Shown here in pieces: positions 1 to 64,000 of a stretch of 64,000 nucleotides of DNA. The stretch spans positions 3,382,001 through 3,446,000 of the forward strand of contig NZ_CP162599.1 in NCBI RefSeq assembly GCF_040958695.1. The letters are read 5' to 3'. Below the pieces are notes generated by a model. It had not been told where the DNA came from. It did not search any database and was given only the letters and a program-made list of their open reading frames with translations. Numbering within the stretch: the first letter of the stretch is position 1; every line of letters begins with the position of its first letter. This stretch comes from Ornithinibacillus sp. 4-3 (GTDB lineage Bacteria > Bacillota > Bacilli > Bacillales > Amphibacillaceae). Both the position numbers and the translations under genes were made by a program.

Positions 1-1386
1 ATAATCAGCTTTAGAATCTAGAAATAAATATTGTAATGGTGTTGGTTGCGGGGACCAACTATGAATGACCAATTCCCATTTATCAGGATCTTTTCTATTA
101 TCAAGCCATGTTGGATAATCCATAATATCTAATTTCACATTCATACCAATATTTTGTAATTGTTCTTGAAGAGGGATTGCTCCTTGATATTGGAACATAG
201 ATTCCTTCGTTACAATAATCCTTATCTCTTCTCCATCATATCCAACCTCTTCTAAAAGCTTTTTAGCTTCATCAGGATCATATTTTTCGTATTCATCCAT
301 ACCTGCATCTGAATACCATGTTGTGTTGACTTTTGTAACCAAGCTCGGATCCAATTCGAAGTAATCGGAATTTGTTAAAATAGATGTCATGATAGCTTCT
401 TTATCAATAGCTAAATTAACAGCGTCTCTCGCTCTGACATCTGTGAACAATCCTTTCTGCTTATTGAAATTAATCGTTTCAATTCCAATTGTCGCATGCA
501 TTAAATTTACTTCATTGCTGCTCTCTAATTGTGGTACAGCATCTAACTCTACTTCTGGTATTACATCATATTCACCACTAATTAATCCGCTTACTCTTGT
601 AGCAGTGTCTGGAACATGATAGAAATATAATTCATCGACTAGGGCCTCTTTTTTCCCTGCTAATCCTCCAGAAGTATTAGATAGTGGAGTATAGTTATCA
701 AATTTCACTAATTTAATATATTGATCTTGTTTTAATTCTTCAAATTTAAAAGGACCTGTACCAACATATTCTTTAACCCCAGTTTCGTCTGCTGCTTCAA
801 TTATTTCTTTAGGCATTATAGCTGGAAACTGTGTTAAAACTGCTAATGACTCTACTAAAACATAAGATGGATTTTCAACATTTAAGATAACTGTATATTC
901 ATCTGCTGCTTCCCACGTAGATTCTCCTAATTCAGATTTAGCTGCTGAAGAAAATTCTTGCCATCTTTGCATTGATGCTACGACATCTTCTGCTTTCATT
1001 TCTTCTCCATTATGAAATTGAACACCCTCCCTTAGCAGAAAAGTGATAATCTTACCGTCATCACTTATTTCATATGATTCTGCTAACATAGGCTCTATCT
1101 CATTATTCGCATTTACAGTTACTAGTGTTTCAAAAATATTAGGGCCTATATTTCTCGGACCTGAATCTGTAGTAATGTGAGGGTCTAGCGCTGAAGGCAA
1201 GGAATTCCATCCTATTTTTAAAACACCTCCAGCATCATTTTCATCTTCAGATTCATCGTCTTCATTTTGGACTCCATCATTTGTTTCTTTTTGATCATTA
1301 TTATTTTCTGATGTCGTTTCAGCATTACATCCAACAATTAACGAAATGATAAATAGTAATATTAAAATGAGCAGACTCTTTTTCAT
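1..1386 (-). CDS. ABC transporter substrate-binding lipoprotein, family 5 (3' end outside window)
   Basis: Reading leftward from ATG at 1386 (AAAGGGGAGA ribosome site just upstream), 462 codons stay open to the window edge, so the C-terminus is missing (relatives here are 531-539 aa). The N-terminus is a lipoprotein signal peptide with lipobox SLIVGC (Cys20), then an Asn/Asp/Glu-rich linker and the family-5 (OppA/DppA) fold. Typical segments are visible: FETLVT, GVQFHNGEEMKAEDVVAS, MPKEI, YVGTGPFKFE. The protein would bind a peptide or peptide-like ligand outside the cell and deliver it to an ABC permease. No permease or ATPase gene is adjacent. It lies 42 bp behind the ArgH-like lyase gene, probably in the same transcript, so its ligand may be that enzyme's substrate (inference). 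Confidence 0.93.
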   Translation of the reverse strand, partial: MKKSLLILILLFIISLIVGCNAETTSENNNDQKETNDGVQNEDDESEDENDAGGVLKIGWNSLPSALDPHITTDSGPRNIGPNIFETLVTVNANNEIEPMLAESYEISDDGKIITFLLREGVQFHNGEEMKAEDVVASMQRWQEFSSAAKSELGESTWEAADEYTVILNVENPSYVLVESLAVLTQFPAIMPKEIIEAADETGVKEYVGTGPFKFEELKQDQYIKLVKFDNYTPLSNTSGGLAGKKEALVDELYFYHVPDTATRVSGLISGEYDVIPEVELDAVPQLESSNEVNLMHATIGIETINFNKQKGLFTDVRARDAVNLAIDKEAIMTSILTNSDYFELDPSLVTKVNTTWYSDAGMDEYEKYDPDEAKKLLEEVGYDGEEIRIIVTKESMFQYQGAIPLQEQLQNIGMNVKLDIMDYPTWLDNRKDPDKWELVIHSWSPQPTPLQYLFLDSKADY

Positions 1387-1428
1387 AGGTTTCTCCCCTT
1401 TGATTAATTTCTTTTAAAAATTAATTCA

Positions 1429-2952
1429 TTACAGATAGTTTTCAAACTCCGTTCTCAGTTTATGCTCTGCTTCTTTTAATTTACTGCGTTTATTTTCTAG
1501 CCAACCTAAATCAGTCAGTATTTTCTCTTCCTCAATTCCAAGCATTCTTTCAACTTCAGATGGTTGCGGTCCACCTAATACCGCAGCATTTCTTACCATG
1601 GTTTCTGGTTTTAAAATACTGTAGAAATCCTGTTCTGATAATGGAAGATCTTCTATTTGAAATTTAAAGGTTTTAGCCGTATCACTATATAATTTTTGTG
1701 CAATAGAATAAGGTATTTCTAATGGGACAAGTTGATGTTCTTTGCCATAGGTTACAATTTCAGACGCGAAATGGTGACTTATTCTAAATGGGACATCATA
1801 TTCCTTTTGTAACTCCACAGCCAATTCTGTAATCATTGTATAATCACTCGTCACTTCTTTTAACGCTCTTTCTTCATCAAAGACAAAAATCCCGATAGCT
1901 TTTTTGAGTAGTTCAAGCATTTCTGTAGACAATTTAACGGCATTTAAAGGCATATAAGGATACGAATCAATTATTTCAAGTTTATAATCAACTAAGCCAT
2001 GGATAATATTATGAGATTGCATTAAAAAAGTTACTGAAGATCCCTTTACAGTACTTGCAAGCATTCTAACTCTTGTTAAAGCTTTAGGGTTTCTTTTTTG
2101 AGGCATCATGCTACTAGTACCGGTTAACTCCCCTTCTTTCAGTACAGAATCTGCTCCTTGCTTATATACTCCTTCATCCATGATTATCCATGGTTTTGAA
2201 TATGTATATTGAAGTAATATGTCTGTCATAAACATACTGACAGTCGAAGCTACTGTACTAACAACATTACTAACCTCTATACCTATATCTAAAGGTGCTG
2301 CATGTGCTGCATCAAATGAATTACAAATCACTCCATCAAACCCTAGTAGTTCACTAAGCCTCTCTCTATCTAAATGAAAGCTCGAAGTTCCACCCGCAGC
2401 CACTCCAAAAGGTGATTTATTTAACCTCTCCCAAAGTTCTAAATATCTATCAGCAATTCTACTGAATGCTTCTAAATAACCTCCTAAGTAGTGACCTAAG
2501 GTAGTTGGTTGTGCAGGTACTCCCTGAGTATAAAAAGGAACAATCGCATTTGGATTTGATTTAACAAATTCTAGTAACGCTTTTCTCATTAATATAAATT
2601 GTTCAAAGCTATCTAGAATAGCATCTCGTTGCTCTAATCTCGGTATTGTTACATCAACCATATCTACTCTGGATCTACCAACATGTACTTTGGTAATTTC
2701 TGGACCACCATAAGCGATTAATTCTTGCTCTAACTCAAAATAATCAAATGTGCGTTTTGCACCTGGCTTTTCTCCATCAATAATTACTTGTTCTACAGCT
2801 TTCGCAATTTCCGCGCATAATTCCTCTGAAATAATATCTTGCTCTCTTAGCATTACTGTAGAAGCTTTATTTATTTCTCCAAACCAGAAAAATCTGTCCC
2901 TCGGGTAAATACTTATTTCTTCACCTTTTGAACCATTATTTTTGGTATCCAT
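1429..2952 (-). CDS. Argininosuccinate lyase-like enzyme of the fumarase/aspartase superfamily
   Basis: A 507-aa protein starting at ATG 2952, which has a strong AGGAGGAGA site 8 nt upstream; an in-frame ATG 42 nt earlier has no such site. The superfamily signature loop GTSSMMPQKRNP lies at residues 278-289, with a QPTTLGHYL helix (around 148-156) like the ArgH TxxH region. The ArgH motif usually reading RSRND-Q reads RSRVDM here (residues 93-98), so Asn and Gln are replaced. The protein is also longer than a typical ArgH (about 460 aa), no argG is nearby, and the next gene encodes an SBP. I infer a catabolic C-N lyase acting on an N-(dicarboxyethyl)amine-type compound (as EDDS lyase does) rather than arginine biosynthesis. 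The substrate is unknown. Confidence 0.85.
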   Translation of the reverse strand: MDTKNNGSKGEEISIYPRDRFFWFGEINKASTVMLREQDIISEELCAEIAKAVEQVIIDGEKPGAKRTFDYFELEQELIAYGGPEITKVHVGRSRVDMVDVTIPRLEQRDAILDSFEQFILMRKALLEFVKSNPNAIVPFYTQGVPAQPTTLGHYLGGYLEAFSRIADRYLELWERLNKSPFGVAAGGTSSFHLDRERLSELLGFDGVICNSFDAAHAAPLDIGIEVSNVVSTVASTVSMFMTDILLQYTYSKPWIIMDEGVYKQGADSVLKEGELTGTSSMMPQKRNPKALTRVRMLASTVKGSSVTFLMQSHNIIHGLVDYKLEIIDSYPYMPLNAVKLSTEMLELLKKAIGIFVFDEERALKEVTSDYTMITELAVELQKEYDVPFRISHHFASEIVTYGKEHQLVPLEIPYSIAQKLYSDTAKTFKFQIEDLPLSEQDFYSILKPETMVRNAAVLGGPQPSEVERMLGIEEEKILTDLGWLENKRSKLKEAEHKLRTEFENYL

Positions 2953-3182
2953 CAAATCTCTCCTCCTGAATAAATTTATCTTTATACTTAACAACTTATT
3001 AACAAGACAAATAATACATAGGCTTTGACATCGCTTTCATTTCTAAAAATAGGGATGATAGTGAATTTTCCCTCAGGAATATTTATTCTGAAAATTTAAG
3101 GCGCATTTTTCTAATAATAAAGCTCCTTACCTTAATAATAACAATTTGAATACATCCCTCCCTTCTCTTTTTAAATTTTCCC

Positions 3183-4169
3183 CTACCTCTGACAAACACC
3201 CACCAAAAACGATAGCATCGTATGTACTGCATTTTTTACCGTAATTTGCCCTATATCCTTACGTGGATCCAGACAGACGATATCCATTGCTTTTACTTTT
3301 GGGTGTGTTCCTGCGATTTGAACTGCTTCAAATAACTCTTCTGAATACATTCCACCTGGTGCAGCTGCAGGGGTAGCTGGTCCATGAATAATATCTAATA
3401 CATCCATATCTACCGTTAAGTAGATAGTGTCTACCTGTGCTTCTAATTTATTTAAAGCATCATGAATAACATTGGTGATTCCTTTTTTCCGTGCTTGTTT
3501 CATCGTCATATAATTCACTTTTTCTTGATCTGCATATACTTTTAAAGCTTTTGCATTGAAGAAACCGTGAAGTCCAATATTATGAACATGCTCACCCTTG
3601 ACTATTCCTGCTTCAATTAATTGGCGTATTGGCGTGCCGTTTGCAGGGCCCATTTCACTTGTATCACGTAAATCAAAGTGTGAATCAAGCTGTAATATTC
3701 CTATTGTCTCTTCCGAATGTACTTCCTTCCAGCCTTTTACAAGCATTGCTGTAATGGAATGATCTCCACCTAAAACAAGTGGAATCGAATGGGAATGTGT
3801 TTTTCGCATTGCAATCATTGCTTGTTTAATATTTTCATGTGTTTCTAAAATATTTGTGATATGCTGTCTCACATTTCCAACATCAATTACTTTCAATTGT
3901 GTTAAATCCAAATCCTCATCTAAATTATAAGTTCCAAAATATTTCCAAGCTTGACGCATCATTTCGGGATTTTCGCTTGCTGTGGATGCGCTAATCGACG
4001 ATTTAGATAAAGGAATTCCTAAAATGGTAACATCATATACTGACCAATCCGGCTCTTCTTCTCCAACCGTGTCAATCCAGTCACTTACTTTAATATCCTC
4101 TGTTTGATTTGTTTTCTTCGACCAAATCATATCTGCTCGCTCAAGTAATGGGTAGGGGTAGTTACTCAT
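3183..4169 (-). CDS. hutG: Formimidoylglutamase
   Basis: A 328-aa ureohydrolase-fold enzyme that hydrolyses N-formimidoyl-L-glutamate to glutamate and formamide, the last step of the hut pathway. The metal-binding residues of the arginase family are visible: GGDHS (His137), LDSHFD (Asp162, His164, Asp166) and TVDMD (Asp254, Asp256), which hold two Mn ions. Its ATG overlaps the stop of hutI (ATGA overlap), showing translational coupling, and a GGGGGAG ribosome site precedes it. It is the last gene of the hutU-hutI-hutG run. I see no clear terminator in the 230 bp that follow. Confidence 0.95.
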   Translation of the reverse strand: MSNYPYPLLERADMIWSKKTNQTEDIKVSDWIDTVGEEEPDWSVYDVTILGIPLSKSSISASTASENPEMMRQAWKYFGTYNLDEDLDLTQLKVIDVGNVRQHITNILETHENIKQAMIAMRKTHSHSIPLVLGGDHSITAMLVKGWKEVHSEETIGILQLDSHFDLRDTSEMGPANGTPIRQLIEAGIVKGEHVHNIGLHGFFNAKALKVYADQEKVNYMTMKQARKKGITNVIHDALNKLEAQVDTIYLTVDMDVLDIIHGPATPAAAPGGMYSEELFEAVQIAGTHPKVKAMDIVCLDPRKDIGQITVKNAVHTMLSFLVGVCQR

Positions 4170-5440
4170 TGTAATACTCCCCCTACAATAATTTTCCTAC
4201 CTGCTTTTACAACTGTATCTACATGGTTCATTCCATATTGATAAGAAAGTGTTAAGTAATTTGGTACATTCCAAATCGTAACATCAGCTTTTTTACCAGC
4301 TTCTAAGCTACCAATTTCTTTTGCTTTTCCAATCGCATGCGCTGCATTAATTGTTGTTGCAGTAATAACTTCTTCTGGTGTCATTCCCATGTTTAGACAA
4401 CCTAAGTTCATAATAAATGGTGATGAAATAGTAGGTGATGAACCTGGGTTTGCATCTGTTGACAAAGCAACAGCCACTCCTGCGTCAATCATTTTTCGTG
4501 CACGTGCATATTCGGCCATTAAGAAAAATGCTGTACCAGGAAGTAGAACTCCAATGACTCCTGCCTCTGCCATTTTCTCGATCCCTTTGTCTGATGCTTT
4601 TAGTAAATGATCTGCTGAAATTGCCCCAACCTCTGCAGCTAGCTCTGCACCTTCATAAGGCTCAATTTCATCTGCATGGATCTTTGGAATTAACCCATAT
4701 TTCTTACCAGCCTCTAGAATTTTTCGAGATTGTTCCGGGGTAAATACTCCTCTTTCACAGAAAACATCATTAAAGATAGCTAGTTTTCTTTCCGCAACAA
4801 CTGGTAACATTTCATTAATCACTCGATCAACAAATTGATCTGGATCTTCCTTCAAATCAAGCGGAACTGCATGTGCCCCCATAAAAGTAGAAACGATATC
4901 AAGCACATGATCCTCGTCCAGTTTTTTTGCAACCTCTAATTGCTTTATTTCATCCTCTAGTGTTAACCCATAACCGCTTTTTGCTTCCACTGTTGTTACA
5001 CCATGACGAGCAAATTGATCAAGTCGTTTTTTCGCTTGTTCATACAGTTCTTCATGTGTTGCTGCTTGTGTCGCACGTGTTGTTGCGTGGATACCTCCAC
5101 CAGCATTCATAATTTCCATATATGTTTTTCCTTGGAGTCTCATTGCATATTCATTTTCTCTTGTTCCTGCATGAACTAGATGTGTATGTGGATCAACTAA
5201 TCCTGGAGTTACGATTTTCCCAGTTGCATCAATAATCTCAGCCTCTGCTAATTTATCATGAAATTGCTTACGAATCTCCTCATCTTTGCCAACCGCAATG
5301 ATTTTTCCGTCTTCTAGCCAAGCACTTCCATTTTTTATGACACCAATTTCTGACATTTTCTCTTGCTTTGCAGGAACATCACTATGTCCTGCCATCGTAA
5401 TGAGCTCGTTTGCGTTTGAAATTAACATGTATGAAGCCAT
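4166..5440 (-). CDS. hutI: Imidazolonepropionase
   Basis: A 424-aa cytosolic amidohydrolase-fold enzyme that opens 4-imidazolone-5-propanoate to N-formimidoyl-L-glutamate. The zinc-binding strand motif DPHTHLVHAG carries His85 and His87, and later His/Asp residues of the fold are present (IHADEIEP, STDANPGS). Length matches the family (about 420 aa). It lies 83 bp downstream of hutU and overlaps hutG by 4 bp, so the three genes form an operon read leftward. Confidence 0.95.
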   Translation of the reverse strand: MASYMLISNANELITMAGHSDVPAKQEKMSEIGVIKNGSAWLEDGKIIAVGKDEEIRKQFHDKLAEAEIIDATGKIVTPGLVDPHTHLVHAGTRENEYAMRLQGKTYMEIMNAGGGIHATTRATQAATHEELYEQAKKRLDQFARHGVTTVEAKSGYGLTLEDEIKQLEVAKKLDEDHVLDIVSTFMGAHAVPLDLKEDPDQFVDRVINEMLPVVAERKLAIFNDVFCERGVFTPEQSRKILEAGKKYGLIPKIHADEIEPYEGAELAAEVGAISADHLLKASDKGIEKMAEAGVIGVLLPGTAFFLMAEYARARKMIDAGVAVALSTDANPGSSPTISSPFIMNLGCLNMGMTPEEVITATTINAAHAIGKAKEIGSLEAGKKADVTIWNVPNYLTLSYQYGMNHVDTVVKAGRKIIVGGVLQ

Positions 5441-5523
5441 TGCTCTATCTCCTTTATGAAACTAATTTGCGGTAAAGATAGAAAAGTAAGTTCCCCTACC
5501 TTTCTATCTTTACTATATATCAA

Positions 5524-7182
5524 TTATTCATCTAACATTGGAATTTTAACGCCTTTTTCACGTGCTGTTTCTTTTGCTTTCTCATATCCAGCATCTACAT
5601 GACGGACAATACCCATTCCTGGATCTGTTGTTAATACACGCTCAAGCCTTGCTTCCGCATCCTTCGTACCATCTGCAACAATTACCATTCCTGCATGAAT
5701 AGAATAACCCATACCTACACCGCCACCATGGTGTACACTGACCCAGCTTGCTCCACCAACACTATTAATTAGCGCATTTAAAATTGGCCAATCTGCTACC
5801 GCATCACTACCATCTTTCATTGCTTCTGTTTCACGGTTTGGTGATGCTACAGAACCAGAATCTAAATGGTCACGGCCAATTACGATTGGTGCAGATATTT
5901 CACCACTAGCTACCATATCATTAATGATTTTTCCAAAGCGTGCTCTCTCTCCATAACCAAACCAACAAATTCTTGATGGTAAGCCTTGGAATTCAATTTT
6001 TTCTTTTGCCATACGAATCCAATTACATAAATGCTTGTTATAACTAAATTCTTTTAAAATCACTTCATCTAATTTATAAATATCTTCTGGATCGCCAGAT
6101 AGAGCCACCCATCTGAATGGTCCTTTTCCTTCACAAAATTGTGGACGAATATAAGCTGGAACAAATCCCGGAAAATCAAACGCATTTTCTACGCCTTCAT
6201 CTTTTGCTACTTGGCGAATGTTATTTCCATAGTCGAAGGTTACTGCACCAAGTTTTTGTAATTCAAGCATTGCACGAACATGCTGTGCCATCGATGCTTT
6301 TGAAAGCTTGACATAGGCTTCTGGGTCATTTTCGCGCAATGCTGCTGCTTCTTCTAATGACATTTTTGAAGGTATGTATCCATTTAATGGATCATGTGCT
6401 GAAGTTTGGTCTGTTAGTACTTCAGGAATAAAACCAATCGAAATCATCTCTGGTAAAATATCTGCAGCATTTCCTAATAAACCAATGGAAAGTGCTTTTC
6501 CTTCCTTCTTCGCTTCTTCTGCTATACGAATTGCTTCCTCTAATGAATCTGTTTTCACATCACAATAACGTGTTTCAATACGGCGATCAATACGCTTTTC
6601 ATCTACTTCAATCGCAATACATACTCCACCAGCCATGGTAACTGCAAGTGGTTGTGCTCCACCCATACCGCCTAGGCCTGCTGTAACTGTAATTGTTCCT
6701 TGCAATGATCCATTATAGTGCTGGTTAGCTAATTCAGCGAAGCTTTCGTATGTTCCTTGTACAATTCCTTGTGAGCCAATGTAAATCCAGCTTCCTGCGG
6801 TCATTTGCCCATACATCATTAAGCCTTTTTTATCTAGCTCATGGAAATGATCCCAATTTGCCCAGCTTGGTACAAGGTTTGAATTTGCAATCAATACTTT
6901 TGGTGCATCTTTATGCGAACGGAAAATAGCAACAGGCTTACCTGATTGCACGAGTAATGTTTCATCATCTTCTAATTCTTTTAATGATTTTACAATCGTA
7001 TCATAGCATTCCCAGTTTCTTGCCGCTTTACCAATACCACCATATACTACTAGTTCATCTGGATTCTCTGCTACATCTGGATGTAAATTATTATTTAACA
7101 TGCGAAGTGCCGCTTCCTGAATCCACCCTTTTGTGTTTAGTTTGGAACCACGGTATTGTTCCACTTTATTTGATTGAGACAT
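5524..7182 (-). CDS. hutU: Urocanate hydratase
   Basis: A 552-aa NAD-dependent urocanase, the usual family length, converting urocanate to imidazolonepropionate. Diagnostic stretches include [12 protein letters not shown] (NAD-binding region) and [12 protein letters not shown] place the start at ATG 7182 (protein begins MSQSNK) because the GGAGGA ribosome site is about 9 nt upstream; a GTG at 7191 abuts that site and is too close. It is the first gene of the hut run. No hutH (histidine ammonia-lyase) or hutP is found in this window, so histidine deamination must be encoded elsewhere, or urocanate itself is the input. Confidence 0.96.
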
Positions 7183-7361
7183 ATCTTCCACTCCTCCTAA
7201 ATAATCTAACTATTCTAATTATAAAACTGATTTTTCTAATAAAATAGATGTTAAACTTTCGATTTTAGGCAAAAATATTCTATTCATTTCTTTTCTTTCG
7301 AGTTTATCTTTATTAAATTATAAAAATATTCGTTTATGTTAAAAATATACTTTTAATTCAT

Positions 7362-7393
7362 AAAAAAACGCTGCTCTATAACAAAGAGCAGCG
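7362..7393 (-). terminator. Rho-independent terminator of the CBS-ACT gene
   Basis: A 9-bp perfect stem (CGCTGCTCT at 7369-7377 with AGAGCAGCG at 7385-7393) and a 7-nt loop, followed on the minus strand by seven T residues. It lies 12 bp beyond the stop of the leftward gene at 7405-8040 and separates it from hutU. Confidence 0.85.
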
Positions 7394-7404
7394 ATTATGT
7401 TTAT

Positions 7405-8040
7405 TTAGTTTAATTTTTCAACATCTGTAACGGTGAACTTATTTTCTTCAAGATCAGCAATAATTTTATCTTTTGTTTTTTCATCCACGCCTTCAGGTAA
7501 AACAATACAGATTCTTCTAACAAATTGTGTATCATTATTCAATGTAATAACACTTTGAACACTACAATATTCATTAATAATTTGTAGCATATGTTGTAAG
7601 ACACCTTGATATTCTACTGTACCTACCGTTAATGAATAGCTACCATTATGAACACCCCAAGCATTTTCTAATACTTGAATTACATTTCCATTTGTTAGAA
7701 TTCCTTGAAAATGCCCTTTATCATCTACTACTGCGAGATAAGGTAGTTGGCGTATTGTAGAAAACACTTTGAAAAACGGGTCATCTTCCTTTACGGCGTT
7801 ATCAATTTCTCGGTCAGAAATAAGTACTTTATTTAGAGGTGCATCTAATGAATTATCGCTTTCATATCTTAGTAAATTAACTTTGTATAGGTTACCGATA
7901 TATTTTTCCCCTGCTTCATCTAAAACAGGTATACAACGATACCCTGAAACTGAAAATGTTTTCTTCACATCCTGTAAATTATCATTTTCTTTTACATAAA
8001 CAACCTTGCTTTTACTTACATAATCATTTTTTACGAGCAT
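7405..8040 (-). CDS. cbpA: CBS-ACT domain protein, CbpA-like (candidate cyclic-di-AMP receptor)
   Basis: A 211-aa cytosolic protein. The start at ATG 8040 is chosen because GGAGGTGG sits 6 nt upstream; an ATG 30 nt earlier lacks a site. Residues 1-130 form a CBS pair (segments VSGYRCIPVLDE-G and LPYLAVVDDKGHFQGILT). Residues 135-211 look like an ACT-type domain (SLTVGTVEYQGVLQHMLQII and the IVLPEGVDEKTKDKI region). The CBS plus ACT layout and length match the Firmicute CbpA family described as binding c-di-AMP. That ligand is inferred from family resemblance only. It stands alone between the hut genes and the ATP-sulfurylase-like gene, with its own terminator. Confidence 0.65.
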   Translation of the reverse strand: MLVKNDYVSKSKVVYVKENDNLQDVKKTFSVSGYRCIPVLDEAGEKYIGNLYKVNLLRYESDNSLDAPLNKVLISDREIDNAVKEDDPFFKVFSTIRQLPYLAVVDDKGHFQGILTNGNVIQVLENAWGVHNGSYSLTVGTVEYQGVLQHMLQIINEYCSVQSVITLNNDTQFVRRICIVLPEGVDEKTKDKIIADLEENKFTVTDVEKLN

Positions 8041-8203
8041 CTCAGCCACCTCCATAATATATTCGTACATTTCATCTTTTTATCTAACTATTATTCTCCT
8101 ATACTTCTACCTTAAATTCAATCAAACATTTAGCTTTCACAGGAATCAAATGAATATGTTTTGATTTTGCCATAATGTCTACAAAGTTTAGTCACACTTA
8201 TCC

Positions 8204-9916
8204 TTATTCATCGCTTCCACGATAACGTTTATATGGCAATGTATTCCACACACGATATTTCAAATCATCTGAGCGTAATGGAGACGGAATGTCCTCTAAA
8301 ATACGTTTCGCAACTTCAAGCTCGCGTTCAGACTCTTCTTTATCTTGATACATAAATTCATCAGAAGCAGATTCAGGAGCTTGACTAACCTTCTCTTCAA
8401 GATCTGAAATAACCATTTCTTGTTGCTTACGAATTAATTCGCGCGCTTCCGCTTTCCATTCAGGCTGAATATCACGGTTGATATCTGTTACATTGCTGAA
8501 TTCTTCATAAACCTCACGATATATGCGATCAGCATTTTCACGTGCGTCAAGCACAGCGCGATGTAAATCCTGAATAGTCAATTCTTCGTGTTTTAATGCT
8601 TCTGTACGCTTTGCTCCACCAAGTCTTGTTGCTGACAGATAATAAGGGAAAATACTCTTAATTGTTTTTCCAACTGGTGAAATCGCTTCATTATCTACAT
8701 CAACACCCTTAGGTTGAACTCCTTGCATCGCAATTCTTGCAGATTCTGGACGAACGATTTCTTTTGGTGGTAGAATTCCGTGACGTAATAGCTCACGAAT
8801 ACCAGTTCCAGATATATTAATACGATAACGTTCATCATGTGGGCAAGTTTGCTCTGTAGCAAGACTATTACATCTTGTACAATAGAACACTTCATGGAAT
8901 AGACGAATCTCTATTCCTAGCTCCTCTGCAGAGTATTCATCAAAAATAGAATGACTTGCATATTTATCATAATAATCACCAATACCTGCATGGTCTCGTC
9001 CAATTAATGCATGTGTACAACCATAGTTTTTCATGATTAAAGCATGCAATACTGCTTCACGTGGACCAGCAAAAATATAGGTTACTCGTAGTGGCGAAAG
9101 AATCGCTCTTTCTTTCGGATAATATGTATCTAGTACACTACGATAAGAAAGCATACGGAATTCATGTCTTGTATATTCTCTTTTTGCCATTTCTACTAAT
9201 GGTTGAATAAGAAGACCATCTAATTCCTCAAGCGCATTACGATGGATATATTCATGTCCACGATGAAGTGGATTTGCTCCTGTAATAAAACCACCAACAG
9301 ATTTAAATTTCTTCTCTTCATAAAACTGATTCCACGTATCCTTTGGCTCTAAACGTAATTTTTCAAATGGTCCCCAGTCTGCGCGGTTTAACAGCTTTAA
9401 TGGGCCTGCGATAGCAACATCACCCATTCGACGGAAAATCGAATCTACACCTGGGTGATTTCGATCTGTTGTACCAAATAAATGTTCTGCACGAAACTCT
9501 TTATCATATTCAAACTTATCACTGATTTCTAAAATTGCGATAGGTTCTTTCTTCTCATTTGCTAAAACAACCTCATCTCCAACGGAAATAGAGGCAATTA
9601 CATCTTTATTACGCTCTCCAATTGGTGCGAAGCTTAGCGGAACTGGCCACACTACACCATTTTTCAAACGACCTTTTGTAAGTACTGATTTATAATCTTC
9701 TTCATCCATAAATCCTTCATTTGGAGATAGAACTCCTGTTGTAATCATTTCAATAGTAATAACTGCTTCGAGGTCAATCATGATCATCGGCAAGTCTTTT
9801 GCCTTTTCAAGAGCCGCTTCTCTCTCTGCTCCTGTTAATACACCATTCACCAACTTACCACCGTGAGGTCGTTGCGGATACTTTTCAAAAGTTTGTGGTT
9901 CAATTGTCTGACTCAT
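8204..9916 (-). CDS. ATP sulfurylase-like protein with altered sulfate-binding motifs and a C-terminal extension
   Basis: A 570-aa protein. Residues 1-165 resemble the PUA-like N-domain and 170-385 the nucleotidylyltransferase domain of sulfate adenylyltransferase, with HRGH (218-221), GRDHAGIGD (306-314) and a Zn-type set Cys346, Cys349, Cys358, His360. The family motif Q-x-R-N-P reads T-G-A-N-P at 212-216, and MRYAGPREA reads YIFAGPREA around 280-288, so arginines that normally contact sulfate are missing. Residues 390-570 form a charged, helical extension with no Walker P-loop, so it is not a fused APS kinase. No cysC, cysH or cysN is adjacent. It could be a divergent sulfurylase or a nucleotidyltransferase using another anion. 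The start has an AGGAGGAAA site. Confidence 0.75.
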   Translation of the reverse strand: MSQTIEPQTFEKYPQRPHGGKLVNGVLTGAEREAALEKAKDLPMIMIDLEAVITIEMITTGVLSPNEGFMDEEDYKSVLTKGRLKNGVVWPVPLSFAPIGERNKDVIASISVGDEVVLANEKKEPIAILEISDKFEYDKEFRAEHLFGTTDRNHPGVDSIFRRMGDVAIAGPLKLLNRADWGPFEKLRLEPKDTWNQFYEEKKFKSVGGFITGANPLHRGHEYIHRNALEELDGLLIQPLVEMAKREYTRHEFRMLSYRSVLDTYYPKERAILSPLRVTYIFAGPREAVLHALIMKNYGCTHALIGRDHAGIGDYYDKYASHSIFDEYSAEELGIEIRLFHEVFYCTRCNSLATEQTCPHDERYRINISGTGIRELLRHGILPPKEIVRPESARIAMQGVQPKGVDVDNEAISPVGKTIKSIFPYYLSATRLGGAKRTEALKHEELTIQDLHRAVLDARENADRIYREVYEEFSNVTDINRDIQPEWKAEARELIRKQQEMVISDLEEKVSQAPESASDEFMYQDKEESERELEVAKRILEDIPSPLRSDDLKYRVWNTLPYKRYRGSDE

Positions 9917-10561
9917 ACCTTCTCTTTCCTCCTAAATGGTTAACATATTTCTCGGAATAACCGTTTTTGATTCGACTGTAATCGGTTTCATAAATTTAAT
10001 TGTTTTTATTAAGTGTACATGAAACTGTTAACTTATAGTATTATTTGAATTTCCAAAAGCATTGCTTTAATTCTGAAATTATATAATTATCACTCTTAAA
10101 AGTCAAGGTAGCCTTAGTTTTTCTAAGCTTTCAGCGCTTCTAACTTACATCATTTTAAAATCACCCTTTACAAAGATTTTACAATTGAAATATATTTCTG
10201 CATCTAACATATTTTATTTGCTGAATTAAAATCAAAAAAAATATTTTCCTTATCACATCAACATTTACCCATCATAACCCTTGATATAAAGCGCTTCCAA
10301 TTACGAACGAAATGTGACTTTTTTGTGAACATCTTCTATAATATAAATTATAAACATTTCGTTCGGTGAAATATTTTACACGGATAAAACAAAATATTCC
10401 GATTTTTATTGTGAAGGAGTTGTTTTGAGGACTGTTCGATTTAAATAAAGTCTATGAAACATGTTTTCTGTAAAATGAGTTTCCTATTAATCTACACACA
10501 AAATATGCATATTGTACGACTTTTATATTTAAAGTAAGTTACTTCTACATCTAAAAATGCT
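9917..10561. other. Long non-coding region, left part
   Basis: No convincing gene between the sulfurylase-like gene (leftward) and the MITE-like element. It holds the inverted repeat listed separately at 10304-10365. At 10410-10450 there is a strong ribosome site (GAAGGAG) followed by a TTG and only six more codons, which may be a leader remnant or chance. The leftward gene's promoter should lie in the first 150 bp, but I could not fix it. Confidence 0.5.
10304..10365. promoter_or_regulatory. 12-bp inverted repeat flanking a -10-like hexamer
   Basis: CGAACGAAATGT (10304-10315) is matched perfectly by ACATTTCGTTCG (10354-10365), with 38 bp between. The spacer holds TATAAT (about 10336-10341) and ends AT-rich. 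The arrangement could be a repressor operator pair around a promoter, or a long-loop hairpin. The nearest rightward gene is the MATE-like gene over 500 bp away, with an inserted element in between. Confidence 0.4.
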
Positions 10562-10842
10562 TGTTCAAAAAGATCGACAAAAAAGGACCATCATCGGTTA
10601 AGTTCGCAAACGTCACGAGTGCAACACTAGGGGAATACGGATTAAGTACGCCACATCACGCGAGCAACATCCACACTAGTACATCGTGTGCGTCGAAATT
10701 TCAAGATGACATCATTTTTACGAACGGACTTCCTCAGATGTCCTTCTATACTCCTAAATACGTTAGTATCGGAAAATGACGTCAACGACTTGTGCGTGTT
10801 GTGATGACTTCAACTTGTCATTTTTGTTCGACTTTTTGAACA
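10562..10842. mobile_element. MITE-like element with terminal inverted repeats
   Basis: The left end reads TTGTTCAAAAAGATCGACAA and the reverse complement of the right end reads ATGTTCAAAAAGTCGAACAA, giving an imperfect terminal inverted repeat of about 20 bp around a 280-bp body with no transposase. The interior (about 10629-10690, AGGGGAATACGGATTAAG...) matches 24757-24815 in another intergenic element of this window. A 72-codon open frame inside is low-complexity and is not called as a gene. Confidence 0.6.
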
Positions 10843-10879
10843 TTCTCTAAAAACAAAAAGAGAATCGAGGTTGTTCATC

Positions 10880-12217
10880 GTGCGATTGCCAGAGCTTACG
10901 TATAAAAAACTTAGTGCTTTTTTTATTCCGCTGGGGGTTTCAGCTAGTTTAACATCTATTACTCACGTGATTATTAATGGAACATTGAGTCGTGGGGAGA
11001 ATGCGGCCTTTATTATTGCATGTTATGCCGTAGCAATGGGTGTCTTTGGGATTGTTGAACGTCCCATGCTTGTATTCAGACAGGTTACATCTGCTTTAGT
11101 AAAAAACCATAGAGACTTTAAATTAGTCAGCATCTTCTTTATTTATGTGATAGTCGTTGCATTGGCCGGTTGTACCATATTAGGATACACCCCTGTTGGA
11201 TCATGGATTTACATTAATATATTTAATGCAACACCTGATATGGTTAATGAAATCAATATCGCCTTTCGTGTCATTACTTGGGTCGTATTTTTCTCTGGAT
11301 TACGTGGTATTTATCAAGGTATTCTTATTAATCAACTAGCTACAAATTGGGTATCCTACGGGGTAATTGCTCGACTTATAGGGATGTTTTTAGCTGCGTA
11401 TATTTTTGTTCAAATAGGCTGGATTACAGGCGCTACAGGCTCACTTATTTTCCTAATTGGAATGTTCATTGAAGCAGTATTTAGTGTATACAAAGCAGAA
11501 GCTATCCTACGAAAAAAACTCGCCGTGCCAAATCCAGAGGACCGTCCTCTACAAAAGGCGGAGATATCACGTTTTTATTTCCCATTATTATCTTATTTCG
11601 TAATGCAGTCATTACTGGTTCCATTAATTTATGTGTTTCTGGCAAAATCAGAACATATTGAGATGAGCATTGCTTCATTTGCCCTTGCATTTAGTATTGT
11701 TAACTTAATTTTGAGCTTCTTTATGTATACACATCAGCTTGTACTACAGTTTTATAATGATCATAGAAGAAAAATAATTATTTTCGTTATTTTTATTAGT
11801 ATTATTCCAACATTATTATTAGTTATTTTATGCTATACGCCTGTTGGAATGGGATTTATGACCAATGTCATGGGTGCTGACGAGGTGTTATCGCGCGAAA
11901 CATTATTGGTATTGCAATTTTTCATTATTAAGACATTAGTATTTCCTTGGGTAGACTTTTTAAATGGTTTTCTAATGCTGAAACGTCAAACAGGCAAGAT
12001 GCTGTTTGCTCAAATTGGTAATCTAATTGTCGTGATGATCTGCTTATTCATCTTTATCCGTCTCTTCCCACAATGGAATGGGGTAAATGGCGCAATTTCC
12101 GCATCTATTGGAGAAATGGCTGGATTTATAATCGTAAGTTATATCATCTACCGCATGACAGATCGTTATTTTGAACGTAAACGCCAAAGATTAAATGCAA
12201 AAGCGAAAAGACGATAA
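10880..12217 (+). CDS. MATE/MOP-flippase-like polytopic membrane protein
   Basis: A 445-aa, very hydrophobic protein with roughly 12 predicted membrane segments and a basic C-terminal tail (KRQRLNAKAKRR). The pattern of paired helical bundles and the motif region LPELTYKKLSAFFIPLGVSASLTS suggest the MOP superfamily (MATE, MurJ or polysaccharide flippase relatives); the substrate cannot be assigned. The start is uncertain: GTG at 10880 with GAGG 9 nt upstream is preferred over TTG at 10871. A 7-bp hairpin (10842-10865) lies between the MITE-like element and the ribosome site, so the element may affect expression (inference). A strong terminator follows. Confidence 0.7.
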   Translation: MRLPELTYKKLSAFFIPLGVSASLTSITHVIINGTLSRGENAAFIIACYAVAMGVFGIVERPMLVFRQVTSALVKNHRDFKLVSIFFIYVIVVALAGCTILGYTPVGSWIYINIFNATPDMVNEINIAFRVITWVVFFSGLRGIYQGILINQLATNWVSYGVIARLIGMFLAAYIFVQIGWITGATGSLIFLIGMFIEAVFSVYKAEAILRKKLAVPNPEDRPLQKAEISRFYFPLLSYFVMQSLLVPLIYVFLAKSEHIEMSIASFALAFSIVNLILSFFMYTHQLVLQFYNDHRRKIIIFVIFISIIPTLLLVILCYTPVGMGFMTNVMGADEVLSRETLLVLQFFIIKTLVFPWVDFLNGFLMLKRQTGKMLFAQIGNLIVVMICLFIFIRLFPQWNGVNGAISASIGEMAGFIIVSYIIYRMTDRYFERKRQRLNAKAKRR

Positions 12218-12229
12218 AAGTGAAAATTC

Positions 12230-12296
12230 AATCTGCGTGAGAATGATAATTATAATGAATTATTTTACTTCTCCTTCTCACGCAGATTTTATTTGA
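12230..12296 (+). terminator. Terminator after the MATE-like gene
   Basis: A 14-bp perfect stem (12230-12243 with 12275-12288) and a 31-nt AT-rich loop, followed by TTTATTT. It ends transcription of the rightward gene 12 bp upstream. Confidence 0.8.
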
Positions 12297-12421
12297 TGTT
12301 ACCAAATAGGAACCGTAAACACTTTTGTCTTCCTTCTTTTGCTAAGCACCTAATTACAGAAACAACTCAATTTTCAACCAGTCATTTCTATTTTTCTCAT
12401 TAAATTATATGAGTCAACAGA

Positions 12422-12449
12422 TTGATTTCGAGACTGGTTTGCATATGAT
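12422..12449 (+). promoter_or_regulatory. Candidate sigma-A promoter of the symporter-like gene
   Basis: TTGATT (12422-12427) and TATGAT (12444-12449), with a 16-bp spacer, 35 bp before the GTG start at 12485. Overlapping TACAAT hexamers just downstream make the exact -10 uncertain. Confidence 0.4.
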
Positions 12450-12484
12450 ACAATACAATCATGATTTGGAAGAAGGAATGAGCT

Positions 12485-13450
12485 GTGCTAAATCAACTGA
12501 ACCGAAAACTACAAATGCTTATGCCTATTTTAACTCCTCTTAGCCTTGTTATTGGGGTGTTATTACAAGATATAGGCAATCAACTTTTGTTTCTAATTCC
12601 ATGGATTTTTGCATTCATGACCTTTTCTAGTAGCTTAGGTATGAGTGCTAAAGATGCAAAAAGCTTTTCAACGTATCCGAAAACAATCTTATTTTTCATT
12701 GCATTTTTACATATTTTGATGCCATTATGGGCTTATTTTTTAGCAAGTAATATCTTTAATGACCATTTATTAACAATTGGCTTCATTATTTCTGTAGCGA
12801 TACCTACTGGAATTACAAGTGTTATTTGGGTGAGTATTTGTCGAGGTAATCTACCCCTATGTTTGTCCATCGTATTAATTGATACTTTAATTGCACCTTT
12901 TATTTTACCTGTACTGTTAAAGGTCGCTGCTGGTACAAATATTGCGTTAGATACAACCTCCCTTTTCTTAAACCTATTATGGATGATTGTACTTCCCTCC
13001 ATTTTAGGGGTACTTTTAAATGAATATTCAAAAGGAAAAATCCAAGCAACACTTGCCCCAAAGCTAGCTCCTTTCTCAAAGCTTGGTATTTTTGCTGTCG
13101 TGATGATCAATAGTAGCGCTGTTGCACCATACATAGAAAAAATCACTTGGGAACTAGTAGGAGTAATCGCTTTAGTATTATTTATCTCCATCTCAGGTTA
13201 TTTTATTGCATTACTACTTGGACATCTTTTATGGCGTGACCCAACAATCGTTATAACCTTTGTTTTTGTTGGTGGAATGCGAAATATTGCAGTGGGAGTT
13301 GTTATTGCTACTTCCTTTTTCCCACCTAAAGTTGCAATGCCTGTTGTGTTCGGCATGCTCTTCCAGCAAGTATTAGCTTCGATATTATCCCGCGTCGTGG
13401 ATAAATATCAACGAAGAGTTAACCTTAGATTAAAAGCAACATCCATTTAA
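12485..13450 (+). CDS. Bile acid:sodium symporter family transporter
   Basis: A 321-aa integral membrane protein with about nine to ten hydrophobic segments. The sequence fits the SBF/BART family: an N-terminal LNQLNRKLQMLMP stretch, then the conserved FSSSLGMSAKDAK and PTGITSVIWVSICRGN regions, and a late GGMRNIAVG motif typical of these transporters. Such proteins take up organic anions with sodium; several bacterial members move pantoate or other small acids. The substrate here is unknown. The GTG start has AAGGA 8 nt upstream. The next gene follows after 34 bp and may be co-transcribed. Confidence 0.85.
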   Translation: MLNQLNRKLQMLMPILTPLSLVIGVLLQDIGNQLLFLIPWIFAFMTFSSSLGMSAKDAKSFSTYPKTILFFIAFLHILMPLWAYFLASNIFNDHLLTIGFIISVAIPTGITSVIWVSICRGNLPLCLSIVLIDTLIAPFILPVLLKVAAGTNIALDTTSLFLNLLWMIVLPSILGVLLNEYSKGKIQATLAPKLAPFSKLGIFAVVMINSSAVAPYIEKITWELVGVIALVLFISISGYFIALLLGHLLWRDPTIVITFVFVGGMRNIAVGVVIATSFFPPKVAMPVVFGMLFQQVLASILSRVVDKYQRRVNLRLKATSI

Positions 13451-13484
13451 CTCTGATTTCATGTAAATAGAAAGAAGGCAATTT

Positions 13485-13718
13485 ATGAAACAAGTAAGTT
13501 TTTATGATTATTTTCCTAAACAAAATGATCCGCTTTACATTGCTCTAAGTAAAGTTACAGAAGAAAAACCGATTCAATTAGGAAACTTTACAATTACCTT
13601 AAATACTTTTGGCATCTACGAAATTCTCTCTGATGACATTCACGAAGCAAAGGATTCGTTAGATGCTTGTTATCATTATTTAAATGACCTTGGAAAATTT
13701 GCTGATTTTCAAGATTAA
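13485..13718 (+). CDS. Small hypothetical protein
   Basis: A 77-aa acidic, soluble-looking protein (begins MKQVSFYDYFPKQND) that I do not recognise. It has an acceptable ribosome site (AGAAGG, 7 nt before ATG), starts 34 bp after the symporter-like gene and is read in the same direction. No signal peptide or membrane segment is evident. I infer a real gene from its spacing and site; the function is unknown. Confidence 0.6.
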   Translation: MKQVSFYDYFPKQNDPLYIALSKVTEEKPIQLGNFTITLNTFGIYEILSDDIHEAKDSLDACYHYLNDLGKFADFQD

Positions 13719-13852
13719 TATAGTCTAATTGAGCTGAATATCCCGTAAAAAATAAAATATATGTCGCTTCCTTAATATTTTCTTTATAAACAGTAGAAAA
13801 CTGGTACAATAAATGAAAGCAGTAGCATCAATTGATAATGGAGGAATGAACG

Positions 13853-14623
13853 ATGAAGTTTACACATGTAATTGTAAAAAAACCGAGTAAAAGCTATGTG
13901 GAAGGACTAACAACCTCTGATCTAGGAAAGCCAGATTATGAACAAGCACTAGTCCAACACGACCATTACATAAAAGCATTGGAAAAATGCGGTGTTGATG
14001 TGACAATCTTACCTGCTGATGAAGCATTTCCCGATTCTACTTTTGTAGAAGACACTGCTGTTATTAGTGAAAAATGTGCAGTAATTACAAACCCTGGCGC
14101 AGCAAGCAGAAGAGATGAAATCATCGCTATGGAAAAAGAATTAAGCAAACGCTTTGATACATTAGAACATATTCATTCACCAGGCACATTAGAAGGTGGA
14201 GACGTATTACAGATTAACGACCATTTTTATATTGGAATTTCCGATCGTACAAATGAAGAAGGCGCAAAACAGCTAAAGGAAATTTTAGAAAAGCATGATT
14301 ATGTTGCTACTATTGTATCTTTGGAGGAATTTTTCCATCTTAAAACAGGTCTTTCTTATTTAAATAACGGCGATCTCGTTGTTGCTGGCGAATTTATTGA
14401 TCATGAAGTATTTAAGGATTTTAATAAAATCGTTGTAGAAGATGATGAAATGTATGCAGCTAACTGCATCCACGTTAATGATTATGTCATTATCCCTAAA
14501 GGTTTTGACAACACGAAGAAGAAAATTACTGAAGCTGGTTATCAAGTAATCGAATTAGAAATGAGTGAATTTCAAAAACAAGATGGTGGCTTAAGCTGTC
14601 TGTCATTGAGATTTAAGCAATAA
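13853..14623 (+). CDS. Dimethylargininase-like amidinohydrolase
   Basis: A 256-aa member of the guanidino-modifying (amidinotransferase) superfamily, close in length and motifs to DDAH, which hydrolyses N-methylated arginines to citrulline and methylamines. Visible are the N-terminal FPDSTFVEDTAV substrate-binding segment (59-70), LEGGDVL (113-119), the catalytic His162 in HLKTG and the nucleophile Cys249 in GGLSCLS near the C-terminus. It could instead act on arginine or another guanidine. It is monocistronic, with a GGAGG ribosome site and its own terminator. A -10-like TACAAT is present at 13805-13810. Confidence 0.85.
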   Translation: MKFTHVIVKKPSKSYVEGLTTSDLGKPDYEQALVQHDHYIKALEKCGVDVTILPADEAFPDSTFVEDTAVISEKCAVITNPGAASRRDEIIAMEKELSKRFDTLEHIHSPGTLEGGDVLQINDHFYIGISDRTNEEGAKQLKEILEKHDYVATIVSLEEFFHLKTGLSYLNNGDLVVAGEFIDHEVFKDFNKIVVEDDEMYAANCIHVNDYVIIPKGFDNTKKKITEAGYQVIELEMSEFQKQDGGLSCLSLRFKQ

Positions 14624-14636
14624 GGAACGATAAAGT

Positions 14637-14688
14637 AAGGCTATCCATGTTGTCGATTTATTTCACAACAATAAGGATAGCCTTTTCA
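14637..14688 (+). terminator. Terminator after the DDAH-like gene
   Basis: A perfect 10-bp stem, AAGGCTATCC (14637-14646) with GGATAGCCTT (14675-14684), followed by TTTTC. Confidence 0.8.
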
Positions 14689-14743
14689 AATCAAAATCCT
14701 TTCGCTTACCTTGAACAACTTTTTATAGGAAGGAGAGGTGATC

Positions 14744-15604
14744 ATGAGTGAAAAAGACTGGCAAATCCTAATTACATTGCATGAAGAAGGAACCATCACT
14801 AAAGCGGCACGGAAAATGTATATGTCTCAGCCAGCATTAACCTATCGAATTCAACAACTAGAAGAGCGATTTAACTGCAAAATCATTCTCCGCAGTAATA
14901 AAGGAACCTTATTTACAACTAGTGGTGAATATTTGGTTCAGTATGCAAAGAAAATGCAAAAAGAGCTTATCAAAGTACAAAATACACTCGAAAATTTAAA
15001 TAATAATATTCAGGGAATCTTACAAATTGGTGTTTCTGATATTTTTGCTTTGTATAAACTCCCATCATTACTAGAGGGTTTTGTCGCAAAATACCCTAAT
15101 GTAAGTATAAAATTAACAACAGCTTGGAGCACCGAAATATTAAGATTGATACAGAATGAAGATATCCATATTGCCATTTCTAGAGGGGAACATCAATGGC
15201 AAGGTGATAAAATTTTATTGGATCAAGAAACCATCTGCATTGCATCACGACACCCTATTCAGCTAGATGAATTGCCAAATATGAATTTAATAACCTATAA
15301 AACAGATAGTCAAATTCTTACGATGTTTAACGACTGGTGGAAGGATAATTATTCAATGCCTCCACATAGCTTTATGCAAGTAGATGGAATGATGACATGT
15401 AAGGGTCTTGTGAAGAAGGGATTAGGTTATGGTTTCTTTCCTAAAATTTGCATCGAAGAATCCGATCAATTATATACTACTGATCTAACCAAAAATGGAA
15501 TTCCTCTAATTCGTGATACGTGGCTTCTTTATCGTAAAGAATTGAAGGAATTGAATGTTTTTCATGCCTTTATTGAATATGTTAAAGACTACTATAAGCA
15601 GTAG
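14744..15604 (+). CDS. LysR family transcriptional regulator (paralogue 1)
   Basis: A 286-aa LysR-type regulator. The N-terminal winged HTH (GTITKAARKMYMSQPALTYRI, then the QQLEERF region) is followed by an effector-binding domain with the GVSDIFALYKLPSLLEGF stretch. It is clearly paralogous to the regulators at 25327 and 29622: all begin M-x-(E/K)KD(W/F) and share SEDIHIA/NEDIHIA and ERGEHQWQG-like segments. The start is ATG 14744, behind AGGAGAGGTG. It leads a rightward set of genes (membrane protein, C45-type hydrolase, SBP, serine hydrolase), which it probably controls in response to their substrate (inference). Confidence 0.92.
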   Translation: MSEKDWQILITLHEEGTITKAARKMYMSQPALTYRIQQLEERFNCKIILRSNKGTLFTTSGEYLVQYAKKMQKELIKVQNTLENLNNNIQGILQIGVSDIFALYKLPSLLEGFVAKYPNVSIKLTTAWSTEILRLIQNEDIHIAISRGEHQWQGDKILLDQETICIASRHPIQLDELPNMNLITYKTDSQILTMFNDWWKDNYSMPPHSFMQVDGMMTCKGLVKKGLGYGFFPKICIEESDQLYTTDLTKNGIPLIRDTWLLYRKELKELNVFHAFIEYVKDYYKQ

Positions 15605-15625
15605 TAGATGTAGAGGTGATATATT

Positions 15626-16051
15626 ATGAAACGTCAAGTTAGCAGTATAGAATGGATGGGAATTATTGGATTGATATTCTGGGGTGTTGTTCTATATGTA
15701 AGAAAAGCAGATACATTTGATACTTCATCATTGAGTCCGACTTCCCTCATCATATGGACTGCACCAAATTTTTGTGGAGCATGGCTTGCTATTGCATGCT
15801 TCAAGCAATTTTTTGCACCTATCTTTAGTAAAAAATCCATTATCAAATTCCCCTTTACTAAAAAAGTTTACACCGGTATTTGTGTTCTAGTTCTTTCAAT
15901 TGGATTTATGCTTGAAATTTTAAACCCTTATCTACTTGGAGGAACTACTGAGTTTGATATTTATGATATGGTAGCTACTACTATTGCAGTGCTGTTAGTC
16001 TGGATAATCCCTATCTTGTTTCATGCAAATATATTTGAAAGCAAACAATAA
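15626..16051 (+). CDS. Small four-helix membrane protein, unknown
   Basis: A 141-aa protein with about four hydrophobic segments (around residues 10-26, 40-60, 83-100 and 115-135) and a short cytoplasmic tail. I do not recognise a family. The ATG has a GAGGTG site, and the gene begins 21 bp after the LysR stop, so it is probably co-transcribed with the regulator. Its place between the regulator and the C45 hydrolase suggests a role in that cassette, but nothing in the sequence shows one. Confidence 0.65.
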   Translation: MKRQVSSIEWMGIIGLIFWGVVLYVRKADTFDTSSLSPTSLIIWTAPNFCGAWLAIACFKQFFAPIFSKKSIIKFPFTKKVYTGICVLVLSIGFMLEILNPYLLGGTTEFDIYDMVATTIAVLLVWIIPILFHANIFESKQ

Positions 16052-16266
16052 TTTAAAGCATAAAATCTATATTTATTATGTGATTTTTTTGTTATGATTA
16101 GGCATAACTTTTTTAAAGGTGAGGGAATCAACGATACCGCAATAAAAAAAGATTATTACGAATAATAGAAAACATCTATTTTTCTTATTTTGCTTCTAAT
16201 CTTATAATGAAATTACAGAAAATTAGTAATTAGCAAAAGAAATGAATTACATTAGGAGGGCAACAG

Positions 16267-17376
16267 ATGACAACATCTATAGAAAAGTCGACAGATTCTT
16301 TCCCGTTTTATCGTTTTAGTGGTACACATAAAGAAATTGGGCAGCAATATGGGAAAGCATGTAAAGCCTTAATTGATCGACACTTGGAATTAGTACTCAA
16401 TCGATTAAAAAAGAACTTCGACACTTCTATCGAAGACATTGCTACACTAGCTTTAACGTATAAACCGTATATTGAAAAATACGCTCCTTTTCTAGCCGAG
16501 GAAATTGAAGGAATGGCTGAAGGAGCTGATATTTCTATTGGGGAAGCTTATTTATTACAAGTACGCGCTGAATTAAACACACACTTCGCAAATCTTAATG
16601 AATGTACTACATTCGCAGTAGATTCAAAAGGAACATTAGATGGCTCACCAATCATTGGACAAAATGCAGATTTACCTGCTTTTTATAAGGAAATTGGAGT
16701 AGTTATCGAATTTGTACCAGATGAAGGACCTGCCCATCTTATGCTTACACCAGCTGGGCAAATCTCCTATATTGGTATTAATGATAGAGGGATGGGAGTT
16801 TTTGCTAACTACATCACCTGTGATGACTGGCGTGAAGGCTTTCCACGTTATATGTTCTCTCGTACTGTGCTCAATGCTGAATCTGTAAAGGAAGCGGAAG
16901 CTATTATTTCTAATACCTATCGTGGCTCCTCACGAAATTTAATTTTAGCAGATAAAGAGGATAACCTGATTGATTTAGAAGTTACACCAAATAAAATTGG
17001 ACGCGTTGAACCACAGCATGGTATTTTAGCCCACTCCAATCACTTTATTAGTGAGGCATTATTAGGGGATGAACGTTCTAAGGGAGCAAGCTTAAAGAAC
17101 TCTCATTTACGTCTACAACGGATGACTTCTCTTTTAGAAGAAAACTATGGGAAGCTAAGCAGCGAAAAAATGCAAGAAATCTTGCGAGATCGTGAGAATT
17201 ATCCGAATTGTATTTGTCAGATCCCTGGTGATGAACTACATCAGGCACCTGGAGAAAAAATCAGTGACGTAATCACTTTTGCCTCCGTAATTGCAGAACC
17301 AGCAAAAGGAAAGCTATGGATTGCGATTGGACCACCAAATGAATATGAATATAAGCTTTACACATTTTCTAAATAA
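16267..17376 (+). CDS. C45-family acyltransferase/amidohydrolase (AAT-like)
   Basis: A 369-aa protein resembling the acyl-CoA:6-aminopenicillanate acyltransferase (peptidase C45) family of Ntn hydrolases. The presumed autocatalytic nucleophile is Cys113 in NECTTFA, followed by GQNADLP and the FANYITCDDWREGFPR region. Bacterial members hydrolyse or transfer acyl groups on N-acyl amino acids and small peptides; the true substrate is unknown. There is no signal peptide, so it acts inside the cell. It has a strong ribosome site (AGGAGGG), lies 36 bp before an SBP gene, and probably processes what that SBP delivers (inference). Confidence 0.8.
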   Translation: MTTSIEKSTDSFPFYRFSGTHKEIGQQYGKACKALIDRHLELVLNRLKKNFDTSIEDIATLALTYKPYIEKYAPFLAEEIEGMAEGADISIGEAYLLQVRAELNTHFANLNECTTFAVDSKGTLDGSPIIGQNADLPAFYKEIGVVIEFVPDEGPAHLMLTPAGQISYIGINDRGMGVFANYITCDDWREGFPRYMFSRTVLNAESVKEAEAIISNTYRGSSRNLILADKEDNLIDLEVTPNKIGRVEPQHGILAHSNHFISEALLGDERSKGASLKNSHLRLQRMTSLLEENYGKLSSEKMQEILRDRENYPNCICQIPGDELHQAPGEKISDVITFASVIAEPAKGKLWIAIGPPNEYEYKLYTFSK

Positions 17377-17412
17377 AAAAATACATGTACTGTAAAAGTA
17401 GGAGGAAAGAGA

Positions 17413-19032
17413 ATGAATTTAAAAAAGCTTTTACCATTATTCATCGTATTGATGACAACTCTATTCATTATAGCTGCTTGTAGTAATAGTGATGATTCAG
17501 CAGACTCCAATGATAACGAAAATGAGAATACTTCCAATGATAATCAAGCAGAACAAGAAAGCACATCTGGTGAAGGAGAACTTAAAATTACATATGGTGC
17601 ACAACCACCAACATTGGATACATATATCACTACTTCACGTGCATCCAATGATGTAGCTCGTCAAATGTTCGAAACGCTTGTAACTACAGACTCAGAATAC
17701 CAAGTACAACCAATGCTAGCAGATTCTTGGGAGCAAAGTGATGATGGTTTAACATATACCTTTCATCTAAGAGAAGGTGTATTATTCCATAATGGAGAAG
17801 AAATGGTGGCTGAAGATGTTGTAGCCTCTATGAATGCTTGGATAGAGAAATCTGGCCCTGGAAAAAACAGTTTTACAAATGCAGAATTTAAGGAAATAGA
17901 TGAATATACAGTTGTCATGGAATTAGAGAAACCTTTATCCATTGCCCTACCATTACTAGCTTATGGTGGTGGAAGTATTCCTGGTATTATGCCGAAAGAA
18001 ATAGTTGAAGCAGCTGATGAGGAAGGCATTAAAGAACATATTGGTACAGGTCCATTTAAGTTTGTTGAATGGAAACAAGATCAACATATTTTATTAGAAC
18101 GCTATGAAGAATATAGTCCGCGTGAAGAGGAGCCAGATGGTCTTGCGGGGAGACGTGAGGCTTTAGTAGAAAAACTATATTTTGTATTTGTTGCTGACCC
18201 AATGACATCTATTGCCGGGCTTGAAACTGGTGAATATGATATTGTTCAAGGAGCTTCTCGTGATAGTATTGCTCAATTAGAAGCAAATGAAGATATCAAT
18301 GTTCTATTACATTCTAGTGGTCCATTAGCAATTTACTTTAACAAGAAAAATGGACTATTTACAGATGAAAAAGCTCGTCAAGCAGTTCTCTATGGTGTAG
18401 ATATGGAAGCTATCGCGCAAGCAGCTTATACTTCCGATCATTTTTATGAGCTAAATCATAACATTCTTTCCTATTATCAGCTAGGATTATGGGGAACAGA
18501 CGTTGGAAAGGATAAATATAATCAGAAAGACACTGAGGCAGCTAAACAGCTTTTAGAGGAATCCGGATATAACGGAGAAACTATTCGCATCATTACAACT
18601 CGTGATTATTCTGATATGTATAATGGTTCTGTTACTCTGCAACAACAATTAATAGATCTTGGTATGGAAGTTGAACTAGAAATATATGATTGGCCAACTT
18701 TAGTAGATCGTCGAGAAGATGAAACTGCATTCGAAATTCTATTTTTATCTAATACAGACAAGCCAGATCCTACCTCTCCGGTGTATATGACAAAGAGCTT
18801 TGCTGGTTGGACTGATAGCCCTGAACTTGATAACATTTTAGAAAAATTCTGGGGTGCACCTTCTGTTGATGATGCAAAAGAATTCAATGATGAATTACAT
18901 GCTTGGTTCTACGATTACGTTCCAGTTGCAAAAGTTGCAGATGGAAAAGGCTTATTACCAAGCCGTACAACAGTTAAAAACTTACAAGATTTAGATGGTC
19001 CTGTTTTATGGAATGTAAGTAATGAAAAATAA
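17413..19032 (+). CDS. ABC transporter substrate-binding lipoprotein, family 5
   Basis: A 539-aa secreted lipoprotein with lipobox IIAACS (Cys23), an Asn/Asp/Glu-rich linker to about residue 55, and the OppA/DppA-type binding fold (PTLDTYI, FETLVT, FHNGEEMVAEDVVASM, MPKEI, HIGTGPFKFVEW). AGGAGG lies 8 nt before the ATG. It follows the C45 hydrolase gene and precedes a serine hydrolase gene, read in the same direction. It is most similar by eye to the SBP at 21861-23465 (shared LDTYI-TSR, YQVQPMLADSWEQSDDG and LAYGGG). No permease genes are nearby. Confidence 0.94.
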   Translation: MNLKKLLPLFIVLMTTLFIIAACSNSDDSADSNDNENENTSNDNQAEQESTSGEGELKITYGAQPPTLDTYITTSRASNDVARQMFETLVTTDSEYQVQPMLADSWEQSDDGLTYTFHLREGVLFHNGEEMVAEDVVASMNAWIEKSGPGKNSFTNAEFKEIDEYTVVMELEKPLSIALPLLAYGGGSIPGIMPKEIVEAADEEGIKEHIGTGPFKFVEWKQDQHILLERYEEYSPREEEPDGLAGRREALVEKLYFVFVADPMTSIAGLETGEYDIVQGASRDSIAQLEANEDINVLLHSSGPLAIYFNKKNGLFTDEKARQAVLYGVDMEAIAQAAYTSDHFYELNHNILSYYQLGLWGTDVGKDKYNQKDTEAAKQLLEESGYNGETIRIITTRDYSDMYNGSVTLQQQLIDLGMEVELEIYDWPTLVDRREDETAFEILFLSNTDKPDPTSPVYMTKSFAGWTDSPELDNILEKFWGAPSVDDAKEFNDELHAWFYDYVPVAKVADGKGLLPSRTTVKNLQDLDGPVLWNVSNEK

Positions 19033-19040
19033 AGCGAACT

Positions 19041-19075
19041 GGGTTCAGATGAGATTCTATCTGAGCCCTATTTGC
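19041..19075 (+). terminator. Weak intercistronic hairpin
   Basis: A 10-bp stem, GGGTTCAGAT (19041-19050) with ATCTGAGCCC (19059-19068), between the SBP and serine hydrolase genes and followed by a poor T-run. It may attenuate transcription or protect the upstream mRNA rather than end it. Confidence 0.5.
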
Positions 19076-19115
19076 ACTTATTTTTGTAAAAATTTTTTCA
19101 AGGAGGAATCAACTA

Positions 19116-20540
19116 ATGAACGAGCAATTAATCAATAAATTAGATGAAGCACTTGCCTCAAAATGCAAACAGAAAGATGTCCCTGGTATGGCCATCATGG
19201 TCGCAAAAGATGGTGTGCCAATTTATAAAAATAATTATGGCTTTCGTGATGTAGATAAACAATTACCTGTCACAGAAGATACGATATTCCCAGCAGCATC
19301 TGTGACAAAGTCTTTTTCCACTTTATCAATTATGATTCTAGCTGATCAAAGAAAACTTTCACCAGAGGATTTAGTGATTGATTGGCTTCCGGAATTGAAA
19401 TTACCTGGTGGGAAATATGAAAATGAATTAAAAATTCGTCACCTTTTATCTAATAGTGGAGGTTTTCCAGGATTAGGTGCAGTTAATCGTGCAAGAGCTG
19501 AAAGCATTCAAAATGATCCAGATGGAGAACATATGGCTAATCGCCTTTCCTATGATATCCATGGTGCACCTATTCAGACCGTTGAAGAATTAATGGAAAT
19601 TATGTCTGTTGAATTTAATTATCGTTTACTTGGGAAACCAGGAACCACATATAATTATTCCAATGAAGGTTTTGCATTATTGCAGGAAATTATCGAACGG
19701 GCAAGTAAGCAAAGCTTTCCAGAATTTGTTCAAAAACATATTTTTGATCCATTAAAAATGACACACTCTACATTTCTAGTACAAGACTTAAATAATTACG
19801 AACGAATTACAGAAATTTATGGATATAAAGAAGGTTTTAAATCCTTCCATTCACCGGTTTGGTGGAATGTCGGTAAGATTTATACAAATGGTTCCTTAAA
19901 AACTACGGTTATTGATCTTATTAAATACTTAGAGTTATATCGACAAAACGGAACTGTAAATGGTGAAAAAATTATTTCAGCTGATGTGCTCAAACAAATG
20001 ATCACTCCACAAATAGATGTACCTACAGGTGAAAAATACGGCTATGGCTTAAAACTGAGTACATATAAAGGGATTTCATTAGTTGGTCATCCAGGTGTCA
20101 TCAAAGGAGGATCAGCTTATGTGATGGTTGCAGAAGAATTAGGCTTGACCTTTGCTGTATTAACGAATATTGGAGAGTTCTCTGCAGAAGGCTTAGCCCT
20201 TACTGCACTGAATGTAATTGCTGAATTGCCGGATGCACCAACAAAAAAGGAAATCGATCCTTTAAGTAGAACAGAACTAGAAACATATACTGGCCAGTAT
20301 TTATCTGCTGAAGGCAGAAATATTGAAGTTACCTTACAAGGAGAACAACTTCAGTTAACAGCTCGTAATAGTCAAGCTTTTATTGAGCCTGTTGCAGAAG
20401 ATACCTTCGTTACTACAGATGGGGCAAAATTCAAATTCCTCCGCTTCGAAAATGGAGAAATTGCAGGTGTATTTACTGGATTTCGTTTTGTTCCTAAAGC
20501 AAATTCCCGCTCTGAGGCAGTGCATGTAGTGTTGCTCTGA
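19116..20540 (+). CDS. Class C beta-lactamase-like serine hydrolase
   Basis: A 474-aa protein of the serine beta-lactamase/esterase/D-peptidase family (peptidase S12 type). The nucleophile motif SVTK is at 62-65, YSN (in YNYSNEGF) supplies the second motif, and GHPG the region of the third. Residues after about 390 look like a C-terminal beta-rich DUF3471/lipocalin-like domain (TGQYLSAEGRNIEVTLQGE region). No signal peptide is seen, so it is likely cytosolic. It is unlikely to be a resistance enzyme; with the SBP and C45 gene it more likely hydrolyses imported amides, esters or D-peptides. Ribosome site: AAGGAGGAA. Confidence 0.85.
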   Translation: MNEQLINKLDEALASKCKQKDVPGMAIMVAKDGVPIYKNNYGFRDVDKQLPVTEDTIFPAASVTKSFSTLSIMILADQRKLSPEDLVIDWLPELKLPGGKYENELKIRHLLSNSGGFPGLGAVNRARAESIQNDPDGEHMANRLSYDIHGAPIQTVEELMEIMSVEFNYRLLGKPGTTYNYSNEGFALLQEIIERASKQSFPEFVQKHIFDPLKMTHSTFLVQDLNNYERITEIYGYKEGFKSFHSPVWWNVGKIYTNGSLKTTVIDLIKYLELYRQNGTVNGEKIISADVLKQMITPQIDVPTGEKYGYGLKLSTYKGISLVGHPGVIKGGSAYVMVAEELGLTFAVLTNIGEFSAEGLALTALNVIAELPDAPTKKEIDPLSRTELETYTGQYLSAEGRNIEVTLQGEQLQLTARNSQAFIEPVAEDTFVTTDGAKFKFLRFENGEIAGVFTGFRFVPKANSRSEAVHVVLL

Positions 20541-20568
20541 GCGTATAGTCCATCATTCATAATAGTTT

Positions 20569-20616
20569 AAAGATTGGGATTCATAAATAGGCTTTATGTA
20601 TCCCAATCTTTATAAA
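20569..20616 (+). terminator. Terminator closing the C45/SBP/serine hydrolase genes
   Basis: A 12-bp stem, AAAGATTGGGAT (20569-20580) with ATCCCAATCTTT (20600-20611), followed by ATAAAT. The stem could also serve the leftward gene that ends at 20677. Confidence 0.7.
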
Positions 20617-20676
20617 TAGGACTGTGGTGCTTCACATGCTAAAAAACATAGAAAATCATATCAATTCAAATTCGCT

Positions 20677-21840
20677 TTACATTAAAGAGCTTGGCACATG
20701 AACAAACCCTTCCATTATTCTTCTAGCTGTTCTAGCTATAGACACATTCTCAAGATGAAACTCTCCCTCTTTATTTTCCATCTTCACATTAAATTCCATT
20801 GTTCCAGAGGGATGTCCAATCCTCACATTTCCTGTAATTGTTTTACTATTCGCTAATTGATTTACTATGGTTCCTGGAATTATTGCTGCTGCTGACGTGC
20901 AGATACCACCAGTTACTGCAAAAGCTTTATGCATCTTTTGCATAGACATCGTTCTTGCAATAAAACTAATCTCCTCTGACATTATCTCCTCCCCGTTTAC
21001 ATCAACATAATTACTTGATGTTGCTAGGAAAACTATCTTCGGAATTGCTGGGCTTTTTTCTGTTATTTCTTCCTTATTTTCAATAAGCCCAATTTTCTCG
21101 CCTACAATTCCTCTTATTTCTTCTAATAGCTCTAGCAACTCAACATTTGAGTTAACTTGATCTGGTAATTCTTTCCCTGTTAATCCAAGATCAGAAGCTC
21201 TTACAAAAATAGCTGGTGTAGTAGCGTCTACTATAGAGACTTCGAGATTTTTTCCATTTTTTAATTCAATCCAGTCTGTTACATTTTCAGTAGGTAATAA
21301 TTTTCCTGTTTTAGAACCAGCTGTATCTTTAAAATTTAAAACTATTTTTGCTCCAGTACCAGGAACGCCAGCAATAGAAAAGTCTCCTTCACTTTTGAAT
21401 TTCCCATTTTCTACCGGAACCTCTGCCACAATTATTTTTTTCGTATTTGTATTATAAATCCTTACTTTAGTAATAGGTTCGACTGCTGGAACAAGCCCTT
21501 CATCTACCGCAAATGGTCCTACTCCTGCCAAAATATTCCCACAATTACTGTTATAATCTATAAACGGTTTATCAATACTTACCTGTCCAAATGTGTATTC
21601 TATATCAGCATCTATTCTTGTTGAACGTTTAATCAAAGCCACTTTACTTGATAAAGAATCTGCCCCACCAATACCATCTATCTGACGAATGTCAGGACTT
21701 CCATAGATAGACAAAATAACTTTATCTCTTTTTAGCTTATCTTTTGGCAATTCATTATCCAGAATGTATGCCCCTTTACTAGTTCCCCCACGCTGATAAA
21801 CAATTTTCACCATACAAGATTTTCCCATCAACATCACCAT
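20677..21840 (-). CDS. PrpF-family aconitate/methylaconitate isomerase-like protein
   Basis: A 387-aa protein with the PrpF diaminopimelate-epimerase-like fold. QRGGTSKGAYILD near the N-terminus, YNSNCGNI with the presumed catalytic Cys, and GHPSGTME near the C-terminus are all typical. Family members isomerise 2-methylaconitate, trans-aconitate or 4-oxalomesaconate. The start is uncertain: ATG 21840 is the first, but ATG 21813 (MVKIVYQRGG) aligns better with family N-termini. It is the last gene of a leftward set (serine hydrolase, SBP, PrpF). A TcuA-like flavoprotein is encoded 4.4 kb away, so tricarboxylate metabolism is a plausible context. Confidence 0.85.
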   Translation of the reverse strand: MVMLMGKSCMVKIVYQRGGTSKGAYILDNELPKDKLKRDKVILSIYGSPDIRQIDGIGGADSLSSKVALIKRSTRIDADIEYTFGQVSIDKPFIDYNSNCGNILAGVGPFAVDEGLVPAVEPITKVRIYNTNTKKIIVAEVPVENGKFKSEGDFSIAGVPGTGAKIVLNFKDTAGSKTGKLLPTENVTDWIELKNGKNLEVSIVDATTPAIFVRASDLGLTGKELPDQVNSNVELLELLEEIRGIVGEKIGLIENKEEITEKSPAIPKIVFLATSSNYVDVNGEEIMSEEISFIARTMSMQKMHKAFAVTGGICTSAAAIIPGTIVNQLANSKTITGNVRIGHPSGTMEFNVKMENKEGEFHLENVSIARTARRIMEGFVHVPSSLM

Positions 21841-21860
21841 ACTTATGACTTTATATTATT

Positions 21861-23465
21861 TTAATCCTCTTTACTCACATTCCATAAAATAATTCCATCC
21901 GCATATTGAACATTTTTAATCGCAGTACGATTAGCATAAATACTATTCACGTCCCCTACTTTGATAATTGGAATATACTCATAGAACCATGTTTGAAAAT
22001 CTTCATATAATGCTCTCGCTTCTTCCAAGGATGGTACCCCTCTAAATTCATCCACAATTTCATCGTATTTAGAATCATCGGTCCAACCTGGCCAATCTTT
22101 ACGTAAAAACACATGAGCTGTAGGGTCTGGTTTATCCGTATTTGTTAAAAATAAAATATCGTAACTATTTTCATCTTCCCGTACTTCATTTAAGGTAGCC
22201 CAATCGTATACTTGTAGGGTTGCATTTAAGCCTAGTTCTTTTAATTCATGCTGTAATACAACTGCACCATTATATGAACTATCACTATCTCTTGAAGCAA
22301 TGATGATAATTTCTTCACCATTATAATTTGTTTCACCTAATAACTGTTTTGCTCGTTCTGTATCAAAACTTTCATATAGTTCTTTACCACTTTCACTGAA
22401 CCACATACCTTGTTGATATGTTGGCATCACGTTATGATTTAAATCATAAAACTCTGGTGACGAATAAGATGCTGTCATTATCGCTTCTTTATCAATTCCT
22501 ATTAAAGCTGCCTCTCTTGCTTTTTGATCAGTAAATAAACCTTGTCTTTTATTGAATACTACATTGAGAATACCTGAAGGATATACAGCTGTTTCCACAT
22601 TACCTGCTTTCTCCACAACTTCTACATTTTCAGTTGGAATGCCATAAAACACATCATATTCTCCAGTTGTTAACCCTGCTGTTGCTGTCATAGAATCTGC
22701 AATAAATAAGAAATATAGATCATCAACTAATGCTTCTTTTTTTCCGGCTAAACCATCAGCTTCCTCACTTCTAGGGGAGTAGTCATCAAATTTGGTAAAA
22801 TGTAAATGCTGGTCTTGTCTCCATTCTTCAAACTTAAATGGACCTGTACCAATAAACTCCTTCACACCTTCTGTATCCGCACTTTCTCTTATTTCTTTTG
22901 GCATAATAGCAGGTAAATTACCACCACCATATGCTAAAATTAATAGAGCTGTTGATAATGGTTCTGGCATTACTAATTCCACTGTATACTCATCTATTTC
23001 TGAAAAAGATGCACCAGTAAAATACTCTTTTCCTAGCCCTGACATCTCAATCCAATCGTTCATAGAAGCGACAACATCTTCTGCTTTCAGCTCTTTACCA
23101 TTATGAAACTTGACACCTTCTCTTAAGGTAAAAGTAATTATTTTTCCGTCATCACTTTGTTCCCAAGAATCTGCCAACATGGGCTGTACTTGATAATCAG
23201 AATCTGTTGTTACTAAAGTTTCAAAAATATGTTTTGCAATATCCGTTGTGGGCCTACTTGTATTTATATAAGTATCTAATGTTGGCGGCTGTTGTGGATA
23301 TACTACATTCAATTGCCCGCCTGTTTCAGCTGCTTGATTCTCCTCATTTCCTTCTTGAGAACTCTTAGATTTCACTTGTGTTTCTTTTTCATTCGAGGAA
23401 CAGGCCACTAAAAAAATTGTAATTAACATGACAAATAGAAACAAAATACCTCTTTTTGATTTCAT
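21861..23465 (-). CDS. ABC transporter substrate-binding lipoprotein, family 5
   Basis: A 534-aa lipoprotein starting at ATG 23465, where GGAGG is 8 nt upstream (an ATG 18 nt earlier has none). Lipobox FLVACS (Cys22), a polar linker, then the family-5 fold. It shares TSRPTTDIAKHIFETLVT, YQVQPMLADSWEQSDDG and ILAYGGG patterns with the SBP at 17413, so the two are recent paralogues. It sits between a serine hydrolase gene (25 bp upstream) and the PrpF-like gene (20 bp downstream), all leftward and probably one operon. Confidence 0.94.
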   Translation of the reverse strand: MKSKRGILFLFVMLITIFLVACSSNEKETQVKSKSSQEGNEENQAAETGGQLNVVYPQQPPTLDTYINTSRPTTDIAKHIFETLVTTDSDYQVQPMLADSWEQSDDGKIITFTLREGVKFHNGKELKAEDVVASMNDWIEMSGLGKEYFTGASFSEIDEYTVELVMPEPLSTALLILAYGGGNLPAIMPKEIRESADTEGVKEFIGTGPFKFEEWRQDQHLHFTKFDDYSPRSEEADGLAGKKEALVDDLYFLFIADSMTATAGLTTGEYDVFYGIPTENVEVVEKAGNVETAVYPSGILNVVFNKRQGLFTDQKAREAALIGIDKEAIMTASYSSPEFYDLNHNVMPTYQQGMWFSESGKELYESFDTERAKQLLGETNYNGEEIIIIASRDSDSSYNGAVVLQHELKELGLNATLQVYDWATLNEVREDENSYDILFLTNTDKPDPTAHVFLRKDWPGWTDDSKYDEIVDEFRGVPSLEEARALYEDFQTWFYEYIPIIKVGDVNSIYANRTAIKNVQYADGIILWNVSKED

Positions 23466-23490
23466 TAAAATACCTCCATTCATATCATCA

Positions 23491-24567
23491 CTACTTATTA
23501 CGTTTTCCTTTGATGATGGAATCCGCTATCTCAATAACCGTCTCCATATAAACCTTAGATGGATTTGATTTATCTATCCCTAAATTTCTATTGATTGCAA
23601 ACTCATCTGACACAGCCCTTCTATGAACAATAACCATATCTAGTGCTGGAATTCCTAAAATATATTGTCCATAATTACCAGCTGCTAAAAAAGCACCTTT
23701 CCATTCTGGTGATTTCTCTTCTGGTAACCACCAATAATAGCCATAATGAACCCTGTTTCCGCTTCTATCATTCATATCATCACTGTGCACAGAGATTTTT
23801 ACGCTCTCTTCTATCCACTCTTTTGGAACAATTTGTTTATCATGCCACTTTCCTTTATTTACAACTAACCAGCCGATACGTGCCATATCTCTTCCAGATA
23901 AAAACATATGATATGCAAGATGCTTTGAAACTGCATTTGAATCATAACCTAACTTTCTTTGTCTTGATTGATCATAATCTTGGAACTCCAATGGTATTGC
24001 TAAATCCTTATTTAATGCTTCAAAAACCGTTTGATTTGTTTGTTGCTCAAAAATTGTACCTGCTACATTAAAATCCCAATTGCTGTACATATAGTATTCT
24101 CCAGGTTTTTTCGATCCTCTTTCTGGAACCTTAGCAGTGTCTCCTCCTGGGCTTCCTTGAGGATGGAAAACCCCAGAGCTTGAAATTAATATGTCTCGTA
24201 CCTTTGCTTGTTTTTCAATTGGCAAAAGACCAGACACATCATCAATTCCTAATTCTTCTAAAGTACTATCCAGATTGATTACACCTGCTTTTACATAATT
24301 TCCATACAATAATGACATGATGCTTTTTCTAGAAGAAGCACAATAACTCACTTCAGAGATATCTCCATACGAATAAGCGATTTTTCCTTTTACAACGACC
24401 ATAAATGAAGAAGTCGGCATTTCTTCTAATCTGTCATTTATTTCTTGAAAAACTTCTGAAGCATAACCAGCTTCTTCAGGTGAATCATAATACTCCCAAT
24501 CTTCACCTGGAAAAATGCTGTCACCCTTCGATAAAACGTCTAAATTATTTTGTTTAGACATTTTCAT
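23491..24567 (-). CDS. Serine hydrolase, class C beta-lactamase-like
   Basis: A 358-aa cytosolic protein of the beta-lactamase-related serine hydrolase family. SSRK (residues 78-81, in YCASSRKSIMS) fits SxxK, and YSN (in YYMYSNWDF) the second motif. It differs from the enzyme at 19116 in length and sequence and lacks the C-terminal extension, so the two cassettes recruited different members. AAGGAGTGG precedes the ATG. It heads the leftward operon with the SBP and PrpF genes, divergent from the LysR gene at 25327. Confidence 0.85.
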   Translation of the reverse strand: MKMSKQNNLDVLSKGDSIFPGEDWEYYDSPEEAGYASEVFQEINDRLEEMPTSSFMVVVKGKIAYSYGDISEVSYCASSRKSIMSLLYGNYVKAGVINLDSTLEELGIDDVSGLLPIEKQAKVRDILISSSGVFHPQGSPGGDTAKVPERGSKKPGEYYMYSNWDFNVAGTIFEQQTNQTVFEALNKDLAIPLEFQDYDQSRQRKLGYDSNAVSKHLAYHMFLSGRDMARIGWLVVNKGKWHDKQIVPKEWIEESVKISVHSDDMNDRSGNRVHYGYYWWLPEEKSPEWKGAFLAAGNYGQYILGIPALDMVIVHRRAVSDEFAINRNLGIDKSNPSKVYMETVIEIADSIIKGKRNK

Positions 24568-24700
24568 TGTTCACCACTCCTTAGTTTCCTGATTTGTCTT
24601 TCAATTTCAAATTTAATTATAATTTTAGATATGACAATAAATCAAATTAAAAAATATTATAAAATCACATAAAGAACTTTTATATCCAAAATAAAACAAA

Positions 24701-25235
24701 AAGCGAAAATCGCGCCCTTACAGACTAAGAACGCAACTTCCTGTAGCAACGCGTAGGGGATACGGATTAAGTACGCCAAGTCACGAGAACAACATCCGTA
24801 TAGTACATCCTGTACGTCGTAGCACGTCCTATGCGTCGAAAAACGTAGAGATTGCGCCCATTTTTTGGGGGGGGCTTCGATGTTAGTCGAACTTCCTTTA
24901 CCCTCGAGATAAAGGAAACATGCCCCTTTAGGGGTATCCGACGTTAGGCTTTAGCCTGGTTTTAGCCGGGCTTCCTTATAAAACAAAGCCGATGTTGACT
25001 TTCACCCTCAAGGCACGACGGACACGACGAGCTAGTACGGACGTTGGTGCTCGTGACGTGACCGAACTTAGTCGATGAAGTGCGACTTTTCTTCTGTCTG
25101 CACCTGCCGGCTTGCCAATCAGTAAGACTTCTTTACCGTAGGAAGTGACGGGAAATCTCATGGTTTTTGGCGCTTGGAGCTAGAAAGTGCTAACTATGAA
25201 TAAGCATTAATTTGCGTAATTTTTATGTTTTCTTA
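24701..25235. repeat. Hairpin-rich intergenic repeat, family A, longest copy
   Basis: No gene is supported between 24568 and 25326. This stretch is GC-richer than its flanks and shares blocks with 34551-34850 and 62855-62998. The core at 24906-25000 matches 34660-34754 at 92 of 95 positions and contains two small hairpins (CCCC-TTTA-GGGG and AGGCT-TT-AGCCT). The ends carry GCGCCC (left) and GGCGC followed by GGAGCTAG (right) in inverted order. A C/G-rich run (TTTTTTGGGGGGGG, about 24861-24875) is copy-specific. The family may be a non-autonomous mobile element or a structured RNA. Confidence 0.7.
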
Positions 25236-25248
25236 TATATTAAAAGAG

Positions 25249-25301
25249 ATTTAAACCCAATTTTCCGACAATATGTTACTCTTTATAAAGAGGGTTTAAA
25301 T
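25249..25301. promoter_or_regulatory. Inverted repeat, candidate LysR-paralogue-2 operator
   Basis: ATTTAAACCC (25249-25258) and GGGTTTAAAT (25292-25301) form a perfect 10-bp inverted repeat with 33 bp between. A perfect palindrome CTCTTTATAAAGAG lies at 25279-25292 beside the right arm. The site ends 26 bp before the LysR start, where an autoregulatory site would be expected. Confidence 0.45.
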
Positions 25302-25326
25302 ACTAGAAAAAATATAGGTGAATATG

Positions 25327-26190
25327 ATGGATAAGAAAGATTTTGAATTGCTTTTAACTTTATATAACGAAGGTACAATCACAAAAACCGCACAAAAGCT
25401 GTATATGACTCAGCCTGCCGTGACCTACCGGATTATTCAACTTGAACAGAAATTTAACATCAAAATCATTATCCGAGGTAATAAAGGAGTAATATTTACT
25501 CCAGAAGGGGAATTTTTAGTTGAGCGTTCTCGAGTAATGTTAAAGGAATTAAATAATATACAGGATTCCTTACAGAACATGAGTGGCATGATTCAGGGAA
25601 AGATAAAGTTAGGTGTTTCAAATATCTTTGCATTTTACAAATTACCGCGCATGTTAGAAGGTTTTTTAACGAAGTATCCTAATGTGGAAATAGAATTAAC
25701 TACTGGATGGAGCTCCGATAATTTAAAGCTGTTTCATAGCGAGGATATTCATATTGCCGTTGTAAGAGGAGAGCATAATTGGCAAGGAGAGAATATTGTT
25801 TTAGATAATGAATCTATTTGTATCGCATCTAAAAACGAAATCTCTTTAGATGATCTACCGCATCTAAATTTTATTAGCTATCAAACAGATTTGCAGCTGA
25901 AAAATACTTTTGAAAACTGGTGGAAGGATACATTCACTGTCCCACCTAAAATATCCATGCATGTTGACAGAATGGAAACAAGCAAGGAACTAGTCAAAAG
26001 AGGACTTGGCTTTTCGATTTTCCCAAGTATTTGTTTACAAGAAAGCGATGCACTAAAAACAATTGATTTAGAAACTAATGGAAAACCCCTTTCACGGACT
26101 ACATCTTTATTATTTCGAAATGAACATAGAGAATTAAAGGTTTTGAATGCATTTATACAATTTGTTCGGGACTATTACAATATTTCATAG
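25327..26190 (+). CDS. LysR family transcriptional regulator (paralogue 2)
   Basis: A 287-aa LysR regulator with N-terminal HTH (GTITKTAQKLYMTQPAVTYRI) and an effector domain like those of the copies at 14744 and 29622 (SNIFAFYKLPRMLEGF, HSEDIHIAVVRGEHNWQG). The start is ATG 25327 (MDKKDF), aligned with the paralogues; ATG 25324 and GTG 25318 are in frame. It is divergent from the serine hydrolase-SBP-PrpF operon, separated by the family A repeat, and is presumably that operon's regulator (inference). Confidence 0.92.
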   Translation: MDKKDFELLLTLYNEGTITKTAQKLYMTQPAVTYRIIQLEQKFNIKIIIRGNKGVIFTPEGEFLVERSRVMLKELNNIQDSLQNMSGMIQGKIKLGVSNIFAFYKLPRMLEGFLTKYPNVEIELTTGWSSDNLKLFHSEDIHIAVVRGEHNWQGENIVLDNESICIASKNEISLDDLPHLNFISYQTDLQLKNTFENWWKDTFTVPPKISMHVDRMETSKELVKRGLGFSIFPSICLQESDALKTIDLETNGKPLSRTTSLLFRNEHRELKVLNAFIQFVRDYYNIS

Positions 26191-26204
26191 CAAAACATAA
26201 ATAA

Positions 26205-26262
26205 AAATAGACTAAGATTTAGAGGAAGTATAAAATTCCATCTGAACCTTAGTCTTACTTAT
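26205..26262. terminator. Terminator between convergent genes
   Basis: AGACTAAG (26209-26216) pairs with CTTAGTCT (26248-26255), extended inside by partial TTAGAGGAA/TTCCATCTGAA pairing. A-rich sequence on the left and TTACTTATTTT on the right suit both directions. Confidence 0.7.
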
Positions 26263-26278
26263 TTTAGAGCATTGGATA

Positions 26279-27760
26279 TTATGCCAAAGTGTACTCTGCA
26301 GCCGAATTACCTGCAATTTTTCCAAATACTGCTCCTGACATTAACCCAGAACCTCCTGGGTAATTATCATAAAATATGCCTCCTACCATCTCGCCAGCAG
26401 CAAATAAACCTTCAATTGGCTCACCAGAAACATTTAACACTTGCGCCTTTTCATTTACATGTAAGCCACCAAAGGCAAATGTTATTCCACAAATTACTGG
26501 AAATGCATAGAATGGGCCTTGGTCTAGCTTTAATGCCCAATTTGATTTAGGCGGCTCTATTCCTTTCGTGCATTTTCCATCCTTTTCACTAGGATGGAAC
26601 TCTCCTTCTTGCACGGCATCATTATAATTCATGATTGTTTCTAGGAACTGGCTTTTATTAATATCTATCTTCTCTGCAAGTTCTTCTAATGTAGGCGCAC
26701 TAAATACTGTTGTCTCTTCTATTTTATATTCACTTCTCAAATAAGGATACACTTGAGAATCAAACACTTGATAAGCCATATAATCTGGTTGTTTTAATAT
26801 CTCTCTTCCATATTTAGCATAAGTATAGTTTCTTAAATCTTCCCCTTCATCCACGAATCGCTTACCATCTTTATTTAAGATTAATCCTAGTGGATAAGAA
26901 CTTTTCTTGAAAATATCTCCCGGTTTTGTAAAGTCCCCGACTTTAGGTGTATTAAAATCGGTTCCTATGGAATGACAGCCTGACCATTGTCCATATATAT
27001 TTGCTCCAATATCAATTGCCATCTGCAATCCATCACCAGTATTGTATTCAGTTCCTCTAAGAATGGCATTTCCCCACTCTTCTCCCATATGTTTCATTCG
27101 GAGTTCTGTATTAGCCTCGAAGCTTCCGCATGCCAAAATAACACTTTTTGCGCCAATTGAGACGGTTTCTCCATCTTTTTCCACAACTACTCCAGTAACC
27201 TTTCCTTTTTCAGTTAATAATTTCTTTGCAGGAGACTCATACCAGACTGTAATCCCTTGTTCCTCAACTCTTTTATTTAGCATATCAATTAACCCTATAC
27301 CTCGATTTGCTATTTTTACTGGCAGCCCTCCCCAAAAGTGAAATTTACCTTCTTTTTCAAATGACTGATTATCATATATTAAATCAAATTTAATGCCATT
27401 ATTGCTCATCCATTCGATTGTTTCATAAGATTTGTACACTAATTGGCGAGCTAGGCTTGGTTCACTCTTATTATTTGTAACCCTCATTAAATCTTGATAA
27501 TAATCTTCTGCATCATATTCCGGCATGACAATTTTACTCGCTTCATCATCCGAAATAGAAGGTATTATTCTTCTAATTGCATCTAAACCTTTATACGCAA
27601 AGCGAATAGCTCCATCTGTAAAATAAGAGTTTCCACCCCGCTTATTCGAAGGTCCTTTTTCTAACACTAATACATTTTCATTTTTTTCTCTTGCTGATAT
27701 TGCTGCACATAATGCTGCATTCCCTGCTCCAACGACTATTACATCATAAAATTGTGACAT
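26279..27760 (-). CDS. TcuA-like FAD-dependent (tricarballylate) dehydrogenase
   Basis: A 493-aa flavoprotein of the fumarate reductase/succinate dehydrogenase flavoprotein family. The N-terminal dinucleotide motif VVGAGNAALCAAISA, the RGGNSYFTDGAIRF stretch and the C-terminal GGIFYDNYPGGSGLMSGAVFG segment strongly resemble TcuA, which oxidises tricarballylate to cis-aconitate. No TcuB (electron transfer) or TcuC (transport) gene is nearby, and the substrate may differ. It follows an M20 hydrolase gene by 30 bp, read leftward in the cassette beside LysR paralogue 3. No signal peptide is evident. Confidence 0.8.
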   Translation of the reverse strand: MSQFYDVIVVGAGNAALCAAISAREKNENVLVLEKGPSNKRGGNSYFTDGAIRFAYKGLDAIRRIIPSISDDEASKIVMPEYDAEDYYQDLMRVTNNKSEPSLARQLVYKSYETIEWMSNNGIKFDLIYDNQSFEKEGKFHFWGGLPVKIANRGIGLIDMLNKRVEEQGITVWYESPAKKLLTEKGKVTGVVVEKDGETVSIGAKSVILACGSFEANTELRMKHMGEEWGNAILRGTEYNTGDGLQMAIDIGANIYGQWSGCHSIGTDFNTPKVGDFTKPGDIFKKSSYPLGLILNKDGKRFVDEGEDLRNYTYAKYGREILKQPDYMAYQVFDSQVYPYLRSEYKIEETTVFSAPTLEELAEKIDINKSQFLETIMNYNDAVQEGEFHPSEKDGKCTKGIEPPKSNWALKLDQGPFYAFPVICGITFAFGGLHVNEKAQVLNVSGEPIEGLFAAGEMVGGIFYDNYPGGSGLMSGAVFGKIAGNSAAEYTLA

Positions 27761-27790
27761 CTTATTTCCCTCGTTTCTGAATATTTCTAT

Positions 27791-28978
27791 CTAATTATTG
27801 GTTTTCCAAAGAGAAAATTCCTCTTTCATCTGTTCTAAAGCTTCTGTATCTGTACATAAGTCATAGGTGGTCATTGCCATAGCTTTTGCCGCTTGTGTCA
27901 ATCCTTGCATTCCACCTTCTGATTTAGTTGCTTCCGTAAATTCCAATGTATGTGTACCTGCATCACCAATTCTAATATAAGGATGTATTGTTGGTACGAT
28001 TTGTCCTACATTTCCAATATCTGACGAACCAACTCCTCCTTGCTTTGGTGGGTCATAAACGGTGATTCCTTGTAATTCCAAGTTTCTCTGATATAGATGT
28101 GCTAAAGTAACATTATTATTTCTTTCTGCATACAATAAGCCTTCTTCTATTTCACAGGTTGCCCCTACAGCTAAGCTCGATCCTTTCACTGCATTGTATA
28201 CTTTTTCTTTTACCCCAATTAAATTCTTCCTAGTACTGGCTCTAATAATAAAGCTAGCTTCACTATAACCCGGCACTACATTCGGTGCCTCTCCTCCATT
28301 TGTAATAATCCCATGAACCCTAACATCATCGGTAAAATATTCCCTTAAGCCATTAATTGCAACAAAACTATTTATCATTGCATCTAATGCACTAATACCA
28401 TTTTCTGGTGCTGATGCTGCATGTGATTCTTTACCATAAAATTTAAATACAGCACGAATACATGCAAGCCCACCCCTTAAAACCATTGTTCTATCTTTTG
28501 GATGTGTCATCATCGCTGCATCTAAATCATTAAATACGCCATCATCACACATATATATCTTTCCACCTCCCCCTTCCTCAGCAGGAGTACCAATTACTTT
28601 TATCTTACCTTTCAAATAAGGGTAAGCGTTTTTTAAAGCCACAGCTGCTCCAACAGCAGATGTACCAATAATGTTATGGCCACATGCATGACCAATTCCT
28701 GGTAATGCATCATATTCTGCAAGGATTCCAATTGTTGGACCACCAGGCTCCCCTTCCCAAGTGCCAATAAATGCCGTCTCTAGATTTGCTACATTCTTTT
28801 CAATAGTAAATCCCTGTTCCTTCAAGTAACCTGTTAGCCATTCAACCGCCTTATATTCTTCAAATCCCAACTCTGGATTTGCGTGGATTTTCATAGCTAT
28901 ATCTCGTAAATCTTTTTCTATAAGATCAACTGCTTCTTCTATTTTTCGCTTTTCATTTATTTTCACTTCATTGTCCAT
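27791..28978 (-). CDS. M20 family amidohydrolase
   Basis: A 395-aa M20 metallopeptidase-type hydrolase. Metal-site stretches are visible: HACGHN, PAEEGGGGK and the late SDIGNVGQ region near a conserved His. The start is chosen at ATG 28978, with GGGAGATGG upstream; ATG 28990 overlaps that site. It is a close paralogue of the protein at 30546-31724 (for example GLACIxA-FKF, SAPENGISALDAM, DVRVHGIITNGG). Relatives cleave N-acyl amino acids or p-aminobenzoyl-glutamate-like amides. It is co-directional with the TcuA-like gene and preceded by an SBP remnant. Confidence 0.9.
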   Translation of the reverse strand: MDNEVKINEKRKIEEAVDLIEKDLRDIAMKIHANPELGFEEYKAVEWLTGYLKEQGFTIEKNVANLETAFIGTWEGEPGGPTIGILAEYDALPGIGHACGHNIIGTSAVGAAVALKNAYPYLKGKIKVIGTPAEEGGGGKIYMCDDGVFNDLDAAMMTHPKDRTMVLRGGLACIRAVFKFYGKESHAASAPENGISALDAMINSFVAINGLREYFTDDVRVHGIITNGGEAPNVVPGYSEASFIIRASTRKNLIGVKEKVYNAVKGSSLAVGATCEIEEGLLYAERNNNVTLAHLYQRNLELQGITVYDPPKQGGVGSSDIGNVGQIVPTIHPYIRIGDAGTHTLEFTEATKSEGGMQGLTQAAKAMAMTTYDLCTDTEALEQMKEEFSLWKTNN

Positions 28979-29068
28979 TCTATTTTCCATCTCCCATTTA
29001 TTTATATCTGCAATCTATTAGTTAAGTTTCCACCGCTTCATATTTATCCTAGAAAGCTTGAAAACTAT

Positions 29069-29185
29069 TTATTCCTCTATTCCTACATTCCAAAAATAAG
29101 GTTGACCATAATAGTTTAAATTTTGAACTTTATCGCTATAGGCTACAACATTATTAAAATCTCCAACTCTAATCATCGGTAATTC
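29069..29185 (-). pseudogene. Remnant of a family-5 substrate-binding protein gene (C-terminal 38 codons)
   Basis: On the minus strand, codons from 29185 to the stop at 29069-29071 read ELPMIRVGDFNNVVAYSDK..., ending YYGQPYFWNVGIEE. This aligns with the C-termini of the intact SBPs here (for example YIPIIKVGDVNSIYANRTAIKN... ending ILWNVSKED). Upstream the frame runs into unrelated AT-rich sequence, so only the last 38 codons survive. It lies directly upstream of the M20-TcuA genes and indicates a lost SBP gene at the head of that operon. Confidence 0.8.
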
Positions 29186-29436
29186 TTATAAATTTTAATT
29201 TATAATAAATTATAGATAATCCTTTTACTTAATTGAAATAACATTTTTTTATAAACTTGTATAAAAAATTTAAATGTGCAAAAAAATTTTCTTACTAACG
29301 GAACAATGTTTAATTGTATATGATCAAGGATTTAACAGACTTTTTATGAAAAGTAATGTTAAAATGGTTTTATACTTATCAGAAAAGGAAATAGCTTCAA
29401 TACTATCACCAAAGTGAGCTATAAAAGAAATAAAGA

Positions 29437-29565
29437 ATGTTTTATTTGAATAAAGAAATTACATTATTTAAGTCTAATGGGATTGCTATCGAAGATTTGG
29501 CAGTAGCCATTTATGTATATAAAACAGCTATGGAGCAAAATTACGGTGAAAAATTAAATATTTAA
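29437..29565 (+). other. Possible 42-aa open frame or gene fragment
   Basis: An ATG-started frame of 42 codons (MFYLNKEITLFK... to YGEKLNI) whose middle (NGIAIEDLAVAIYVY) looks protein-like rather than random. The ribosome site is weak. A short hairpin GCAGT-TAAA-ACTGC with CTTTTC follows (29567-29585). It may be a decayed fragment; I do not assign a family. Confidence 0.3.
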
Positions 29566-29621
29566 GCAGTTAAAACTGCCTTTTCGCTATGAATGTTTCT
29601 GCAAACATAAGGAGAATGCTA

Positions 29622-30500
29622 ATGACAGAAAAAGATTGGGAATTGCTAATTGCGCTTTTTGAAGAAAAAACGATAACAAAAGCGGCAGAGAAAATGTATA
29701 TTTCACAGCCTGCATTAACATATAGAATGAAACAAATAGAACAAAAATTTAATACTCAAATTATTCATAGAGGTAGTAAAGGAGTAATCTTTACTTCACA
29801 AGGTGAATATTTAGTTCAACATGCAAAGAAAACATTAAAAGAATTGGAATTAGCTAAAAATCATATAAATAACATGAAAAGCACTGTAGAAGGCGTACTA
29901 AAAATAGGAGTTTCCAGCACATTTGCCTTACACAAATTTCCTACTTTATTAAAAGGGTTTATCACAAAGTACCCAAATGCTGAAATTAAATTAATAACAG
30001 GATGGAGCACTGGAATTTTAAAATCCCTACAAAGTGAAGATATTCATGTTGCTATTATTAGAGGTAAGCATGGCTGGCACGATCACTCTGTATTATTAGA
30101 TACGGAGGCGTTATCAATTGCATCAAAAACACCGATTAACCTTGAAGAATTACCATATATGAATTTTATTCACTACGACACAGACCCTTATCTTCAAAGT
30201 ACTTATAGGGATTGGTGGAAGCAAACCTTTGCCACACCACCTAAAATTACAATGAATGTAGATGGAATTGAAACATGTATCAAATTAATTAAAATGGAAT
30301 TAGGATTTTCTATCCTGCCAAGTATTTGTTTAACAAACAACGAAGAGCTACGACAAATGGATTTGGAAATCAATAACCAAAAACTGATTAGAGAAACGCA
30401 TCTATTATATCGAAGTGAACTGGAAAATTTAAAAATAGTAGAAGCCTTCATCCAGTTTGTTAAAGATTATTATCATAGCGATTTGGAGGATCATAAATAA
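29622..30500 (+). CDS. LysR family transcriptional regulator (paralogue 3)
   Basis: A 292-aa LysR regulator starting at ATG 29622 (MTEKDWELL), with AAGGAGA 7 nt upstream; an upstream in-frame ATG at 29589 lacks a site. HTH segment KTITKAAEKMYISQPALTYRM, effector domain with GVSSTFALHKFPTLLKGF and SEDIHVAIIRGKHGWH. It is paralogous to the regulators at 14744 and 25327. It is divergent from the SBP-remnant/M20/TcuA genes and convergent with the M20 gene at 30546. Confidence 0.92.
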   Translation: MTEKDWELLIALFEEKTITKAAEKMYISQPALTYRMKQIEQKFNTQIIHRGSKGVIFTSQGEYLVQHAKKTLKELELAKNHINNMKSTVEGVLKIGVSSTFALHKFPTLLKGFITKYPNAEIKLITGWSTGILKSLQSEDIHVAIIRGKHGWHDHSVLLDTEALSIASKTPINLEELPYMNFIHYDTDPYLQSTYRDWWKQTFATPPKITMNVDGIETCIKLIKMELGFSILPSICLTNNEELRQMDLEINNQKLIRETHLLYRSELENLKIVEAFIQFVKDYYHSDLEDHK

Positions 30501-30541
30501 AGGGCTATTAGAAAGCACGTTTTTCTAATAGTCCCTTTTAT
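30500..30541. terminator. Bidirectional terminator
   Basis: A stem of about 13 bp (GGGCTATTAGAAA, 30502-30514, with TTTCTAATAGTCCC, about 30522-30535), flanked by A-rich left and CTTTTATTT right sequence. It lies between the convergent LysR and M20 genes. Confidence 0.75.
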
Positions 30542-30545
30542 TTAA

Positions 30546-31724
30546 TTACTGACTTTTCTTCCACTCCACAAATTCGTTTTTCACACGTTTTAATGCGGAT
30601 TCGTCTGTACATAAGTCATATGTAGTCATTGCCATGGACTTAGCCGCATTATTTAATCCAATCATACCTGCTTCAGATTTCGTTGCTTCTGTAAATTCTG
30701 GAGTATGTGTTCTAGCATCACCAACATGAATATATGGGTGGATTGCTGGCACAATTTGTCCTACATTTCCAAAGTCTGATGAACCTACTCCACCTTGTTT
30801 CTGTGCTTCAAATACTTCTACACCCATTGCCTCTAAATTCTCTGTATGAATTGCTGCAAGAGCTAAGTTATTATTACGTTCTGCATACAATAAACCTTCT
30901 TCGATTTCACAGGTAGCTCCAACAGCCATGCTTGATCCTTTGACTGCGTTATATACCTTTTCCTTCACTGCAACTAATGTCTTACTTGTTTTTGCACGTA
31001 TAATAAATTCTGCTTCACAATAGGCAGGCACAACATTTGGCGCATCTCCACCATTTGTAATAATCCCATGAACTCTTACATCATCTGTAAAATATTCTCT
31101 TAAACTATTAATTGCCGCAAAACTATTAAGCATTGCATCTAATGCACTAATCCCATTTTCTGGAGCTGATGCTGCATGTGCAGCTTTTCCATGAAATTTA
31201 AATGTCGCGCCAATGCAGGCAAGACCACCACGCAATACAATTGTTTTCTCTTTAGGATGTGTCATCATTGCTGCATCAAGGTCATCAAATATACCTTTAT
31301 CACACATTAAAATTTTCCCGCCACCATCTTCTTCTGCTGGTGTACCAATTACTTTAATCTTCCCTTTTAAGTTTGGAAAGGCATCTTTTAAAGCAATAGC
31401 TGCACCAACAGCTGATGTTCCAATAATATTATGTCCACAAGCATGTCCTAAGCCTGGTAATGCATCATATTCTGCTAAAATCCCGATTGTTGGCCCTCCT
31501 GGCTCCCCTTCCCAAGTCGCAATAAAAGCTGTTTCTAAATCAGCAACACCACGTTCAATTTCAAATCCTTCCTTCTCCAAATACGCTGTCAACCACTCTG
31601 CTGCCTTAAACTCTTTAAAAGCTAACTCCGGATTTGCATGGATTTTCAAAGCCAATTCTCTCAATTCTTTATCTCTGCTATCTACTGCTTGAATAATTTT
31701 CTCTTTTTCTACTGTTACAGCCAT
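30546..31724 (-). CDS. M20 family amidohydrolase
   Basis: A 392-aa M20-type hydrolase, paralogous to the one at 27791. HACGHN, PAEEDGGGK and SDFGNVGQ mark the metal site, and SAPENGISALDAM the dimerisation-domain entry. One residue of the usual EEGGGGK is Asp here. There is no signal peptide. The gene is alone leftward, 184 bp from the divergent AbgB-like gene at 31910. Expected activity is removal of an acyl or aroyl group from an amino acid; the substrate is unknown. Confidence 0.9.
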   Translation of the reverse strand: MAVTVEKEKIIQAVDSRDKELRELALKIHANPELAFKEFKAAEWLTAYLEKEGFEIERGVADLETAFIATWEGEPGGPTIGILAEYDALPGLGHACGHNIIGTSAVGAAIALKDAFPNLKGKIKVIGTPAEEDGGGKILMCDKGIFDDLDAAMMTHPKEKTIVLRGGLACIGATFKFHGKAAHAASAPENGISALDAMLNSFAAINSLREYFTDDVRVHGIITNGGDAPNVVPAYCEAEFIIRAKTSKTLVAVKEKVYNAVKGSSMAVGATCEIEEGLLYAERNNNLALAAIHTENLEAMGVEVFEAQKQGGVGSSDFGNVGQIVPAIHPYIHVGDARTHTPEFTEATKSEAGMIGLNNAAKSMAMTTYDLCTDESALKRVKNEFVEWKKSQ

Positions 31725-31909
31725 TTTTAATTTCTCATCCTTTCTGCTAAATATCCAAACTAATTAAGATCTACTCAATATTATAAAGTAAATAAGAAAG
31801 GAAATGAATAAATTGCTAGCTAGACATAAATTTATATTTAGAAAATTGACAATTAAAACATAATAACTTAAGGTGATAATAATGATGTAATACCAAAAGG
31901 AGGAACATA

Positions 31910-33346
31910 ATGACGACGAACACAGCTGACTTAGTAAGGGATTATTTAAAAGAGAATTTTGATAAATTTGCACAAGTAAGTACTTATATTTTTAATCATC
32001 CAGAAATTCGTTTTACGGAAAACGCTTCTGCAGAGCATCTAGCTCAGGCGTGTGAGAAGGAAGGTTTTTCTGTAGAACGAGCAGTTGCAGGAGTTGACAC
32101 AGCATTTGTAGCTACTGCTGGAAGTGGATCACCTGTTATTGGCTTTCTAGGAGAATATGATGCACTTTCTGGATTAGGGCAAGTGCCACATCAAACTACT
32201 ATACAGCCAGATGGAAATGATTCAGGCCATGGCTGTGGACATAATTTACTTGGAACTGGCGCATTTGCAGCAGCATGTGCGATGAAGCAATATTTAGAAG
32301 AAAACAGTCTTCCTGGAACAGTAAAATTCTTTGGTTGTCCTGCTGAAGAAGGCGGATCTGGTAAAACTTTTATGGTAAGAGATGGTATCTTTGATGATGT
32401 AGATGTTGCTTTAACTTGGCATCCCGGTTCTACAAACTCTATTATGGACACTTCTTCTCTCGCTTGTCTTCAGGCTATCTTTAGATTTGAAGGCATTTCA
32501 TCTCACGCAGCAGCGTCTCCGCATTTAGGGAGAAGCGCATTAGATGCAGTAGAGCTAATGAGCTCAGGTGTAAACTATCTTCGTGAGCATGTGATTCCAG
32601 AAGCAAGAATGCATTACGCAATTTTAAATGCTGGAGGGATTTCTCCAAATGTCGTGCAGCCTGTTGCAGAAGTAGTTCACTTAATTCGTGCGCCAATCAT
32701 CAAACAAGCAGATGATATTTTCAAACGAGTAGTGAAAATTGCTGAAGGTGCTGCATTAATGACAGAAACAAAAATGGAAATGATTTTTGATGAGGGATGT
32801 TCTAACTATATTCCAAACCGTGCCCTTGAGAAAATTTTATACAATAGTTTGCTAGACTCTAGCGTTGAAGAGCCGACAGAGGAAGAAAATCAGTTTGCAA
32901 AACAAATTTGGGAATCCTTATCTGAAGTAGAACAAAACAGTTATCTAGAAAAAGCGAAATCTGCTGAAAATGCTAGTGATTATGAAGGAAAGTACTTAGC
33001 TGATTTTGTTTCTCCTTATCATCCTAAAGATGATGTTATGCCTGGATCTACAGATGTATCTGATGTAAGCTGGGTGGTTCCTACCGCACAATTACGCGCT
33101 GCCACTTCTGCACTAGGTACTCCTGGTCATTCTTGGCAGATGACTTCACAAGGGATCAGTAGCTTTGCGCATAAGGGAATGCTACGTGCCGCTGAAGCCA
33201 TGGCGAAAACTGCTATCCATTTACTTCATCATGAAGATGACTTAGAAGCAGTGAAACGTGAATTCGAGGAATTTAAAGCGAAAAATCCTTATATCTGCCC
33301 AATTCCAAAAGATGCAAAACCATTGATGATTCATGAAAGAGCTTGA
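31910..33346 (+). CDS. AbgB-like M20 amidohydrolase
   Basis: A 478-aa M20 family protein resembling p-aminobenzoyl-glutamate hydrolase subunit B. GHGCGHNLLGTGAFAAA, CPAEEGGSGKTFMV, the SSHAAASPHLGRSALDAVE segment and the STDVSDVSWVVPTAQ region are typical and carry the metal ligands. AbgB normally pairs with AbgA; no AbgA-like gene is adjacent. Two close paralogues lie at 53836 and 55300. Ribosome site AAAAGGAGGAA; the gene is monocistronic with its own terminator. Confidence 0.9.
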   Translation: MTTNTADLVRDYLKENFDKFAQVSTYIFNHPEIRFTENASAEHLAQACEKEGFSVERAVAGVDTAFVATAGSGSPVIGFLGEYDALSGLGQVPHQTTIQPDGNDSGHGCGHNLLGTGAFAAACAMKQYLEENSLPGTVKFFGCPAEEGGSGKTFMVRDGIFDDVDVALTWHPGSTNSIMDTSSLACLQAIFRFEGISSHAAASPHLGRSALDAVELMSSGVNYLREHVIPEARMHYAILNAGGISPNVVQPVAEVVHLIRAPIIKQADDIFKRVVKIAEGAALMTETKMEMIFDEGCSNYIPNRALEKILYNSLLDSSVEEPTEEENQFAKQIWESLSEVEQNSYLEKAKSAENASDYEGKYLADFVSPYHPKDDVMPGSTDVSDVSWVVPTAQLRAATSALGTPGHSWQMTSQGISSFAHKGMLRAAEAMAKTAIHLLHHEDDLEAVKREFEEFKAKNPYICPIPKDAKPLMIHERA

Positions 33347-33373
33347 TAATCTCATTTTAGATTAAGCAGTAAG

Positions 33374-33416
33374 AAAGGTCTGAACTCGTTATTACATCGA
33401 GATCAGGCCTTTTCCC
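33374..33416 (+). terminator. Terminator after the AbgB-like gene
   Basis: AAGGTCTGAACTCG (33375-33388) pairs, with one mismatch and a G-U pair, with CGAGATCAGGCCTT (33398-33411), followed by TTTCCC. Confidence 0.7.
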
Positions 33417-33623
33417 TTTCCATAACTGTTTCTTCATGACATACTTTGATTGCTCTTCTTTTAATACTCGCGACACCTCATAAAAGAGCCTTAATCAGGT
33501 CGCGAAGATCAAGTAATTACATTTCTGAGCCTAGATACAGTATTATATGTTATAAGAGATTTAGTAAGTATTTAATGGGTATTATAGTAGATAGTAATTT
33601 TCGAAATAGAGAGGGAAATTCAA

Positions 33624-34472
33624 ATGGAAAAATTTCACCAAAAACCGAATTTATATACAGATCAAGTGAGTTTAAATGTCTTTAATCTAGAAAAAGCCAT
33701 TCAATTTTATACAGAGATTATCGGTTTTAAAGTACTGGAGCAAACAGATCAAAAGGCAAATTTAACAACAGATGGGGAAACTACATTATTGGCGTTAAAG
33801 CAGCCTAAAGATGTGATATCTAAAGCAGGAAGAACATCTGGTTTATATCATTTTGCGATATTATTACCAACACGAGCTGATTTGTCCGTCTTTTTACATC
33901 ATATTATTAAAACTGGTTATCCATTAGGAGCTGCAGATCATCATGTGAGTGAAGCATTATACTTAACTGATCCGGATGGAAATGGAATTGAAGTTTATAT
34001 TGATCGACCAGCAATAGAATGGAAATGGATTGATAATAAGGTACACATGGTTACAGACCCACTTGATGGAGATGGACTTTTAGCAGAAAGTAATGCAGAA
34101 TGGGCAGGATTGCCAGCTAAAACTATTATAGGGCATATACATTTACATGTGTCTGACTTAAAGAAAGCAGAAGAATTTTATGTGAATGGATTAGGTTTCT
34201 CCATTGTTAGTCATTACCCGCAGGCTATCTTTATTTCTACTGGTCATTATCATCACCATATTGCATTAAATACTTGGCAAGGGGTAGGTGCACCAAAAGC
34301 CCCACAAAACATGGTTGGTCTTAACTGGTATACGATTGTATTTCCTGACGAGAATATAAGAGAACAAACAATGGAACGATTACAGAAAATAGGCGCTGCC
34401 GTTTCTGAAGAAGATGGATTATTTATTACCAAAGACCCGGCAGGAAATCATATTCATTTAGTTGTTAAGTAA
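33624..34472 (+). CDS. VOC family protein, two-domain (catechol-2,3-dioxygenase-like)
   Basis: A 282-aa cytosolic protein with two vicinal-oxygen-chelate domains. Domain 1 (about 10-125) shows the LEKAIQFYTEIIGF helix, a His in YHFAILLP and Glu in DPDGNGIEVY. Domain 2 (about 165-280) shows IGHIHLHVSDLKKAEEFY, HHHIALNTW and DPAGNHIHLV. The layout matches the Bacillus CatE/YfiE group, some of which cleave catechol rings. The substrate is not shown by context. GAGGG lies upstream of the ATG, and a strong terminator follows. Confidence 0.85.
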   Translation: MEKFHQKPNLYTDQVSLNVFNLEKAIQFYTEIIGFKVLEQTDQKANLTTDGETTLLALKQPKDVISKAGRTSGLYHFAILLPTRADLSVFLHHIIKTGYPLGAADHHVSEALYLTDPDGNGIEVYIDRPAIEWKWIDNKVHMVTDPLDGDGLLAESNAEWAGLPAKTIIGHIHLHVSDLKKAEEFYVNGLGFSIVSHYPQAIFISTGHYHHHIALNTWQGVGAPKAPQNMVGLNWYTIVFPDENIREQTMERLQKIGAAVSEEDGLFITKDPAGNHIHLVVK

Positions 34473-34486
34473 GACAAGCAAAAATA

Positions 34487-34531
34487 AACCGAACTTATTC
34501 AGGAGATTTCTGAATGTAAGTTCGGTTTTTG
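34487..34531 (+). terminator. Terminator after the VOC gene
   Basis: AACCGAACTTATTCA (34487-34501) pairs, with a small bulge, with TGAATGTAAGTTCGGTT (34511-34527), followed by a TTTTTG run. Confidence 0.85.
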
Positions 34532-34550
34532 TATGAATTCAATTAAGAAC

Positions 34551-34850
34551 GAAAAGCGCAGAGCGCCCTTACAGGCTAAAAACGTGACGTCACGAGCACA
34601 ACGTCCTGCACTAGCACGTCCTGTGCGTCGAAAAACGTAGAGATTGGAGTGGCACAACCGAGATAAAGGAAACATGCCCCTTTAGGGGTATCCGACGTTA
34701 GGCTTTAGCCTGGTTTTAGTTGGGCTTCCTTATAAAACAAAACCGATGTTGACTTATTGTAGGGCGTGACGCGAAATCTCTTAGTTTTTGGCGCTCGGAG
34801 CTGGACATGGCTATCTCTGAATAAGAATAAATTTGGTGCAAAATTTTTAT
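34551..34850. repeat. Hairpin-rich intergenic repeat, family A, second copy
   Basis: This fills most of the gap between the VOC gene and the aminotransferase gene. It starts near AAAAGCGCAGAGCGCCC and ends near GGCGCTCGGAGCTGG, so GAGCGCC is inverted at its ends. The 95-nt core at 34660-34754 differs at three positions from 24906-25000. It is shorter than the 24701 copy, lacking about 200 bp of its middle and right part. Confidence 0.75.
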
Positions 34851-34889
34851 GCTTTCTTATCTCCTGAAAAAACACGAAGCACTTATTAA

Positions 34890-36056
34890 TTATGAAAGCT
34901 TCAATTCCTTCAGTTGCTCTATAGCTTGTTTTAATGTTGCTTGGTCCTGCACTAAAGCTATTCGCACATAACCTGCACCTTGAGAGCCAAACTCACTCCC
35001 TGGCACCATCACAACGCCAACTTGTTCAATAGCTTTATATGCGAAGGCATCAGCATCCATAGCATATGGATATTTTGCCCAAATAAACATTCCGCCCTTG
35101 GACGGTGTAGCACTCCAACCTAGTTCCCCAAGCCCTTCCATCAAGATACGATGGCGCTCTGAAAACTCTGCTCGAAGCTTTTCCGTTATTTCTTCTGCAT
35201 GGTCTAGAGCCACTATTGCGGCTTCTTGAATCGGCGCAAAAGTACCATAATCTAAGTTCGTCTTTAATTCTCGTAAAATATCAATTGCTTTAGCATTTCC
35301 AACAATATAGGCAATTCTCGCACCTGCTAAGCTAAAGCTTTTTGATAAAGAATTAATTTCCATCCCTACTTCTTTTGCTCCTGGTGTTTCTAAAAAGCTA
35401 TGTGGTGCATCTCCTTCAAAATAATATTCAGAATAAGCGGCATCATGTAATACCATAATATTATACTGTTTTGCAAAGGCAATAACCTTCTCGAAAAACT
35501 CTCTATTTGGCATTGCTGGCACTGGATTTCCAGGTAAGTTTAAAATCATTAATTTTGCAGCTTCAGCAATTTCTTCAGGTATCATATCTAAATCTGGCAG
35601 AAAATTATTTTCTTCCAACAATGGCATTCCAAACGGCACTGCACCCGCTAATTTAATCCCTGTATCATAAGCAATATAAGCTGGATTTGTTGTTAAAACA
35701 ACATCTCCCTCATTACAAAATGCCATTGGTAGATGAACAAGGCCTTCCTGTGAACCCATAGTCTGCAAAACTTCTGTTTTCGAATCTAGTTTCACATTAG
35801 AACGGCGTTCATAATAGCGAGCTACAGCTTCATTAAAAGCTGCTGTGCCACCAAGCGTATAGCCATAATTTGTTGATAAAAAGCTTTGTTCCGCTAATTT
35901 TTTACGAATAATTTCTGCTGGTGGTAGATCTGGACTTCCTAAGCTTAGGTCAATTATATTTCCACCATTTGCTTCTTTCTTTTTTGCAGCTTCCTTTAAT
36001 TTACCAAAGATGGCTGGTGAAAATATCGACATCTTTTTAGAAGGTATGATCTCCAA
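34890..36056 (-). CDS. Class I/II pyridoxal-phosphate aminotransferase
   Basis: A 388-aa fold-type I aminotransferase of the aspartate/LL-diaminopimelate aminotransferase-like group. The PLP lysine lies in SLSKSFSLAGARIAY, the LNLPGNPVPAMP segment corresponds to the usual NPxNPTG with the Thr-Gly changed, and the GSQEGL motif binds the phosphate. The start is TTG 36056, with GGGGG 8 nt upstream. It is the last gene of a leftward M20 - ornithine cyclodeaminase - aminotransferase set, 39 bp after the cyclodeaminase gene. I infer amino-acid catabolism after deacylation; the amino donor is unknown. Confidence 0.88.
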   Translation of the reverse strand: MEIIPSKKMSIFSPAIFGKLKEAAKKKEANGGNIIDLSLGSPDLPPAEIIRKKLAEQSFLSTNYGYTLGGTAAFNEAVARYYERRSNVKLDSKTEVLQTMGSQEGLVHLPMAFCNEGDVVLTTNPAYIAYDTGIKLAGAVPFGMPLLEENNFLPDLDMIPEEIAEAAKLMILNLPGNPVPAMPNREFFEKVIAFAKQYNIMVLHDAAYSEYYFEGDAPHSFLETPGAKEVGMEINSLSKSFSLAGARIAYIVGNAKAIDILRELKTNLDYGTFAPIQEAAIVALDHAEEITEKLRAEFSERHRILMEGLGELGWSATPSKGGMFIWAKYPYAMDADAFAYKAIEQVGVVMVPGSEFGSQGAGYVRIALVQDQATLKQAIEQLKELKLS

Positions 36057-36095
36057 AATGAATCCCCCTTTAATAATATATCTCTATCTATTTCT

Positions 36096-37022
36096 TTAAA
36101 TTTCATAGATTAGCTTTGCAGCAATAACATCAAAAATTCCCATTCCTACAGATTTAAAAACAGTCTTTCCTTCTTTAATTTTATCTTGTTCCCCATTTTT
36201 AATCATCTGTTCCATATCTAAGACTCGGTCTTCTGTAAAACCTAATTCTTTTGCTTGGATTAGCTCGCCACTTTCCTCAAATGCCATATGTGTATCAACA
36301 TATAGATGGTCGGCTTGTCCAAGGATATAATTTGGAATTTCCTGCATAAACGGCTTAAACGCTCCTGAAGCAGCAAAATGTTTCCCGGATAAATCTATCT
36401 GTGTTATTTCTGGAATAACAGGCTCATGTGAAGTTGTTGTTGTAATCACAATATCCGCTTGTTCTAGAATCTCTTTAGGATCTGCCTTTTTAAATTCGAT
36501 CTGAGGGAAATGTACTTTAGCTTTTTCTATATATTGCTGAAGTCTATCCTCACTCCGGTTATAAATCAATGCTGTTTCTATTGGTCTTACTGCACAAGCA
36601 GCCTGTAAATGACTCCAGCCCTGATCACCTGTTCCAATAACACCAACTATTTTGGCATCATCTTTCGCCATATATTTCATACCTAGGCCGCCTATTGCTC
36701 CGGTACGCAATGCTGTAATTGTACGTGCATCCATTACCGCTAATGGTTTTAGTGTCTTCCTATCACTCAGCACATAGGTACCATGCAAGGTTGCTTCTCC
36801 TATTGCAGCATTACCTGGAGCAACACCAACTAATTTCACACCGTAATAATTATCGTAATAAGCTGGCATTAGCAGCGATGTATTATCCCCATCGCCAATA
36901 ATCATTCGTTCTGGTATAACGATATCTACTTCTGAATCCTGCAAATAAAAATTCTCTATGATACGAATGACGTCTTCCATTGAAATGATTTTCTCTATAT
37001 CTTCCGCATTGTAAATTCGCAT
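36096..37022 (-). CDS. Ornithine cyclodeaminase/mu-crystallin family protein
   Basis: A 308-aa protein starting at ATG 37022, where GGGAGGTAAC provides the ribosome site. The Rossmann motif GVIGTGDQG (binding NAD(P)), DARTITALRTGA and the late GKHFAASGAFKP region are typical of the OCD family, which includes ornithine cyclodeaminase, alanine dehydrogenase and ketimine reductases. Which reaction it performs cannot be decided from sequence. It sits between an M20 hydrolase gene (with a terminator-like hairpin between them) and the aminotransferase gene. Confidence 0.85.
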   Translation of the reverse strand: MRIYNAEDIEKIISMEDVIRIIENFYLQDSEVDIVIPERMIIGDGDNTSLLMPAYYDNYYGVKLVGVAPGNAAIGEATLHGTYVLSDRKTLKPLAVMDARTITALRTGAIGGLGMKYMAKDDAKIVGVIGTGDQGWSHLQAACAVRPIETALIYNRSEDRLQQYIEKAKVHFPQIEFKKADPKEILEQADIVITTTTSHEPVIPEITQIDLSGKHFAASGAFKPFMQEIPNYILGQADHLYVDTHMAFEESGELIQAKELGFTEDRVLDMEQMIKNGEQDKIKEGKTVFKSVGMGIFDVIAAKLIYEI

Positions 37023-37047
37023 CTTGTTACCTCCCATTTCCTTCACA

Positions 37048-37102
37048 GAAAAGCGTCCGTGAAACTCCTGTCAGTTTAATGTAGACAGGAGAAAACGGGC
37101 GT
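37048..37102 (-). terminator. Terminator or attenuator between M20 and OCD genes
   Basis: CTCCTGTC (37065-37072) with GACAGGAG (37084-37091), extended outward by the partial pairing CGTCCGT/ACGGGCG, followed on the minus strand by a T-rich stretch (GCTTTTCTG). It lies between co-directional genes, so readthrough may set their ratio. Confidence 0.6.
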
Positions 37103-37133
37103 TAACTGCCTCATTTACTTTAGCAATTATCAG

Positions 37134-38318
37134 CTAGTCCTGTTGTGCTCTTAAAATAATAGCACAAAAACCTTTTGCTACTACCGGCATAATGCGCTCA
37201 TCAAAATCAAAGCGTTCATGGTGATGTGGATATACATCCGCTTCATTTGGCATTTTTGCTCCTGCAAAGAAGAAGGAACCTGGTACTTTCTGTGTATAAT
37301 AAGAGAAGTCTTCCCCAGGCATTACTGGTGGTGTCTCAATTACTTCGTTTACACCTTCAACATTTACTAAGGTATCACGTACAATTTCTGTTTCTCTTGT
37401 ATGGTTAAATAATGCGTCATAGCCTCTTTCATAATTAACATCGGCTTCTGCACCATGTGCTTCTGCCACAGATGTTGCAATACGTTTCATGCTTTCTTCT
37501 GCTAAATCACGAATCTCTGGATCATAAGTACGCACTGTACCGATTAATGTAGCTGTTTCCGGAATAACATTAAAGGCATCTCCTGATTTAAAAGAACCAA
37601 TAGAAAGAACAATTTGCTTCAATGGATCTACTTGACGACTTGCAATAGATTGTAAGTTAATAGCAACATGAGAACCGATAATAATTGGATCTACTGTTTC
37701 TTGTGGAACTGCACCATGTCCACCTTTTCCTTTTATTGTAATGATAAATTTATCCGCTGCCGCTTGAATATATCCATCACGATAATAAAAATTACCAAGT
37801 GGTAAAGTGCTTTGTAAGTGGCATCCATAAATCTCATCTACTCCGTCTAAGCATCCATCTTCAATCATTGGTTTTGCCCCACCTGGCGCAACTTCCTCTG
37901 CAAATTGGTGAATAAATACAACTTTTCCTGGGATACGATCTCTATGCTTTGCTAGTACTTTTGCAGTTCCTAATAATGCAGTAGTGTGTCCATCATGTCC
38001 ACAAGCATGCATTACTCCTGGTACGGTTGACTTATAAGGAACATCTTTTTTATCATCGATTGGTAACGCATCAAAATCGGCACGTAAAGCGATTGTCTTA
38101 CCTGGCTTACCTCCAACTAATGTACCTACAACACCTCGTCCTCCAACATTACGGCGCACTTCTATTCCTAATTCTTCTAAAAATGCTGCAACTTTCTCTG
38201 GAGTTCTCTCTTCATGGAAGGAAAGCTCTGGATGCATATGAAAATCACGACGTAGCTCGACTAATTCATTGTCTAAACCATCTACTTCTACATATAAATC
38301 TTTTAATAAATCTCCCAT
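37134..38318 (-). CDS. M20 family N-acyl-L-amino acid amidohydrolase
   Basis: A 394-aa HipO/YxeP-type M20 hydrolase. Metal-site residues lie in HACGHDGHT, QFAEEVAPGG and the late MPGEDFSYY; KGGHGAVPQETVDP begins the dimerisation domain. This is a different M20 branch from the AbgB-like and 392-395-aa proteins here. It likely deacylates N-acyl amino acids in the cytosol, feeding the OCD and aminotransferase products of the next two genes (inference). GAGGTG precedes the ATG. Confidence 0.92.
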   Translation of the reverse strand: MGDLLKDLYVEVDGLDNELVELRRDFHMHPELSFHEERTPEKVAAFLEELGIEVRRNVGGRGVVGTLVGGKPGKTIALRADFDALPIDDKKDVPYKSTVPGVMHACGHDGHTTALLGTAKVLAKHRDRIPGKVVFIHQFAEEVAPGGAKPMIEDGCLDGVDEIYGCHLQSTLPLGNFYYRDGYIQAAADKFIITIKGKGGHGAVPQETVDPIIIGSHVAINLQSIASRQVDPLKQIVLSIGSFKSGDAFNVIPETATLIGTVRTYDPEIRDLAEESMKRIATSVAEAHGAEADVNYERGYDALFNHTRETEIVRDTLVNVEGVNEVIETPPVMPGEDFSYYTQKVPGSFFFAGAKMPNEADVYPHHHERFDFDERIMPVVAKGFCAIILRAQQD

Positions 38319-38398
38319 TTTTTCACCTCATCTAGGGATGAAACAAAAGAATTTTAGATTAGATGTTTTCAAGCATAATTACTAAAAATAGCCGCTTC

Positions 38399-38559
38399 GG
38401 AAATATACTTCGCTTTCCATGGGCGGCTGGAGAGCCTCGACGGACAGGACGTCCTAATGCAGACGTTGCCACAGGATGTGGCGTACTCGTCTGCCTCGTG
38501 CTTACGCACTGTGGGGTCTCACCTAGGCCTTGCTCCCATAGGAGTCTACGTATATTTCC
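38399..38559. repeat. Palindromic Bacillaceae-type intergenic element
   Basis: A 161-bp GC-rich element with inverted ends: GGAAATATACTTCGC plus TTTCCATGGG at the left, and CCCATAGGAGTCTACGTATATTTCC at the right, whose reverse complement begins GGAAATATACGTAGACTCC. The interior (GGCGGCTGGAGAGCCTC, TGGGGTCTCACCTAGG) resembles dispersed repeats I recall from Bacillus and related genomes. Open frames inside it are not called. Confidence 0.7.
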
Positions 38560-38804
38560 TACGCTTTTTTGTACTTTGCTTGGTTCTTTTAAACTTAAAT
38601 TCTTTTTATTCCAATCTCCTTTCTATTTACTATCATTCTATCGAATTCTCGTAAGCGTTTCCAGCTAATTTTGCATAATGGAATTAGCTAAAGTCTCTCA
38701 GCTTGAAATAAGCTGAGAAATTACAGCTAGTAGTGCGTGTTCAAAGAAAAATAAGCAAGAATACTTTCACTAGATTTTTAAATATTCTCTAATAAATTAC
38801 TTCA
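38560..38804. other. Non-coding tail with two perfect hairpins
   Basis: AGCTAATT (38653-38660) pairs with AATTAGCT (38672-38679), and TCTCAGCTT (38696-38704) with AAGCTGAGA (38710-38718). The second could end a leftward transcript, but neither adjoins a T-run. A TGTTCAAAG near 38740 recalls the terminal repeat of the 10562 element. No gene is seen. Confidence 0.5.
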
Positions 38805-40382
38805 CTATCTTACAATCACTTGACCATTTCCATCTAAATCACATTCGCCAGAAGCTACACAAATTTTCCCATTTACAATTACATAATCAATACCTTCTGG
38901 TTCGTTCAGAGGTTCTTCATATGTTGCTGTATCCGCTACTGCCGCTGGATCAAAAATAACAATATCTGCCCAGTAGTCTGGCTGTAGCACCCCGCGTTTT
39001 TCAAGACGCATCATTTGTGCAACAGCACCTGACATGCTATGGACTGCCTCTTCTAAACGCAATACCTTTTGCTCCCTTACATAACGCCCTAAAACTCTTG
39101 GCTGAGTTCCAGATAAACGTGGATGTGGTTTTCCACCAAAAACGCTGTCAGAGCCTACTGTAAAATATGGACTCTTCATTGCAAGTATCATATCTTCCTC
39201 ATTTCCCCAATGAGCAACCATCGTTACATTTCCTTCTTCTTCAATTAGAATGTCAAAGCCTGCATCTGCTGGATCTACACCACGTAATGATGCAATTTCT
39301 GCAACGCTTTTCCCTTCAATTTGTTTATTCTTTTCACTTCCTACTGACGCAACAATGACATTATCCCAACCACTGTTATATACAAAATTCTCGTATTCTG
39401 TACTTTCTGCAATATCTTGCTTTGCTTTTTGACGAGATACTGGATCCTTAAGACGCTCCAACATCTGAACCGTTCCGCCTTCATGCATCCAAGGTGGTAA
39501 CATCGCAGCTAACACAGTAGATCCCGCTGTATATGGATATTGATCAAAGGTAACTTCTATGCCTTCTGCACGAGCATCTTCCATCTTCTTAAGTGCTTCT
39601 GGATAGTATTCTCGATTACGTACGCCCATTACTTTAAAATGTGAAATATGCAAACGAACTCCTGACTCACGTGCTACATGTAGCATCTCATCAATTGCCT
39701 CTAAAATAGAAAAGCTTTCATTACGCATATGAACAACAAAACACCCATCATATTTTGCAACAACCTTACACATTTCTGTTAGCTCTTCTGTAGCCGAAAA
39801 TAAATTCGGTGGATATACTAAACCAGAAGAAAATCCAATCGCTCCCTGCTCCATACCAATTTCAACAAGCTCACACATTTTAGCAATTTCCTCTGCCGTT
39901 GCTTCACGTTTTTCCCAGCCCATCACTAATGTACGCACATTTCCATGAGGCACCATATATGTAACATTTCCTAATAAATTTGCTTTACGGAGTACTTGTA
40001 AATATTCCTCGATGCTTGACCAGTTCCAATCACCTATATCTCCATTTAACCCTTTTAACTGTGATTGCCATAAAGGTTTTGTTTCATCACTCACAGGAGC
40101 AACAGATATGCCATCTTGTCCTAATAATTCTGTGGTTACTCCTTGTTTTAATTTTATTTGATGCACTTCTGATTTCATACATAATAAATCAGAATGTACA
40201 TGTGGATCGATAAATCCAGGTGTCACAACACGGCCAGTCGCATCTATAACCTTTTTCGCCTCTGCCTGCATATTTCTTTCCATTTTGGCAATTTTTCCAT
40301 CTTTAATTGCTACATCTAACTTTGTCCAAGGATTATTCATGCCATCAATGACATGGCCATTTTTTATTAAAATATCATACAT
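38805..40382 (-). CDS. N-acyl-D-amino-acid deacylase (D-aminoacylase-like)
   Basis: A 525-aa amidohydrolase-superfamily enzyme. The start is ATG 40382 (MYDILIKNGHVIDG), with AAAGGAGA upstream; the open frame continues 86 codons further without signals. The N-terminal beta-sandwich is followed by GFIDPHVHSD (zinc His-x-His) and then LHISHFKVMG and SDSVFGGKPHPR with further metal and catalytic residues. Family members hydrolyse N-acyl-D-amino acids or D-hydantoin-like amides. The gene is alone; a promoter-like TATAAT (minus strand, about 40422-40427) lies 40 bp upstream. Confidence 0.88.
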   Translation of the reverse strand: MYDILIKNGHVIDGMNNPWTKLDVAIKDGKIAKMERNMQAEAKKVIDATGRVVTPGFIDPHVHSDLLCMKSEVHQIKLKQGVTTELLGQDGISVAPVSDETKPLWQSQLKGLNGDIGDWNWSSIEEYLQVLRKANLLGNVTYMVPHGNVRTLVMGWEKREATAEEIAKMCELVEIGMEQGAIGFSSGLVYPPNLFSATEELTEMCKVVAKYDGCFVVHMRNESFSILEAIDEMLHVARESGVRLHISHFKVMGVRNREYYPEALKKMEDARAEGIEVTFDQYPYTAGSTVLAAMLPPWMHEGGTVQMLERLKDPVSRQKAKQDIAESTEYENFVYNSGWDNVIVASVGSEKNKQIEGKSVAEIASLRGVDPADAGFDILIEEEGNVTMVAHWGNEEDMILAMKSPYFTVGSDSVFGGKPHPRLSGTQPRVLGRYVREQKVLRLEEAVHSMSGAVAQMMRLEKRGVLQPDYWADIVIFDPAAVADTATYEEPLNEPEGIDYVIVNGKICVASGECDLDGNGQVIVR

Positions 40383-40512
40383 TTCTCTATCTCCTTTTTC
40401 CAACTTTCTCTTGTTGATTATAACATAGTTCTGATAATTCAGTATTAACAGGCGCTTTTTCAATTTACCATTATAATATAAGGAATATACTTTTATAAGG
40501 AGGGCAAAGCGA

Positions 40513-40602
40513 TTGAAGCAGGGAAAAGTAAGTATCTCATTTATATTTATCTTATTGTTAGCTCCGTGTGCGAGTAAGCTAGATAGAGCTAGCTCTGAAT
40601 AA
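40513..40602 (+). pseudogene. Truncated signal-peptide-like open frame ending in a repeat
   Basis: A strong ribosome site (AAGGAGGG) 9 nt before TTG opens a 29-codon frame, MKQGKVSISFIFILLLAPCA, then SKLDRASSE. This reads like a lipoprotein signal peptide. It is cut short where sequence matching the right end of family A repeats begins (about 40575). I infer a gene disrupted by the repeat or by deletion next to it. Confidence 0.35.
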
Positions 40603-40625
40603 GCATTAATTTGCATAATTTTATC
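40575..40625. repeat. Solo right end of repeat family A
   Basis: GAGCTAGCTCTGAATAAGCATTAATTTGCATAATTTT matches the right ends at about 25177-25222 and 34798-34850 (GAGCTAG/GAGCTGG, then GAATAAG-ATTAATTTG and AATTTTTAT). Only the terminal 50 bp are present here. Confidence 0.55.
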
Positions 40626-40628
40626 CAT

Positions 40629-40669
40629 TGAAAAACACACTAGCCGATTTTAATACCAGCTAGTGTGTT
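40629..40669 (-). terminator. Terminator of the sigma-54 operon
   Basis: A perfect 11-bp stem, AACACACTAGC (40634-40644) with GCTAGTGTGTT (40659-40669), with T residues following on the minus strand. It lies just past the stop of the M81 gene and marks the end of the HisD-like/SBP/M81 transcript. Confidence 0.85.
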
Positions 40670-40672
40670 GAA

Positions 40673-42139
40673 TTATTCTAGACTATCTAATGGCCAACAA
40701 GGTCGAGTTAATTGTTCCCAAGTAAAATTACCGAAGTCACCATTACTCACTCCAAGAGTGTTTAATAAGATAATCTTTGAAGCTATATCACGATAAAAAG
40801 CACGGAAATGAAGTGTGGATTTAACCCCAATAATTTTTGCCTTTTGTGGTTCTAGTCCAAGAGCTGAATAGCTATTTGGGTCTAAATGTGAAAAGGATAT
40901 TTCGCAAATAACGACATAAATATTACCAACTTTTATCACCGCAGTTCTTCCCATGTTTTCCATCACATTGGTTTGTTGTAATAAGAACTTCCCTTCACTT
41001 TTATGATGCAATAAACCCGTAATCTCTACTGGGTTTCCCCACCTTTTATCTAGTTTATGCCCAACAGACAATTTGACTTCTGTGCCTTCACTATAATCAT
41101 AGACCTCTTCTACTGCTTCAGGATCTACAATCGTAACATATGCAGTATCTTGAAATTGATTTTCAAGTAGTGCTTTAAGTAAAAATGCACAATCTCCTGG
41201 GGCTCCGGCTAGGGTAGAATCAGAGGATTCTGAGATAACTACCGGTTTATTTAAGCTTGGATTATTTTTCACAAATTCAATTGCTTCTTTTGGTTCTAAA
41301 CGTTTTGGTATAAATGTATCTCTGATAGACCATGCTTTCTCTAATACCTTATCTGCTGTGCTTTTCGCAATACTTTTATTAGCATTAGCAACAACTAAGG
41401 CTACGGTACCAGTATTTGGAATATCTAACCATGGCTGGACCGGAAAGAAGCTTACAACTTCTACATCCTGTGTTTCTTCTAACTCACGGCAATAATCGAT
41501 AATCTCTTTAATAGGACCTTCCGAATCATCTTGAGCTTCCGGGCTAGTTAGCATAGATATCTTTTTCATTTCCATCACAGGATTCAATTGATTTGAAAGT
41601 GTCTGTAGCAGTAGTTCAGCTGCTTTAATTCCTGTTTCAAAATGATCAACATGTGGAAATGTCTTATATCCAACAATAACATCTGCATGCTTCAGCATCT
41701 GTTCTGTCATATGGGCATGAGGATCTAATGTAATAGCGATTGGAATTTCTGTTCCAACCACATTGCGAATAGCTGATAATAGATCACCTTCTGGATCATC
41801 ACATTGCTCAGTAAGCATTGCTCCATGAAGTGCTAAAAGAACTCCTTCTATATCTTGCATCTTAGAAATTCTAGTTAAAAACTCACTTTTAAAATGCTGA
41901 TATGCATCTTCTGTTACTTTTCCCCCAGCAATTGATTTCGTTGCTATCGTAGGTTGAACGATCTTTTCTGTTTGCTGTAATACATGTAAGAATCCACCAA
42001 TCTCTGTTCGTGTACCAGTCAACATTGTAAGTACCTCATCTCCATAATAGAGATAATTATTAGAGAATACTTCTAATGTTGTTGGCACAGGAGAAAATGA
42101 ATTCGTTTCTTGCATCATGGAACCAATTACAATAGTCAT
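40673..42139 (-). CDS. M81 family metallopeptidase (MlrC-like)
   Basis: A 488-aa protein of the M81/MlrC family, named for an enzyme of microcystin breakdown; most bacterial members have unknown substrates. The N-terminus MTIVIGSMMQETNSFSP is typical, followed by LHGAMLTE, TLDPHAHMTEQM and the SESSDSTLAGAPGDC region with conserved acidic and His residues. The C-terminal domain (after about 350) resembles the MlrC C-domain (VGHKLDKRWGNP). It is the third gene of the leftward HisD-like - SBP - M81 operon, 52 bp after the SBP gene, and so is likely sigma-54 dependent. Confidence 0.85.
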   Translation of the reverse strand: MTIVIGSMMQETNSFSPVPTTLEVFSNNYLYYGDEVLTMLTGTRTEIGGFLHVLQQTEKIVQPTIATKSIAGGKVTEDAYQHFKSEFLTRISKMQDIEGVLLALHGAMLTEQCDDPEGDLLSAIRNVVGTEIPIAITLDPHAHMTEQMLKHADVIVGYKTFPHVDHFETGIKAAELLLQTLSNQLNPVMEMKKISMLTSPEAQDDSEGPIKEIIDYCRELEETQDVEVVSFFPVQPWLDIPNTGTVALVVANANKSIAKSTADKVLEKAWSIRDTFIPKRLEPKEAIEFVKNNPSLNKPVVISESSDSTLAGAPGDCAFLLKALLENQFQDTAYVTIVDPEAVEEVYDYSEGTEVKLSVGHKLDKRWGNPVEITGLLHHKSEGKFLLQQTNVMENMGRTAVIKVGNIYVVICEISFSHLDPNSYSALGLEPQKAKIIGVKSTLHFRAFYRDIASKIILLNTLGVSNGDFGNFTWEQLTRPCWPLDSLE

Positions 42140-42191
42140 AGAATTAAGAACTCCTTCCTTCTATATACTTTCTTATTTCCAGAAAATATAA

Positions 42192-43787
42192 TTATTCTTC
42201 TTTCGTCACATTCCAAAGGTGTATACCATAAAATCCATCAAAGCCTTTTATGTTGTCTCGCGAAGCATGGTAACGTAAGAATTCAGCATATTTTATAGTT
42301 GGCACATAATCATAAAATTCTGCCTGTAATTCACTAAATAATTCTAAAGCTTCTTCTTGTGATGGTGCTTCTTTAATTCCATCAATTAATGAATCCATTA
42401 ATTCATTTTGAATCCAACCAGGATATTCATTTTTAGAATACAAAAAGACAAAATTAGATGGAATTGCTTCTGCAGGCCATGTGGTAATGGTTAAATCCCA
42501 TACCGTAGGATCATTTCGAACTTCTAATAAGGTTGTCCAATCATAAACCTCTAGCTTCACATTAAAGCCAACTTCTTTTAATTGTTGTTCAATAGCAATA
42601 GCTGCATTGTAGTGTTCACTATATAGACGAGTAACTAACAGTACAACCTCTTCTCCATTATACCCAGACTCCTCTAATAGCTGCTTAGCCTTTTCTAAAT
42701 CTGGAGCATTATACTTCTCTTGTCCTGCTTCATTATACCAATCTACTTGACTTTCTACCGCTAGACTATGGTTTACTTCATAAAACTCGTCTGAACCAAA
42801 TGTCGCCTTCGAAATATCGTCAATATCTAAGCTAGCTAATACAGCTTGACGAGCAGCCTGATCTTGAAACACACCATCAGCCTGATTTAAAATCATCGTT
42901 CCAAATGTAGGATCTTTTGCGTAATGTTCAATTCCGTCTACATTTTGTAATGTCTCATAATTATCAATCGGTAATTTTACAGCAATATCATATTGACCTG
43001 TTTGAATACCAGCAACTCTTGTCGAAGGATCAGTAACAATTTCTACCTTAATCGTTTCAACAAGCGCCTCTTTCTTCCCACTAAGACCATCTGCTGGTTC
43101 TTCTAGAGGCTGATAATCAGCAAATTTCTTGTAAGTTAATGACTGACCATCAATATATTCTTCCAATTTATAAGGTCCTGTACCAATATATTCTTCAATC
43201 CCATCTGCTCCGGCATTTTCAATGGTTTCTTTTGGCATAATAACAGCACCTTGAGTTGGATTAGCCAAAATAACAACAGCAAGTGCATTTGGCTCTGTTA
43301 ACGTAATAGATACTGTATGCGGATCTACTGCTTCAATAGTTGCATCTGAGAAATTCCCTTTCCCTAAAACAGATAATTCTATCCAACGCTCCAATGAAGC
43401 AACAACATCTTCTGCGTCAAGCGTTTCACCATTATGAAATTTTATATCTTCTCTTAATTGAAAAACAATTTCTTTTCCATCTTCACTAACTGTCCATGAC
43501 TCAGCTAACATAGGTTGAGGGACATACTTTGTATCTAATGCAACTAATCCCTCATACACTGGCTTGATTAGCTCTAATGTAGCAAGTGCTGTTGTCATAT
43601 GAGGATCCATTGTTGGTGGAGTAGCATCATAAGCAACAGTTAATTCTTGATTTCCTCCAGGAGTTCCTTCATTCTCCTCTGTTTCAGAGTTATCACCATT
43701 CTGATCTTGGGATTCTTCAGAACATCCAAGAAGTCCAATTAACATTAAAATCATTAAACCAAACAATGAAAATTTAATAAATTTCAT
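42192..43787 (-). CDS. ABC transporter substrate-binding lipoprotein, family 5
   Basis: A 531-aa lipoprotein with lipobox GLLGCS (Cys22), an acidic/Asn-rich linker and the OppA/DppA-type fold (PPTMDPHMTT, YEGLVALD, FHNGETLDAEDVVAS, MPKETI, YIGTGPYKLEEY). It starts with a GAGGTG site and is the middle gene of the sigma-54-type operon, 108 bp after the HisD-like gene and before M81. It presumably captures the compound metabolised by that operon. No permease genes are adjacent. Confidence 0.93.
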   Translation of the reverse strand: MKFIKFSLFGLMILMLIGLLGCSEESQDQNGDNSETEENEGTPGGNQELTVAYDATPPTMDPHMTTALATLELIKPVYEGLVALDTKYVPQPMLAESWTVSEDGKEIVFQLREDIKFHNGETLDAEDVVASLERWIELSVLGKGNFSDATIEAVDPHTVSITLTEPNALAVVILANPTQGAVIMPKETIENAGADGIEEYIGTGPYKLEEYIDGQSLTYKKFADYQPLEEPADGLSGKKEALVETIKVEIVTDPSTRVAGIQTGQYDIAVKLPIDNYETLQNVDGIEHYAKDPTFGTMILNQADGVFQDQAARQAVLASLDIDDISKATFGSDEFYEVNHSLAVESQVDWYNEAGQEKYNAPDLEKAKQLLEESGYNGEEVVLLVTRLYSEHYNAAIAIEQQLKEVGFNVKLEVYDWTTLLEVRNDPTVWDLTITTWPAEAIPSNFVFLYSKNEYPGWIQNELMDSLIDGIKEAPSQEEALELFSELQAEFYDYVPTIKYAEFLRYHASRDNIKGFDGFYGIHLWNVTKEE

Positions 43788-43895
43788 TTCTGCACCTCTT
43801 CTGTTAGTTTTTCTTATGTCATTAATTACAGGTCACCCTCATTGTAATCCAGATTTTCCAATTATGTTTAGTGGATAAAATCAATGACATGTTTA

Positions 43896-45203
43896 TTAAA
43901 ACTTCTCAATCTTTTTTAATACATCTAATTTTGGCTCTAGCTGATCCTCTAGTCTAATATTTGCAGATCTTAAATGTCCCATTAATCCCTCCCGATAGGA
44001 TTGACGTACACAATGCGGTGCTAACGCTTCTACTCCTGCTCTTTCTACTCTCTGGTATGTCACAACTTTTAGGAAAGTTCCAACCCAAACACCACCCGTA
44101 TATTTAGCTGCATGATTGGTAGGTAAAATATGATTCGTTCCACAAACCTTATCTGCATATACAACTGATGAATTTTCTCCTAGAAATAAAGAGCCATAAT
44201 TAGTAAGTTGGTCTAAATAGTTTGGAGCATCCTGCATATGCACATGTAAATGCTCTGATGCTAAATCATTTGTTACTGCAATAGCTTCTTCTATATTTTC
44301 AGCGATAATAATTTGTCCACGATTTTCCCAGGATTGTCTTGCCACTTCTGCTGTGACTAATGTTTTTAACTGTTTTTCAATTTCCTTTTCAACCTTTGAT
44401 GCAGTTTCCCAGCTAGTAGTTACTAATATCCCCTGTGCATGAATATCATGCTCTGATTGTGCTAATAAATCTGCTGCAATATAGGATGGATTAGCAGTTT
44501 CGTCCGCTAATACTAAAACCTCACTTGGTCCTGCAAGTAAATCAATACCAACTACACCATTCACTTGTCTTTTTGCTTCTGTCACAAATCGATTACCTGG
44601 TCCGGTAATTTTATGTACAGCTTTAATTGATTCTGTTCCATAAGCTAATGCAGCAATTGCTTGAGCACCACCTACTGCAAAAATTTCATCTGCACCTGAT
44701 AAATGTGCTGCATACAATACTGCTGGATGAATTTTCCCACCCTTTGTTGGAGGTGTACAAACTCGAATATTAGATACTCCTGCAACTTTAGCTGGGATGA
44801 TAGCCATTTGTGCAGAGGATAATAAAGGGTATCTCCCTCCTGGTACATATGCCCCAACAGATTCAATTGGAATAACTTTTTGTCCTAGATGTAAACCAGG
44901 TATCATTTCCTTTTCAAATTCTGTTAAAGAACTCCTCTGCGCTTCTGCAAAGCTTTTAATTCTTTCAATAGAAAATGAAATATCCTCTACAATAGATAAT
45001 GGCAAACTTTGCTTGGCTTTCTCAATTTCTTCTGCTGATACTTTAAGATCTGTTAATTCAACCTGATCAAATTTTTTTGAGTAATTTCTCAGTGCTTGAT
45101 CCCCATCTTGTTTCACTGTTTCAATTATATTTGAAACAATATTTTGTAGTTCATCTCTTTCATGAGTTGTTGTTGCTTTCTCCTGTTTTAGATATTCAAC
45201 CAT
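43896..45203 (-). CDS. HisD-like NAD-dependent dehydrogenase (HpsN type)
   Basis: A 435-aa histidinol dehydrogenase-family enzyme. GPSEVLVLADETANPSYIAADLLAQSEHD contains the conserved Gln and His zinc ligands, YADKVCGTNHILPT an Asp ligand, and EGLMGHLRSANIR the C-terminal His. The segment AAKYTGGVWVGTFLKVVTYQRV is closer to HpsN (sulfopropanediol 3-dehydrogenase) than to biosynthetic HisD, as far as I can judge. No other his genes are present. It is the first gene behind the sigma-54 promoter at 45240-45255, so it is probably an inducible catabolic alcohol dehydrogenase. Confidence 0.85.
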   Translation of the reverse strand: MVEYLKQEKATTTHERDELQNIVSNIIETVKQDGDQALRNYSKKFDQVELTDLKVSAEEIEKAKQSLPLSIVEDISFSIERIKSFAEAQRSSLTEFEKEMIPGLHLGQKVIPIESVGAYVPGGRYPLLSSAQMAIIPAKVAGVSNIRVCTPPTKGGKIHPAVLYAAHLSGADEIFAVGGAQAIAALAYGTESIKAVHKITGPGNRFVTEAKRQVNGVVGIDLLAGPSEVLVLADETANPSYIAADLLAQSEHDIHAQGILVTTSWETASKVEKEIEKQLKTLVTAEVARQSWENRGQIIIAENIEEAIAVTNDLASEHLHVHMQDAPNYLDQLTNYGSLFLGENSSVVYADKVCGTNHILPTNHAAKYTGGVWVGTFLKVVTYQRVERAGVEALAPHCVRQSYREGLMGHLRSANIRLEDQLEPKLDVLKKIEKF

Positions 45204-45239
45204 ATTTATCCCACCTTTTTATATTTTCTATATTAATAA

Positions 45240-45255
45240 TGCAAGAATCATGCCA
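45240..45255 (-). promoter_or_regulatory. Sigma-54 (SigL) -24/-12 promoter of the HisD-like operon
   Basis: On the minus strand the sequence is TGGCAT-GATTC-TTGCA, matching TGGCAC-N5-TTGCA at ten of eleven defined positions, with the invariant GG-N10-GC spacing. Transcription should start near 45230, leaving about 27 nt of leader, including the GGTGGG ribosome site, before ATG 45203. A divergent enhancer-binding protein gene supports the call. Confidence 0.85.
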
Positions 45256-45442
45256 ATATCGAAAAACTAAAGAAATGTTCATTTATTAAAGTTTTGTATG
45301 CTTGCCAAAGAGAGGTCTCTTCTCTCATGAATAGCAACTTGTAAAGGGATTCTGTACTAGATCTCACTAGCTTAAATAAAAATTAAACTGTGCAGAAAGT
45401 TTGTACCTTATTACTCCATAAAAGGTTAGAATACATCATTTT

Positions 45443-45500
45443 TGAATCAAAATTGAATCAAAACCTTTCCAAAATGATTCAGTAATGATACAATGATTCA
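45443..45500. promoter_or_regulatory. Phased TGAATCA/TGATTCA half-sites, candidate enhancer (UAS)
   Basis: Four copies of one heptamer in both orientations: TGAATCA at 45443-45449 and 45454-45460, and TGATTCA at 45475-45481 and 45494-45500. Start-to-start steps are 11, 21 and 19 bp, close to whole helical turns. They lie about 190-250 bp upstream of the sigma-54 promoter and 30-90 bp before the regulator gene, overlapping a TACAAT hexamer (45489-45494). Confidence 0.6.
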
Positions 45501-45530
45501 TATTCGAATCGACAAATAGGAGAAATAGAA

Positions 45531-46961
45531 ATGGAAAATAATGTGCAAGAATTAAAAGAGTTAGAATTAATTTTTAATCAGTCCATTAATGAAATATTTG
45601 TTACGGATGGAGATGGCGTTTGTATCCAAGCTAATCCTGCGTGCGAGGTTAATTTCGGTATTCCTTTAAAAGACTTAATTGGCATGAATGTACATGAATT
45701 AGTTCAACGCGGGGCATTTTTCCCTTCTGCTACTTTAAAAGTTTTAAAGGATGAAAAACCAGTAACATTAATTCAATCAACGGTAACTGGAAAGCGACTA
45801 TATGTTTCCTCTACTCCTGTTTTTGAAAATGGAAAAATCATCAGAGTCATTTCTACTACAATTGATATTACCGAAATTTTATCCCTAAAAAGAAAAATTA
45901 AAGAAATGGAAACTTTGATTGATACCTATAATCAGGAGCTTATCAAGCTGAAAAAGAATTCAACAGATAATAAAGAAGGAATTGTAGTAAATAGTCCTTC
46001 CATGAAAAAGATTTTTGAGTTACTACAATTAGTAGCAAGAGTAGATTCTACGGTGTTGCTTTTAGGAGAGTCAGGTGTTGGGAAAACACAAGTAGCTCAT
46101 TGGATACACCAGGAAAGTCATCGTTCTAGTAAAGAGTTTGTAGAAGTAAACTGTGCTGCGATTCCCGCAACCTTATTCGAATCGGAGTTATTTGGTTATG
46201 AACCTGGATCCTTCTCTGGAGCATCTTCTTCCGGCCATAAAGGACTTATAGAATCAGCAAATGGAGGCACCCTTTTTCTAGATGAAATTGGTGAATTGCC
46301 TTTAGAATTACAAACGAAGATTCTTCAATTCATGCAAAATAAGACCTTTCGAAAAATAGGTGGACAAAAATTATTAACTTCCGATGTCAGAATAATTTCT
46401 GCTACGAATCGTAATCTGAACCAACTAGTGAAGGAGGGTAAATTTAGAGAGGATTTGTATTATCGATTATCTGTAATTCCTGTTGCTATTCCACCGTTAA
46501 GGGAGAGAAAAGAGGATTTAGTCGAATTAATCTATACTCTCTTAAATCAATACAATCAAAAATATGATTCGAATAAAATCATGTCTGCTCAAACCATGGA
46601 AGAATTGGTTACTTATCATTGGCCAGGTAATGTTCGTGAGCTAAAGAATACGATGGAACGCATATTTGTTACCACGAAAGGCATTCAAATTGATAAAAGT
46701 CTTAACTTTTCATTCCAGGATCATACCGTTGAAAGCACTCAAGAAGGCACAAATATGTTAATGCATTCTGATGAAGAAATCCTATCTACTGCTCTTTCTT
46801 TACAGGAAAATTATAGTCTATCTGAACGACTTGATATGGTAGAAAAAGAAATCCTTCAACGTTTCCATCATGAATATCAGTCAACTAGAAATATAGCACA
46901 ACAGCTTGATTCAAGCCAAAGTACAATTAGTCGTAAACTAAGCAAATACGATATTTATTAG
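45531..46961 (+). CDS. Sigma-54-dependent enhancer-binding activator with PAS domain
   Basis: A 476-aa regulator. Residues 1-115 are a PAS sensor domain, 115-145 a short coiled linker, and about 152-385 the AAA+ domain with Walker A GESGVGKT (179-186) and Walker B LFLDE (248-252). The C-terminus carries a Fis/TyrR-type HTH (TRNIAQQLDSSQSTISRKLSKY). The sigma-54 contact loop, usually GAFTGA, reads GSFSGA (226-231); Ser for Thr is conservative. It is divergent from the HisD-like operon, whose -24/-12 promoter and heptamer sites lie in the shared 327-bp gap. The PAS domain probably senses the substrate directly (inference). Confidence 0.93.
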   Translation: MENNVQELKELELIFNQSINEIFVTDGDGVCIQANPACEVNFGIPLKDLIGMNVHELVQRGAFFPSATLKVLKDEKPVTLIQSTVTGKRLYVSSTPVFENGKIIRVISTTIDITEILSLKRKIKEMETLIDTYNQELIKLKKNSTDNKEGIVVNSPSMKKIFELLQLVARVDSTVLLLGESGVGKTQVAHWIHQESHRSSKEFVEVNCAAIPATLFESELFGYEPGSFSGASSSGHKGLIESANGGTLFLDEIGELPLELQTKILQFMQNKTFRKIGGQKLLTSDVRIISATNRNLNQLVKEGKFREDLYYRLSVIPVAIPPLRERKEDLVELIYTLLNQYNQKYDSNKIMSAQTMEELVTYHWPGNVRELKNTMERIFVTTKGIQIDKSLNFSFQDHTVESTQEGTNMLMHSDEEILSTALSLQENYSLSERLDMVEKEILQRFHHEYQSTRNIAQQLDSSQSTISRKLSKYDIY

Positions 46962-46973
46962 ACAGTTTTTAAA

Positions 46974-47018
46974 GACAAAAATTCCGCCCTCTTACCGAGA
47001 CGGAAATTTTGTCTTTTA
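46974..47018. terminator. Bidirectional terminator
   Basis: GACAAAAATTCCG (46974-46986) pairs with CGGAAATTTTGTC (47001-47013), with A/T runs at both sides. It lies between the convergent activator gene and flavoenzyme gene. Confidence 0.8.
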
Positions 47019-48149
47019 TAAGAATCTTTGTGGACTGAATTTTTCTAATGGAAATTTAATTTCCTCATCTGTTGCAATGTCCGATAGGATTTTCCCAATA
47101 GCAGATGCCATTTTGAATCCATGTCCTGAGAAACCACAGCCTACAATGATATTTTCTTTATCTGGTACTTTCCCTATGATTGGATGACCATCTGTTGTAT
47201 ATCCTTCCATGAAAGTTTGAAGGCGATTTGGTTCACTGTATAAACCTGAGAAGAAATTCTCTATAATATACTTTCCATCCTCAAGATCTTTAAGTGTAAC
47301 ATTCCGTTCTAACGTCTTAGTATTTTCTATTCTATATGCCGGAGTTGCTGAGAAAGACATTTTCACCATTGTTCCATCGATAGATGGGATTCCGTAATAA
47401 CTATACCCTTCTGAAATTCTTGAAATAACAGGCATATTTTCTGGACTAAATTGCTCCATCTGTTTAGCTGGATACCATGTGCCTACTAAACGGCGAATTT
47501 CAATATTTTCTTTGAACAATGGAAAGACTTCATTAATCCATGGTCCTGCTGTTATAATTACTTTTCCAACTGTATATTCTTTGCCATTTGCGGTGATTTT
47601 TACGCCTTTTCCATCAGGCTGTTCCTCTAGCTTTTCAACGGTTGTATATGGCAATACTGACGCTCCTAATTCACGGGCACGATCTACTGCTGCTAAAATT
47701 GCTAATTGTGAACGGACAAAACCAGCCTGCCCATCCTCAATAATAACTTCATCTGCTCCAGCACGTATCTGGGGATACCTCTCCTGTAGCATCTCTTCAG
47801 ACAGCACTTCATGTTCTAAACTATAATCCCTCACACTGCGCAAGACATTTTCCAGACCTTCTGAACCTTTTGTCTCTCCCATAAGACCTTTTGTAATTGT
47901 TAGTAGTGTTTTTCCAGTTTCTATCTCTAATGCTCTCCATTGCTGATAGGCCTCCAATAAAATTGGAACATAATCAGCTCCTTCTTTATAGGCAGTACGA
48001 AAAATTCTCGTGTCTCCACCAGCCGCTCCACGATCATGACCAATCCCAAATTGCTCAAAACCAATTACAGAAACACCTTTTCTTGCTAGCTGCCAAACTG
48101 CCATACTCCCCATAGAGCCTACTCCAATTACCCCAACTTCTGCATCCAT
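47016..48149 (-). CDS. solA: N-methyl-L-tryptophan/sarcosine oxidase-like flavoenzyme
   Basis: A 377-aa FAD-dependent amine oxidase of the MSOX/MTOX family. The N-terminal dinucleotide motif VGVIGVGSMGSMA and the GHDRGAAGGDTRIFRTA stretch are characteristic, and GCGFSGHGFKMA near the C-terminus contains the Cys expected to hold the flavin covalently. It oxidatively demethylates an N-methyl amino acid, producing formaldehyde and H2O2; the exact substrate is open. The start is ATG 48149 with GGAGGG upstream. It is divergent from the formamidase-like gene, 196 bp apart. Confidence 0.82.
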   Translation of the reverse strand: MDAEVGVIGVGSMGSMAVWQLARKGVSVIGFEQFGIGHDRGAAGGDTRIFRTAYKEGADYVPILLEAYQQWRALEIETGKTLLTITKGLMGETKGSEGLENVLRSVRDYSLEHEVLSEEMLQERYPQIRAGADEVIIEDGQAGFVRSQLAILAAVDRARELGASVLPYTTVEKLEEQPDGKGVKITANGKEYTVGKVIITAGPWINEVFPLFKENIEIRRLVGTWYPAKQMEQFSPENMPVISRISEGYSYYGIPSIDGTMVKMSFSATPAYRIENTKTLERNVTLKDLEDGKYIIENFFSGLYSEPNRLQTFMEGYTTDGHPIIGKVPDKENIIVGCGFSGHGFKMASAIGKILSDIATDEEIKFPLEKFSPQRFL

Positions 48150-48345
48150 CATTACCCTCCATTTTGAAATAAGAATTTTTTGAATTATTAATGAGTATAA
48201 ATTTTTTCTTGCTCATCGTCAATGTATCTCCCTATTCTAATTCATGTATATTTTTTGAAAATTCATAAATATACTTGCAGTCCTAAGATGGGTCTATTAC
48301 ACTAGTAATGATGTACAAAATACACGAGAAGGGAATTGAGAAGTC

Positions 48346-49254
48346 ATGGCAAAGGAAATTCATGTTATTGAAGAATATGTTTATAACTATTCGGCTGCAA
48401 ACAAACCCTCGAAAAAGGTAAATCTAGGGGATACAGTGATTTTAAAAACAAAAGATTGTTTTACGAACCAAATTACTAGTGAGGAACAACTTGTTACAAC
48501 AATTGACTTCAATCATGTGAATCCTGCAACTGGGCCTGTCTATGTTAATGGAGCTGAACCTGGTGACTTACTTGTTGTCGATATTGTCGATATTAAAATT
48601 GCAGACCAAGGTGTTACTTGTTCTTTACCAGGAGTAGGACCTCTCCATGACCAAGTAGAAACTCGTACAAGAATCCTTCCAATTAAAGATGGAATCGCAA
48701 CCTTTAATGATATTACTTTCCCTGTTGATCCAATGATCGGAGTTATTGGTGTTGCACCAAAAGAAGGTGAGTTCCCAAGCGGACATCCTGGGGATCATGG
48801 AGGAAATTTAGATAATAAGAAGATTACTGCTGGAGCAAGATTATATTTTCCTGTTCATCACCCTGGAGCATTATTCCAATGCGGAGATTTACATGCAAAC
48901 ATGGGAGATGGAGAAATCATTGGAACAGGTATAGAAATCGCGGGCGAAGTAATAGTTACTTTCCAATTAATTAAACAAATACCAAAAGAACGACCTATTT
49001 TAGAAACAGATGATTACTGGTACACAATAGCTCCTGCACCAGACTATCCAACTGCTTTAAAAAGAGCATCCGAGGATATGCAGCAATTACTAGTTGATGC
49101 ATATGGCTGGGATAAAACAGATGCTGGCTTATATATGTCATTACAAGGTGATGTAGAAATTTGTCAAGCATGCACCCCATGTGAACTCGATTTAATAGTT
49201 CGTTTCGGTGTTCCAAAAAGAGCAGATAAACCATTATTACCTAGAGTAGAATGA
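48346..49254 (+). CDS. Acetamidase/formamidase family protein
   Basis: A 302-aa member of the FmdA/AmdA family, which hydrolyses short-chain amides to acid and ammonia. Typical segments are GPVYVNGAEPGDLLVV (about 65-80), GVIGVAPKEGE, PGDHGGNLDN and GDLHANMGDGEIIGTGIE, with their conserved Asp, His and Glu residues. Formamide is a product of HutG here, so it could complete that pathway, but the two loci are 44 kb apart and this link is only a possibility. The gene has its own terminator. Confidence 0.88.
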   Translation: MAKEIHVIEEYVYNYSAANKPSKKVNLGDTVILKTKDCFTNQITSEEQLVTTIDFNHVNPATGPVYVNGAEPGDLLVVDIVDIKIADQGVTCSLPGVGPLHDQVETRTRILPIKDGIATFNDITFPVDPMIGVIGVAPKEGEFPSGHPGDHGGNLDNKKITAGARLYFPVHHPGALFQCGDLHANMGDGEIIGTGIEIAGEVIVTFQLIKQIPKERPILETDDYWYTIAPAPDYPTALKRASEDMQQLLVDAYGWDKTDAGLYMSLQGDVEICQACTPCELDLIVRFGVPKRADKPLLPRVE

Positions 49255-49264
49255 TATAAGAATG

Positions 49265-49302
49265 AAAAGCAGGATGTCGTGATTATGATATCTTGCTTTT
49301 TT
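49265..49302 (+). terminator. Terminator after the formamidase-like gene
   Basis: AAAAGCAGGAT (49265-49275) pairs, with a G-U pair, with ATCTTGCTTTT (49290-49300), extended by GTC/GAT partial pairing and followed by TTAT. Confidence 0.8.
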
Positions 49303-49411
49303 ATATGTACATATACCTATGATTCCAACCAAATATTTAAAAAGAACCTATCCTAAACTTATCGTTTGTACTATAATAATGAATGAAATTTCACTTGAGG
49401 GATGGGATATT

Positions 49412-50173
49412 TTGCAAAAAAATGTTGTAATTGGAATCTTAACATTTTTACTTATCGTCATTGGCTGCGCTACCTTCATGATAAAATTCCCATTTTATTA
49501 TGAATCTATGGTTGTTGGATTTATATCATTAATCGTTATCCCGCTATTAAGAAAAAGGACGATGTTCCTTTACACCATTACTATTATTATTCTATATGGT
49601 GTTTATTTAACTGTTCGCTCATTTATAGATTTAGAAACAACGGATATTCAATTACTATATACATATAATCATTTATTATTTACAGCCTTTCTATTAATGT
49701 ATTGGATATTGTTAACCTATTTAAAAAGAATGGGTTATGAAAATGAACGTTTAGCTGCTGAGCTTAAGAAGCTTCAGCGATTCTATCCTTCAGGAATTTT
49801 ATCAAATAATGAATTCTATATTCAATCAGACTGGTTATTAAGATCAATGAAAAGAGATAAGAAGCAGGCTTGGTTTATACGCTTAAACATTATCTATGAA
49901 AATAAAAGAGTACAACATAATCTACAATCTACCATAGAAGAAGTTGTGCTAAGATCCATTCGAGATAAATTTGATTTAGTAACATCAAAACCAAATGAAA
50001 TATTCATTATGTTAAAAGATACAAATGAAGATGGAATAAAAATTGTGCTAGATCGGATTCGTTCTAATGCAAAAGAGAAATTAAATTTTATTGAACCACC
50101 ATATGAAGTAAGCATTCATGAATTTACAAATATGGAATTATTAAATGACCTCAACAGGGATGAATCAACATGA
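49412..50173 (+). CDS. YdaK-like membrane protein with degenerate GGDEF-type domain
   Basis: A 253-aa protein starting at TTG 49412 behind GAGGGATGG; in-frame ATGs at 49319 and 49379 lack sites and overlap a promoter-like TATAAT (49372-49377). About five membrane helices fill residues 1-110. The rest has the length and secondary-structure rhythm of a GGDEF domain but no GGDEF motif (KPNEIFIML lies at the expected place). In Bacillus subtilis the comparable YdaK is a c-di-GMP receptor for exopolysaccharide synthesis; here I rely on synteny with the next two genes. Its stop overlaps the glycosyltransferase start. Confidence 0.6.
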   Translation: MQKNVVIGILTFLLIVIGCATFMIKFPFYYESMVVGFISLIVIPLLRKRTMFLYTITIIILYGVYLTVRSFIDLETTDIQLLYTYNHLLFTAFLLMYWILLTYLKRMGYENERLAAELKKLQRFYPSGILSNNEFYIQSDWLLRSMKRDKKQAWFIRLNIIYENKRVQHNLQSTIEEVVLRSIRDKFDLVTSKPNEIFIMLKDTNEDGIKIVLDRIRSNAKEKLNFIEPPYEVSIHEFTNMELLNDLNRDEST

Positions 50174-51417
50174 TGACATATCTACTTTATGTTATCATGG
50201 CTTTCTTTTGGAGTTTACTTCTATTTTATTCAGTAGTTACAATCGGTGGTGTTTGGTTTCGGGCCCGTTATAAAAATCCATCAAAACTAAAGCATTATCC
50301 AAGTGTCGCTGTTCTAATCCCAGCACATAATGAAGATGTTGTAATTGGTGACACCATGCGTGCAATGGCAAACTTAAAATATAAAGGGAAATTAGATATT
50401 TATTTATTGGATGATAATTCCTCTGATGATACAGGAAAGATTGTAAAGGAATTTTCTAAAATTTTTTCTAATATTCATTATATTCCCGTACCTCCAGGAG
50501 AACCAAAAGGAAAATCACGTGTTTTAAACTATGGTTTGAGTATTTCTGAATCTGAGTACTTTGTTGTATATGATGCCGATAATCAGCCAGAGCCTGACGC
50601 GCTAGAAAAATTGGTAGAAACTGCAGAAACAACTGAAAATGCGGCTGGCGCTGTTGGTTATGTGAAAACCAAAAATGCAAACACAAATTTCCTAACTGGA
50701 ATGATTGCTTTGGAATTCCAGGTATTTCAGTTGCTCATGCAATGTGGCCGTTGGGCATTATTTAAACTCGGTTCATTAGCTGGCACAAATATGCTTTTGA
50801 AAAGAGCCGTTATTAATGAAATGGGTGGCTATGATGTATACGCGCTTGCTGAAGATGCGGAATTAACCGTTCGAATTACCGCATCAGGATATTTCCTTCC
50901 TGTTGTACCTAGTTCTCGCACTTGGGAGCAAGAACCTGAAAAATTAAAAACATTTATTAAACAAAGAACAAGATGGCTAACTGGTAATATTTATTTACTT
51001 GGGAAATCCTTACGTGAGTTTGCTCATTGGAAGGGACGTACATTCTTTCTAACTTTGCAACATGTACTGACCTATGTTGTATTTATTCTGCTATTACTTG
51101 TATCTCATACATTTTTTATTCTAAGTATATTTGGTTATGACTTACCAATTATACCAGCTCCATTATTCTTTCTTTGGTATATGAGCTATGTTGTCTATAC
51201 AGCTCAATTAATTAGTTCTATCGTTGTCGATGAAACGATTACACTGAAAAATATCATCTACACATTGATTATGTACTTCACCTATGCTCAAATCTTCGTT
51301 ATTCTGCTATTAAGAAGCCTGCCAATGTATATATGGAGCAGAATTACTGGAAAAGTTATTGGTTGGGATAAAACGAAACGATTTAAAGCAAAGGTTGGCG
51401 AAAATGAGGAAATTTAA
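50170..51417 (+). CDS. Family 2 membrane glycosyltransferase (YdaM/PgaC-like)
   Basis: A 415-aa processive-type GT2. One N-terminal helix, then the catalytic domain with the LIPAHNED substrate motif, YDADNQ (DxD), EDAEL and QRTRW (QxxRW). Two or three C-terminal membrane segments follow (about 290-390). The motif set is that of polysaccharide synthases such as PgaC and YdaM, which polymerise and export a sugar chain. It overlaps the YdaK-like gene by 4 bp and the next gene by 14 bp, so the three are translated as one operon. Confidence 0.9.
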   Translation: MMTYLLYVIMAFFWSLLLFYSVVTIGGVWFRARYKNPSKLKHYPSVAVLIPAHNEDVVIGDTMRAMANLKYKGKLDIYLLDDNSSDDTGKIVKEFSKIFSNIHYIPVPPGEPKGKSRVLNYGLSISESEYFVVYDADNQPEPDALEKLVETAETTENAAGAVGYVKTKNANTNFLTGMIALEFQVFQLLMQCGRWALFKLGSLAGTNMLLKRAVINEMGGYDVYALAEDAELTVRITASGYFLPVVPSSRTWEQEPEKLKTFIKQRTRWLTGNIYLLGKSLREFAHWKGRTFFLTLQHVLTYVVFILLLLVSHTFFILSIFGYDLPIIPAPLFFLWYMSYVVYTAQLISSIVVDETITLKNIIYTLIMYFTYAQIFVILLLRSLPMYIWSRITGKVIGWDKTKRFKAKVGENEEI

Positions 51418-52393
51418 ATGGATAATTGGGATAATTTTAATTAGTGGAGGAATCTTTTTCATAGGTTCCCTTTTCCAAGAAAAGAAAGTGACAAATATGT
51501 CTATGAAAGAAATAATAGAGAAAAATTATATGAATAAAGAAGGATATATTCACGCACATCCTAACCAAATTGATTCTCAATATTTGTCGGAGAGTATTGG
51601 CTTGTATATGGAATATTTAGTACAGGCAAATGATGCGGAGGCATTTCAACAGGAAGTAAAGAAGCTTGAGAAGGAATTTCTGATAGAAACAGACAAACAT
51701 ACCTTTATTCAATGGGCTATCTTTGAAACAGCTCATGTAAATGCTTTAATTGATGATGTGCGAATCATTGCCGCACTCCAACATGCCAGTGAAAAATTTG
51801 AACAACCTACTTACGACAAGCTCGCTGCTGAACTTAAACAGGGACTTACTGGGAAAATGCAGCTCGATGGATATTATCCAGATTTCTATGATTGGTCATA
51901 TGATACAACATCTGCAAGAGTGGTTTTAAGCTATCTAAGCCCTGAATTTTTTCATGTACTAACAAACACAAAACAATCACTTGAATTATTAAAAGAGCTC
52001 TCTCATTTAGAACAAGTGTTTTTTCCTGAAATATATGATTTAGAAATTGGAGATTTTCAGCTAGTAGAACATGTGCATATGATCGATCAGTTACTTATTG
52101 CTAGTAATCGAGAACATATTGAGGAGTCATCTCCTGCATTCCAAGAATGGCTTATTCAGGAATGGGATACTAAAGGAAAATTATTTGGTCAGTATCATCG
52201 AACTACATTAGAACCTGTAGTAAACTATGAATCATTATCTGTATATTATTATTTACATGCTTATTTTGAATTAGTTGGTGAAAATGAGCAAGCTGATAAA
52301 GTCATTGAAAGAGCTAAACAAATAGAACATTCAACAGAATTAAAAAATGTTCACTTTTTTGATTTTATACTTGGACAACAGTTAACACATTAG
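51404..52393 (+). CDS. YdaJ-like glycoside hydrolase (GH8-type) with signal anchor
   Basis: A 329-aa protein starting at ATG 51404 (MRKFKW) with an N-terminal hydrophobic anchor (about 5-25). The extracellular part has a run of helices and LSESIGLYMEY, which recalls the catalytic-acid motif of GH8 enzymes, then DGYYPDFYDWSYD. Similar proteins accompany GT2 exopolysaccharide synthases and trim the polymer (YdaJ in Bacillus, BcsZ in cellulose operons). The family call is moderate, based on the motif and on position as third gene of the operon. A strong terminator follows. Confidence 0.6.
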   Translation: MRKFKWIIGIILISGGIFFIGSLFQEKKVTNMSMKEIIEKNYMNKEGYIHAHPNQIDSQYLSESIGLYMEYLVQANDAEAFQQEVKKLEKEFLIETDKHTFIQWAIFETAHVNALIDDVRIIAALQHASEKFEQPTYDKLAAELKQGLTGKMQLDGYYPDFYDWSYDTTSARVVLSYLSPEFFHVLTNTKQSLELLKELSHLEQVFFPEIYDLEIGDFQLVEHVHMIDQLLIASNREHIEESSPAFQEWLIQEWDTKGKLFGQYHRTTLEPVVNYESLSVYYYLHAYFELVGENEQADKVIERAKQIEHSTELKNVHFFDFILGQQLTH

Positions 52394-52401
52394 GTATCGG
52401 A

Positions 52402-52431
52402 AATCGGGCGACAATGCTCGATTTTTTTTTT
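52402..52431 (+). terminator. Terminator of the exopolysaccharide operon
   Basis: AATCGGGC (52402-52409) pairs with GCTCGATT (52416-52423), loop GACAAT, followed by a run of ten T residues. Confidence 0.9.
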
Positions 52432-52550
52432 GATACAGATAACACAACTAAGCTTTCTAAAATAATCGGTTCATTTAATTGAGAATTATTATCATTTGTT
52501 ATAAGATAGATAGTAGTAATAAATATAAAGAAAGAAGGAGAATTAAAAAT

Positions 52551-53267
52551 ATGCAAATATACTGGACTAAAATAAATAAAATTATTGAAGAGACTCCTGA
52601 AGTTAAAACATATATGCTTGATTGCCCTGAAGGCTTTACATGGGAAGAAGGCGCCCATACTCATATGGCACTAGAAGGCTTTAATGCTGGAGATAAACCA
52701 AATCGCAGTCTAATTCGTCATATGTCTATTTCTACTTTACCACATGAAAATTCCATTGGGATCACAACACGTATTAAAGAGCTATGCTCTGAATTCAAGC
52801 AGATTTTAAGAACGCTTGAAGTAGGTACTGAAGTTGCATTATTTAAAACACATTCCAATGTACCACTTAAACGAGAAAAGAAAAATGTTTACTTATTATC
52901 ATCTGGTGTTGGTTTAGCAACTTTCAGACCACTTATACTTGATTATTTCGAACGTGCTGATGATGTTAATCAAATGCATTCCTTAAATATTGATTCAACA
53001 AAGGATTTCTTATTCCCTAACCTTGTTGTACCTGCATCTGATCAGAATTTCACATCACAGTTTGTCGATAATCGTCAAGATTATTATAAAGAAGTGAAAA
53101 ATCTTGCTGCAGACAAGGATGGACTTTTTTATGTTGTTGGTAGTGATGAATTCCTTATTCAAAACATTGAAGCATTACTTGAGGAAGGCATTAAGCCAGA
53201 ACAGATTATGCTTGATAAGCATAAGTCACAATTACCTGAGTTCTTACCAATTGATGTAGAGGTTTAA
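52551..53267 (+). CDS. FAD/NAD(P)-binding oxidoreductase (ferredoxin reductase fold)
   Basis: A 238-aa flavin reductase-like protein. The start is ATG 52551 with AAGGAGA upstream (an earlier in-frame ATG at 52479 has none). RHMSIST (about residue 51) replaces the RxYS flavin motif, and the LSSGVGLATFRPLI stretch forms the NAD(P)-binding entrance; FYVVGSDEF lies near the end. There is no 2Fe-2S or globin domain. It stands alone with its own terminator. Role unknown; electron transfer to a separate partner is likely. Confidence 0.75.
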   Translation: MQIYWTKINKIIEETPEVKTYMLDCPEGFTWEEGAHTHMALEGFNAGDKPNRSLIRHMSISTLPHENSIGITTRIKELCSEFKQILRTLEVGTEVALFKTHSNVPLKREKKNVYLLSSGVGLATFRPLILDYFERADDVNQMHSLNIDSTKDFLFPNLVVPASDQNFTSQFVDNRQDYYKEVKNLAADKDGLFYVVGSDEFLIQNIEALLEEGIKPEQIMLDKHKSQLPEFLPIDVEV

Positions 53268-53293
53268 GTAATTTTGTTCGAGGTGTAAACAAA

Positions 53294-53328
53294 GCGGGAT
53301 AGTATTTTTTATATACTATCCTGTTTCT
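53294..53328 (+). terminator. Terminator after the flavin reductase-like gene
   Basis: GGATAGTAT (53297-53305) pairs with ATACTATCC (53313-53321) around a T-rich loop, followed by TGTTTCTTA. Confidence 0.75.
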
Positions 53329-53352
53329 TAATATCGTGAGAAAATATATATG

Positions 53353-53730
53353 TTATTTCGGTACAGCTACTAATTCATAATCATGTGGAAGACCCATACA
53401 TCCTTTCAGTGTATAAGTGGTTAAATCCTCATTTGATTCACTCAACAAATCTTCACAATCATACTCTTCAATAAAATCTCCATCTGAATGGTTGGTGACA
53501 TTAATTTGGTTTCCATTGTAAGTCAGTGTATTACGCGCTTCCTGAACTTCTACCCCATATTGAATAAAAACTATCTCATCCTCTATACCATTCTTAATAT
53601 TTTCTACAAATTGGTCCAAACGCTCAATATTCGTAAAATCATTATGTTCATTGATTACTTCATTTTCTTTATTGGACTGACATCCGGCTAATAGGATAAT
53701 AAATACAATAGCTATAATTACGTAGCGCAC
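53353..53730 (-). CDS. Small lipoprotein (DUF4362-like)
   Basis: A 125-aa secreted lipoprotein with lipobox LLAGCQ (Cys17). The mature part (NIERLDQFVENIKNG, then RNTLTYNGNQINVTNH) resembles DUF4362 lipoproteins of Bacillaceae; function unknown. Translation begins at GTG 53730 with an AAAGGTGGG site upstream. It is leftward and convergent with the oxidoreductase gene. Two Cys pairs (CEDLL, KGCMG) could form a disulphide. Confidence 0.7.
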   Translation of the reverse strand: MRYVIIAIVFIILLAGCQSNKENEVINEHNDFTNIERLDQFVENIKNGIEDEIVFIQYGVEVQEARNTLTYNGNQINVTNHSDGDFIEEYDCEDLLSESNEDLTTYTLKGCMGLPHDYELVAVPK

Positions 53731-53767
53731 TCATTTTCCCACCTTTTGAAATATTAAATATCAGTTA

Positions 53768-53813
53768 ATAAAAACATGGTAGCTTTATCTATTCGTTGAT
53801 AAAACTACCATGT
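53768..53813 (-). terminator. Terminator after the AbgB-like gene at 53836
   Basis: ACATGGTAG-TTTATC (53774-53788) pairs, with a small bulge, with GATAAAACTACCATGT (53798-53813), followed on the minus strand by TTTTATT. Confidence 0.85.
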
Positions 53814-53835
53814 CTTGTATTACCTATTTATCTAT

Positions 53836-55275
53836 TTACTTTTTCAAAATTGTCGGTTGAACATCATCTGGGATTGGGCAGGTGTACGGATTCTTCGCTC
53901 GGAAAGCTGCGAATTCTGCTTGAACCTTTTCTAAAGAAGATTCATTTTCTAACACATGTATCGCTGCTTTTGCCATGGATTCTGCTGCACGAAGCATACC
54001 TTTATGTGCAAAGCTGCTTTTCCCTTGTGCTGTCATCTGCCATGAATGTCCAGGTGTGCCAAGTGCTCCTGTTGCTATTGCTACTTGTGCAGTTGGAACT
54101 ACCCAACTCACATCTGATACGTCTGTTGATCCCGCCATCGCTTTTTCTGATGGATGATAATCAACAATTGAATCTGCTAAGTATTTCCCTTCGAATTCAC
54201 TACCATCACCAACATATCCAGAGCTAGCCATAGATGAAATATATCCATCCTTCTCATTTGGTGTTAACGATTCCCAAATTTGTTTAGCATATGCTTTTTC
54301 TTCTTCTGTAGGTTCCTCCACTAAAGAATCTTGTAATGCTGCAAATAAGATTTCCTCAAGTGCACGGTTTGGAATATAATTAGAACACGCTTTATCGAAT
54401 TTCATTGTCATTTTTGTTTCTGTCATTAACGCCGCACCTTCAGCGATTTTCACAACACGTTTGAAAATATCATCCACCTGTTGAACACGTGGTGCACGGA
54501 TTAAATAAAGAACCTCAGCTACAGGCTGAACCACATTTGGCGAAATGCCTCCTGTATTGGTATATGCATAATGCATTCTTGCCTCTGGCACTACATGTTC
54601 ACGTAAATAGTTTACTCCTGAGCTCATTAATTCAACAGCATCTAATGCACTGCGCCCTAGATGCGGAGAAGCTGCTGCATGGGAAGAAACACCTTCAAAT
54701 TTAAAATAAACTTGGTAGTTCGCATTACTAGATAGACTCATAATGCTATTTACTTTATTTGGATGCCATGTTAATGCAAAATCAAGATCTTCAAATACTC
54801 CTTCGCGGACCATATATGTCTTACCTGATCCACCTTCTTCTGCTGGACAGCCGAAAAATTTCACTGTTCCTGGTAGATTATTTTTTTCCAAATAATCCTT
54901 TACCGCACAAGCAGCTGCAAATGCTCCTGTCCCTAGCAAATTATGTCCACAACCATGTCCTGCATCATTTCCATCTGGTTTTTGACATGATTCATTTGCT
55001 ACTTGTCCTAAACCGGAAAGCGCGTCATACTCACCTAAAAAACCAATAACTGGTTTTCCACTTCCATAAGTTCCCACAAAGGCTGTTTCAATATTTGCAA
55101 CACCACGTTCTACCTCAAATCCTACTTTTTCACATTCATGCGCTAAAAACTTTGCAGATTCATGTTCTAAAAAACGAATTTCTGGATGTTCAAAAATAAA
55201 ATCACTAATTCTGATAAATTCATCTCTATTATCTATTAAATATTCTCTTACATGGTCTTCTAATCGAACGGTCAT
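53836..55275 (-). CDS. AbgB-like M20 amidohydrolase
   Basis: A 479-aa protein, very close to those at 31910 and 55300. GHGCGHNLLGTGAFAAACA, CPAEEGGSGKTYMV, SSHAAASPHLGRSALDAVE and STDVSDVSWVVPTAQ are shared, with the metal ligands intact. AAGGAGG precedes the ATG. It is 24 bp downstream of the paralogue at 55300, so the two are a tandem operon. Expected role: hydrolysis of an aminoacyl amide such as p-aminobenzoyl-glutamate; no AbgA partner is present. Confidence 0.9.
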   Translation of the reverse strand: MTVRLEDHVREYLIDNRDEFIRISDFIFEHPEIRFLEHESAKFLAHECEKVGFEVERGVANIETAFVGTYGSGKPVIGFLGEYDALSGLGQVANESCQKPDGNDAGHGCGHNLLGTGAFAAACAVKDYLEKNNLPGTVKFFGCPAEEGGSGKTYMVREGVFEDLDFALTWHPNKVNSIMSLSSNANYQVYFKFEGVSSHAAASPHLGRSALDAVELMSSGVNYLREHVVPEARMHYAYTNTGGISPNVVQPVAEVLYLIRAPRVQQVDDIFKRVVKIAEGAALMTETKMTMKFDKACSNYIPNRALEEILFAALQDSLVEEPTEEEKAYAKQIWESLTPNEKDGYISSMASSGYVGDGSEFEGKYLADSIVDYHPSEKAMAGSTDVSDVSWVVPTAQVAIATGALGTPGHSWQMTAQGKSSFAHKGMLRAAESMAKAAIHVLENESSLEKVQAEFAAFRAKNPYTCPIPDDVQPTILKK

Positions 55276-55299
55276 GGTTGAAAATTCCTCCTTGTTTTC

Positions 55300-56736
55300 T
55301 TATCCTTTTAATCTAGTTGGTTGGACATCTTTTGGAATAGGACACTCATACGTACGGTTTTTAAACTTCGCTTCGTGTTCTTGTTTAATTTCTTCCAATA
55401 ATTCCTTGTTCTCTAATACCTCTATCGCAGTTAAAGCGAGAATTTTACCTGTCTGAAGCATAGCTTTCTTTGCAATAGACGTTGTACCTTGGGAAACAAC
55501 TTGCCACGAATGACCAGGTGTTCCAATTGCCCAAGTAGCTGTTGTGCATTGTGCTGTCGGTACAACCCAGCTTACATCACCAACGTCGGTAGAAACAGGT
55601 TTCACTTTCTCCCCTGGCTGATAAGGTGTAATGAAATCGGCAACATACGTATCTGATACTTCACCAACTTCAGCAATACCATCAAAAGCCTGAATCGCAG
55701 CATCCTTCTGTTCCTCTGTTAATGTATTCCAAATATCCTTTGCAAATGCTTTTTCTTCATCTGTATATGTTGATGGACCTACCTCTACCATCTTTTCATA
55801 TACGACTTTTTCTAATGAGCGATTTGGAATATAGTTTGAGCATGCTTTATCAAATCTCATTGTCATTTTTGTTTCTGTCATCAATGCTGCACCTTCTGCA
55901 ATTTTCACTACTCGTTCAAATATACTTTTCACTTGTTCTAATTGAGGTGCACGAACAAGATATAATACTTCTGCAACAGGTTGAACAACATTTGGCGAAA
56001 TTCCTCCCGCATTTGTCACTGCATAATGCATACGTGCATCTTGAATCACATGCTCGCGTAAGTAGTTTACTCCTTTATTCATTAGTTCCACAGCATCTAA
56101 TGCACTGCGTCCCAAATGAGGAGAACCTGCCGCATGAGAAGAAATTCCTTCAAATTTAAAATAAACTTGATAGTTTGCTAGTGAGCTTTCTACTGTCACT
56201 GCATTAGCAAAGCCTGGGTGCCAAGTTAACGCCAGATCAACATCTTTAAAGACACCTTCTCTTACCATATATGTCTTACCTGATCCGCCCTCTTCTCCAG
56301 GACAACCAAAGTATTTTACAGTTCCACTTACATTATTTTTCTCTAAATAATCTTTTAAAGCAAAGGCCGCTGCTAAAGATGCAGTTCCTAATAGGTTATG
56401 TCCACATCCATGACCATTTGCATTTGGCTCAATTGCTTCCTTTTCTGTAATGCCGCTTTTCTGACTCAAGCCAGCAAGCGCATCATACTCACCTAAGAAT
56501 CCAATAACAGGACCCCCATTGCCATAAGTACCAACAAAAGCAGTCTCAATTCCTCCAACATTTTTTTCTACAGCAAAACCTTCTTGCTCTAATGCTTCAC
56601 AAATTTTTTCCATGGATTCATATTCTTCAAATCTTGTTTCTGGGTGAGCCCATACGTAATCGCTTACATCACATAGTAATTTATTCGTACGATTCACCGT
56701 TTCTTTGACTTGCTGTAAATGACTTGTTGTTCCCAC
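55300..56736 (-). CDS. AbgB-like M20 amidohydrolase
   Basis: A 478-aa paralogue of the proteins at 53836 and 31910. GHGCGHNLLGTASLAAA, CPGEEGGSGKTYMV (Gly for the usual Ala), SSHAAGSPHLGRSALDAVE and STDVGDVSWVVPTAQ mark the active site. It begins at GTG 56736 behind AAAGGTGGG. Divergence from its tandem partner (for example VTVESSLANYQ against MSLSSNANYQ) suggests an altered acyl-group preference (inference). Confidence 0.9.
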   Translation of the reverse strand: MGTTSHLQQVKETVNRTNKLLCDVSDYVWAHPETRFEEYESMEKICEALEQEGFAVEKNVGGIETAFVGTYGNGGPVIGFLGEYDALAGLSQKSGITEKEAIEPNANGHGCGHNLLGTASLAAAFALKDYLEKNNVSGTVKYFGCPGEEGGSGKTYMVREGVFKDVDLALTWHPGFANAVTVESSLANYQVYFKFEGISSHAAGSPHLGRSALDAVELMNKGVNYLREHVIQDARMHYAVTNAGGISPNVVQPVAEVLYLVRAPQLEQVKSIFERVVKIAEGAALMTETKMTMRFDKACSNYIPNRSLEKVVYEKMVEVGPSTYTDEEKAFAKDIWNTLTEEQKDAAIQAFDGIAEVGEVSDTYVADFITPYQPGEKVKPVSTDVGDVSWVVPTAQCTTATWAIGTPGHSWQVVSQGTTSIAKKAMLQTGKILALTAIEVLENKELLEEIKQEHEAKFKNRTYECPIPKDVQPTRLKG

Positions 56737-57015
56737 GTTTTTCCCACCTTTTTATTTTTTAAAAGAGTACTTGCTTAACCATGTCCTAGTAAAAGCTGAA
56801 TTACTTAGAAGCACTTTCACCTACTAAGCATACTAGAAATATTGCTTGTCATATGCAAACTGCATTGACATCATTTCTTCATTAAAATTTTATATTTTCC
56901 TATAGTGTGAAAAATTATTCTATTTCAATTATAAAGCATTGATTAAAAATGGGCAAAAAAATATTCGTTCTCCGAAATAACTAAATATCAAGTTTTTTTA
57001 CAAGACTTTCCACCA
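56737..57015. other. AT-rich upstream region
   Basis: No gene is seen. It should hold the promoter of the tandem AbgB-like operon. I could not identify a clear -35/-10 pair or a sigma-54 motif. Confidence 0.4.
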
Positions 57016-57095
57016 AAAACAAGGCGACAAATAGATGCATTAGCAATGATTACTTCTAATCATCATTTACACATACTATCTTGTCGCCTTGTTTT
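57016..57095 (-). terminator. Terminator of the three-repeat lipoprotein gene
   Basis: AAAACAAGGCGACAA (57016-57030) pairs perfectly over 15 bp with TTGTCGCCTTGTTTT (57081-57095). The 50-nt loop is unusually long. Confidence 0.75.
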
Positions 57096-57099
57096 ATAT

Positions 57100-57909
57100 C
57101 TATTTCATACTAATTTTCTCAATAACTAGCTGGGTACCATTATCTTTATATTCATATATGACTTCTTCGCCAACAACTAGCTGCTCTACATTATCTCGAG
57201 CTTCCATTGTCAATTGAAAAGCAGTTGGTCCTTCCGCTGTTTCAATTTCAATCGTATGGGGATCCTGCTGACCATTATAAATACCTGTTTCCGTAATCAG
57301 CTCACCTTCCTGTTCTTCCGTATGTTTAATTGATTCAATAATTAACTGCTCCCCTTCTTGCTTATACGTATAGGTTACTTCCTGACCTTCCTCTAATTGG
57401 TCAGCCTGATCGCGTGCTTCCATAGTAAGTTGATAAGCGACTGGACCTGTTTCAGTTTCAATTTCTACTGTGTGAGAATCAGCTCTGCCATTATAAATTC
57501 CACTAGCAGTCATCTTCTCGTCCTCTTTCTCATTTGATTCGTTGTCTGTTGTTTCCTCTTCTGGTTCTTCTGTTTCTGTAATCCCTTTTCCAGTAATTTC
57601 CTCGATGATAAGCTGAGCTCCATCTTGATAATAGGTGTAGCTTACCTCTTCACCAACCTCCAATTTTTCAACCGTTTCCCGGAGGTTCATTACGATTTGA
57701 TACGCCACAGTTCCATCTTCCGTTTCGATTTCAATCGTATGCGGATCTTGCTGGCCATTATAAATGCCTGAATTTGTTATTCTTTCCATCTCTTCCTCAT
57801 CATTCACTTCTTCCTCTGTAGATTGATTCTCTTCCACAGGCTCTTTACCACAAGCAATAAGGAGAAAGACCGGGAGTAACAATACTAACAGAATAAATGT
57901 TCGCTTCAT
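57100..57909 (-). CDS. Lipoprotein with three tandem ~60-aa repeats
   Basis: A 269-aa lipoprotein (lipobox LLIAC, Cys20) whose mature part is three copies of one module. Each begins SGIYNG or TGIYNG, continues with (QQD/RAD)-HT-(I/V)EIET, then a (V/T)A(Y/F)Q segment, an LEVGEEV or LEEGQEV turn and a Y-Y/E-Y-x-x-x-G-x-QL-IIE strand. Acidic linkers separate them. The beta-rich module looks like a small barrel or OB-like fold, but I do not recognise the family. The ATG has a GAGGTGA site. A surface-exposed binding role is likely. Confidence 0.75.
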   Translation of the reverse strand: MKRTFILLVLLLPVFLLIACGKEPVEENQSTEEEVNDEEEMERITNSGIYNGQQDPHTIEIETEDGTVAYQIVMNLRETVEKLEVGEEVSYTYYQDGAQLIIEEITGKGITETEEPEEETTDNESNEKEDEKMTASGIYNGRADSHTVEIETETGPVAYQLTMEARDQADQLEEGQEVTYTYKQEGEQLIIESIKHTEEQEGELITETGIYNGQQDPHTIEIETAEGPTAFQLTMEARDNVEQLVVGEEVIYEYKDNGTQLVIEKISMK

Positions 57910-58315
57910 TATTAGTCACCTCTTTTGTTTTTTGGAACCATTTTACTGACAATTGTATATTCTAATTTAGCCGATCTACAGTAATAAATTTATTCGTTTG
58001 TCTAATTAGACGGAAAGCCATTTACTTCGTTACATATTATTACAAGTTATTTAAGAAACTATTTCATATATCGACACAAATAGAGAATCTTTTTAAAAAT
58101 GAAGAAATTCTCCTTTCTATTTCTACTATTCTAGTCAATTATCCTGAAAAATAGATTTGTTTTAGTTCTTTTATTAAAATTGCATTACAAAACTATTACA
58201 AATATGTTATGCTTTATTAAGATTCCTATCGAAATATGACGAACGATCTGTATACAAAATATGGAAATTTGCGTATGATGTACATAATATTTATATAAGG
58301 AGATAGTTAGCTCTT
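57910..58315. other. Divergent intergenic region
   Basis: It separates the three-repeat lipoprotein gene (leftward) and the deacetylase gene (rightward). Perfect palindromes AATAAATTTATT (57983-57994) and GTCTAATTAGAC (58000-58011) lie 75-100 bp before the lipoprotein start and may be operators. The deacetylase promoter is listed separately. No gene is seen. Confidence 0.5.
58180..58208 (+). promoter_or_regulatory. Candidate sigma-A promoter of the deacetylase gene
   Basis: TTGCAT (58180-58185) and TATGTT (58203-58208) with a 17-bp spacer, about 105 bp before the ATG at 58316. Confidence 0.45.
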
Positions 58316-59206
58316 ATGAAAGTTGAAAACATAATTAAAAGCGCCCTGTTAGTAATTTTATTATCTTTTTTAGTCTATCAATCTTTTATTGCAAGTGCGG
58401 AAAGAAAAGTCGATACTACATCAGAAGACCAAGAAGCAAGTCCCGAAGAAAACAAAGAGGAAACAGAACAAGAAGAACAAAATAATCAACATGATAACAA
58501 TCAAAGCAGTGAAAACAACCAAGATAATAGTGCAAACGAGAATAATAATGAAGAAAATAATAGCAATAATGAAACAAACACCAATGAATCTAGTAATGAA
58601 AAAAAATATGTTGCCTTAACGTTTGATGATGGTCCATTGCCTGAAACAACTCCTAGAGTACTAGAGGAGCTTGCAAAATTCAATGCAAAAGCAACATTCT
58701 TTATGCTTGGCAGTCAAGTAGAATATTACCCACAGCTAGCTCAACAAGTAGCTGCTGCAGGGCATGAGGTGGCGAACCACTCACAAACACATCCGGATTT
58801 AACAAAACTATCTTTGGAAAAATTAGAATATCAAATGGAGACTCCAAGAAATAATATTGAAAAGGCAACAGGGATTCGCCCACATCTAATGCGTCCTCCT
58901 TATGGGGCAGTGAACGATCAGGTGATAGCATATGCTGAAAAGAATAATGATTCCGTTATTCAGTGGTCAGTAGATACACTAGATTGGCAGAGTAAAGATC
59001 CAAGAGCAATTAATGATGTTATCAAACGCGATGTTATCTCAGGTTCTATTGTACTGATGCATGATATTCATCCAACAACCGTTGACGCACTTCCTGAAGC
59101 GCTACAATACTTATCAGATGAAGGTTATGAATTCTTAACAGTATCTGAATTAATGGAAATAACCAATCAATCTGGTGTTGGTCCAATATATGGTAAAGTA
59201 AAATAA
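58316..59206 (+). CDS. Membrane-anchored polysaccharide deacetylase
   Basis: A 296-aa extracellular enzyme with an N-terminal signal anchor (about 8-27), an Asn/Glu-rich linker (30-95) and a NodB-homology domain. Motifs: TFDDGP (102-107), HSQTH (His155, His159) with Asp104/105 for the metal, RPPYG (193-197) and a late LMHDIHP. It would remove N-acetyl groups from peptidoglycan or an exopolysaccharide. The linker is extremely Asn-rich, a trait of cell-wall proteins. AAGGAGA lies upstream of the start. It is unlinked to the exopolysaccharide operon at 49412 but could act on its product. Confidence 0.88.
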   Translation: MKVENIIKSALLVILLSFLVYQSFIASAERKVDTTSEDQEASPEENKEETEQEEQNNQHDNNQSSENNQDNSANENNNEENNSNNETNTNESSNEKKYVALTFDDGPLPETTPRVLEELAKFNAKATFFMLGSQVEYYPQLAQQVAAAGHEVANHSQTHPDLTKLSLEKLEYQMETPRNNIEKATGIRPHLMRPPYGAVNDQVIAYAEKNNDSVIQWSVDTLDWQSKDPRAINDVIKRDVISGSIVLMHDIHPTTVDALPEALQYLSDEGYEFLTVSELMEITNQSGVGPIYGKVK

Positions 59207-59222
59207 TCTTAGGTCAATGAAG

Positions 59223-59258
59223 TGGAATCGGTAATATAATTACTGATTCCATTTTTTT
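59223..59258 (+). terminator. Terminator after the deacetylase gene
   Basis: TGGAATCGGTAAT (59223-59235) pairs, with one G-U, with ATTACTGATTCCA (59239-59251), followed by TTTTTTTCT. Confidence 0.88.
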
Positions 59259-59436
59259 CTAGCATCAAATGATTTTATAACTTAATATGAATAAGTATAC
59301 ATATGACTAAAGTCACAATTAATATCTGCTCTGCTAAATAATGATAAATTCATCATGTAAACACTCTTAAATAGCAACTCATAACACTCAATAAATCAAC
59401 TATTATTACATATTCTAAAAGGAGGGCGAATCTTAG

Positions 59437-60885
59437 ATGACATTTACTAGTATCTTTACAATCTCTATTTTCGTTATCAATATTTTCTTAGCAATAATCA
59501 TTGTATTCATTGGCCGAAAAAGCTCTTCTTCCACTTGGGCATGGCTATTTGTACTATTATTCTTACCTGTTGTTGGATTCATATTGTATATGCTATTAGG
59601 CAGGAATTTACGTAAGAAAAATTTTGTGCGTTGGCGCATGCTACATGAGGAAGAAGCTTTAGATGTTTTTCTTAAACAAAAGAAGAAAATGCAAGAAGAT
59701 TCCTTTCGTTTTCCAAATAAGATAACTAATAATCATCAACAGCTTGTTCAAATGAATGTTGATTATAATCATGCTATTTTAACTACACATAATCATGTTG
59801 ATATGATCATAGATGGAAAAGAGAAATTCCGTCAGGTTATTGCCGATATTGAAAAGGCACAAAACCACATTCATATGCAATATTACATTTTTAAAATGGA
59901 TGAAACAGGTAAAAGTATTTATGATGCACTTGTGAAGAAGGCTAATGAGGGTGTAGAAGTCAAAGTCATTTATGATGATTTAGGATCTAGAAAATTAAAA
60001 AAGAAGCATTTTCAAACGTTAATAAATGCTGGTGGAGAGGTAGAGGCATTTTTTTCAACCCGTTTTGCTTTATTTAATCCTCGTATTAATTTCCGTAATC
60101 ATAGAAAATTAATTATTATTGATGGGAAATTAGGCTATATTGGTGGTTTCAATATTGGAAATGAATATGCTGGCCTAGATAAGCGCTTTGGATATTGGCG
60201 CGATACTCATCTAAGAATTACAGGTCATTCTGTTTATAGTATGCAAACACACTTTTTATTCGATTGGCATCAGGCGGGAAATATTCCCTTCAATAGTAAT
60301 CGACCCGAATATTTCCCTAAATTTGTAGAATCTTCTGCTATACCAATTCAAATTGTATCTAGTGGCCCAGACACAGCTATAGAATCCATTAAGGACAGTT
60401 ATATTCGGATGATTTTAACTGCGAAAAAATATGTTTATATTGAATCGCCTTATTTTATTCCAGACCAAGCTTTTCTAAATGCTATTCGAATTGCTGCCGC
60501 ATCTGGAGTCGATGTTCGAGTGATCACTCCAGCCAAGACAGATCATCCTTTTGTATATGGTGGAAATTCTGCATATGGTGGCGATTTATTACAGTATGGC
60601 GGAAGATTATATCGCTATGATAAAGGTTTTTTACATGCAAAAATGATGGTAGTGGATGATGAGATTTGTACAATTGGAACAACAAATATCGATGTAAGAA
60701 GCTTTAGCTTAAATTTTGAAATCAATGCAATTATCTATGATGGAGATATCGCAAAAAAATGCCGAGAATTATTTGAGCAAGATTTATCAAATAGCTTTGA
60801 GGTTACTAGAGAAATGTATGCACAACGCAGTCTTTGGACGAGAATACGCGAATCTGTTTCAAGGTTACTAGCTCCAATCTTATAA
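59437..60885 (+). CDS. cls: Cardiolipin synthase
   Basis: A 482-aa phospholipase D-type membrane enzyme that condenses two phosphatidylglycerols to cardiolipin. Two N-terminal membrane helices (about 3-25 and 30-52) precede two PLD domains with HKD motifs HRKLIIIDGKLGYIGG and HAKMMVVDDEICTIGT. The length is standard. AAAGGAGGG lies 10 nt before the ATG. Cardiolipin rises under salt stress in halotolerant bacilli, which fits the inferred lifestyle. The gene ends in a run of three hairpins. Confidence 0.93.
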   Translation: MTFTSIFTISIFVINIFLAIIIVFIGRKSSSSTWAWLFVLLFLPVVGFILYMLLGRNLRKKNFVRWRMLHEEEALDVFLKQKKKMQEDSFRFPNKITNNHQQLVQMNVDYNHAILTTHNHVDMIIDGKEKFRQVIADIEKAQNHIHMQYYIFKMDETGKSIYDALVKKANEGVEVKVIYDDLGSRKLKKKHFQTLINAGGEVEAFFSTRFALFNPRINFRNHRKLIIIDGKLGYIGGFNIGNEYAGLDKRFGYWRDTHLRITGHSVYSMQTHFLFDWHQAGNIPFNSNRPEYFPKFVESSAIPIQIVSSGPDTAIESIKDSYIRMILTAKKYVYIESPYFIPDQAFLNAIRIAAASGVDVRVITPAKTDHPFVYGGNSAYGGDLLQYGGRLYRYDKGFLHAKMMVVDDEICTIGTTNIDVRSFSLNFEINAIIYDGDIAKKCRELFEQDLSNSFEVTREMYAQRSLWTRIRESVSRLLAPIL

Positions 60886-60926
60886 AGTTGAACTTCATAA
60901 TAAATAGTATAAACCAAAAATAAAAT

Positions 60927-61042
60927 CACCCTTGAGTTCGTGACCGTGACTCAAGGGTGGATTACTCTTAATAGCTTAGCTCCCTACAGGAGGCTAAGCT
61001 ATTATAAGACTGAAGGTGTTAGTGCACCTTCAGTTCTTTTTA
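60927..61042 (+). terminator. Three tandem hairpins between convergent genes
   Basis: Hairpin 1: CACCCTTGAGT (60927-60937) with ACTCAAGGGTG (60949-60959). Hairpin 2: AATAGCTTAGC (60970-60980) with its complement at 60993-61003. Hairpin 3: ACTGAAGGTG (61009-61018) with CACCTTCAGT (61025-61034), then TCTTTTTAA. The third has the T-run of a rightward terminator for cls; the others may serve the leftward gene or form a compact structure. Confidence 0.75.
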
Positions 61043-61044
61043 AT

Positions 61045-62652
61045 TTAGTCTAATTTTTTTACATTCCAGAAGATTGGTTGTCCATTATCTGTAATATATC
61101 CTTCTACTTTATCGTTTGTTCCAGTTACTTGGTTATAGAACCCTAAAAGAACTACAGGAACATATTCTCCCCAAGCATAAGCTTGTAATTCATCCCAAGC
61201 TGCTTGTGCCTCTTCAAGGCTAGCTGTTTGGATAACTTCTTTTAGTTCTTCAATTTTATCATCTTCTGTCCAACCAGCGTATTCTTTATCAAGTGGCAGT
61301 AATCCAACCGGCTGAGGTTTCACACTGAAACCAGAAATAAATAGCTCCCATTGTGCTGGGTCACTACGTCTATCTAATAAAGTAGCCCAGTCTACTACTT
61401 CAAGCTCTACTTCTACATCAATGTTTTTTAACTGCTCTTGAATTACTACTGCAGCATTATAATATTCTTCATAATCTCTCGTTGTTAAAAAGCGAATTGT
61501 TTCACCATTATATCCAGCCTTTTCCAGCCATTCTTTTGCTTTTTCTGGATCATTTTGATTATAAAACTCTTGCCCTGCTTCACTATACCAATCAGGATAG
61601 TTCTCATGGATATAGCTATGACTTAATGCATATAAATCCTCTTCTGAATAAGCCGCTTGCATGATTTCTCCAATATCCAATGCCGCACTTACTGCTTGGC
61701 GCATGTTTACATCTGCAAATACTCCATCTTTTTTATTAAAATATAATGTAAGATTTCCTGCAGGCTCAATGTACTCTTGTAAGTTTTCAGCATTCTGTAT
61801 TTGCGCTAAATTTTGATTCGCTATCGATGCATCGATATCATATTCTCCTGTTTGTAAACCAGCCATACGAGTTGAGGTATCTGATACAAAGTATAGATAA
61901 ATATCATCTACAAGCGCTTCTCTCTTACCTGCTAAACCATCAATTGGTTCATCAAATGGTACATAATCTTCATTTTTCGTTAAATGAATATATTGATCTT
62001 GTAACCAATTCTCAAACTTGAATGGACCTGTTCCAATAATTTCACTTACTGGATTTTCTCCAGCCTCTTCAACTAATTCCTTTGGCATAATTGCTGCTAG
62101 ACGTTCTGTAGCAATTAAAGAAGGTACTAATGAAGATGGCTTTGATAATGTTAACTCAACCGTATAATCATCTACTACAGTAAATTCATCATCACCAATA
62201 ACTACTTTTGCCCCTGTAGCATTGACTCTCCAACGGTTCATGGAGGCAGCTACATCCTCTGCAGTCATCTCTTGTCCATTATGGAATTTAATACCTTGTC
62301 TTAAATGGAATGTGTATGTTTTATTATCATCTGTTACATCAATCTTCTCTGCCAAATAAGGAACTGGTTGTCTGTCTTCATTTGTAACTACTAACGTTTC
62401 AAAAACAGGTTTTGTAGATGTTGATGTTACTGTCTCTGTTGTTACGTGCGGATCAATAATCGAAGGCTGTGCCGGTAATGCTACCTTCAATTCTCCTCCA
62501 GCACTGTTTTCATCATTTTCATTCGTTTCGTTGTCTGTAGAATCTGAATCTGTGTCATTGTCCTGCTCCGTTGACGAGTTTGAGCTACACCCTACAACAA
62601 CAAGCATCAAAATAGCGAACAAAGCAAATAGAAAGCGTTTACTAAACTTCAT
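61045..62652 (-). CDS. ABC transporter substrate-binding lipoprotein, family 5
   Basis: A 535-aa lipoprotein with lipobox VVVGCS (Cys22), an Asn/Asp/Glu linker and the family-5 fold (PSIIDPHVTT, FETLVVTNE, FHNGQEMTAEDVAASM, MPKELVE, IIGTGPFKFENW). AGGAGGAGAG precedes the ATG. The next gene upstream (at 63043) is another SBP, read in the same direction but separated by 390 bp that contain a repeat fragment and a terminator. No enzyme or permease gene is adjacent within the window. Confidence 0.94.
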   Translation of the reverse strand: MKFSKRFLFALFAILMLVVVGCSSNSSTEQDNDTDSDSTDNETNENDENSAGGELKVALPAQPSIIDPHVTTETVTSTSTKPVFETLVVTNEDRQPVPYLAEKIDVTDDNKTYTFHLRQGIKFHNGQEMTAEDVAASMNRWRVNATGAKVVIGDDEFTVVDDYTVELTLSKPSSLVPSLIATERLAAIMPKELVEEAGENPVSEIIGTGPFKFENWLQDQYIHLTKNEDYVPFDEPIDGLAGKREALVDDIYLYFVSDTSTRMAGLQTGEYDIDASIANQNLAQIQNAENLQEYIEPAGNLTLYFNKKDGVFADVNMRQAVSAALDIGEIMQAAYSEEDLYALSHSYIHENYPDWYSEAGQEFYNQNDPEKAKEWLEKAGYNGETIRFLTTRDYEEYYNAAVVIQEQLKNIDVEVELEVVDWATLLDRRSDPAQWELFISGFSVKPQPVGLLPLDKEYAGWTEDDKIEELKEVIQTASLEEAQAAWDELQAYAWGEYVPVVLLGFYNQVTGTNDKVEGYITDNGQPIFWNVKKLD

Positions 62653-62854
62653 TTCCTCTCTCCTCCTGAATTTAAAATGCGATTTCTAATTTTCTATTCA
62701 AAATCGACTCACTATCAACCATTTTAGAGACTAAAAAGGTCTCCGTCAAACTTTTTCACTTTATCAGAGAAAAGAAATTTTGCTTTCTGATTATGTGAGA
62801 ATTATATTAAAATTTAAGCACAAGTGCCTTTTTACCACATCACAAAACCTTTGC

Positions 62855-62998
62855 TAGGTGCCGGCTACTGATCACCTCCGACCATGACCCTGTCTACGCC
62901 TTACAGCTTGCCAATCGCCAACTCTTCTTTATGGTAGGGCGTAACGTGAAATCTCTTAATTTCGGGCGCAGGGAGCTAGACATCGTTAGCTCAAAATA
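62855..62998. repeat. Repeat family A, right-half copy
   Basis: GCTTGCCAATC (about 62907-62917) through GTGAAATCTCTTAATTTCGGGCGCAGGGAGCTAGACATCGTTAGCTC matches the right part of the 24701 copy (GCTTGCCAATCAG... GGAAATCTCATGGTTTTTGGCGCTTGGAGCTAG). The left half with the 95-nt core is absent. The rest of the 390-bp gap holds nothing else I can identify. Confidence 0.6.
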
Positions 62999-63029
62999 AA
63001 AAGCCAGGTATCTTAAAACGATACCTGAC
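62994..63029 (-). terminator. Terminator of the edge SBP gene
   Basis: CAGGTATC (63005-63012) pairs with GATACCTG (63020-63027), followed on the minus strand by TTTTTATTTTG. It lies just past the stop at 63043. Confidence 0.8.
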
Positions 63030-63042
63030 TCCATTATATTGT

Positions 63043-64000
63043 TTATTCTGTGAACTTCGCATTCCATAATACCAAACCAGTGAATGCAGTGATTCCTTCT
63101 AATTTATTTGAAAGACCAAAGAGTGAGTTTACTCCACCTAGATTAACTACAGGAACAACTTCTGTTACTGCATATTCTTGTAATTCATCCCAAATTTGCT
63201 GACCTTCTTCTATGGAAGCAGATGTTTCAAGTGCTTTCATCATTTCAGCAACTTTCTCATCCTCTAAACCTCCACCAAAAGTTGGACTTAAATATAATAA
63301 TTGTGGTGGTGTACTTACTGTAGAAGAACCAATTACAAGTGCATCCCATTCATCTAGTTTACTTTGCATCTTATCATTAAATGTTGGCCAATCTACTACA
63401 TCAACTACTGCATTTATACCGACATTCTTTAATTGTTCTTGAATTACAATTCCTGCTGTATAATAGTTTGCATAATCACGTGTTAACATGATTTTAAATT
63501 CTTCTCCATTATAACCTGCTTCTTCCAAATATTCTTTTGCTTTTTCTGGATCTTTTAAGTTAAAGTTTTCATCACAGCCAGCTGAGCTTGCCCAATTTTT
63601 AATATTAATATCCATATAACCACAATCTACCCAGAATAAATCATCATTTGGATGCGCCGCATACATAATTTCATCTACATCCAGTGCTGTATTAACGGCC
63701 TGTCTAAAGCTCTGATTTGAGGCAATATCTCCACTCTTATTAAAGTGTAAGAATGCATTCGAAGATGGTGTTAAAAACGCTTCAATGTTTGGATCATTCT
63801 GCACTTGATCATATACATCATATGGTAATCCATATGCTAAATCATACTCTCCTGTTTGTAATCCCGCTAAACGTGTAGAGCTATCTGGTACAACATAGTA
63901 GAAAATTTCATCAAAGTGAGCAATTCTTTTACCACTTAGACCGCTCGGCTCTTCTTCTACAGGTTGGTAGTCCTCATAACGAGTAAAATGAATATATTGA
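63043..64000 (-). CDS. ABC transporter substrate-binding protein, family 5 (5' end outside window)
   Basis: The C-terminal 318 residues of an SBP gene whose start lies beyond the right edge; the frame is open up to position 64000. Reading from the edge: QYIHFTRYEDYQPVEEEPSG, then SGKRIAHFDEIFYYVVPD and STRLAGLQTGEYDLAYGLP, as in the other SBPs, ending TGLVLWNAKFTE. A GTG inside (63804) could be mistaken for a start but is not one. It has an unusual internal Cys pair region (VDCGYMD, SSAGCDEN), not seen in the other SBPs here, which may form a disulphide. Confidence 0.92.
   Translation of the reverse strand, partial: QYIHFTRYEDYQPVEEEPSGLSGKRIAHFDEIFYYVVPDSSTRLAGLQTGEYDLAYGLPYDVYDQVQNDPNIEAFLTPSSNAFLHFNKSGDIASNQSFRQAVNTALDVDEIMYAAHPNDDLFWVDCGYMDINIKNWASSAGCDENFNLKDPEKAKEYLEEAGYNGEEFKIMLTRDYANYYTAGIVIQEQLKNVGINAVVDVVDWPTFNDKMQSKLDEWDALVIGSSTVSTPPQLLYLSPTFGGGLEDEKVAEMMKALETSASIEEGQQIWDELQEYAVTEVVPVVNLGGVNSLFGLSNKLEGITAFTGLVLWNAKFTE

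Follow-up and report, generated by a model that had tools for sequence, protein, structure and literature searches.

A HisD-like gene of Ornithinibacillus sp. 4-3 is very probably controlled by a sigma-54 promoter, a probable enhancer and its own activator gene

The 64,000-nucleotide stretch of the Ornithinibacillus sp. 4-3 genome analysed here (the window; C1:3382001-3446000 of a single 3.69 Mb contig) contains a HisD-like gene of the histidinol dehydrogenase superfamily, encoding a probable zinc/NAD dehydrogenase of 435 aa (43896..45203, minus strand), followed on the same strand by genes for an SBP_bac_5 solute-binding protein (42192..43787) and an M81 (MlrC-like) hydrolase (40673..42139). 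The HisD, SBP_bac_5 and M81 domains of the three products were confirmed. The gaps between the genes, of 108 (HisD-SBP) and 52 bases (SBP-M81), carry no minus-strand terminator-like site, and about 290 bases, as judged by eye, separate the M81 gene from the probable start of the next gene; on sequence grounds the three genes likely form an operon, of which the M81 gene is the probable end. Divergent from the HisD-like gene lies a gene for a PAS-AAA+-HTH_50 sigma-54 activator of 476 aa (45531..46961, plus strand), and the gap of 45204-45530 extends exactly from the HisD-like ATG (45203, minus) to the activator ATG (45531, plus).

Several other features of this genome were recorded. The same gene order is found in a second HisD-like/SBP/M81 cluster (L054:8435-13020; HisD identity 47%), which has no activator or strict promoter element and adjoins LacI-family, RraA-like and NAD-binding genes. 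No permease gene was recognised beside the solute-binding protein gene at 42192, nor adjoining other SBP_bac_5-type genes located beside amide or peptide hydrolase genes (window 17413, 21861 and 61045; L054, L055 and L056), as if several binding proteins shared one distant permease. The window further contains a Bacillaceae-1 RNA (Rfam RF01690; 38441-38504, minus strand; 44.2 bits, cut-off 35) between amidohydrolase and M20 genes, and a GTG-started ORF of 253 aa (63043-63804, minus strand), which on visual inspection is similar to SBP_bac_5 proteins in their C-terminal part alone and is possibly a broken gene, or one with its start near or beyond the window end.

The HisD-like gene is preceded by a -24/-12 (sigma-54) promoter element, TTGGCATGATTCTTGCA (45256-45240, minus strand), with 36 bases between the element and the ATG. 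This confirms the near-consensus element with GG-N10-GC spacing that a preliminary description had seen facing the HisD-like gene, with the activator gene divergent. With C(-12) at 45241 the predicted +1 falls at 45229, a position computed from the element and one base away from the start near 45230 given in that description, and the 26-base leader after the predicted +1 holds the Shine-Dalgarno region AAAAGGTGGG (45219-45210, minus strand), as read off the sequence. The element differs in its last base only from TTGGCATN5TTGCT, the consensus used for Clostridiales in the available part of PMC6615313. Within the 64 kb window TTGGCAYN5TTGCA matched once, versus 0.03 matches expected (at least one in 3 of 100 shuffles). 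The looser TGGCAYN5TTGCW with at most one mismatch gave 8 matches versus 4.75 expected, which is not significant (as many in 12 of 100 shuffles), and the only other exact match to this pattern (40098-40113, minus strand) was set aside as lying within an amidohydrolase gene. In the 3.69 Mb genome six exact occurrences of TTGGCAN6TTGCW were among the matches listed, four of them inside ORFs; the two intergenic ones among these matches were that of the window and that of L056, both in sigma-54 activator-linked clusters. When one mismatch was allowed, 217 matches (95 + 122) were obtained versus 66 (42 + 24) for the reversed control, and since these were too numerous, only exact matches were weighed.

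The PAS, AAA+ and HTH domains of the divergently encoded activator were likewise confirmed, with HTH_50 at the C-terminus; its sigma-54 interaction domain (PF00158) scored 226 bits and contains the Walker motifs GESGVGKT and FLDE. With GSFSGA as its L1 loop, the activator departs from GAFTGA at two positions. Loop variants such as GSFTGA, GAYTGA and GAFSGA are described as still functional in the accessible portion of PMC6615313, where the double variant does not appear. The best NCBIfam model for the activator was PrdR (NF041552; 371.9 bits over residues 9-473), at a score far under the equivalog cut-off of 795. Moreover, the enhancers of the PrdR group consist of TGT and ACA separated by 10-12 bp, according to the same part of PMC6615313, whereas the gap in the window contains the TGANTCA pairs described below.

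One SigL was found in the genome, with AID, core-binding (CBD) and DNA-binding (DBD) domains. The sigma-54 interaction domain gave 11 matches in nine frames of the genome, six of which were examined, the three weakest (<=36 bits) being left out. A GAFTGA-like loop was present in three of these six: the window activator (GSFSGA), an activator encoded next to sigL (L055; GAYTGA) and a third (L056; GAFTGA). The cluster of each loop-bearing activator contains a -24/-12 match, exact for the window and L056 and with one mismatch for L055, as well as an SBP_bac_5 gene. The other three examined frames (L057:4241-5527, L072:2466-3779 and L073:1977-3278) encode PAS/AAA+ activator-like proteins in which no GAFTGA loop was recognised, and which, from their sequences, are probably not sigma-54 activators. 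For the window activator gene, a weak sigma-A-like promoter with a TG before the -10 (45466..45494, plus strand; 9-of-12 match) overlaps the candidate enhancer, in a scan with a site count not above that of shuffles (46 vs 53.7).

Eight other genomes (G012, G072, G068, G112, G837, G559, G558 and G907) yielded orthologues of the HisD-like protein, at 69-76% identity. The first four came from a family search, in which 12 of 159 genomes, including the own genome, matched at E <=1e-130, and in which the remaining seven HisD-like matches were 50-53% identical. G837, G559 and G558 came from a class search (4 of 398 genomes, own included), and searches of their orders (42, 39 and 4 genomes, respectively), which overlap with the family and class sets, added one locus, G907 (2 of 39). 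An order-level search of 397 genomes at a cut-off of 1e-150 returned only the own genome. A contig scan gave five loci; L028, taken to be on the contig of L046 because the two contigs are equally long (11,700), was counted once, and L029-L032, at 39-42% identity, were considered distant and left out of the element tally, while L026 and L048 cover one and the same gene.

By tblastn an activator, 47-55% identical to that of the window, was detected in the fetched stretch of seven of the eight orthologous loci, with the loops GAFTGA (2), GAFSGA (4) and GSFTGA (1). In six loci it is encoded directly upstream of and co-directional with the HisD-like gene; in G072 it is about 4 kb off, beyond M81 and a sodium:solute symporter. 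Relatives keeping these genes showed no loss of the -24/-12 bases, which the preliminary description had named as counter-evidence: TTGGCAN6TTGCW lies before the HisD-like gene in all seven activator-bearing orthologous loci, and both activator and element are absent from G012. The HisD ORF of G558 and G907 extends upstream, in frame, across the element; the later ATG, which follows a Shine-Dalgarno sequence, was taken as the gene start. No activator was detected (tblastn, fetched stretch) in the seven loci with 50-53% identity or beside the own-genome paralogue (47%), and no strict element was present there in 18 kb, a single looser match, in L051, being inside a gene. The strict element thereby precedes the HisD-like gene in 8/8 loci with an activator (window plus seven orthologues) and in 0/9 without (Fisher P = 4e-5, uncorrected for relatedness), a value that overstates independence since the loci without the element, all but G012, are more distant homologues (47-53%). 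In 200,706 bases from nine loci there were nine strict matches, eight before the HisD-like gene and one before M81, and none for the reversed-pattern control. Column conservation of the element was dropped as support, the alignment being anchored on the pattern and hence not independent evidence. In G072 (L044:8746-9014), two -24/-12 elements point outward from one gap, to the HisD-like gene and to a divergent M81 gene.

The genes following the HisD-like gene vary among these loci. In G837, G559, G558 and G907 the next genes encode a transporter of the amino-acid ABC type, recognised by an SBP_bac_3-type protein, a permease and an ATPase in the first three and by a permease and an ATPase in G907; in G068 and G112 they are TRAP genes (DctP, DctM and DctQ, and DctP, respectively). 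NCBIfam matches of these transporter proteins were under the cut-offs among the matches listed, and therefore do not name a substrate. The preliminary description had spoken of a HisD-like/SBP/M81 operon; the activator, promoter and HisD-like gene stay together, but the HisD/SBP/M81 set does not, M81 having been seen nearby only in G072 among the eight. By gene order, the conserved unit is activator-promoter-HisD-like, with varying partner genes.

The gap of 45204-45530 also contains a candidate enhancer (UAS; 45432..45511), composed of paired TGANTCA heptads with a spacing of 11 bp. Single TGAATCA words are not above chance in the 64 kb window (19 vs 20.9 expected), and it was the location of four of these 19 within 58 bases that led to the heptad pair. 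The array comprises an exact pair, TGAATCA-AAAT-TGAATCA (45443-45460), a one-mismatch pair, TGATTCA-GTAA-TGATACA (45475-45492), and two-mismatch pairs at 45432-45449 and 45494-45511, the latter being TGATTCA-TATT-CGAATCG; the gap holds four exact TGAATCA/TGATTCA words plus further imperfect ones. Four of the five pairs with at most two mismatches on the plus strand of the window are in the array. The pair centres are 211-274 bp upstream of the predicted +1, which is a usual distance for an enhancer. Over the eight gaps, with bounds set by the analyst, 13 copies of TGANTCA occur in five gaps, versus 0.71 in shuffles (none of 2000 shuffles had as many), and it is the most frequent of 64 centred palindromes, the next having six copies. 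In nine whole genomes, exact TGANTCAN4TGANTCA occurs at six places, three in the activator-HisD gap (window, G112 and G837) and three inside ORFs, with none for the reversed control. Judged from these sequence patterns, the array is a probable enhancer at which the activator would bind.

It is rather unlikely that the element is real and the enhancer lies elsewhere, the array at 45432-45511 being another factor's operator or only a site of activator autorepression. The array does overlap the activator's own start region, and no TGANTCA was present in the tested gaps of G068, G072 and G558; against this, the heptads in G112, G837, G559 (a one-mismatch pair) and G907 (three single heptads) are located between the end of a co-directional activator gene and the HisD-like gene, far from the activator start. 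In the scanned stretches L045 and L063 no pair with at most two mismatches was found, and L044 gave one two-mismatch pair, near its activator's start. Because of these gaps and stretches without a heptad or a good pair, the enhancer reading is not universal across the compared sequences, and where absent the motif would have changed, moved or not been needed.

The HisD-like protein exceeded the cut-off of the TIGR00069 hisD model (501.2 bits, cut-off 243.8), and its best solved relatives are HpsN-type enzymes (8v35 and 8wwe; E 4.6e-101). HpsN is a 3-dehydrogenase of R-DHPS, distinguished by His126, and its Lys353 and His126 contact the sulfonate, as stated in the available part of PMC11382572. 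Equivalents of HpsN Glu318, His319, Asp352 (active site), Lys353, His359 and His411 are all kept in the HisD-like protein, but His126, at the end of the 122-126 motif, is replaced by Leu (GRYPL), in departure from the HpsN signature. Of 7938 homologues the closest 120 were listed: position 126 is Leu in the first 75 of these, while the following 45 have Leu, Ile or Thr there and in no case His, and Lys353 is kept in 75/75 and 44/45, respectively. With HisD the protein shares the superfamily and the catalytic Glu-His and Asp residues, whereas the HisD of the genome's own his operon has GKAAY and DY, i.e., Tyr at both the 126 and 353 equivalents, where the HisD-like protein has GRYPL and DK. This separate, higher-scoring HisD gene is located among his-like ORFs (neighbours recognised by eye), and the HisD-like locus is not in the his operon. 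In a tree of 32 rows, all eight activator-linked proteins group within a single 14-row clade (100/100), together with G012 and five further proteins, and HpsN and HisD are outside it. The residues, the tree and the separate HisD gene suggest that the HisD-like protein is probably a catabolic relative of HisD and HpsN, with a possibly acidic substrate.

On the same evidence it is quite unlikely that the enzyme is a plain histidinol dehydrogenase or an HpsN-type sulfopropanediol dehydrogenase and that the operon degrades histidinol or DHPS: the hisD model score, the HpsN-type structures, the retained Lys353 and the presence of histidine-degradation-like genes about 37 kb away would fit, but the genome has another HisD for histidinol dehydrogenase, His is not found at position 126 in these best 75 and next 45 homologues, and the tree separates both reference groups from the activator-linked proteins. 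The histidine-degradation-like set (window 1429-7191, minus strand) encodes a urocanase, an amidohydrolase, an arginase-family protein and a Lyase_1 protein; residues and tree give no support to histidinol as a substrate feeding these genes, or to DHPS.

A sigma-54 promoter, a probable enhancer and an own activator gene thus very probably control the gene of the HisD-like enzyme. From the element, the activator and SigL genes, the enhancer-like array and the co-occurrence of element and activator among relatives, we infer a course of binding, looping and ligand sensing. At the -24/-12 element, RNA polymerase with SigL would be poised in a closed complex, the activator from the divergent gene would bind the TGANTCA pairs at 45432-45511 and loop across about 200 bp to the promoter, and, with its PAS domain sensing the substrate or a breakdown product, it would open the complex using ATP, by which the HisD-like-SBP-M81 catabolic operon would be switched on. 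The HisD-like enzyme would then probably oxidise a primary alcohol to an acid in a four-electron, NAD-dependent reaction, and the substrate, as judged from the retained Lys353, may carry an acidic group. Since the array covers the region where the activator gene starts, the activator, once bound, may also restrict its own production; such autoregulation is plausible for the divergent arrangement of the window, and unlikely as the role of the heptads in relatives with a co-directional activator. We consider it very likely that transcription of HisD-like-SBP-M81 depends on SigL and is driven by the PAS/AAA+ activator bound to the array, the gap of 45204-45530 representing a complete sigma-54 control region. 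That these genes are run mainly from a sigma-A promoter, the -24/-12 match being a relic or due to chance, is highly improbable: the paralogous HisD-SBP-M81 cluster, having neither activator nor strict element in 18 kb, does imply that such a set can run without SigL, and G012 lacks both as well, but the element is rare genome-wide and co-occurs with the activator, and no sigma-70-like match was returned by the scan of the minus strand of 45204-45530. The preliminary view of a 'self-contained' control region is supported by the array in the same gap, the exact pair being found at one further place in this genome, inside an ORF, and that of a dedicated sigma-54 catabolic circuit is supported by the co-occurrence of element and activator in orthologous loci.

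A sigma-54 switch with a dedicated activator is of a type well known in bacilli. The PAS-containing activators of Bacillus thuringiensis (GabR, RocR, PrdR, KamR, SoxR and BkdR) are likewise encoded beside catabolic operons with a -24/-12 promoter, in both co-directional and opposite layouts, and their targets include GABA, lysine, sarcosine, arginine, branched-chain and related pathways, as far as the available part of PMC4428206 describes them; the word 'histidinol' has 0 occurrences in its main text. Searches of the open-licence PMC literature returned no account of a HisD-like/M81 operon under sigma-54 control in Bacilli. A study of NifA in Paraburkholderia phymatum has, in the part of PMC8305402 available, table rows with negative values for hisD and, in another place, for an M81 gene; this is a hint and not the same system as the HisD-like circuit. 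By analogy with the B. thuringiensis activators, as partly covered in PMC4428206, the HisD-like switch appears as a well-supported new example of a familiar design. New in the present analysis are the enhancer motif and the evolutionary test, together with the finding that the conserved unit is activator-promoter-HisD-like rather than the HisD/SBP/M81 set.

The locus offers a testable single-operon circuit with named bases for mutation. Moreover, it draws attention to proteins of Bacilli that carry the name histidinol dehydrogenase or sulfopropanediol 3-dehydrogenase in databases but are probably neither. There is about an even chance that the activator-linked HisD-like proteins constitute a separate Bacilli family of catabolic dehydrogenases (Leu126/Lys353 type) with a private sigma-54 activator, paired TGANTCA enhancers and one acidic alcohol substrate, in which the uptake module (amino-acid-type ABC, TRAP, sodium symporter, or SBP plus M81) would have been repeatedly exchanged while the regulator stayed. 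Finally, the inducer of the activator would point directly to the substrate of the HisD-like enzyme.
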